Origin: Burkholderiaceae bacterium
Lineage (GTDB): Bacteria > Pseudomonadota > Gammaproteobacteria > Burkholderiales > Burkholderiaceae_E
Assembly (NCBI GenBank): GCA_023384005.1
Contig: JAHDXY010000014.1
Location: forward strand, 1 to 35,770
Direction of reading: 5' to 3'
Length of the DNA stretch: 35,770 bases
The notes beneath the pieces are model-generated. The model did not search any database. It was given only the letters and a program-made list of their open reading frames with translations, and was not told the DNA's origin. A program made the position numbers and the translations under genes. Shown piece by piece: positions 1-35,770 of the stretch (its first letter is position 1; the number at the start of each line of letters is the position of its first letter).

Positions 1-58
1 GTAGCTCGTCAGGCTCATAACCTGAAGGTCGTAGGTTCAAATCCTACTCCCGCAACCA
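1..58 (+). tRNA. Initiator tRNA-fMet (CAT anticodon), 5' end truncated by window edge
   Basis: Sequence gtagctcgtcaggctCATaacctgaaggtcgtaggttcaaatcctactcccgcaacca: D-loop end, anticodon arm with CAT at 16-18, T-arm GTTCAAATC, encoded CCA. Closely resembles the bacterial initiator tRNA 3' portion from memory. Confidence 0.93.
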
Positions 59-75
59 AATCTAACAACAATATC

Positions 76-122
76 AAACGCATAGCCTGAGGTATATTTA
101 TACCACAGGCCTTTTTGCGTTT
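76..122. terminator. Hairpin with T-tract downstream of tRNA-fMet (putative intrinsic terminator)
   Basis: gcctgaggtata (85-96) pairs with tataccacaggc (99-110) with one mismatch, followed by ctttttgcgtttt. An outer aaacgca/tgcgttt pair extends the stem. Confidence 0.7.
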
Positions 123-207
123 TACGTCAACACCACGTCAACAAATCACGAGTCCCCCTACGGCGCCGGGATCGGCCGAGGCGACGCGCCGAGCGGAGCG
201 GCAGGGC

Positions 208-238
208 GGCCGGAATTGATTATTTTTCAATTCCGGCC
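208..238. repeat. Perfect 12-bp inverted repeat overlapping the stop codon of the UPF0149-like gene
   Basis: ggccggaattga (208-219), 7-nt loop, tcaattccggcc (227-238). No adjacent T-run on either strand. Confidence 0.75.
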
Positions 239-910
239 ACAGCACTGCTTGTACTTGCGACCCGATCCGCATGAGCAGGGGTCGTTCCGTCCGGGGCGGG
301 GTGCGGCCTTGTGCGGCTTGCCGGGATTATTGGCCGCAACCGTCCCAGCAAGTTCGGGGCGCGATTGGTGCAGGATCGTCGCCACACAGTTCGGGATCAA
401 GTCGGGCGCCTCAATGTCGATTTCATCGATCTCCTCATCCGTGAACTTGCTGTTGCCGGTGTTGATGTCCTGCAGCGCCATCAGGAAGATTATCGTCGTC
501 CTGGTTTCTTCATCGGCCCGGTCGAGAAGGTTCTCCCAGGCCTCTGGTCGCAGGCGCATCGCGCGGGTGAAGCCATCCACCCAAGGCTCCCAGAGGGTCT
601 CGTCACTGTTCGGGTCCACGGCGTAAATCGGCTCGATCCAGAGCGACCGGGTCATCGCTTCGGCCACGGAATTGTAATGCGTCATGACGGCGCCGATCGT
701 TTCTTCTGCCGCCTTGTGATCGGCGAACTGCGCCTCGCCGGTTTCGCCCCACACCTCTGGGAGCCATTCCGAGGGCGGGATCATCTCAGGGCACGCCAGA
801 ATGCCAGTCACATAGCCGTCGAGTTCGCTGAGCGTCATGGAAAAGTTGTCGACCGGCAGCGCGTGCAGCAGTTCGCTCAGGCGATCCAGCCGTTTCTCGT
901 CGTTATTCAT
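227..910 (-). CDS. UPF0149/YecA-like family protein with C-terminal SEC-C zinc motif
   Basis: Intact 227-aa ORF. C-terminus GRNDPCSCGSGRKYKQCCG is the SEC-C motif. N-terminal region (LSELDGYVTGILACPEMIPPSEWLPEVWG) is typical of UPF0149. Confidence 0.9.
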   Translation of the reverse strand: MNNDEKRLDRLSELLHALPVDNFSMTLSELDGYVTGILACPEMIPPSEWLPEVWGETGEAQFADHKAAEETIGAVMTHYNSVAEAMTRSLWIEPIYAVDPNSDETLWEPWVDGFTRAMRLRPEAWENLLDRADEETRTTIIFLMALQDINTGNSKFTDEEIDEIDIEAPDLIPNCVATILHQSRPELAGTVAANNPGKPHKAAPRPGRNDPCSCGSGRKYKQCCGRN

Positions 911-1006
911 GCCCCGTCCTTTTGTCGCGTGCCGCGCTGATACTCAAATTGCGCCGAGGATTGAAGCCTGTGAGCGCGTGCGGTGCGATTGCTTTTCCAG
1001 GGTCTC

Positions 1007-3178
1007 TCATGCTAGCCATTCATCCAGTTTTGACCAGCGCTGACGCCCGGAGACGTTCTTCACCGCGATGGCTACCGCCTTCTTCTGCCCCACCAGCACG
1101 ACGAGCTTCTTGCCGCGCGTGACGCCGGTGTAGATCAGGTTGCGCTGGAGCATTGCGTAGTGCTGGGTCATGACTGGGATGACTACCGCCGGGTATTCCG
1201 ACCCCTGGCTTTTATGGATCGTGGCAGCATAGGCAGGAACCAGCGTGTCCAGCTCGCCGAAGAGGAAGGCCACGGTGCGCCCGTCGAAATCCACGGCGAC
1301 CTCGCCCTCGTCGAGGTCGACATCCTCGATCATGCCGATGTCGCCATTGTAGACGTCCTTGTCGTAGTCGTTTTCGATCTGCATGACCTTGTCGCCGGGA
1401 GCGAAGGTCCAGCCGAAGCGCTCCACGCGCTTTTCGCCTGCAGGGTTCAGCGCGGCCTGCAACTCGATATTGAGCGAGCGCGCACCGACGCCGCCGCGGT
1501 TCATCGGGCAGAGAACCTGGATGTCCTTGATCGGATCGAAGCCAAAGCGCTGCGGGATGCGCTTGGCGACCAACTCGACGATGCGCGGCACGGCCTGCTC
1601 CGGATCTGCGGCCGGCACGAAATAGAAATCTGCCTCCCCATCGGGCTTGCCGAGATCGGGCAGTCGCCCCGCATTAATTGCATGCGCTGTGGTGATGATC
1701 TTGCTCTGTGCCGCCTGCCGGAATACCTCGGTCAGCCGTACCACCGGCACGGCGCCGGAGCCGATGATGTCGGCCAGCACCTGGCCGGGTCCAACCGAGG
1801 GCAGTTGATCGATATCACCGACAATCAGTAACGCCGCATTGCTGGGCACGGCCTTCAGGAGCGACTGCATCAGCAGCACATCGACCATCGAGCTCTCGTC
1901 AATGACCAGGAGATCGCAGTCGAGCGGGTTCTCGTCGTTGCGCTTGAAGCCGAAGGCCTTCGGGTCGAACTCCAGCAGCCGGTGGATGGTCTTGGCCTCC
2001 ATGCCGGTGGCCTCGGACATGCGCTTGGCCGCGCGGCCCGTGGGCGCGCAGAGCAGAAGCTTCACGTTCTTCGCATCCAGAATACGCAGGATCGAGTTCA
2101 CGATCGTTGTCTTGCCCACTCCGGGGCCACCGGTGATCACCATGAGCTTCGAGCGCAGCGCCAGCCGGATCGCCTCAGCCTGACCGGCGGCAAGGGTGAG
2201 GCCCGTCTTCTGCTCGATCCAGGGCAGCGCCTTGTCTGCATCGATCTCGGGCCAGGGCAGGGCGCCCGCGCGGATGCGCTTTACATGCTCGGAGATCCCG
2301 CGCTCGGCGAGATAAAGCCCTGTCAGGAAGATGCAGTCTGCGTCTCTTACGCGATCGGCCGTCACGGTCTCCTCGGCCAGTTCCTCTTGCAGCGCGCTGT
2401 CGATCAAGGACGCGGGGACCTCGAGCAGCTTGCCTGCCAGACGGATCAGCTCGGCGCGTGGCAGTCCGCAATGTCCATCGCCCAACGCCTCGGTCAGCGC
2501 GAAGGAAATCCCCGCGCGCACGCGGATCATTGCGGTTTTCTCAATGCCGAGTTTCTCTGCAATTACGTCGGCAGTGCGGAACCCGATGCCACGGATGTCC
2601 TTGGCCAGCCGATAGGGGTTCTCGCTCATCACCTGTACGGCAACCGTGCCATAGGCCTTGAAGATGCGCACCGCGCGCGCTGTGCCCACGCCGTGCTGGT
2701 GCAAAAACACCATGATCTCGCGGATCACCTTCTGATCTGCCCAGCCAGCCGTGATCTTCGCCGCGCGCATCGGGCCAATGCCCGCGACCTCGCGCAGCCG
2801 GTCAGGGTTTTCTTCGATGATGTCGAAGACGTCCTTGCCGAACGCCTTGACCAGCCGCTTGGCGTAGACCGGCCCGATGCCCCGGATCATGCCTGAGCCG
2901 AGGTATTTCTCGATCCCGTCGACGGTCGAGGGTGCTGAGGTCCTGAGGAAGTGCGCCTTGAACTGCAGACCGTGCGTGCGATCGTTCAACCAGATCCCGG
3001 AGGCCGTGATCCATTCCCCCGCCGAAATCATCGCGGCATGGCCAACTGTGGTCACTAAGTCCCGGTGTCCCCGCGCTTTCACTCGTAGTACGCAGAAGCC
3101 GTTCTCGGAATTGTGGAAGGTCACCCGTTCAACCAGCCCGGCCAGAACCTCCGTGGGGCTGTCGCCCTGAGGCTTCAT
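1007..3178 (-). CDS. recD2: RecD2-like ATP-dependent DNA helicase (SF1B)
   Basis: Walker A ITGGPGVGKTT, Walker B LLVIDESSMVD, GDIDQLPSVGPGQVL, C-terminal ATIHKSQGSEYPAVV and YTGVTRGKKLVVLVG. N-terminal HhH-like region GIGPVYAKRLVKAFG. Start taken at MKPQG (ATGA overlap with the upstream gene stop). Confidence 0.93.
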   Translation of the reverse strand: MKPQGDSPTEVLAGLVERVTFHNSENGFCVLRVKARGHRDLVTTVGHAAMISAGEWITASGIWLNDRTHGLQFKAHFLRTSAPSTVDGIEKYLGSGMIRGIGPVYAKRLVKAFGKDVFDIIEENPDRLREVAGIGPMRAAKITAGWADQKVIREIMVFLHQHGVGTARAVRIFKAYGTVAVQVMSENPYRLAKDIRGIGFRTADVIAEKLGIEKTAMIRVRAGISFALTEALGDGHCGLPRAELIRLAGKLLEVPASLIDSALQEELAEETVTADRVRDADCIFLTGLYLAERGISEHVKRIRAGALPWPEIDADKALPWIEQKTGLTLAAGQAEAIRLALRSKLMVITGGPGVGKTTIVNSILRILDAKNVKLLLCAPTGRAAKRMSEATGMEAKTIHRLLEFDPKAFGFKRNDENPLDCDLLVIDESSMVDVLLMQSLLKAVPSNAALLIVGDIDQLPSVGPGQVLADIIGSGAVPVVRLTEVFRQAAQSKIITTAHAINAGRLPDLGKPDGEADFYFVPAADPEQAVPRIVELVAKRIPQRFGFDPIKDIQVLCPMNRGGVGARSLNIELQAALNPAGEKRVERFGWTFAPGDKVMQIENDYDKDVYNGDIGMIEDVDLDEGEVAVDFDGRTVAFLFGELDTLVPAYAATIHKSQGSEYPAVVIPVMTQHYAMLQRNLIYTGVTRGKKLVVLVGQKKAVAIAVKNVSGRQRWSKLDEWLA

Positions 3179-3663
3179 GGTGTCCGCACGCCGCGCCGCC
3201 AGTCCCACGGCATGACAAAGCTGCCTGACCAGATGTTGCGCCCAGCGCGCCGCGCTTCAGCCTCAGCGGCAACATAGTCTCGGGAGAATTGCCGGTAGGC
3301 AACCGCCCAGCCTTCGTTGACCATCCAGCGGTTCAGATCCACACCGTCCTGCAAGCAAACAGCGATGGTGCGGCCGTAGCGGTCAATGTCGAGTGTCACG
3401 CAGCTTACGCTGCGTCGCCCGATCCGATCTGACAGGGCCAGTGCTGCCTGCTGTCCGCAACGCCACTGTTGACCAGATGGACGGGTGCAAAGCTGGCGGC
3501 TCTCCGGCGCATCGATCCCATGCAGCCGGATGCGCGTGCCGCGGATTTCCAGACTGTCGCCATCCGTCACACTCGCTACACCCGTGATCGTCTGTGCCGA
3601 AATCGGCAGAGGCAAAAGCAGCAAACAAAGGGTCAGGGTGAGTCGCAGCAAGAAATGGTCCAT
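3175..3663 (-). CDS. Secreted thermonuclease (SNase-like) family protein
   Basis: Signal peptide MDHFLLRLTLTLCLLLLPLPISA, then SVTDGDSLEIRGTRIRLHGIDAPESRQLC, QAALALSDRIG, DRYGRTIAVC, LNRWMVNEGWAVAYRQFS: SNase fold signatures. Confidence 0.92.
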   Translation of the reverse strand: MDHFLLRLTLTLCLLLLPLPISAQTITGVASVTDGDSLEIRGTRIRLHGIDAPESRQLCTRPSGQQWRCGQQAALALSDRIGRRSVSCVTLDIDRYGRTIAVCLQDGVDLNRWMVNEGWAVAYRQFSRDYVAAEAEARRAGRNIWSGSFVMPWDWRRGVRTP

Positions 3664-3827
3664 CTTTGATTTTGGGGATTGGCGAAGATTGCCATGCTTT
3701 TTCTGCCACGCCGACCGCTGCCGGTCGAGTCGCAAAGATTAACGCGCTCGAGTCCAGCCGAGGATTCTCCGCTTTTCCAAAAAACTATGGGTGCTGACGA
3801 CCTTCCTGCTCCAAGTTATAGTGCGCC

Positions 3828-5207
3828 ATGACTTTTGCGTTCTACGATCTCGAAACCACCGGCATCTCACCCGCCTTCGATCAGCCCCTGCAATTCGCCG
3901 CTATTCTGACGGATGCTGAATTCAGGGAGATCGAGCGCGTCAATCTGCGTTGCCGCATCGCGCCCCACATCATTCCCTCGCCATGGGCGCTGGCGGTCAC
4001 CGGTGTGCGTCCAGCGCAGCTGCTGGATCCGGAACTGCCGTTGCTCTTCGAGTTCACCCAAGCTATCGCGGCCCTGATCGCGCGCTGGTCACCTGCCACC
4101 TGGACCGGGTTCAACAGCATCCATTTCGACGAAGAGATGCTGCGCCAGGCCTTCTATCAGAACCTGCAGCCCGACATTTTCGCCACCCAGTTCAACGGGA
4201 ACAATCGGCTCGATATTCTGACGGCGCTCTATGCGGTCTGGTATCGTCAACCTGATCTCTTCGAATGGCCCGTGGATGAAACCGGCCGCGTGCGCTTCAA
4301 GCTGGATCGCATTGCGCCGCTGAATGGCTTGGCGGCGCATAATGCCCATGACGCGCTCGGTGACGTCGAGGCGACGATCCACATCGCGCGCCAGATCGCC
4401 CAGCGCGCGCCAGAGCTCTGGGCAGAGCTCCTGTCCAACCGCGACAAGGGATTGGTGCGGGCGCGCCTCGCGAGCTTCCAGCCCATGGCCCTCGTCGAGC
4501 GCTTCGCAGGCGGTCCGCCCCGCGCGACAATCGGTTGCTTCTGCGGCACGTCGGCCAGCAACCCCAACCAGGCCGCCTTCTTCGATCTCGACGCTGCGGA
4601 TCCGGCAGAGCTTCTGGTTGCTGATGATGCCACTGTTTTTGCAGCGGTGGACGCATCACCCAAGGTCATCCGCTCCCTGAGCATCAACAAGTCACCCGCG
4701 CTTCTCTCCGTGCCTGCTCCCAGCGCCGAGCATCTGCAGCGGGCCGCGGTCATCGCGCAGGCGCCAGAGTTCAGGGCGCGCGTTGCAGAGGCGCTGGCCG
4801 CGCGCTTCCCCAAGGATCCAGCCGCGCCGACGCCGCCCGTTGAAAAGCAGATCTTCGGGGGCTTCTACAGTCAAGCCGACAAGGCGCTGCTTACAGAGTT
4901 CCAGCGCGCAGACTGGCGGCGGCGTCAGGAGATCGTCACCACCCTCAGCGACGCCCGGCTGCGCCAGCTAGGGCGGCGGCTGGTGGCGTTTCACGCGCCC
5001 GAGCTGCTCTCGCCTGAAGAGCGCGCACAGTACGAAGCCTGGCTGGAAGGCCGCTGGTCGGCCGCAGACGTCCCTGAGATCGAGTGGACAGGCAAACACC
5101 GTGCCGATGCGGCACTCGTGGAGATGCGGACCAATGGGGGAGTCGATCTGGGGCTGGTCGACGAGATCGAGGCCTACCTGCAAGACTTTGTTGTAGCCCG
5201 TAGCTGA
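3828..5207 (+). CDS. sbcB: Exonuclease I (SbcB)-like DnaQ-fold 3'-5' exonuclease
   Basis: FYDLETTGISPAFDQPLQFAA (ExoI motif), PSPWALAVTGVRP, GFNSIHFDEEMLRQAFYQNL, NGNNRLDIL, WPVDETGRVRFKLDRIAPLNGLAAHNAHDALGDVEATI. Confidence 0.88.
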   Translation: MTFAFYDLETTGISPAFDQPLQFAAILTDAEFREIERVNLRCRIAPHIIPSPWALAVTGVRPAQLLDPELPLLFEFTQAIAALIARWSPATWTGFNSIHFDEEMLRQAFYQNLQPDIFATQFNGNNRLDILTALYAVWYRQPDLFEWPVDETGRVRFKLDRIAPLNGLAAHNAHDALGDVEATIHIARQIAQRAPELWAELLSNRDKGLVRARLASFQPMALVERFAGGPPRATIGCFCGTSASNPNQAAFFDLDAADPAELLVADDATVFAAVDASPKVIRSLSINKSPALLSVPAPSAEHLQRAAVIAQAPEFRARVAEALAARFPKDPAAPTPPVEKQIFGGFYSQADKALLTEFQRADWRRRQEIVTTLSDARLRQLGRRLVAFHAPELLSPEERAQYEAWLEGRWSAADVPEIEWTGKHRADAALVEMRTNGGVDLGLVDEIEAYLQDFVVARS

Positions 5208-5242
5208 TCCACCTCTGCAAACCCTTCATATGAATCATTTTA

Positions 5243-5272
5243 TTGCGAGGGACTATTTTGTAGTTCTATAGT
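5243..5272 (+). promoter_or_regulatory. Candidate sigma70-like promoter with overlapping inverted repeat upstream of the WYL gene
   Basis: TTGCGA (5243-5248), 18 nt, TATAGT (5267-5272). Inverted repeat ACTAT (5252-5256) N11 ATAGT (5268-5272) overlaps the -10. Sits in an AT-rich intergenic stretch. Confidence 0.5.
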
Positions 5273-5299
5273 GCAAGGGAAGGTCAGGAAGGGAACCGG

Positions 5300-6178
5300 G
5301 TGTCAGGCAAGAAGGCGAAGCAGCTGAATTGGAGTGCATCGAGGCGCAACGAGTTCATCGAGTTCCGGGTGTTCTGGCATGGCCGGATCAACCGCGCTGA
5401 CCTGATGGATACCTTCGGTATCTCGCTGCAGCAGGCATCGCTCGACCTGACACGTTACTCCGAACGCTGGAAGCGGAACCTCGTCTACGACAAGAGCCAG
5501 CGCGCCTATGTCCGCGGCAAGGCTTTCAAGCCACGCTTCATCACTGCCAGCGCCGAGGATTATTTCGCTCAGTTGCGCGCCGTCGATCAGGGCCTGGTCT
5601 CGCCGGATCAGAGCTGGATCAGCGTGTTTCCAAGCTATGGTGCGACGCCAACACCTGCGCGCGGGGTCGCGCCCGAGACATTGCGAGATGTTCTGGCTGC
5701 GATCCATGCGCCCGCTGCCCTTGAGATAACCTACCAGTCCATGTCCCGCCCGGAGCCCAGCGCACGCTGGATCGAACCGCATGCGCTGGCGTTCGACGGG
5801 TTCCGCTGGCACGCTCGTGCGTTTTGCCAGAACGACCAGGTGTTCAAGGACTTCCTGCTGTCGAGGATCGTCGAGATCGGAAAGCAGGGTCCCGTCACGG
5901 CTGATTCTCAGGCTGACACAGAGTGGCACACCGAGGCTGTACTGGAGATCGGCCCGCATCCTGACCTCTCACCAACCCAGCGCCGCGCAATCGAGATGGA
6001 TTACGGGATGGACGGGGGCAGGGCGCAGATCCCGGTGCGCCGGGCACTCTTGTTCTATGCGCTCAAGCGTCTCGGCCTGGACACCGACCCCGCGGCGCGG
6101 CGGCCGCAGGATCAGCAAATCGTACTGGTGAATTCTGACAGGGTGTTTGGCGCGCCCTCGTCAGCCCCGGCGAGATAG
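5300..6178 (+). CDS. WYL-domain transcriptional regulator (BrxR/CapW-like), GTG start
   Basis: N-terminal winged-HTH region (RRNEFIEFRVFWHGRINRADLMDTFGISLQQASLDLTRY); WYL-type region ALEITYQSMSRPEPSARWIEPHALAFDGFRWHARAFCQNDQVFKDFLLSRI; SD-like aggaaggga upstream. Confidence 0.88.
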   Translation: MSGKKAKQLNWSASRRNEFIEFRVFWHGRINRADLMDTFGISLQQASLDLTRYSERWKRNLVYDKSQRAYVRGKAFKPRFITASAEDYFAQLRAVDQGLVSPDQSWISVFPSYGATPTPARGVAPETLRDVLAAIHAPAALEITYQSMSRPEPSARWIEPHALAFDGFRWHARAFCQNDQVFKDFLLSRIVEIGKQGPVTADSQADTEWHTEAVLEIGPHPDLSPTQRRAIEMDYGMDGGRAQIPVRRALLFYALKRLGLDTDPAARRPQDQQIVLVNSDRVFGAPSSAPAR

Positions 6179-6186
6179 GATTTACA

Positions 6187-9100
6187 ATGCGCGCATTTGA
6201 GTACGATCAGCATCTCGTCAGGGCCTACGAGCGGTTTTCTCGTTCATTTGCTTCGATCCGTGCCTCGGACATCCGCGCGGAAGTTGATCAGCAATACGTC
6301 GGCGGTCGGTTCTGGCCGGATTCGCTGCTTTCGCTGAACCCTCGATACGAGCGCGGCAAGTCAGTCGATGACCTAGTTGCTTCAGGCGATCTGGACCCAG
6401 CTACGGGGCAGGTTTTCCGGATCAGCGGTGAGCCGCTGACATTCCACAAGCATCAGGCGCAAGCGATCGCGAAAGGTCAGGCCGGTCAGAGTTTCGTTGT
6501 CACGACAGGCACGGGCTCCGGAAAATCGCTTTGCTTCTTCGTGCCTGTTGTCGACGCCATAATTCGCGCCCGCCGCGCTGGGGCGACCCGAACAACACAG
6601 GCAATCATCATCTATCCGATGAATGCCCTTGCAAACAGTCAGATCAAGGAAATCGAGAAGTTCATCTCGCAGGCGGGATTGCCAGAAGAACTGCGACCTG
6701 TCGTTCGACGCTACACGGGCCAGGAGGGGCTGCAGGAGCGTCTCGAGATCGCGTCGAACCCGCCCGATATCCTGCTCACGAACTTCATGATGGCCGAACT
6801 CCTGCTGACGAGGCAGGACGATGTCGACAGGCGCGTGATCGACAATGCGCGCGGGCTGGCGTTCATCGTCCTCGACGAACTCCATACCTACCGTGGGCGG
6901 CAAGGGGCGGATGTCGCAGTCCTTGTCCGCCGTCTGCGCAACCGCTGTTCGAGCGGGGCGGATCCGCTCTGCATCGGCACGTCTGCTACCATGGCAAGCG
7001 AGGGGACTGATGAGGGCCGAGCCGAAGCGGTAGCAGACGTGGCGTCGAGGCTTTTCGGCGTGCCGATCGGACCGGACGCGATCATTGACGAGTCCCTCGT
7101 TCGTGCGACTGATCATGACCTGAAGCTGGCAGATATCCGGCCCCGCCTGGCGGAAGTCCTCACCGCACCATTGCCAGACGAGTTGAACGATGAAGCGTTG
7201 CGCCATCATCCGTTGGCGGTTTGGTGCGAGCTCGCGCTGGGACTTGATGACGGTCAGTCCTTGCGCCGCAAGAAGCCGATGCCGTTTGAGAAGGCGGTCG
7301 AGTTGTTGGCTGAGGACAGCAAGCTCCCGCAGGCGCAGTGTCGGCAGGCGCTCGAGGCATTTCTGACACGTGTGAGCTTGCCCGAGTATGAGCGCGGCGG
7401 CGAGGGGTCTTCCGCGTTTCTTGCGTTCAAGCTCCACAGGTTCATCTCGGGTGCAGGTGAAGTCTACACCACATTGCGCGATGCGCCGCGGCGCGTGTTT
7501 TTCGAGGGACAGCTCGAGGATCCCGCTGATCGCGGTACGCGCCTCTATCCCACACGCTTTTGCCGCAGCTGCGGACATGAGGTTCACGTTGTCACGCGCA
7601 GCGAAGACGAAAGAGGAACAATATTTCTCGCCCGTGACATAGACGACATTCCGCGAGAGGATCCGGAGGGGGATACCGCCGGATATCTGACACCTACGGG
7701 CGATGATGATCCCGACTATGCGTTCAATGGCGAGACGGGAACCCTGCCAGCAGAGTGGCGAGAAGAGAAAGGTGGTGTTGAGCGCGTCAGGGCCAACCGT
7801 AAGAGCCGCATCCCACAAAGGCTATCCGTACAGGCTGACGGACGAATTGGTCAGGGTAGGGACTTCTGGTTCATCCCGGGCAAGTTCGGTTTCTGCCCGC
7901 GCTGTCTGAATGAGCCAACCCCGAACGCGCGTGAGCGTAGCAAGCTGCCGGGGTTGTCCGGAGAAGGTAGGAGCTCAGCCACGACGTTACTCGTTTCCTC
8001 AGCCCTTCAGTGGATGAAGGGCGACAACAGCGGCGTGCCGCTCGAGAAGCGAAAGCTCCTCGGCTTCACCGACAATCGGCAGGACGCCGCTCTTCAGGCA
8101 GGCCATTTCAATGACTTCCTGTTCGTTGGTCTTCTGCGGGGCGCGATACTTCGTGCCGTGATCGATGCCGGGGATCTCGGGCTGTCCGAAGACGAATTCG
8201 GTCTGAGGGTCGTGCGGGCGCTTGGATTTGTCGCTGGCAACAAGGCCGCCAGAGTTCACTGGATGCAGGATCCCGATGCAGGCGCAGTTGCCAGGGAGGA
8301 AGCTCAGCGCGCCTTGGCAAGGGTCATTGCACACCGTGTCTGGACCGACCTGCGGCGCGGTTGGCGATACACCAGCCCCAACCTGATCGCGCTCAACCTG
8401 ATATCGATCATGTTCGTTGGCCTTGATGATCTGGTCGATGATGAGGGCGCCATAAACGCGTTGCTCCCAGACGGCATCTACCTGGAACGCGCGAAGATCA
8501 GGACGCTTTTGAACGAACTGCTTAAGGCCTTTGTCGAGGGTCAGGCTGTCGACACCGAGTCGCTCGATCTTTCCGTTCTTGACGGCGTGAGCCTGTTATC
8601 GCGAAACCACCTTCGGTCGCCATGGTCCGTTGATCAGAAGGAGGGCTTGCGCGGACGAACGACGTTGCTCTTGCAGGCACCTGGCAAGGACAAGGTGTCC
8701 TTGAAAGAGGAGCGCACCATCATCCGTGCCGGTCATAACTCGCGGATCGCGCGTCTGGTAAACACGCGTGATCTTATGGGCGTCAAGCTGAAGCGCGACG
8801 AGTACCTGGCATTTCTGGACGGACTGATGTCGCTGCTCGGTAATGAGGGTCTGCTTGCGCCCGTCGAGATCGAGGCAGATTTGCATGGATGGAGGCTGGC
8901 CCCAGGAGCCGTCCGCCTCGTCCCTGGCCCAGGTCTTGAGGGTAATGACGACTCAGCCAACCAGTATTTCCGCGATCTTTACATGGGGATCGCGGATGAC
9001 CTGAAATCTGGCGGGAGCGCGTGGTGGGGCCTCGAGAGCCGTGAGCATACGGCGCAGGTCACGCAGAAGCAGCGAGAGTTTCGAGAGTGGCGGTTCCGGT

Positions 9101-11343
9101 TCGAGGATGAAGACCAAAAGCAGATCGAGGCCCACAAGGTAGAGTTCCGCGAGGAACGGGAACCTACGCAATTCCTGCCCGCTCTCTTCTGCTCGCCTAC
9201 CATGGAACTCGGCGTCGACATTTCTGCGCTGAACGCCGTGTATCTGCGAAACGTGCCCCCGACGCCGGCAAACTACGCACAACGCGCAGGCCGTGCCGGG
9301 AGGTCGGGTCAGCCTGCGGTTATCACGACCTACTGTGCCGCTCAGTCGCCGCATGATCAGTATTTCTTCAACCGGCGCAACGACATGGTCGCGGGCGTCG
9401 TCCGCCCGCCTGCTCTCGATATCACCAACGAGGATCTGATCAGGTCGCATCTGCATGCGGTCTGGCTTGCGGAGACTGGGCTCGCGCTCAAGCCCGATAT
9501 TCCCGATGTGCTGGATCTTGATGTCGCCGGCTTCCCATTGAAGGCGGAGGTTCAGGACGTTCTGCGGAAACCTGGCCTCGTTGCCCGTGCTCGCGCGCCG
9601 ATGGGGCGGCTTCTTCAACAGATACTCGCCTCGGCAGACGGAAGAGCGCCGAGTTGGATGGGGGATGCGGACGACTTCGTATTGACGGTGGCGACTGAAG
9701 CGCCGGTCGAGTTCGACAAGGCGTTCAAGAGGTGGCGCGAGCTGTACCAGTCAGCACGCGCACAGCTCATGGATGCCAACAAGCGCTCTGAGATCACCGG
9801 GCTTCCAGCTGTGGAGCGTAGAAAGGTCAAGGCAGCACAGGCTCAAGCACTCGATCAAATTGGCATTCTCGAACAGGGGAAAGCCACGAGCGGATCGGAT
9901 TTCTATTCGTACCGATATCTCGCCACTGAGGGCTTCTTGCCCGGCTACAACTTCCCGAGGCTTCCTCTGTACGCCTTTGTTCCTGGGGACGGTAAATCGG
10001 GGGCGTATCTGCAGCGGGCCCGCTTCCTGGCGATTTCCGAATTCGGACCTCGGAGTCTGATCTACCACGAAGGTCGCGCCTATCGGGTCACCAAAGCAAA
10101 GCTGCCGCCTGAATTGCGCGAAGGCGATGGTGCCGATCTGGCCACGCGCGATGTCTTCATCTGTTCAAATTGCGGTGCCAGCCACGAAGAGGAAACCGAG
10201 CGCTGCCATGCCTGCAACCAGCCGATGGCCGGACATATCCCGATAGAGCGGACATTGAGGATCGATAATGTTGAGGCCGCACCGGCTGAGCGCATTACAG
10301 CCAACGACGAAGAACGTGTCCGTCAGGGGTTCGAGGTCCGAACGGTGTTCTCATGGCCACGACGAGACGGACGTGTCCAGATTACCGAGGCGGACTTCCG
10401 AGTTGGCGAAACTTCGATCCTTACCCTTCAGTATGCCAACGGCGCAGAGATCAGTCGGCTGAACCTCGGGCTGAAGCGGCGCAAGGCGAAGTCGATCAAC
10501 GGGTTCTGGATCGATCCGCGCAGCGGCTTCTGGTCGAAAGCTGACGATGAGGGTGAAGAGAGCGACGCGCCGCCGGATGTCATCAAGCCGGTCCGGATCG
10601 TTCCAATTGTTCGAGATCATAAAAACGCGCTCCTGATCCGCTTCGCCTCGCCGGAAGACCAGGCGCCCGAGACCCTTGCAACAGTTCAACACGCGATCCT
10701 GCGCGGCATCGAGATCGTGTTCCAGCTCGAAGAGGGCGAAGTTCTCGGCGAGCCGCTGCCCGCGCGGGACAACCGGCGCACGATCCTCATCTATGAAGCG
10801 ACCGAGGGCGGTGCCGGGGTGCTTGGTCGGTTGGTCGAAGATCCTGCGGCGCTTCCTGCTGTCGCGCGGGCCGCGCTGTCACTCATGCATTTCGAGCGGG
10901 TCTCCGAGGCGATTGCGGAGGGCGATCCTGAGCTGTTGACCGATGATCCCAAGGCCGAGTGCGCACGGGCCTGCTATCGCTGCCTGCTCTCGTATTTCAA
11001 CCAGCCCGACCATGAGTTGATCGATCGTGGAGATACCGCAGCCAAGAAGATGTTGATCGACCTGGCGCGGGGCGCTCCTGTGTTGAAGGTGTCTGCGCGC
11101 CCAACGGTCTGGGATGCTGTGTTCAAGGCTGCCGGTATACCCGTGCCGGATGGGAAGTCGCTGACGCTTGATGGCCAGGCAGTCACCTTCGTCTGGTCCG
11201 ACGCGCGGACAGGCGCGCATGTTGGCTCCGTGTCTGCTGCTGCGCGCGAAGAGGCTGACGACCGAGGGTGGGATGTCTTCGAAATCGGCCCCGATCCCGC
11301 AGACGGTTTGCCGCCTGAACTGATCGAACGCCTCAAGGAGTAA
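6187..11343 (+). CDS. Large DEAD/DEAH-box SF2 helicase with C-terminal DUF1998 and zinc-binding Cys motifs (DISARM DrmA/DrmB-like)
   Basis: 1718 aa: TGTGSGKS (Walker A), VLDELHTY (DExH), IGTSATM (motif III), QRAGRAGRSGQP (motif VI), FFNRRNDMVAGVVRPPALDITNEDLIRSHLHAVWL, CSNCGASHEEETERCHACNQP, and DUF1998 signature YEATEGGAGVL...CARACYRCLLSYFNQPDHELIDR. Confidence 0.9.
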   Translation: MRAFEYDQHLVRAYERFSRSFASIRASDIRAEVDQQYVGGRFWPDSLLSLNPRYERGKSVDDLVASGDLDPATGQVFRISGEPLTFHKHQAQAIAKGQAGQSFVVTTGTGSGKSLCFFVPVVDAIIRARRAGATRTTQAIIIYPMNALANSQIKEIEKFISQAGLPEELRPVVRRYTGQEGLQERLEIASNPPDILLTNFMMAELLLTRQDDVDRRVIDNARGLAFIVLDELHTYRGRQGADVAVLVRRLRNRCSSGADPLCIGTSATMASEGTDEGRAEAVADVASRLFGVPIGPDAIIDESLVRATDHDLKLADIRPRLAEVLTAPLPDELNDEALRHHPLAVWCELALGLDDGQSLRRKKPMPFEKAVELLAEDSKLPQAQCRQALEAFLTRVSLPEYERGGEGSSAFLAFKLHRFISGAGEVYTTLRDAPRRVFFEGQLEDPADRGTRLYPTRFCRSCGHEVHVVTRSEDERGTIFLARDIDDIPREDPEGDTAGYLTPTGDDDPDYAFNGETGTLPAEWREEKGGVERVRANRKSRIPQRLSVQADGRIGQGRDFWFIPGKFGFCPRCLNEPTPNARERSKLPGLSGEGRSSATTLLVSSALQWMKGDNSGVPLEKRKLLGFTDNRQDAALQAGHFNDFLFVGLLRGAILRAVIDAGDLGLSEDEFGLRVVRALGFVAGNKAARVHWMQDPDAGAVAREEAQRALARVIAHRVWTDLRRGWRYTSPNLIALNLISIMFVGLDDLVDDEGAINALLPDGIYLERAKIRTLLNELLKAFVEGQAVDTESLDLSVLDGVSLLSRNHLRSPWSVDQKEGLRGRTTLLLQAPGKDKVSLKEERTIIRAGHNSRIARLVNTRDLMGVKLKRDEYLAFLDGLMSLLGNEGLLAPVEIEADLHGWRLAPGAVRLVPGPGLEGNDDSANQYFRDLYMGIADDLKSGGSAWWGLESREHTAQVTQKQREFREWRFRFEDEDQKQIEAHKVEFREEREPTQFLPALFCSPTMELGVDISALNAVYLRNVPPTPANYAQRAGRAGRSGQPAVITTYCAAQSPHDQYFFNRRNDMVAGVVRPPALDITNEDLIRSHLHAVWLAETGLALKPDIPDVLDLDVAGFPLKAEVQDVLRKPGLVARARAPMGRLLQQILASADGRAPSWMGDADDFVLTVATEAPVEFDKAFKRWRELYQSARAQLMDANKRSEITGLPAVERRKVKAAQAQALDQIGILEQGKATSGSDFYSYRYLATEGFLPGYNFPRLPLYAFVPGDGKSGAYLQRARFLAISEFGPRSLIYHEGRAYRVTKAKLPPELREGDGADLATRDVFICSNCGASHEEETERCHACNQPMAGHIPIERTLRIDNVEAAPAERITANDEERVRQGFEVRTVFSWPRRDGRVQITEADFRVGETSILTLQYANGAEISRLNLGLKRRKAKSINGFWIDPRSGFWSKADDEGEESDAPPDVIKPVRIVPIVRDHKNALLIRFASPEDQAPETLATVQHAILRGIEIVFQLEEGEVLGEPLPARDNRRTILIYEATEGGAGVLGRLVEDPAALPAVARAALSLMHFERVSEAIAEGDPELLTDDPKAECARACYRCLLSYFNQPDHELIDRGDTAAKKMLIDLARGAPVLKVSARPTVWDAVFKAAGIPVPDGKSLTLDGQAVTFVWSDARTGAHVGSVSAAAREEADDRGWDVFEIGPDPADGLPPELIERLKE

Positions 11344-11347
11344 CGTC

Positions 11348-14113
11348 ATGACCCTCTCTTTTGCTCCTGGCGATCTTGTGCGGGCGCGCGGCCGTGAATG
11401 GGTTGCAATGCCCGCGCCGAGGGACGGTCTTCTCGCGCTTCGCCCGCTTTCAGGCGGTGAAGCTGACACAGTGGTTCTAGATCCGCGTTTCGAACTCTCA
11501 CCGGTGGAATCGGCCCGGTTCGATTTGCCGCCTGACGCTGCACCCACGGTGCAGGCCAAGGCCGAACTCCTGGCCGATGCGTTGCGGCTCACCCTGCGGC
11601 GGGGCGCCGGACCGTTCCGGTCCGCAGCGCAGCTCGCGTTCGAGCCGAGGACGTATCAGCTTGTTCCTCTGCTCATGGCACTGCGCCTGCAGGTTCCGCG
11701 TCTGCTCATTGCCGACGATGTCGGTATCGGCAAGACCATCGAGGCCGGACTGATATTGCGCGAACTGATGGATCGAGGGGAGGTCGAGCGGTTTTCTGTT
11801 CTCTGCCCGCCGCATCTTGTGGAGCAATGGGTGATTGAGCTGAAATCTCGGTTCGGGATCGATGCTGTGGCTGTGACCTCGGGTAGTGCTGTACGCCTGG
11901 AGCGTGGACTGCCCATCGCCCAAACGCTGTTCGATTCATTCGCGCACACCGTGGTCAGCCTTGACTACATCAAGGCCGAAAAGCGCCGCGATGGCTTCGC
12001 CAAGGCATGTCCCGACTTCGTGATCGTGGATGAAGCCCACGCAAGCGTCGGCACAAACAAGGGCAAGCAGCAGCGCTTCGAGCTACTGGCTGGTCTGGCG
12101 CGTGATCCAGATCGCCGCATGATCCTGCTGACCGCAACACCGCATTCGGGAGACGAGGAGGCGTTTGGACGCCTGTTGTCCCTGATCGACCCATCCTTTG
12201 CGTCAATGAACTTCGAAGACGCCCGCTATCGTGAGCGGCTCGCACGGCATTTTGTTCAGCGTCGCCGGGTGGATCTGGTGACCGGAGATTGGGGGGAGAC
12301 ACGGGCGTTTCCACGGCATGAGACGTCCGAGCAACCTTACCGGATGTCTGCCGAACACCTCGCATATCATGAGGCCGTTCTCGATTATTGCTTCGGGGTG
12401 GTTGCGCGGGCTGGGACCGGGATGCGTGAGCGCCGTCTCGCCTTCTGGGGCACACTGGCCCTCATGCGCTGCGTAGGCTCATCACCCGCCGCGGCCCTGA
12501 GTGCGCTGCGCAATCGCGCTGCTACCGACGGTGACAGGCTGGAGCCTCAGATCTATGACGAGGACGGGGATGACGAGGATGCCGTCGATCTCGAGCCAAG
12601 CGCGACATTCGAGTCGGACCCTGCGCTGGTTGAGCTGATCCGGCACACAGAAGCATTGATCCGGCAACCCGATCCCAAGCTTGATGCGCTGATTGATGCC
12701 TTGAAACCCTTGCTGAAGGGCGGAGCCAACCCGGTTGTATTCTGCCGCTACCTGGCGACGGCCGAGCATGTCCGAGAAGGATTGCGTCGGGCATTTCCGA
12801 AGCTTCGGATCGAGGCGGTGACCGGCGTGTTGACGCCTGACGAGCGTCGCGACCGCGTCGCAGATATGGCCTCCGACGAAGATGAAAAGGAAACCCAGCG
12901 CATTCTCGTTGCCACGGATTGCCTGTCTGAAGGCATAAATCTCCAGCAGCTTTTCGACACGGTCGTCCATTACGACCTGTCCTGGAACCCGACCCGCCAC
13001 CAGCAGAGGGAAGGCCGGGTTGATCGCTTTGGACAGCCAGCCGAAGTGGTCCGTTCGATCATGATGTTCTCGCCTGACAGCGCGATTGACGGCGCAGTTC
13101 TGGATGTCATCCTGCGCAAGGCGGAGCAAATCCGTGAGGCCACCGGAATCACTGTTCCGCTCCCGGATGAACGCGGGCCGGTCACGGATGCCCTGATGGC
13201 CGCCGTCATGCTGCGGCAGGGAAAGTCTCAGCAGTTGGCATTCGACCTGCGCCTAGAGGACGGCAGCCGGGCAATGGAAGCGCGCTGGCGTGATGCTTCT
13301 GAGAACGAAAAGAAATCCCGCGCGCGGTTTGCTCAGAATGCCATGAAGCCGCAGGAGGTCGTTCCTGAATGGGCAAAGGCCCGTGCCCTTCTGGGAACGC
13401 CCGACGATGCACGCCGCTTCGTCGAGCGTGCCATGGCGCGGTTCGGCGCACGGATTGAAGAGAAGAAATCTGTTCTGGTTGCTCACGTCCATGCACTGGA
13501 CGCCGCGCTACGGGAGCGTCTCGGGCAAAGAGACCTGACGGGCTCTGTTCGGCTTGCCCTGTCCGAACCAGCACCCTCCGGCACTTCGCTTCTCTCGCGG
13601 ACCCACCCGTTGACCACCTCCCTTGCCGAGACGCTGGTTGAAGCTTCTCTCGACCCCGAAGCCCTGACGCCGCTCGGGATCGGGCGGGTCGGTGCGTGGC
13701 CAACCGATGCTGTTGCCAAGGTTACTCGTATCCTGCTGCTCAGGATCCGATACAAGCTCACCATTCACGGGCGGCGGGAGCGCCTGCTTCTTGCTGAGGA
13801 GGCGGCCTTGGTCGCTCTGCAAGGTGGCCAGATCATTGCCACGGGTGACGACGCCCGCGCCCTGTTGGCAGCACCCGCGACCGCCGATTTGGCGCAGTCG
13901 GCGCGCGACCGCTTCATCGCAAAGGCCCATGACGATCTCGAGGGCCAGATGTCTGGGCCCCTGGCAGACTTCGTTCGCCTGCGCTCAGAGGCGCTGATGG
14001 AAGACCACGCCCGGCTTCGTGCCGCCGCTGGTACTGGCGCGCGCGTCACGGTTGAGGCCGTGATCCCGCCCGATGTCATCGGCCTGTTCACCCTTCTGCC
14101 GAGCGAGGGCTGA
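11348..14113 (+). CDS. SNF2/RapA-type DEAD-like helicase (DISARM DrmD-like)
   Basis: LLIADDVGIGKTIEAGLILRELMDRG, CPPHLVEQW, FVIVDEAHASVG, ILLTATPHSGDEEAFGRLLSLID, HQQREGRVDRFGQP. Confidence 0.9.
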   Translation: MTLSFAPGDLVRARGREWVAMPAPRDGLLALRPLSGGEADTVVLDPRFELSPVESARFDLPPDAAPTVQAKAELLADALRLTLRRGAGPFRSAAQLAFEPRTYQLVPLLMALRLQVPRLLIADDVGIGKTIEAGLILRELMDRGEVERFSVLCPPHLVEQWVIELKSRFGIDAVAVTSGSAVRLERGLPIAQTLFDSFAHTVVSLDYIKAEKRRDGFAKACPDFVIVDEAHASVGTNKGKQQRFELLAGLARDPDRRMILLTATPHSGDEEAFGRLLSLIDPSFASMNFEDARYRERLARHFVQRRRVDLVTGDWGETRAFPRHETSEQPYRMSAEHLAYHEAVLDYCFGVVARAGTGMRERRLAFWGTLALMRCVGSSPAAALSALRNRAATDGDRLEPQIYDEDGDDEDAVDLEPSATFESDPALVELIRHTEALIRQPDPKLDALIDALKPLLKGGANPVVFCRYLATAEHVREGLRRAFPKLRIEAVTGVLTPDERRDRVADMASDEDEKETQRILVATDCLSEGINLQQLFDTVVHYDLSWNPTRHQQREGRVDRFGQPAEVVRSIMMFSPDSAIDGAVLDVILRKAEQIREATGITVPLPDERGPVTDALMAAVMLRQGKSQQLAFDLRLEDGSRAMEARWRDASENEKKSRARFAQNAMKPQEVVPEWAKARALLGTPDDARRFVERAMARFGARIEEKKSVLVAHVHALDAALRERLGQRDLTGSVRLALSEPAPSGTSLLSRTHPLTTSLAETLVEASLDPEALTPLGIGRVGAWPTDAVAKVTRILLLRIRYKLTIHGRRERLLLAEEAALVALQGGQIIATGDDARALLAAPATADLAQSARDRFIAKAHDDLEGQMSGPLADFVRLRSEALMEDHARLRAAAGTGARVTVEAVIPPDVIGLFTLLPSEG

Positions 14114-14116
14114 GCC

Positions 14117-17100
14117 ATGGCACGCAAACCTGTCATCGACATGTCCGCATGGCCTTCCCTGTCGCTCGAAGGGAACCTGATCGCGCCCGCGATGGTCGCG
14201 CAGATCGCCGCGCCGGGCGAGTCTGACGATACCCGTGCGGGCTATCGCGTCCGCAAGGGACTGACGATCCGCGAAGAAATCTCTACCGCCTTCCGTGTCG
14301 GCCAGTCGCATTTCGACGCGTTCACCCGGCTAGAGAACCCCTCGGCCGAGGTGACACGCCGCTTCATCAAGGCATTCCTGGCCGAGACCTTCGGCTTCGA
14401 CGACCTGGCCCCCGGCAACGGTGTCACGGCCTTCATCGCAGGCGACCGCGTGCCGGTCGTCGTCGTTCCGCCGTCGGAGGAAAAGCTCGACCGTCGCAGC
14501 CCGACCTTGTCGGTAGATCGCTCCCGCTCGCCTGCCTTCGCGCTTCAGGACTACCTGAACGACCACGATCACGCGCTCTGGGGCCTCGTGACCAACGGCA
14601 CCCTGATCCGGCTGATGCGCGACAACGCCTCGCTCACCCGGCCAGCCTATATCGAAGCTGACCTCACCCAGATCTTCACCAATGAGGACGCCGCCTCCTT
14701 CGCCGTCCTCTGGCTTCTGATCCACCGCACCCGCTTCGGCACCGCTGGCACGCCCGCCACAGATTGCGCGCTGGAACGCTGGCGTGATGCCGGCGCGAAA
14801 GAGGGCGAAGCGGCCCGCGACAAGCTGGCGGGCCAGGTGGAAAAGGCGCTGAAGATCCTCGGCTCCGGCTTCCTCGAGGCCAACCCGGACCTCGCCAAAA
14901 GCCTCACCTCGGGCGAGGTGAACCTGACCGACTGGTTCAACGAGCTCCTCCGCCTCGTCTACCGCCTGATCTTCCTGATGGTGGCCGAGGACCGCAACCT
15001 CCTCCACCCCGAGAAAGCCTCCACCAACGCCCGCAAGCTCTATGCCGAGGGCTACAGCCTCGCCCACCTGCGCGCCCAGTGCTTTCGCGCGGCGACCTGG
15101 GACAAACACCACGACCGCTTCGAGGGCGTGAAGATCGTCTTCCGCGCCCTTGCCGATGGCCAACCCGCCCTCGCGCTCCCGGCCCTCGGCGGGCTCTTTG
15201 CCGCCGATCGTCTGCCCCACCTCGAAACCGCCCGCCTGCGCAACCGCGCTTTCATGGAGGCGCTCTACCGCCTCTCCTGGCTTGACCAGAAAACCGGCAT
15301 GGTCCCGGTCAATTGGCGCGCGATGGAGACCGAGGAACTGGGCTCCGTCTACGAATCCCTCCTCGAGCTGCAGCCCCAGCTGGGCGATGACGGCAAGACC
15401 CTGCTCTTCGCCTCCGAGGCCGCCGAGCAGAAGGGCAACCAGCGCAAGACCACCGGCTCTTATTACACGCCCGACAGCCTGGTTCAGGCGCTGCTCGACA
15501 CAGCCCTCGACCCCGTCCTCGACAAGACCGAGGCCGAGGCCGACGATCCGGCCAAGGCGCTGCTGAAACTGTCGGTCATCGACCCCGCCTGCGGATCGGG
15601 CCACTTCCTGCTGGCCGCCGCCCGCCGCATTGCCACGCGGCTGGCGCGCATCCGCGCCGATGGCACGCCCTCGCTCGCCGATTTCCGCCACGCCCTGCGC
15701 GATGTCGCGCGGTCCTGCCTGCACGGGGTGGACCGCAACCCGATGGCGGTGGAGCTGAGCAAGGTCGCGCTCTGGATCGAGACGGTGGACCCCGGCCTTC
15801 CCCTCGGCTTCTTCGACGCGCAGATCCGCTGCGGGGATGCGCTGCTGGGCGTGTTCGACCTGAAGGTTCTGCAGGACGGCATCCCCGATGCCGCCTACAA
15901 GCCGCTGACGGGCGACGACAAGGAAACCGCGAAATACTACCTCAAGGCCAATCGCGACGCGAAGGCGGGGCAGGGCGGTTTCGATTTCGGCACCGGGCAA
16001 GCCTCCCTGCCGGCGATGAAACCGCTGGCGCTGGATTTCTCGGGCTTCCGCGACCTGCCCGAGGATACGGTGGAGCAGATCGGGGCCAAGGCCGCGCGGT
16101 TCAAGGAACTGCGCAAGGGGCAGGCATTTGTGCGGGCGACGGCGGCGGCGAACCTGTATGTCGCGGCCTTCCTGCTGCCCAAGGTGGGTGGCGCACCGGC
16201 GGGGGCCTCGGCCCGCACCGTGCCGACGACCGAAGAGCTGTGGCTGGCCCTCAATCAGGGCAAGATCCGTCAGGCGATGATGGATGCACCCAAGGCCGCC
16301 CGCCGCGCCCGCGCCTTTCACTGGCCGCTCGAGTTCCCCGATGTGATGCAGCGCGGCGGGTTCGACGTGGTGCTGGGCAACCCGCCGTGGGAGGTAATGC
16401 AGGTTTCTGATCGAGAGTTCTTTTCAAATACCTATCCCGATATCGCATCACTCTCAGGTGCTGCGCGAAAGAAGAGAATTGATGATCTGCAGATTACAGC
16501 CCCGAAGCTTTACGTCGAATACAACCTTGAACGACGGAGGCAGGAGGCTTCCAACGATTTCTACCGCGATTCGAACCGCTTCCCGCTTTGCTCCCAAGGG
16601 AAGATGAACACTTTTGCTCTCTTCACCGAACTATCTTTCTTGGTGAAATCCAAACGGGGCAGAGTTGGGATAATTGTTCCAACTGGAATCGCGTTTTCCG
16701 ATGCAACTTCGGCCTTCTTCAGGAACTTGATTGTGCAGCGCCAGTTAATCTCGCTGTTTTCATTCTATGAGACAAGGTATTGGTTCACACAAACAGATGA
16801 CAAGAACTCGTTCTGCCTACTTACACTTGGGAGTTCAGATGGAGATCCTGAGTTTGTTTTTGATGCAAGACCCATAAGCGATTTATTGGATGTAGATCGC
16901 CGGTTCTCGTTGAGCGCAGAGGAAATCGCTGCAATTAACCCGGACTCCGGAGTTGCGCCAATCTTCAAGTCACGAGCTGACGCTGAATTGGCGAAGAAGA
17001 TATTCGCACCCCTATTCTCTTTAGAACGCCCAGAAGAGTGGCTTTCTCTAAAACAGAATGTCTTTTCATCGTCCTTGCCCGATGACCTGACACAGTTCCA

Positions 17101-17899
17101 GGACGTTTCGAAGTCTGCCGACAGTGTCGCGGTATTCAGGGGAAGCTTTTTCCATCAATACGAAGTTTCTTCGATCTTGGGAGTTCACAATGAGGATTCA
17201 GCAGCCGAGCCTTCTGATAAATATGTGTCTCCAGCCTTCTACAAAACCAGGATGGCTCGGAAGGAAATCCGACCAGAGTATCACCTAGCAATACGACGAA
17301 TTGCAAGATCCTCGGATGTGCGAACTATGATTGCCGCGATCTTGCCAATGGTTGCAACGGATGACACTGCCTCTGTGATCTCCGTCGTGGGCGGAGTTTT
17401 GCTCGAAGCTGCCGCGTTGGCCAACTTAAATTCACTTGTTTTGGACTACACCTGTGGGTTCAAGATCGGCGGGACAGACATCCGCAAACACAATTTCTCT
17501 CAATTGCCGTTCCTGCCACCATCCCGATATCGACCGGAACATTTTGCCTTCATCACCCCGAAGGTGCTGGAACTCACCTACACCTCGCATAGCCTCGCCC
17601 CCTTCGCCCGCGATCTGGGCCATGACGGCCCTCCCTTCGCCTGGGACGAGGACCGCCGCGCCCTCCTGCGCGCCGATCTCGACGCCTTCTACGCCCGCGC
17701 CTATGGCCTGACCCGCGACGAGCTGCGCTACATCCTCGACCCCGCCGACGTGAAGGGCCCCGACTACCCCTCGGAAACCTTCCGCGTGCTGAAGGAAAAG
17801 GAAATCCGCCAACACGGCGAATACCGCACCCGCCGCCTCGTCCTCGCCGCCTGGGACCGGATGGAAGAGAGCGGCGAGTTTGCCGCGATGGGGATGTGA
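14117..17899 (+). CDS. Eco57I/PglX-type N6-adenine DNA methyltransferase (DISARM DrmMI-like)
   Basis: GSYYTPDSLVQALLDTALDPV, motif I VIDPACGSGHFLLAAARRIATRLA, HGVDRNPMAVELSKVALWIE, motif IV VVLGNPPWEVMQ. N-terminal GLVTNGTLIRLMRDNASL...FAVLWLLIHRTRF. Confidence 0.92.
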   Translation: MARKPVIDMSAWPSLSLEGNLIAPAMVAQIAAPGESDDTRAGYRVRKGLTIREEISTAFRVGQSHFDAFTRLENPSAEVTRRFIKAFLAETFGFDDLAPGNGVTAFIAGDRVPVVVVPPSEEKLDRRSPTLSVDRSRSPAFALQDYLNDHDHALWGLVTNGTLIRLMRDNASLTRPAYIEADLTQIFTNEDAASFAVLWLLIHRTRFGTAGTPATDCALERWRDAGAKEGEAARDKLAGQVEKALKILGSGFLEANPDLAKSLTSGEVNLTDWFNELLRLVYRLIFLMVAEDRNLLHPEKASTNARKLYAEGYSLAHLRAQCFRAATWDKHHDRFEGVKIVFRALADGQPALALPALGGLFAADRLPHLETARLRNRAFMEALYRLSWLDQKTGMVPVNWRAMETEELGSVYESLLELQPQLGDDGKTLLFASEAAEQKGNQRKTTGSYYTPDSLVQALLDTALDPVLDKTEAEADDPAKALLKLSVIDPACGSGHFLLAAARRIATRLARIRADGTPSLADFRHALRDVARSCLHGVDRNPMAVELSKVALWIETVDPGLPLGFFDAQIRCGDALLGVFDLKVLQDGIPDAAYKPLTGDDKETAKYYLKANRDAKAGQGGFDFGTGQASLPAMKPLALDFSGFRDLPEDTVEQIGAKAARFKELRKGQAFVRATAAANLYVAAFLLPKVGGAPAGASARTVPTTEELWLALNQGKIRQAMMDAPKAARRARAFHWPLEFPDVMQRGGFDVVLGNPPWEVMQVSDREFFSNTYPDIASLSGAARKKRIDDLQITAPKLYVEYNLERRRQEASNDFYRDSNRFPLCSQGKMNTFALFTELSFLVKSKRGRVGIIVPTGIAFSDATSAFFRNLIVQRQLISLFSFYETRYWFTQTDDKNSFCLLTLGSSDGDPEFVFDARPISDLLDVDRRFSLSAEEIAAINPDSGVAPIFKSRADAELAKKIFAPLFSLERPEEWLSLKQNVFSSSLPDDLTQFQDVSKSADSVAVFRGSFFHQYEVSSILGVHNEDSAAEPSDKYVSPAFYKTRMARKEIRPEYHLAIRRIARSSDVRTMIAAILPMVATDDTASVISVVGGVLLEAAALANLNSLVLDYTCGFKIGGTDIRKHNFSQLPFLPPSRYRPEHFAFITPKVLELTYTSHSLAPFARDLGHDGPPFAWDEDRRALLRADLDAFYARAYGLTRDELRYILDPADVKGPDYPSETFRVLKEKEIRQHGEYRTRRLVLAAWDRMEESGEFAAMGM

Positions 17900-18696
17900 T
17901 GATCGAGGCGCCCCAGTCCTTCGTGGTCCGCGAGGAATGCGAAAAGGCCGCCTGGCAGAACGGCTTTCGCCGCCCCTTCGGCGGCCCGCCGGGCTGGGCT
18001 GGTTTCGCCTCGACCACGGTGCCGGGGACGATCCATCTTGCGGCCGGGGGCCCGCAAGGACCGTGGTATCTGGCGCTGGACCATGGCGGCGTGATCGAGG
18101 AACTGGCACTGCCCCCCGCCGCGCTGTCCGGGCCCGGCCTCGCGCGCCATGCCTTCGACACCCTGCGCGATCTTTATGGCGCGCTGTCGCGCGTGTATCA
18201 GCTCTCCGCCAGCCTGCCCGATGCGCCGCTCCGGCAGTTCGAGCAGAAGGTCCGGTCCTTGCCGCAGACGACCGAGGCCGAGCGGCTGGTGGTGCAACGG
18301 ATCGGCCAGTACATCTTCCGCGCCAGTCTGCTGGAGTATTGGCAGGGAACCTGTCCCTTGACGGGGATCTCGGACCCCGCGCTCCTGCGTGCATCGCACA
18401 TCGTACCGTGGAGAGTCTGCGAGACGGACGCCCAGCGCCTCGATGTGCATAACGGGCTGTTGCTGTCCGCCTTGTGGGACGCCGCGTTCGATCAGGGTCT
18501 TGTGACGTTTTCGGACGAGGGAACGCCGGTGTTCTCGTCCGCGCTCAGCGAGGCGGCCCGTCAAGAGCTGCGATGGGGGGCGGGGCTGACCTTGACCGAC
18601 CGTCAGCGTGAGAACCTGGCCTGGCATCGCGTGCACGCGTTCCGCAGCGATGCCGCGGCCACCCAAAAACAGACCCCGACAAATTCCGTGAACTGA
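17899..18696 (+). CDS. HNH endonuclease (HNH_2-type)
   Basis: GTCPLTGISDPALLRASHIVPWRVCETDAQRLDVHNGLLLSALWDAAFDQGLVTF. ATG at 17899 overlaps the MTase stop (TGATG); alternative GTG start at 17896. Confidence 0.88.
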   Translation: MIEAPQSFVVREECEKAAWQNGFRRPFGGPPGWAGFASTTVPGTIHLAAGGPQGPWYLALDHGGVIEELALPPAALSGPGLARHAFDTLRDLYGALSRVYQLSASLPDAPLRQFEQKVRSLPQTTEAERLVVQRIGQYIFRASLLEYWQGTCPLTGISDPALLRASHIVPWRVCETDAQRLDVHNGLLLSALWDAAFDQGLVTFSDEGTPVFSSALSEAARQELRWGAGLTLTDRQRENLAWHRVHAFRSDAAATQKQTPTNSVN

Positions 18697-18708
18697 CGAG
18701 GTGCCCCC

Positions 18709-20967
18709 ATGACGATCTTCACGACAACCAGTTATCCCGTGGGCGCCTTGATCGCCGATATTGACCTGGGAAAGGTCGGGCTGCCGGATCTGCAACGTCC
18801 TTTTGTCTGGCGGAACGTGAAAGTCAGGAACCTGTTTGACTCGCTCTACAAGGGCTATCCGGCAGGATTTCTGTTGTTCTGGGACACCGGGGCGGAGGGC
18901 GGTCTGAAAGGGATCGGGGCGAAGAACAACAAGGCCGTGCCGAGGCTTGCTATCGTTGACGGTCAGCAGCGGCTGACCTCGCTTTATGCCGTGATAAAGG
19001 GCGAGGAGGTGATTCGGGCGAATTTCAAGAAAGAGCGCATTCGGATCGCCTTCAACCCGCTGACCGAGCGTTTCGCAGTCTGGGATGCGGCGATCGTGAA
19101 GGACAAATCCTTCATCCCCGATATCTCCGAGCTCTGGCGGCCCGAGGCGAATGTCTTCTCGATTGCCAGTGATTTTCTCGATGAGCTGTCTGCCGTGCGC
19201 GAGGTATCGGATGCGGACAAGAAGAAGATCCAGAATGCCATCGGCAAGCTGATCGCTCTGCCCAATCAGTATTCCTTTACCGCCTTGACGCTGTCCGCAA
19301 CTGTTGATGGGGCGACTGTGGCGGATGTGTTTGTGCGGATCAACGGGGAAGGCAAGCAACTCAACCAGTCCGACTTCATCATGACGTTGATGTCGGTCTA
19401 TTGGGACGAAGGGCGAGCAGAGCTGGAGGCCTTCGCCGGCGCAGCGACAAAGCCGCACGATGGCCAAGCTTCTCCTTTCAACCACTTCATCAAGCCTGCA
19501 CCCGACCAGATGTTGCGCACGACGATCGGCCTGGCGCTGAAGCGCGCAAGGCTTGAGAACGTCTACAATGCGCTGCGTGGCCGCGATGCCAAGACCGGCA
19601 TCGACAACCCGGAAAAGCGGGATGAACAGTTTCAGAGAATGCAGGCCGCACAGGCAGCGGCGCTGGACCTGACGAACTGGCACCACTTCCTTAGCGCGTT
19701 GACGCTGGCGGGATATCGTGGCGAGAAGATGATCAGTTCGGAAACGGCGGTCATCTACAGCTACGTGCTCTATCTGGTCGGCATCGTGGATTATGGCATC
19801 GACAAGCAGTCGATGCGCCAGGCCATTGCTGAATACTTCTTCATGGCGGCCCTGACCGGCCGCTACACGAACTCTCCGGAGACGCGCTTTGAAGCAGACC
19901 TTGCTCTGGTTCGGGATCTGCCAGACGGAAAAGCCTACCTGGCGAAGCTGCGCGACATCTGTGCAACGACGCTGACGCCCGATTACTGGAGCATTACGCT
20001 GCCCAGCCAGCTTGCGACCTCAGCTTCGCAGAGCCCTTCGCTCTTCGCCTACAACGCGTCGCTGATCAAGCTTGACGCAGATGCGCTCTACAGCCCGGTT
20101 AAAATCGCGAGCCTCGTCGATCCCGCCGTGAAGGGAACCAAGGTTGCCCTCGAGCGGCATCATCTGTTCCCGCGCGCCTACCTTGAGGAGAATGGCATCA
20201 GGGAACTGAAAAAGATCAATCAGATCGCGAATTTTGCGCCGGTGGAGTGGCCCGAGAACATTCGCATCGGTAAGCAGGCTCCGTCTGCCTATGTGCCACC
20301 GCTGGACGCTGCGCTCTCCGCCGAAAAGCGCAGCCAGCTCTATTTCTGGCATGCTCTTCCGCACCTCTGGTGGGAGATGCCCTACGAGGCATTTCTGGTC
20401 GAGCGGAGAGAGCGCATGGCGCGGGTCATCGAAGCCGCCTGGAAGCTCCTCAAGGGCGATGGCCCTGCAGTGGCTGCGACCGAAATCAGCGTGGCCGAAC
20501 TGATCGAGTCTGGCGAAACAGATGCGGTCGAGTTCAAATCTACGCTGCGGGTCAACCTTCACACAGGTCAGCAAGATGACAAGATTCAGGTGTCGGCCCT
20601 GAAGACTATCGCGGGCTTCCTGAACGCCAAGGGCGGGACGCTGCTTATCGGGGTAGCCGATGACGGTGAGGTTCTTGGCCTCGAAGCCGATGGTTTTCCA
20701 AACGAAGACAAGATGGCCCTGCATCTGACGAACCTGATCACGTCGCGCCTGGGGGATGTTTTCCGGCCGTATGTTCACCCTCGGTTCGAGGAGCAAGATG
20801 GTGTTCGGGTGCTGCTGGTGCGGTGTGAGCCCGGTCCTCGCGAAGCTTTTCTCAAGGATGGCCAGCTCCAGCGCTTCTTTGTTCGCGGCGGCAATGCGAC
20901 GGCTGAACTGCAGGGGAATGCCATCACGGAATACGTCAAGCAGCGGTTCGGCAGAATCTCGAGTTAG
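18709..20967 (+). CDS. DUF262 + DUF1524-like HNH (GmrSD-like) protein with C-terminal AlbA_2 (Schlafen-type) domain
   Basis: LPDLQRPFVWRNVKVRNLFDSLYKGYPAGFLLFW and IVDGQQRLTSLYAV (GmrS DGQQR motif); LERHHLFPRAYLEENG (HxxFP, GmrD/DUF1524-like); ESGETDAVEFKSTL...LKTIAGFLNAKGGTLLIGVADDGEVLGLE (AlbA_2). Confidence 0.88.
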   Translation: MTIFTTTSYPVGALIADIDLGKVGLPDLQRPFVWRNVKVRNLFDSLYKGYPAGFLLFWDTGAEGGLKGIGAKNNKAVPRLAIVDGQQRLTSLYAVIKGEEVIRANFKKERIRIAFNPLTERFAVWDAAIVKDKSFIPDISELWRPEANVFSIASDFLDELSAVREVSDADKKKIQNAIGKLIALPNQYSFTALTLSATVDGATVADVFVRINGEGKQLNQSDFIMTLMSVYWDEGRAELEAFAGAATKPHDGQASPFNHFIKPAPDQMLRTTIGLALKRARLENVYNALRGRDAKTGIDNPEKRDEQFQRMQAAQAAALDLTNWHHFLSALTLAGYRGEKMISSETAVIYSYVLYLVGIVDYGIDKQSMRQAIAEYFFMAALTGRYTNSPETRFEADLALVRDLPDGKAYLAKLRDICATTLTPDYWSITLPSQLATSASQSPSLFAYNASLIKLDADALYSPVKIASLVDPAVKGTKVALERHHLFPRAYLEENGIRELKKINQIANFAPVEWPENIRIGKQAPSAYVPPLDAALSAEKRSQLYFWHALPHLWWEMPYEAFLVERRERMARVIEAAWKLLKGDGPAVAATEISVAELIESGETDAVEFKSTLRVNLHTGQQDDKIQVSALKTIAGFLNAKGGTLLIGVADDGEVLGLEADGFPNEDKMALHLTNLITSRLGDVFRPYVHPRFEEQDGVRVLLVRCEPGPREAFLKDGQLQRFFVRGGNATAELQGNAITEYVKQRFGRISS

Positions 20968-20970
20968 ACC

Positions 20971-21987
20971 ATGTCCTTCCGCTTCTGGCGCCGCATCCGG
21001 ATTGCTCCCGGGGTCACGCTGAACCTGTCGAAATCGACGGCGTCGCTGTCCTTCGGCCCGCGCGGCGCGAAATACACCGTCAGCCCGCGCGGCAACCGGA
21101 TCACTGCGGGTCTGCCGGGGACGGGCCTCTTCTACACCGTCCACGAGCCACGCCGCCCGTCACCCGCCAATGCGCCGAGTGTCGCCCAGCGCGACCGGCT
21201 GAACCTCGGCTTCTTCCAGCGGCTGTTCACGCCTGCGGATGAGCGCGCGCTGGTCGACGGGCTGAAGGCGCTGAACGCGGGCGATGAGGGGGCTGCGCTC
21301 GCCGCGTTCGAGAAGGCCGCCAGCCTGCCCGATGCCGCCTGGATGGCGGGCATGCTGCGGCTCCGGCGCGAGGAATTCGCGCCCGCGCGGCGTCATCTGG
21401 AGGCTGCTCTGGGTGGGCTCGACCGACTGGGCAGCATGCTGGAGAAATACGAGATCGCGGCGCAGGTCACCTTTCCGGTGACGCCCGAGGTCGATGCCCA
21501 TGCCCGCCCCCGCGAGCGCGGCACGCGCCTGGCGCTGGTGGAGATCGCGCAGCTCACCGGTGACCGCACAGCGGCGATGCGCCATGTCGAGCAGCTGCTG
21601 GCGATCGAGCCGTCTGATCCGGTGGTACTGCTGTCCTTCGCGGAGCTGACCCTTGAGGGCGATGCGGACCGCGCGCAACTGGAGCGGGTTGTTGCCCTGA
21701 GCGCCGGGATCACGAACGAGACGCCGGTGGACACGGCGCTCCTGCTCTACCGGGGCCGCACGCTCGCCCGGCTCGGGCTGGCTGACGCCGCCCTCGACGT
21801 GTTCACCCTCGCGCTTCGCCGCCGCAAGGACCGTGCCGACACCCTCCTGCGCCAGCTGCGCTACGAGCGCGCGGTGCTCTACGATCAGGTGGGCCGCAAG
21901 GCGCAGGGACGGCGCGAGCTGGAGCGCGTCTGTGCCGAGGATCCGGGGTTCGAGGATGTGCGTGAACGGCTGGGGCTGGGCGAATGA
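20971..21987 (+). CDS. DUF4236 domain protein with C-terminal TPR-like helical repeats
   Basis: MSFRFWRRIRIAPGVTLNLSKSTASLSFGPRGAKYTVSPRGNRITAGLPGTGLFYT (DUF4236), followed by Ala/Leu-rich helical repeats. Confidence 0.82.
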   Translation: MSFRFWRRIRIAPGVTLNLSKSTASLSFGPRGAKYTVSPRGNRITAGLPGTGLFYTVHEPRRPSPANAPSVAQRDRLNLGFFQRLFTPADERALVDGLKALNAGDEGAALAAFEKAASLPDAAWMAGMLRLRREEFAPARRHLEAALGGLDRLGSMLEKYEIAAQVTFPVTPEVDAHARPRERGTRLALVEIAQLTGDRTAAMRHVEQLLAIEPSDPVVLLSFAELTLEGDADRAQLERVVALSAGITNETPVDTALLLYRGRTLARLGLADAALDVFTLALRRRKDRADTLLRQLRYERAVLYDQVGRKAQGRRELERVCAEDPGFEDVRERLGLGE

Positions 21988-22322
21988 CCGCGCTGGCGGG
22001 TGAAGCGCGGGCGCTGCTGTCGTGCCGCACCCCGGCTGACCCCTTCACGACCTATCAGGAGGTGGCCACTGCGCTCGGCCTTCAATCACCCGGTACGATC
22101 CAGCGCGTCGCCGCCGCGCTCGAGCAGACCATGCGCGAGGATGTCGCTGCTGGCCAGCCGATGATCGCCGCGCTGGTAATCAGCCGCGCGGGCGACATGC
22201 CTCGGGGAGGCTTCTTCGATCTCGCGGTGGCGCTGGGCCGGTTTCCGAAGGATCCCCGGCAGCATCGCTCGGCATGGCAGGCCGAGTGCGCGGCGGTCTT
22301 CGGGACGCTGGATGGTGGTTGA
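21984..22322 (+). CDS. Small hypothetical protein, last gene of the operon
   Basis: 112 aa, ATGA overlap with the previous gene. Contains TYQEVATALGLQSPGTIQRVAAAL...GQPMIAALVISRAGDMPRGGFFDLA; reminiscent of small helical proteins seen in defence or restriction contexts (recall only). Confidence 0.7.
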   Translation: MTALAGEARALLSCRTPADPFTTYQEVATALGLQSPGTIQRVAAALEQTMREDVAAGQPMIAALVISRAGDMPRGGFFDLAVALGRFPKDPRQHRSAWQAECAAVFGTLDGG

Positions 22323-22338
22323 AGCGGATCGGCTCGGA

Positions 22339-22539
22339 TCACCTGATCTCGAACCAGCGCATCGCGGTCTGCAGAAGATGGTCGTAATCGCCGGCCATGG
22401 CCTCGTCCATGAAGGCGGTAATCTCGTCACCGGAGAGGCCAGCTTCCGCAGCGGCCTCGCGACAGCGTCCGAGCACGGCAAAGGCGTTGCCGTCATGGCC
22501 GGTCAGCGTGACGGTGATGTCGGGGTATCTCGGGGTCAT
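22339..22539 (-). CDS. Small conserved-type hypothetical protein
   Basis: MTPRYPDITVTLTGHDGNAFAVLGRCREAAAEAGLSGDEITAFMDEAMAGDYDHLLQTAMRWFEIR. Alternative upstream start at 22554. Pattern recalled from mobile-element genes. Confidence 0.7.
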   Translation of the reverse strand: MTPRYPDITVTLTGHDGNAFAVLGRCREAAAEAGLSGDEITAFMDEAMAGDYDHLLQTAMRWFEIR

Positions 22540-22694
22540 TCGGTGCGGCTCCATCGACGCGGCACCACGACATCAGGCGTGACCCGCGCGCATAGTCCAG
22601 TTGATTGTTGAAGGTGAACGAGAGAGAGCCCTGCAGGTCACTTGCCCGAGGGATCGGCTTTGCTCGAATGGCTCTGGGTTGGCCTGTCGCTGCG

Positions 22695-23060
22695 CTATTT
22701 CTGTCCGCGACTGATCATCCGGTGATCGATTTCAGGCTTGTCCCATTTCATCGCGGCACCCATCCAGCGCTCGATGGTCGCCTGCAGCTTGGGATCGTTG
22801 GCCTCGAGATGGAACGTGTAGAGGCGGTTGACGATTTCCTGCATCAGCTGGCGCATCTCGTCCTCGTCGATGCGGGAGACCTCCGACCACGGGATGCGCC
22901 GACCGTCAGCGTCCTCCACGAAGACATCCGAGTAGTCGCCGGTCCGGGTTGCAGGGGTGAGTCCGGAATGCAGCGTCTCCAGCTGCGTGTTGCGCACGCA
23001 AAGCATGGCCATGATCCTGGCCAGCCTTGCCGCAACGCGCTTTTCGTCGTCCTTGTTCAT
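22695..23060 (-). CDS. Hypothetical protein
   Basis: ORF from MNKDDEKRVAARLARIMAMLCVRNTQLETLHSGLTP; alternative upstream start at 23108. Coherent acidic/helical composition, no competing sense ORF. Confidence 0.65.
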   Translation of the reverse strand: MNKDDEKRVAARLARIMAMLCVRNTQLETLHSGLTPATRTGDYSDVFVEDADGRRIPWSEVSRIDEDEMRQLMQEIVNRLYTFHLEANDPKLQATIERWMGAAMKWDKPEIDHRMISRGQK

Positions 23061-23118
23061 CAGGCGAGAGTAGCCGGATGCCCGCAGTCGCGCCACGATT
23101 TCGAACAAGGGTTCCAGG

Positions 23119-23373
23119 CTACCTTCTTGCGCATGCCCGCACCTGGTCGCGCAGGACAGCGTAATCGGCGAGCCAGCCCGGGATCAGCGCCCCCTCGGGC
23201 AGCGCGGCGACCTCCGCGGCCACGCGCGCCTGCTCGGCCTGGCTGTACGCCACCTCGGGCGGGCAGGCGCCGGGCGGGGCGTCAGAACTCACCCCCGCGC
23301 AGCCGGTCAAGAAGATCGTCGCGGCTGCGAGGGCGGCGCGCGGCGGCGTCCAGCATCTGGCGGTGGATGGCAT
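23119..23373 (-). CDS. Rz1-like spanin outer-membrane lipoprotein, nested out of frame with the Rz-like gene
   Basis: MPSTARCWTPPRAALAAATIFLTGCAGVSSDAPPGACP: signal with lipobox LTGC. Overlaps the 3' part of the Rz-like gene in another frame. Start is inferred. Confidence 0.6.
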   Translation of the reverse strand: MPSTARCWTPPRAALAAATIFLTGCAGVSSDAPPGACPPEVAYSQAEQARVAAEVAALPEGALIPGWLADYAVLRDQVRACARR

Positions 23374-23539
23374 TGTTACGCTCCAGGGTCTCCAGCCGCT
23401 CGGCGGCGCGGCCAGCGCGCTCGGCCGTGCGGCGAAGGTTGACGATGAACAGGGTGATGGTGAGCAGGGCGAGGGCGATGGCCGCCACTCGCCGCGCCCA
23501 TGGCCGGGCGAGAAGCCCGACCGCAAGGCTGGCCCACAT
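23282..23539 (-). CDS. Rz-like inner-membrane spanin / small TM + coiled-coil lysis protein
   Basis: 85 aa: MWASLAVGLLARPWARRVAAIALALLTITLFIVNLRRTAERAGRAAERLETLERNNAIHRQMLDAAARR. N-terminal TM then coiled coil. TGATG overlap with the endolysin. Confidence 0.65.
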   Translation of the reverse strand: MWASLAVGLLARPWARRVAAIALALLTITLFIVNLRRTAERAGRAAERLETLERNNAIHRQMLDAAARRPRSRDDLLDRLRGGEF

Positions 23540-24219
23540 CAGCGCAGGCCCTTCTTCCAGTCGTCGAGCCGCGCCCAGACCGCCACAGCGATCCCGCCCA
23601 GCGCCAGGGCGATGAACAGCCAGCGGAGGGTGTCGAGATAGGGCACCAGCGGCAGGACCGCACCCTGCGCTTCGGCCAGAACCTCCTGCGCGACCTCGAC
23701 GCCGGCAGCGCCCACGGTCGCCACGCCCGCCGCACCCGTCCCGCGCAGCGTGCGGCTGTCGGCCAGCACCTCGCGCGCGGGCGGGGCCTCGGCGGCAAAC
23801 GGCACCGCGCGCACTGGGAAGCGCTCGCCCCATGTCCGAGCAGGCCCGAGATCGACATGGATGAACCCCGAGCGCGGATAGAACCCGAAGCCGAAGAATC
23901 CTACCTCGCGAGCCGCGGCCTCGAACGCCACCGGATCATGGTTCGACATGGCGATGTCGAAGGCCGTGCCATCCATGTGCTTTGAGCGCGGGGCGCCACC
24001 GACATTGCGGTTATGCTGGGGCGAGCGATAGGCCGAGCGAACGATCAGTGGCTTGCCCAGCCGGTCGCGCAGGGCCTGCAGTTTGTCCAGCGCCTCTGGG
24101 TGCAGCTTCAGCTGGCCGGTGCCACGGCAGGCGATTTCGGCGGGCGAGAAGTTTGGCCAGCGCCAGAGGCCGTCGGGTACGTCGCGGAAATGGCGGAATG
24201 TGCGGATGGGATCGGGCAT
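23539..24219 (-). CDS. Peptidase M15-type (D-Ala-D-Ala carboxypeptidase) endolysin with C-terminal TM segment
   Basis: PNFSPAEIACRGTGQLKLHPEALDKLQALRDRLGKPLIVRSAYRSPQHNRNVGGAPRSKHMDGTAFDIAMSNHDP...GFIHVDLG. C-terminal WLFIALALGGIAVAVWARL. Confidence 0.88.
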   Translation of the reverse strand: MPDPIRTFRHFRDVPDGLWRWPNFSPAEIACRGTGQLKLHPEALDKLQALRDRLGKPLIVRSAYRSPQHNRNVGGAPRSKHMDGTAFDIAMSNHDPVAFEAAAREVGFFGFGFYPRSGFIHVDLGPARTWGERFPVRAVPFAAEAPPAREVLADSRTLRGTGAAGVATVGAAGVEVAQEVLAEAQGAVLPLVPYLDTLRWLFIALALGGIAVAVWARLDDWKKGLR

Positions 24220-24296
24220 TGAGGGGCTCCAAATGAAAAGACCCGCCGAGGGGCGGGACGGGCGCAGGATGGTTGGTGTCTTGATGTCGTTTGCGC

Positions 24297-24587
24297 TCAG
24301 CCGCCGGGGCCGAAGACTTTGAGCTTCAGCGCGATCCCGGCGAGGAGTGCCAGGATGACGCCCGTTGTGATGATATGCACCGTGGTCTGCACAGCGGTGC
24401 GACGGATGAAGCGGATCGAGGCCAGCAGGCTGCGCAGATCGCGGACATCTATGGCGGCCTCGGTGCCATCGAGCCCAACATCGGCCAGCGCACGCTTTGC
24501 GCCTTCCTCGGCCGCCCGAGCGAGAAGTTCCTCGAACTCGGCATCCGGCATACGGACATGGCCCTGCCCAGAGCGACGCGGAGTCAT
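24297..24587 (-). CDS. DUF6127-like small single-TM protein, holin candidate
   Basis: EFEELLARAAEEGAKRALADVGLDGTEAAIDVRDLRSLLASIRFIRRTAVQTTVHIITTGVILALLAGIALKLKVFG; sits directly upstream of the endolysin. Family name from memory. Confidence 0.55.
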   Translation of the reverse strand: MTPRRSGQGHVRMPDAEFEELLARAAEEGAKRALADVGLDGTEAAIDVRDLRSLLASIRFIRRTAVQTTVHIITTGVILALLAGIALKLKVFGPGG

Positions 24588-25582
24588 GCGGACAGGATCC
24601 CGACCTCGTTGGGCAAGGTCAGATCGCTCCAGGGGCTCGTATCGACCGGGTTCACCGCCCAGCTGGAATAAACCGGAACGGGCGCAAGACTTGGCACCGT
24701 CACAGGGGCGGCGTCATGGTTCACGCCACTCATGCGCAGAAACCCTGCCGTGGCGTCGGGTCCATCCGTACCCGCTTGCGCGATCTGCTTGAGATGCACG
24801 CCCGCGATGGCCGAGACCGAGGCCGGGCCAGTCGGGCCAGTGAGCGAGAAGGACACGCGCTGTCCCGCTGCGGTGCTGGCAACCCGCGTGGCGACGTCGC
24901 CGTCGCGCAGCGCGTCGATGCTGCCCACCATCTCGTTGAAAGTGGCAATGGCGTTGGGGCTGCGGCGCACGAAGCGCCGCCCGATGGTCGAGACGCCGTC
25001 GAGGGCTGCAATATGGGCGTAGTACCAGGTCCGGTTCGCCGAAATCCCGTGCAGGGCCGTGTTGGCAAAGACCACGTGGCGCGGCTTGCCCTTTCCGTTC
25101 GTGTTCGCGGCGGTGGCCGTCGATTGCAGCACGCCCTCGACATAGAATTCGATGGTGATCTCGGCGCCGACGGCAACCCGCACATCGATCCATTGCGGCT
25201 GACCATTAGCGGCGGTGTAGGAGGAGCTGCCCTGCACGCTGGTGTCGCCAGCAGCGATGGCGTGATATCGATTGGTCGTCGTGATCGGCTTGATCTGGGC
25301 CAGCAGCACGTTGGTCGCGCTGTAGAATTCCAGAAAGCTCGCTTCGGACCGGTTGATGCTGTTGGCGTCGGCGTTGGGCGGCACATAGCGGAACCCCAGC
25401 CAGAGATCGCCCACGGGTTCCGGTACCGAGAAGGAGAATGGTGCCGAATAGCTGTTGAAGCCGACGTGCCGGATCGCGTTCACGTCGAGCGTCGGGTCGA
25501 ACCCTCCGGCGGTTGTGTTCAGGAGGCCAGATATGCCGGCGATGTCGGTAGGCTGGTGGCCCAGATGCAGAATGTAACTCAT
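24584..25582 (-). CDS. Phage tail/virion-associated hypothetical protein (concanavalin/LamG-like fold possible)
   Basis: MSYILHLGHQPTDIAGISGLLNTTAGGFDP...; ATGA overlaps on both sides within the tail cluster; beta-rich sequence. Confidence 0.6.
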   Translation of the reverse strand: MSYILHLGHQPTDIAGISGLLNTTAGGFDPTLDVNAIRHVGFNSYSAPFSFSVPEPVGDLWLGFRYVPPNADANSINRSEASFLEFYSATNVLLAQIKPITTTNRYHAIAAGDTSVQGSSSYTAANGQPQWIDVRVAVGAEITIEFYVEGVLQSTATAANTNGKGKPRHVVFANTALHGISANRTWYYAHIAALDGVSTIGRRFVRRSPNAIATFNEMVGSIDALRDGDVATRVASTAAGQRVSFSLTGPTGPASVSAIAGVHLKQIAQAGTDGPDATAGFLRMSGVNHDAAPVTVPSLAPVPVYSSWAVNPVDTSPWSDLTLPNEVGILSA

Positions 25583-26448
25583 GGCAGTTCCACTTCGATG
25601 TAAAGAGATGCATGGGCAGCGGAGAACGCTGTGCCCCCGCCGTGATCGAGGAACAGCGAGACATTGCCCGAGGTGAGGCGCGTGCCACCGCCGAGATCGA
25701 GCCAAGCTTCGAATTCGGCGAGGCTGAGGTCGCGATCCCAGCCAATCTCGATGAAGGCCTGCACCTGATAAATGCGCAGGTCAGGATCCTCGAAGCCCAG
25801 CGCCTGCGCTCCGGGCGGGACCGGGTAGCTGAATTGCGAGGGCAGCGAGCGCAGCGTACCGCCATCGCCCGGATCGCGCCCCTGGATATGAGGATAAAAG
25901 GCGGCGCTGGGCGCTGCGGTCCATGTCGGCGCGCCACTGACCGGGTCATCCCGCCAGACCCCATTCACCCCGATCCAGAGGCTGGCCGTGCCGGGGTCGA
26001 GGACGAACATCAGCACGTCAGTCGCCCCGAAAGTCGGCAGGCCGCTCAAGCGCTGACTGGCGCTGCCGGTGTTCGACGACCAGAGCGTGCCGTTGCCGCG
26101 ATATCCGATCGAGCCCAGCGTGATAGGATTGTTTCCGACATTGAATTCCTCGCGCTGGGCGTCCGAAACCATTCCCATGTAGCCGTCGAAACTGCTGGTC
26201 CCGCCGGGCGCACAGAGCACTTCCCAATAGCGCCGTCCGTCCGTGGGCAGGATTGCCTTCGCTGTGGGCACCCAGCGGCGGTAATCGCTGCCGCCAGAGG
26301 TGTTCACCGCGGTCTGGTTGCCATCGGACAGCGTATAGCCCGCTGGGCGACGGGTTGTGTCGAGCTGCCATGCCGAGCCGATATCGACCGGCGGAGCGAC
26401 ATCGCCGCCCTGCGCGAGGATTGCACCGCGCATCATCAGCAGGCTCAT
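25579..26448 (-). CDS. Phage tail-associated protein with a SPRY-like region
   Basis: RRYWEVLCAPGGTSSFDGYMGMVSDAQ...SIGYRGNGTLWSSN...ATDVLMFVLDPGTASLWIGVNGVW resembles SPRY/B30.2. ATGA overlap with the DUF2793 gene. Confidence 0.55.
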   Translation of the reverse strand: MSLLMMRGAILAQGGDVAPPVDIGSAWQLDTTRRPAGYTLSDGNQTAVNTSGGSDYRRWVPTAKAILPTDGRRYWEVLCAPGGTSSFDGYMGMVSDAQREEFNVGNNPITLGSIGYRGNGTLWSSNTGSASQRLSGLPTFGATDVLMFVLDPGTASLWIGVNGVWRDDPVSGAPTWTAAPSAAFYPHIQGRDPGDGGTLRSLPSQFSYPVPPGAQALGFEDPDLRIYQVQAFIEIGWDRDLSLAEFEAWLDLGGGTRLTSGNVSLFLDHGGGTAFSAAHASLYIEVELP

Positions 26449-27119
26449 GCGACAGGCCCCGCCAGTGCGCCCTGAATGACCCAGGCATCCGCCCCGCGCT
26501 TCACGAGGGCGACGCCCGACCATTGGCCATCGAGCGCGATCGAGCCGCCGCTCACGCCATTGAGTGAGACCCCAGTTGCAGCGGCCACTGTCGCTATCCC
26601 GGCCCCGATCTGGGTGATATTGATCAGTCCGCCGATCTCGAAGGGCACAGAAGCCCCAGACGGAATCGTGATAGTGACGGCCGACGATCCTGTCGTCTCG
26701 ATAATGCAGCCGGTGTCGATGACTTCCAGCGTGTGCGCCGTTGCCGTGAGCGTGCGGATCGGCACGATACCGGGGCGGGGCACCTCGACCCACGCCGCGC
26801 CTTCAAAGCGCACATGCCGGGCCTCGTCGGCAATCCAGACCTGCCAGCCCGGCTGCGGGGTTAGGAGTACCCATGTCTCGCTTCCCGACTCCCCGTCCCA
26901 GAGCGCCAAAGCGCCAGCATTGGCGGGCGTACCTTCGGGCACGATGTAGATATCGCCTGCGTTCCCGCTTCCGGGCAGAGCCGAGCTGCGCGACAGCGCG
27001 CGCGCCTGCACCAGCACCGAGAGGGTGCGCAAATCCTCGCTGACGCTGCTGCCCCAGTTGCGTTGTCCGGGCTCGTAGAAGGCGCGCAGCCCTAGCCCCG
27101 GCATGATCCGTTCCGCCAT
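26445..27119 (-). CDS. DUF2793 domain-containing phage tail protein
   Basis: GNAGDIYIVPEGTPANAGALALWDGESGSETWVLLTPQPGWQVWIADEARHVRFEGAAWVE is characteristic of DUF2793. Confidence 0.85.
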   Translation of the reverse strand: MAERIMPGLGLRAFYEPGQRNWGSSVSEDLRTLSVLVQARALSRSSALPGSGNAGDIYIVPEGTPANAGALALWDGESGSETWVLLTPQPGWQVWIADEARHVRFEGAAWVEVPRPGIVPIRTLTATAHTLEVIDTGCIIETTGSSAVTITIPSGASVPFEIGGLINITQIGAGIATVAAATGVSLNGVSGGSIALDGQWSGVALVKRGADAWVIQGALAGPVA

Positions 27120-27167
27120 GCTCGTCCTCTTTGCTTGCAGTCTTGTTGGTGGCTTCGATTGCCGGGA

Positions 27168-30100
27168 TCAGCTCCCCCAGAGGAAGCCCCAGCCGCGATC
27201 CCAACCCGCGGCGAAGGGGGCGGTCAGGCGGAAGGTGCGTGCATCCCTGTCGGTCAGCCAGGTGCCATTGACCAGCCGCCGCGCCCGGACGGCGATGTCG
27301 ATTTCGGCCGTGCGCTCGGGTGCGCCACTCTCCGGCACGTCCTCGGGCAACAGCGTCCAGCTCGTGCCGCTGCCAGCGTCGACGGTGATGCCGGGGGGCA
27401 TCAACGCCAAGCCAGTGTCGGGGTCGATCCAGCGCACTTCGAGCGCATAGCCAACCCCCGGCTCCGGCCCGATGGAGCCGCCCGTGTGATCGACGATCAC
27501 GGGGCTGGTCTGGGTGAGCCGGTCGCGGTGCGTCCAGGTCAGTTCAACGTCGCCTGCCACCAGCGCATCGACGTCCGGCGCGTAGCTGCCATTCGCCTGA
27601 ACCCGACCGGGTGGCAGGGGGCGGATGGCGCGGCGGTCGAGCGTCACGCTGTCCTCGGGCGCCAGCGCAAAGGCCAGCGTGCCGCGCCCGGTCTCAGGCA
27701 GCAGCCGGATCGCCAGCGTTTCTCCCGCTGCCCATGCTTCTTCGGTGATCCGCGCCGCCTCGTCGAAGAAAATCACCGGCGTGCCAGCCGCATACGCGCG
27801 TGGCACGGTGTCGAGGCAACCCCGGCCCACGGTGATGGCGTTGGACGTGATCCCGTCGACGCGCACCAGTTCACCGCCGAGGCTGGCCAGCGTGCCGATC
27901 CCGACCTCGCCGATATCGCGCCAGCCGGTGACGGGGAGCACGCGATCCTCGGGGTGGTCCGAGACGTCCTCTGCCAGCAGCACTGTCGGCGCGAACGCGA
28001 CCACGCCTTCCTGTGCCGGACCAGTGCCGGGATCGATCCAGAGTTCCGCCGCCAGCGCATCGGCGCTGGGGCGCTCGCCGGTGGCGACCAATGCCCCTGC
28101 GTCCGGATCCTCAGTGAGGATGCGGTCGGCCTCGCTGTGCCCGAGTTCGCGGACCAGCAGCCAGTATGGCGCTTCCGCGACCATGCGGCGGGACAGTGCG
28201 CGCGGCGGAGCCGCGACCCCGGACCCGGTCGGCATCCGCCCGCCTGCGATGGCAGTGGCGCCGAGGGCGAAGACATCCTCGGCAAGCTTCAGCCTGATGC
28301 CATTGTCGCGCCCGTCGCCCTGACCGATCTCGGAGATGCGCATCACGACATCGTCGAGCCCGAGGCGGGGCGAGCGCAGCCGGATCACGTCGCCGGGCCC
28401 GAGATCCGCGCCTTCGCGGTTCACCACGATCTCGCCCGTGAGCAGCGGCACGGAAAGCGCCCGCAGGTCACGCTCGGCCACGCGGATCGCCAACCCTTGG
28501 TAGCGAATGCCCGGATAGTCGAGCGTGGTCGCGATCACCTCGCCCATGGACTGCACCCGGGCAGTGTCGGTGACAGAGACCGCCCCCGTGTCGTCGGTCC
28601 AGGCATCGGTGAAGCGCACGGTCACGCTGTTGACGAGGTCCGACGGCGCGCGCCGCCCCAGCCGGCCCCAGTCAACGACATTCGTCTCGTCGAAGAGTGG
28701 CAGTGTTGCAGCCGTGCAGTCGGCCCGGATGAGCCTGATCTCCCAAAGACCAGTGCGCCGGTCGATGAAGATCGTCGCGTCGATATGGTCGAGAACGCTA
28801 CCGATGAACTCCTCGATGGAACTGTCCTGCTGCCAGATCAGCGACAGGCCGAAGCCCTCGGTGTAGAGAGTGTCCGCAGCGGCCGTGAAGCTGGCCCCGA
28901 TCTCGACCGTCGAATAGCCCAATCCCCAGTCGCGGTTCGTCAGGCACTCCCGGATGATATGGGCCGGGTTCATGTCCGGGCCGTTCCCGAAGGCGCCACG
29001 CAGGGAAGCGACCAGCGCCTGCGGGTTGCCAGCCGGGATCACCGGCACGCCGTCCACCGGCGTGTTGTCGATGCGCGCGGTAGAGGTCGTGTTCGCGAGC
29101 GCGATGTTGAAGCCGAAGATGTCGGCGGGCGGCAGCGTGCGGATGATCGTAAGTGCAGCATCGACCGAGGACACCGGCGATGGCTCGCCATCGGTCACGA
29201 AGATGACGATCCGCCGCTTCGACCCGCCGCCCGCGAAGAAGGCCCCCGCCTGCGAAAACGCTGCGTCGAAGCTGGTGCCGCCCGAGGTACTGTTCGAGAG
29301 CGCCAGCATCCAGGCTTCGAGCGCGGCATAGTCGTCCGGGCCCATCTCGCGGCGCTCGATCGCGCCCGCGACGCCCGCGTTCCAGAGCACGATGCGGATA
29401 TCGTTCGGGCGATCGGGATCGGCGCTGGCGCCGATCTCGCGGATCAGGGCCGCGACACCGGCCTTCTGCGCGGCCATGCGCGTGCCGGACATCGAGCCCG
29501 AGACATCGAGCGCGATATAGATCGCGGCGTCCGAGATATTGGCCTCGGGCACGATGGCGGCCTTCTCGGGATACCATTGCGCCGCGCCTGCCTCGCCGGT
29601 CAGCACGCGGGTCACACGGACCGCCCAAGGCTTCAGATACGGATTGATGCCGAGATAGACCTGCCGCAGCACGAGGCTGCAGAGCCCGCGATAGCCGGGC
29701 ACGTCGCCATTCATGCGCGCAGCGAGGTAGTCGTTCTGCCCCTGGCCCGGCCCGCCCATCAGCACATCGACATCGCCGCGAACACCGCCCTCGCGGCTCT
29801 CGCCGCCGAAGAGGTCGGGCTTGTCGATCCGGATGCGTCCGCCGCTTGCACCTGCGTTGCTGGCGGCGCTGGTCGCCTCGAACACCTCGACGGATTGTGC
29901 CGGGAAGCTCAGTGCCTCGGGCAGGACGGACCAGGAAGTCAGATTGGTGGCGGCGTTGAATGTCACGCCGCGCAGCGTGATCGTCTGGCTCGTGCCATTC
30001 GCCAATTGCAGCCGGTAGTCCCGGCCGATGCGCACCCCGGCGCGCGTCCCCGGAAAGGTGATCGTGGCGCCCGTGTCGCCTGCCAGCGCGGCAGTTGCCG

Positions 30101-30296
30101 CCATGTCTGCGACTGTGCCGATCCGCGTCTCCACGGCCGCGCCGCCACCCGAAACGCCGCCGCCGGTCGTGACAGACCATGCGGTGCGGCGGTCGACGAG
30201 GATCTCGCGGATGGCATCCACGGGTCCGTGGCAGAGCGCCAGATGCATCCCCAGCGAATAGCGGAATCCGACGGTCTGCTTCTTGCTACCGCCCAT
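27168..30296 (-). CDS. Phage central tail hub / tail tip protein with embedded vWA domain
   Basis: 1042 aa; C-terminal DRRAIRPLPPGRVQ and tail-hub-like GLAIRVAERDLRALSVPLLTGEIVVNREGADLGPGDVIRL; internal vWA with MIDAS IALDVSGSMSG and FVTDGEPS. Confidence 0.82.
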   Translation of the reverse strand: MGGSKKQTVGFRYSLGMHLALCHGPVDAIREILVDRRTAWSVTTGGGVSGGGAAVETRIGTVADMAATAALAGDTGATITFPGTRAGVRIGRDYRLQLANGTSQTITLRGVTFNAATNLTSWSVLPEALSFPAQSVEVFEATSAASNAGASGGRIRIDKPDLFGGESREGGVRGDVDVLMGGPGQGQNDYLAARMNGDVPGYRGLCSLVLRQVYLGINPYLKPWAVRVTRVLTGEAGAAQWYPEKAAIVPEANISDAAIYIALDVSGSMSGTRMAAQKAGVAALIREIGASADPDRPNDIRIVLWNAGVAGAIERREMGPDDYAALEAWMLALSNSTSGGTSFDAAFSQAGAFFAGGGSKRRIVIFVTDGEPSPVSSVDAALTIIRTLPPADIFGFNIALANTTSTARIDNTPVDGVPVIPAGNPQALVASLRGAFGNGPDMNPAHIIRECLTNRDWGLGYSTVEIGASFTAAADTLYTEGFGLSLIWQQDSSIEEFIGSVLDHIDATIFIDRRTGLWEIRLIRADCTAATLPLFDETNVVDWGRLGRRAPSDLVNSVTVRFTDAWTDDTGAVSVTDTARVQSMGEVIATTLDYPGIRYQGLAIRVAERDLRALSVPLLTGEIVVNREGADLGPGDVIRLRSPRLGLDDVVMRISEIGQGDGRDNGIRLKLAEDVFALGATAIAGGRMPTGSGVAAPPRALSRRMVAEAPYWLLVRELGHSEADRILTEDPDAGALVATGERPSADALAAELWIDPGTGPAQEGVVAFAPTVLLAEDVSDHPEDRVLPVTGWRDIGEVGIGTLASLGGELVRVDGITSNAITVGRGCLDTVPRAYAAGTPVIFFDEAARITEEAWAAGETLAIRLLPETGRGTLAFALAPEDSVTLDRRAIRPLPPGRVQANGSYAPDVDALVAGDVELTWTHRDRLTQTSPVIVDHTGGSIGPEPGVGYALEVRWIDPDTGLALMPPGITVDAGSGTSWTLLPEDVPESGAPERTAEIDIAVRARRLVNGTWLTDRDARTFRLTAPFAAGWDRGWGFLWGS

Positions 30297-30522
30297 GCAT
30301 GCGCTCCCGCGTCTCCGCGATCCGGATCACGGGTTCCACCAGCGCATCCCCGGTCGCGCGCAGCCGATCGGCCTCGACGCCGCGCGCAAGGAAGTCCTGC
30401 CAGTCGAGCCCATGGCGGCGGAACCAGGGCCGCACGCCGGCAAGGCAGTAGCGCGCCGCGCGCAGGTCCTGGATGGTGACGCGCAGGGGTGGCGCGGCGG
30501 GTTTGCAATCCGGTTCCGTCAC
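30286..30522 (-). CDS. Small phage tail-cluster protein (GTG start)
   Basis: VTEPDCKPAAPPLRVTIQDLRAARYCLAGVRPWFRRHGLDWQDFLARGVEADRL; GTGA overlap with the upstream gene. Confidence 0.65.
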   Translation of the reverse strand: MTEPDCKPAAPPLRVTIQDLRAARYCLAGVRPWFRRHGLDWQDFLARGVEADRLRATGDALVEPVIRIAETRERMHGR

Positions 30523-30767
30523 TTCTTGCCGCCTTTCTTCCTGATCGGGTCCACCTTCAGATCGCCGGCCCAGACCACGTTGGGGCCGGTGATCAGCACG
30601 GTGCCGAAGACGACCGGGATCGGGCGTCCCTCTTCCGCCGTCGGCAGCGAGAAGTCGTCGAGCCCTGCGGCCTGGGGCTTCTCGACCCTGGGGCGCGGGC
30701 TCAGCGCATAGGAAATCGCCGAAAGCACCAGCCCGAGGACGAGCCGGGCGATGAAGGGCCAGACCAT
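30519..30767 (-). CDS. Small membrane/tail-assembly protein resembling the N-terminus of tail hub proteins
   Basis: MVWPFIARLVLGLVLSAISYALSPRPRVEKPQAAGLDDFSLPTAEEGRPIPVVFGTVLITGPNVVWAGDLK. Confidence 0.7.
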   Translation of the reverse strand: MVWPFIARLVLGLVLSAISYALSPRPRVEKPQAAGLDDFSLPTAEEGRPIPVVFGTVLITGPNVVWAGDLKVDPIRKKGGKK

Positions 30768-30838
30768 GGGGTGTCTTTCGAGGATTGCGGTTGTGATCGG
30801 GGATCGCCGGATGGCGTCTTGCGTGCTGCGCGCTTCGC

Positions 30839-31705
30839 TCAGACGATGGAGGAGCCGCCGAAGGGGTTGCGACCGGGGATCTCCGGAAAGCCCCCGAAGT
30901 TGAGAAGGTTGCCGAACTTGGCCGCGCAGGTGGCTGCGCGAAGATCGCAACCCGGGGCGATGTCGAGCAGGACAGGCAGTGGCTCGCCCGTGTCCGGGTC
31001 GATCTCGGGCGTGGCAAAAGCTGTCGCCAGTTCCGGCATCGGGCGCGAGAGGGTCAGCACTGCTCCGGCATGGCCAGTGATGAAGCCCAGTTGCACCCCA
31101 AACCGCAGCACCCCGCCGCGAAACCAGCCATCGGGCTCGGCCGCCGCTTCTGGGATCGTCACGGATAGACCGGTACCGGATATGGCCGTCACCGTGCCAG
31201 TCAGCCAATAAAGCGCGATGTCGAGGCCGCAGCCGCGCCCGTAAAGCGCATGGCGGCAAAGCCGCTGGTACTTCGCCCGCACGCCCGCGCGGCGCAGCGT
31301 GCTGAAGATCGACTCGGCCTGCAGAAGGATCTGCACCCCCTCGACCTCGGCCCCCACCACGCGGCCCTTCCAATGCGCCACCGTCTCGCCCAGCACCTGC
31401 TCATGGCCGCGGAAGATCGTCAGCGTCACTGGCGCGTTGCCCAGGGGCGCGAGGAACCGCCGCGCGAAGGGATGCGAGAGCGGCCAAGTCAGCTCCAGCC
31501 GCCCGCGCTCGATCTCGCTCGTCTGCACCACATCGCCATGGGCGACGGCGGCGGGCTCCCAGGTGATCTCGGTCCCGCCGCTGCCCGCGCTGGTCCAGGC
31601 CGCAGCCCGGCTGGTGAAGCGCCAGACCTGTTCGCCTTCCACGAACTGGTAGAGGAAATAGGGGCGGCCCTCGGCGACCGAGGCCTCGATGGTGGCGTAG
31701 GTCAT
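30839..31705 (-). CDS. Phage BR0599/DUF2163-type tail protein
   Basis: YQFVEGEQVWRFTSRAAAWT, GNAPVTLTIFRGHE, ILLQAESIFSTLRRAGVRAKYQRLCRHALYGRGCGLD is typical of the family. Confidence 0.88.
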   Translation of the reverse strand: MTYATIEASVAEGRPYFLYQFVEGEQVWRFTSRAAAWTSAGSGGTEITWEPAAVAHGDVVQTSEIERGRLELTWPLSHPFARRFLAPLGNAPVTLTIFRGHEQVLGETVAHWKGRVVGAEVEGVQILLQAESIFSTLRRAGVRAKYQRLCRHALYGRGCGLDIALYWLTGTVTAISGTGLSVTIPEAAAEPDGWFRGGVLRFGVQLGFITGHAGAVLTLSRPMPELATAFATPEIDPDTGEPLPVLLDIAPGCDLRAATCAAKFGNLLNFGGFPEIPGRNPFGGSSIV

Positions 31706-32874
31706 CCGGGCACCTCGATGACAGGCAGTGTGACCTCGTTCGCCACCGAGCCATGCTGGATCTCAACGCGATCCGCATCCGCGCGCATCGCGGTCAGGAA
31801 ATGCACCTTTGTCGTGAGCGGCACCGGCTCGCCGAGGTTCGACGACAGCGTCAGCCGGTGATCCGCGCCCTCGGCAATGGCCGCGGTGATCGTCCGGAAG
31901 CGTAACGTGGAGGGCATTTCCAGCAGGATCGCGCGGCCGACATAGGCTGGAAGCGACGCAACCGGTGCGACGCGCATCAGCACCGAGCCTTGGGTCATGG
32001 CTGCGCGCAGCTGGAGCTCGCGCCCCCAGGTCGGCAGCCAGAAGCTGGCCTGCCGCCCTCGGAGCGACCAGAGCCAGCGGCGCAGGGCATGACGTGCAAT
32101 GGGGCCTTGCGTCTTCAGCGTGATCGTCTCGCCCCGCTCGAAGACGTCGCGCAACGGCTCGGCCACCACCGGGCCGAAGCCGTTGTCGACATATTCGACC
32201 GCCCGGCGCAGGCTGGCAGTGAGTGGGCGGCGCAGAATGCTCGGGTCGGTCTGGACGGGACGACCGAGATAGGTCGGCAGCACGGGTGCGATGAGGTCCG
32301 GGGCATCGCACAAGAGAAAGCTGGCCGTCACCGTGCCATCGCTCTGCCTGCGGCGTGCGATCTCGACGCCTGCGGTCAATACGCCTGCGCGGACCGGCGC
32401 GATGGTGATCCGCCGCGCCGCCACCGTCGGGCTCGGCAGTTGCAGCACCAGTGGCTCCGCCAGGATCAGCCGGTCGGCCTGAACGTTGCCGATGGTGACC
32501 GCCGCCGCCTCACGGCCATCGACCGCGATCGCCGCCGCGTCCCCCATCCGGAAATCCGCGAGCCCCGTGTCGAGCAGGATCTCGTTCGCGCCTTGCGCCA
32601 GATCGGCATTGGGCTGCAGCGCCATGTGCCAGAGCGGGACCTGCCATTCGCCTGCGAACCCCGCGCGTGCCAGTTCCGCCGCCCGGGCCATGCCCAGCGC
32701 GTCGAGTCGATGCCGAAATGTCACGATCTCCCGCGGCCGGGGCCGGAGCGCGATGCGTTGTTCGCCCGCGCGCGATGCCAGCACATCGGTGCGCCATTCA
32801 AGCACCTCGGTGATCTCCTGCGCCGCCGGGAATGCCCAGAGTGGCGGCGGCAGTGGGTCACCCACCTCAGGCAT
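31702..32874 (-). CDS. Phage tail protein
   Basis: 390 aa: EITEVLEWRTDVLASRAGEQRIALRPRPREIVTFRH...RRWLWSLRGRQASFWLPTW; between tape measure and BR0599-type gene; ATGA coupling. Confidence 0.75.
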   Translation of the reverse strand: MPEVGDPLPPPLWAFPAAQEITEVLEWRTDVLASRAGEQRIALRPRPREIVTFRHRLDALGMARAAELARAGFAGEWQVPLWHMALQPNADLAQGANEILLDTGLADFRMGDAAAIAVDGREAAAVTIGNVQADRLILAEPLVLQLPSPTVAARRITIAPVRAGVLTAGVEIARRRQSDGTVTASFLLCDAPDLIAPVLPTYLGRPVQTDPSILRRPLTASLRRAVEYVDNGFGPVVAEPLRDVFERGETITLKTQGPIARHALRRWLWSLRGRQASFWLPTWGRELQLRAAMTQGSVLMRVAPVASLPAYVGRAILLEMPSTLRFRTITAAIAEGADHRLTLSSNLGEPVPLTTKVHFLTAMRADADRVEIQHGSVANEVTLPVIEVPG

Positions 32875-35317
32875 TCAGAGCACTCCGATTGCGGCGGATG
32901 ACGTTCAGGATCGCGCGTTCGCCCGAGGGTGTGGCGAGGTAGTCGCCGACCACCGACGGGTCGAGCACGTTGATGATGCGCGTCGACATGTCCTGCGCGG
33001 GTGGGGTGGGCGCGCTGTTCATCTCGACCCCGAGCCGCCCGTCGCGCCCGCGCCGCAGCGGCAGGATCGCCTCGGGCCCGGCCTCGCCCATCAGCCCGAT
33101 GCCTCGCGAGAAGGGAAACACTGTCGGCCGGTTGACCACGCCGCCGCGCGCGAAGGCCGTCAGTTCCTGACCACCTGCGAATGCGCCGCCACGCGCGAAG
33201 CCGAAGAGGCTCGCGAAGAACCCGCCACCGCCGCCCATGCCCGAGAAAGCGCGCATCAGCGCGTTCTCGATCGGCTTGAACGCCAGCTCGATCAGCCGGT
33301 TCGCCAGGTTCTGGGCGATACGCGAGATGGCGCTGGCAAAGGTCTCCCAGGTAAACTCGCCAGACTGCAGCGCCTCTTTGATCGGGCCGACGATGTCCTG
33401 CGCGAGGCCTTGCGCGATCTCGCGCGAGCGCTCTTGGGCCGCACGGACCGCCTCGGCCGTGGCCTCCCAGGCGCCCCGCGCCGTATCGGCCGCCTCGCGC
33501 AGCGCCTGACCCGCACCTCGACCGGCCCCGCCCGCGCGGCCCGCAGCCTCGCCGGTGGCCTCGAGCGACTCGCCCAGCCCCTCGGCGGCCGTGCGGGCGC
33601 CGTTCAGCGCGGCCTCCGCGTCGAGACCGCTGCCCGTCACCGCCTCGCGCAGGGCGGCAATGGACTCGAGCGGTGCCGTCGCCGCTTCCGCCACACCGGC
33701 CATCGTCGCGCGGAGGGCCTCGGCCTGGCCGCGCGCTTCCTCTGCGTAAGCATTCAGCCCGAGATCCGGCATCGTGATGGGCTCGGCATTGAACGCCGCC
33801 TGAAACGCCGCGCGCGCCTCGGCACCGGCCTCAGCTGCCGACCCCGCGAAGGGGTTCTCGATCCGCCCCAGTTCCAGATTGCCGATCAGCGAGATGCGCC
33901 GCTCGATCCCCAACGCCTCGAGCCCGCCATTGATCCCCTCGAGAAACCCGTTGATCCGTTGGCCGACGCCATTGAGCATCGCCTCGACGCCCGCGATCAG
34001 CGCGTTCGCTGCCTGGAAGGCAAAATCCCCGATGGCCGAGGGCAGCGCACCCCAGAGAACCTTGATCGCATCCAGCGCCCCCTGGAAGGTGTTCAGGGCG
34101 GCATTGCCAAAACCGACCACGGCTTCCAGCGAGGTCTGCAGCGCCTCGGCGATCGCGGCCTTGATGTCGGCCCAGCTCGCCATGATCGCGAGGCCCATGG
34201 CGACGGCACCGAGTTGCATGCGCTCCCAGACCTCGCGCGCAAGATCGCCCAGAAGCGAGAGCGCCCGGCCGAGCCCGCCCGCCCCCTGTGCCAGGCGGCT
34301 GAACTGATAGATCAGCTCGCCCACCCCGACGATCAGCGCGCCGACGCCGGTGCGGATCAAGGCGGCACGCAGCACCACGAGCGCCATGGCCAGACCGCGC
34401 ACCGACAGCGCGGCGGCGGCCATCGCCCCCACCCAGCGCCCGGCCATGAACACCGCAACCGCTGTGGCATAGGAGGTCAGACGCCCGAGGTTCTCGAAGA
34501 GCACACGGATGGCGATGCCCAGCGGCCCGGTGGTGCGCGCCACCGCGGCCATGGCATCCACCACCGTCTCCAGCGCCGGAGCGGCAGCCACGGCGAGCTG
34601 GTTCGAGAGCCCGCGCCAGATCAGGCCCAGCCGCGAAATCGCATCATTCGTGCGCTCGATCTGCGCGGCGTCCTGATCGGAGACCACCACCCCGAAATCG
34701 CGCACGTCCTGCGTGGCCTGGCGCAGCGTCGCCGTGTCGATGCGGGTGAATACGAGCGCCGCCCGATCGCCGAAGAGCTGCGAGGCGACCGCTGCGCGCT
34801 GCGCTTCCGGCACGAATTCCGCCAGCCGCTCCTGAATGAGCGCGATGCGCTGGTCGAGCGGCAGCGCCTGCAGCTCGGCGGCAGACAACCGCAGGCGAGT
34901 CAGCGCATCGACAGCGGGGCCCGTGCCGGCGGCGGCCTGGCTCAGCCGCCGGGTCAGCTGCATGGCGGCCTGTTCGACCTGTCCCATGGAAACGCCCGCC
35001 AGATCGCCCGCGCGCTCGAGCACCTGGATGCTCTCGACCGTCGTGCCGAGCGAGGCCGCCAGCTTGGCCTGGCTGTCAATAACCTGAAGCCCCGAGCGGA
35101 TCATCGCTGTCGCCGCCGCTGCGATCGCCGCCGCGGCTGCGGCCATCGCCACCCGCGCACGCCGGGCGAAGGCTGCAAGCCGTGCATTCGCCCCTTCCAT
35201 CTCGCGCGACAGACGACCGAAGCCCCGCGCGCCTGCCTCGCCTACGCCCTCGAGCTCTGCCTTCACCTGCCGCCCGCCGGTGGCCGAGAGGCGGACACTG
35301 ACGCGTTTCTCGCTCAT
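32867..35317 (-). CDS. Phage tail tape measure protein
   Basis: 816 aa, Ala-rich helical; LGTTVESIQVLERAGDLAGVSMGQVEQAAMQLTRRLSQAAAGTG near N-terminus, hydrophobic mid-region, C-terminal FASLFGFARGGAFAGGQELTAFARGGVVNRPTVFPFSRGIGLMGEAGPEAILPLRRGRDGRLGV. Confidence 0.92.
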   Translation of the reverse strand: MSEKRVSVRLSATGGRQVKAELEGVGEAGARGFGRLSREMEGANARLAAFARRARVAMAAAAAAIAAAATAMIRSGLQVIDSQAKLAASLGTTVESIQVLERAGDLAGVSMGQVEQAAMQLTRRLSQAAAGTGPAVDALTRLRLSAAELQALPLDQRIALIQERLAEFVPEAQRAAVASQLFGDRAALVFTRIDTATLRQATQDVRDFGVVVSDQDAAQIERTNDAISRLGLIWRGLSNQLAVAAAPALETVVDAMAAVARTTGPLGIAIRVLFENLGRLTSYATAVAVFMAGRWVGAMAAAALSVRGLAMALVVLRAALIRTGVGALIVGVGELIYQFSRLAQGAGGLGRALSLLGDLAREVWERMQLGAVAMGLAIMASWADIKAAIAEALQTSLEAVVGFGNAALNTFQGALDAIKVLWGALPSAIGDFAFQAANALIAGVEAMLNGVGQRINGFLEGINGGLEALGIERRISLIGNLELGRIENPFAGSAAEAGAEARAAFQAAFNAEPITMPDLGLNAYAEEARGQAEALRATMAGVAEAATAPLESIAALREAVTGSGLDAEAALNGARTAAEGLGESLEATGEAAGRAGGAGRGAGQALREAADTARGAWEATAEAVRAAQERSREIAQGLAQDIVGPIKEALQSGEFTWETFASAISRIAQNLANRLIELAFKPIENALMRAFSGMGGGGGFFASLFGFARGGAFAGGQELTAFARGGVVNRPTVFPFSRGIGLMGEAGPEAILPLRRGRDGRLGVEMNSAPTPPAQDMSTRIINVLDPSVVGDYLATPSGERAILNVIRRNRSALNA

Positions 35318-35712
35318 GGGTCAGCCTCCCTGCTGCCATCCATCTGGTCGTTGAGATGCCGCGCCATCACCGCCTCTATCACGGGCAGGAACTCAGCCGC
35401 GGCGCGCGGGTTGACGCCGAGCGCGTCAGCCATCGCGAGTGCCGCGCTCAAGTCCCAACCGAGCACAACGCCAAGGACAGCGCGGATCTGACCGCCCAAC
35501 CGTCCGGCAAGGTCCCAGACCTGCCAACCCTCGAGCGTGCGCGGTGCGTTCAGGATTTGCGGGCAGTCCGGGCACGCGCCCCCGGGGCCGTCGCAGGGCT
35601 CGCACGCCCTGCAATAGCTTTCGCCCCCGCCCCAGACCCAGTCGGCAAGGGCGCGGAGGCGTTTTTTTACGCTTCCAGCTCCAGCCCCGTTGCGGCCTAT
35701 CCCATCTGGCAA
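35314..35712 (-). CDS. Small phage protein with zinc-ribbon-like Cys motif upstream of tape measure (TTG start)
   Basis: GESYCRACEPCDGPGGACPDCPQILNAPRTLEGWQVWDLAGRLGGQIRAVLG...; ATGA overlap with tape measure. No ATG start in frame upstream. Confidence 0.65.
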   Translation of the reverse strand: MPDGIGRNGAGAGSVKKRLRALADWVWGGGESYCRACEPCDGPGGACPDCPQILNAPRTLEGWQVWDLAGRLGGQIRAVLGVVLGWDLSAALAMADALGVNPRAAAEFLPVIEAVMARHLNDQMDGSREADP

Positions 35713-35770
35713 CGCGCGAAGATCGGCCAGATATCGAGCAGCGCGGCGATCCCTTCGGGTGTGACCGGTG
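35697..35770 (-). CDS. C-terminal end of an upstream phage gene (tail-assembly region), truncated by window edge
   Basis: Reverse-strand frame ...PVTPEGIAALLDIWPIFARCQMG* ends at TAG 35697-35699 and overlaps the next gene's start. Confidence 0.4.
   Translation of the reverse strand, partial: PVTPEGIAALLDIWPIFARCQMG

Follow-up and report, generated by a model that had tools for sequence, protein, structure and literature searches.

An AT-rich exchangeable cassette beginning after motif IV in the methyltransferase of an ARMADA Type I-like operon

Why does a single methyltransferase gene change its base composition halfway through its reading frame, and then change back? The gene (P0001, 1260 aa; 14117..17899, + strand) lies in the window, by which we mean the whole 35,770-nt stretch of DNA analysed here, and encodes a PglX/DrmMI-like adenine DNA methyltransferase (Pfam Eco57I, 3e-17; PADLOC DrmMI, 2.5e-77). 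The original prediction described a continuous frame with a break in composition and codon usage at 16390-17545. Both descriptions hold: the frame is open throughout 14117-17899, the hand counts of G+C (45/60, 29/60 and 46/60) are exact on recount, and a two-breakpoint likelihood scan of GC3 delimits codons 760-1143 (16394-17545), with borders within ~10 codons of those claimed. GC3 is 0.52 inside this segment vs 0.87 outside. The likelihood gain was 86.9, whereas 200 shuffles of the codons never gave more than 13.4, and positions within 3 lnL units span codons 755-765 for the start and 1141-1152 for the end. Total GC is 0.48 in the segment and 0.68 elsewhere in the gene, and no other 1155-bp stretch of the window is as GC-poor (0.482; next non-overlapping stretch, 0.575). 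Since four-fold degenerate sites shift as well (GC of 0.91 in the N-terminal arm, 0.45 in the segment and 0.98 in the C-terminal arm), the change does not stem from amino-acid make-up.

Does the drop record a replacement, as had been supposed? The drop itself is real, but it is a trait of the whole family: in 28/28 homologues, whatever the host, GC3 is lower in the central cassette than in the N arm (mean 0.59 vs 0.81; spread over the 28 homologues, 0.10 vs 0.04). The cassette pool is thus lastingly low in GC, and we rejected composition alone as proof or date of a transfer in this genome; it does not attest to one recent event. The uniformly low cassette GC3 hints at an additional intrinsic cause. 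The same uniformity would also suit a history without any exchange, in which the central region is under weak or diversifying selection and drifts in residues and codon usage lineage by lineage, and recognition domains are indeed known to evolve fast.

Our genome scan yielded 27 loci, mostly from Alphaproteobacteria, with one from Verrucomicrobiota and one from a Pseudomonas bin; loci L089-L092 came from further genomes, and no E. coli relatives were found by DNA similarity. The 28 homologues combine conserved N and C arms with a divergent centre. Identity to the window protein is high up to residue 758, the last of the NPPW of motif IV, lies at ~0.15-0.45 from residue 760 and is high again from ~1150; the step at residue 760 runs from ~0.84-0.94 down to 0.2-0.4. 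The nearest homologues are 84-97% identical to the window in the arms and 15-45% in the cassette, and the first 25 homologues share 18-38% amino-acid identity with it in the cassette and, for most, 68-90% in the N arm. The forecast of conserved arms around a divergent centre, as opposed to uniform divergence along the protein, is thus borne out, with its edge at NPPW. In most comparisons this edge falls on the same codon or close to it; exceptions are a few pairs (e.g. L010/L016) whose similarity extends tens of codons beyond it, and L023/L025, which split earlier.

At the DNA level the transition is abrupt. Among L010, L016, L026, L006, L015 and L007, N arms are 93-95% identical and cassettes mostly 45-57% (67% for L015/L016); for L010/L016, L016/L026, L010/L026 and others, the succession reads 94-95% in the N arm, ~47-57% in the cassette and 94-96% in the C arm. 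Over six operons, mean identity is 0.88-0.97 along the 10 kb of helicases plus N arm; it falls to 0.47-0.56 for the cassette and recovers to 0.88 for the C arm, with dN/dS of ~0.03-0.07 in the conserved genes and parts. Drift alone sits poorly with so steep a fall, from ~95% to ~50% identity over a few tens of codons in genes whose arms otherwise match, and also with a variable stretch of the N arm (residues 601-640) in which GC3 stays at 0.80.

The phylogenies tell against drift as well. N-arm and cassette trees conflict in AU tests, whose p-values are descriptive because each group was picked with the other tree in view. Three cassette groups are rejected by the N-arm data: L092+L021+L028 (p-AU 2e-49), L008+L091 (3e-53) and window+L089 (1e-7). 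The cassette data in turn reject a seven-member clade of the N-arm tree (p 7.5e-6) as well as L013+L092 (2e-4), and did not significantly reject the N-arm clades L005+L014+L018+L019 (p 0.11) and L012+L023+L025 (0.83). L092 illustrates the conflict, with an N arm 85% identical to that of L013 and a cassette that shares only 23% with L013 and 73-77% with L021 and L028, members of another arm lineage. We therefore regard a history without exchange as very unlikely. On the sequence evidence, the cassette has been exchanged repeatedly between strains, with the rest of the operon almost unchanged. Cassettes of different ancestry between near-identical arms imply repeated replacement, which would have occurred by homologous recombination in the arms or by short-homology recombination at the codons of motif IV.

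Could the mosaic instead be an artefact, two organisms joined by the assembler within the methyltransferase gene? The assembly is indeed a 507-contig draft whose contamination is estimated at 4.5%. Nevertheless, the frame runs uninterrupted over its full length, the C arm reverts to the same high-GC type, and the join recurs at the same codon in independent isolate genomes, all of which makes a chimaera barely credible. Programmed switching (phase variation), with silent cassettes or an invertible or recombinase-driven element in the same genome, would account for the cassette-like layout and its sharp edges, and an exact 12-nt direct repeat, ATCCCGATATCG, does lie near both cassette ends (16434-16445 and 17521-17532), although it may be there by chance. 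The spacing of the two copies is 1087, however, which is not a multiple of 3; the 507-contig draft holds no second cassette save that of an intact paralogue at 32-37% identity; 27 related genomes show no silent cassette next to the gene; and the sole inverted repeat found is a 12-nt pair with 92% complementarity. Switching of this kind is thus highly improbable.

What exactly is exchanged? The conserved N arm (residues 1-758; 14117..16390, + strand; GC3 0.87) carries SAM motif I (DPACGSGHF), shares 72-90% identity with most homologues and ends with motif IV (NPPW, residues 755-758, 16379-16390). The AT-rich cassette (residues 760-1143; 16394..17545, + strand), placed by both the GC3 breakpoints and the drop in homologue identity, begins right after this motif and stops ~110 residues before the C terminus. 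It is followed by a conserved, helical C arm (residues 1150-1260; 17564..17896, + strand) with a median identity of 0.90 to homologues and a pLDDT >83 in most blocks. An AlphaFold model of residues 231-1260 (m1a0f5851e0a5) is of moderate quality overall (pTM 0.48) and better in the cassette and C arm. After motif IV it predicts that the methyltransferase fold continues, followed by a second domain up to ~1135 and then by helices. The first cassette sub-module (residues 760-930; 16394..16906, + strand) is accordingly modelled as the C-terminal half of the catalytic domain, with a pLDDT mostly of 77-89 and strands at ~849-855, 877-883, 899-905 and 912-917. The second (residues ~931-1135; 16907..17521, + strand), located after the last catalytic strand and in the most variable stretch of the alignment, is the predicted target-recognition domain; the boundary between the two at ~930/931 is approximate, as it derives from a model of moderate quality. 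A dedicated model of the recognition domain was poor (pTM 0.31), and none of the Pfam recognition-domain families matched. Foldseek matched the larger model to PglX (8c45, 8q56), CamA, M.BseCI and M.TaqI, and the last three are adenine methyltransferases whose recognition domain follows the catalytic domain. PglX, too, is an adenine methyltransferase with a recognition domain C-terminal to the catalytic domain (PMC11341690).

According to this model, the cassette would consist of about ~170 residues of catalytic fold and ~200 residues of recognition domain. The recognition domain is thus predicted to lie inside the low-GC segment, in agreement with the original prediction. That recombination had swapped the specificity domain proved correct as to exchange, which the conflict between arm and cassette trees shows to be repeated, but too narrow as to the unit: as the cassette begins inside the catalytic domain, at motif IV, ~170 residues of catalytic fold would move together with the entire predicted recognition domain. 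So large a unit exceeds what a change of recognition needs and would fit a scenario in which exchange of the cassette is selected for a trait other than specificity, such as evasion of phage inhibitors binding to the methyltransferase (PglX is bound by DNA mimics such as Ocr). It is the recognition domain, however, that varies most (median homologue identity of 0.23 over residues 971-1143 vs 0.37 over 760-930), and in PglX the motif is set by the C-terminal domain (PMC11341690). We give inhibitor escape a slim chance and retain specificity as the probable object of the exchange. The two halves of the cassette can apparently also be shuffled separately: the recognition domains of the window and L089 share 58% over 971-1143 (every other homologue, <=33%), their catalytic halves are 39% identical and not nearest relatives, and their N arms belong to different lineages.

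A plasmid provides a more extreme case. Paracoccus marcusii plasmid pCP157_06 (L059) encodes the closest relatives found of the SNF2 helicase (90.5%) and the YprA-like helicase (84.1%) of the window. Its methyltransferase gene (L059:22272-24026) matches the window up to 16386, within the codons of motif IV; past this junction it has NPPY in place of NPPW and continues into a C half of unrelated sequence that ends at a stop of its own, and a C-arm-like remnant persists downstream as a separate frame. The sole relative found for this C half is a haloarchaeal plasmid methyltransferase (30%), with none in 397 genomes. L059 is therefore a case in which a half that is distantly related, or not orthologous, has been substituted at this very motif. 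For the window cassette no donor was found at high DNA identity: a plasmid search returned distant family members only (<=34%), and there were zero matches in phages or viral contigs.

To what kind of system does the enzyme belong? The operon consists, in order and all on the + strand, of a WYL-domain protein that is probably its regulator (5300..6178; Pfam WYL, 1.1e-11), a YprA/MrfA-like helicase (P0003, 6187..11343; Pfam DEAD 1e-23, Helicase_C and MZB 2.6e-9), a BrxHII/RapA-like SNF2 helicase (P0004, 11348..14113; Pfam SNF2-rel_dom and Helicase_C; PADLOC DpdE 2e-187, DrmD 2e-78 and BrxHII 1.1e-53; NCBIfam RapA 6e-40), the methyltransferase, an HNH endonuclease-like gene (17896..18696; Pfam HNH_2, 1.2e-11) and an accessory protein combining GmrSD_N with a Schlafen AlbA_2 domain (18709..20967; Pfam 3.5e-29 and 2.7e-16). 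The three large genes match ARMADA Type I, described in a preprint by Bell et al. 2025 (PMC12458937), in kind and in order, and the related loci share this order. P0003 falls to the Druantia-like branch of YprA helicases (best PADLOC match DruE, 1.9e-81), P0004 is the BrxHII/RapA-like helicase, and P0001 is the PglX-like methyltransferase with the NPPW of ArmB. Membership is likely; the Vsr-type nuclease tail reported for the ARMADA YprA was not seen, the C terminus of P0003 giving no Pfam match in a scan by sequence profiles alone. Unlike ARMADA Type I, window-type operons have a near-constant downstream HNH gene, present in nearly all related operons by neighbourhood comparison, and a variable cargo slot ahead of it.

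We considered two other assignments. PglX/BrxX of BREX shares the fold of P0001, in which a gamma-class adenine methyltransferase precedes a recognition domain, and is the specificity subunit that sets the motif for methylation and defence (PMC11341690); divergence of the pglX alignment between E. coli and Salmonella has been reported (PMC9009780). BREX itself was rejected, as the eight operon-region proteins scanned include no PglZ, BrxC or BrxL and scores were far below the NCBIfam BREX cut-offs. DISARM Class I (DrmMI, DrmD) has a homologous methyltransferase and SNF2 helicase, but separate DrmA and DrmB in place of the one fused YprA protein of the window; neither DrmB nor the PLD nuclease DrmC was matched among the operon proteins scanned, and the DrmD score of 291 is below the NCBIfam cut-off of 610. 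DISARM was accordingly rejected as well, for its components and its cut-offs alike.

Several features of the surroundings deserve mention. In related operons (L005-L030), a slot of 0 to ~2.5 kb separates the methyltransferase stop from the HNH gene; its contents differ per operon and, judged by eye, include SMC/Rad50-like, metallopeptidase-like, HD-hydrolase-like and CBS-domain-like genes; in the window the slot is empty, with the HNH start overlapping the methyltransferase stop. The window carries its GmrSD-AlbA gene downstream, whereas L007, L010, L015, L016 and L059 have a DUF262/GmrSD-like gene upstream of YprA, at the position of WYL in the window. Immediately upstream of the operon (3828-5207) is an Exonuclease I/SbcB-like gene whose top PADLOC match is an SbcB associated with defence reverse transcriptases (8.6e-160); the proteins scanned gave no sign of a reverse transcriptase. 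The same genome contains a second, diverged ARMADA-like locus (G000:C117; L099:2-19999), with identities to the window of 40% for YprA, 46% for SNF2, 40-51% for the methyltransferase and 55% for HNH. In L027 (Ruegeria atlantica), a TAG stop breaks the methyltransferase homologue.

How would exchange affect defence? Cassette identity is uncorrelated with that of any other part (Spearman 0.04 with YprA, -0.08 with SNF2, -0.12 with the N arm and -0.09 with HNH), and the other parts correlate among themselves (YprA-SNF2 0.92, YprA-N arm 0.66, SNF2-N arm 0.71, HNH-SNF2 0.75). It is mainly this decoupling that leads us to assign to the methyltransferase the role of specificity subunit for the operon as a whole. 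Since the remaining operon genes do not vary along with the cassette, we infer that each replacement would change both the DNA sequence that is methylated and the sequence attacked by the helicase and nuclease partners. The likeliest effect of exchange is thus that the defence can change its recognition sequence. We consider it highly probable that the account as a whole is correct, namely an ARMADA Type I-like anti-phage operon whose PglX-like methyltransferase combines two slowly evolving arms with an exchangeable post-motif-IV cassette, replaced by recombination, with a presumed change of specificity. Whether one may go further is, to us, an even bet: the ARMADA methyltransferase might be the only specificity subunit, the halves after motif IV an AT-rich interchangeable pool that spans alphaproteobacterial families and beyond and includes non-orthologous halves, and a swap of ~1.15 kb enough to re-aim a constant helicase/nuclease machine.

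Exchange of recognition domains is established elsewhere. In Type I and Type III systems these domains move by recombination at the DNA for conserved methyltransferase motifs, in Type III even between non-orthologous genes (Furuta and Kobayashi, as relayed in PMC3983042), and PglX is established as setting BREX specificity (PMC11341690). The window family likewise has conserved arms around a recognition region of different ancestry, but its recognition domain is C-terminal and the unit moved comprises half the catalytic domain as well. Relative to the open-access literature, we take as new that exchange takes place in ARMADA, that the unit moved is larger and has motif IV as its edge, that the cassette varies independently of every other gene in the operon, and that a plasmid carries a non-orthologous junction. 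Term searches on specificity and recombination in the preprint that named ARMADA (PMC12458937) found no description of target choice and no mention of cassette exchange. With one part varying and every other gene constant, the component that would sense the target becomes directly testable. The data also define where unrelated halves of such enzymes become joined in nature, namely at motif IV and where the C arm begins.
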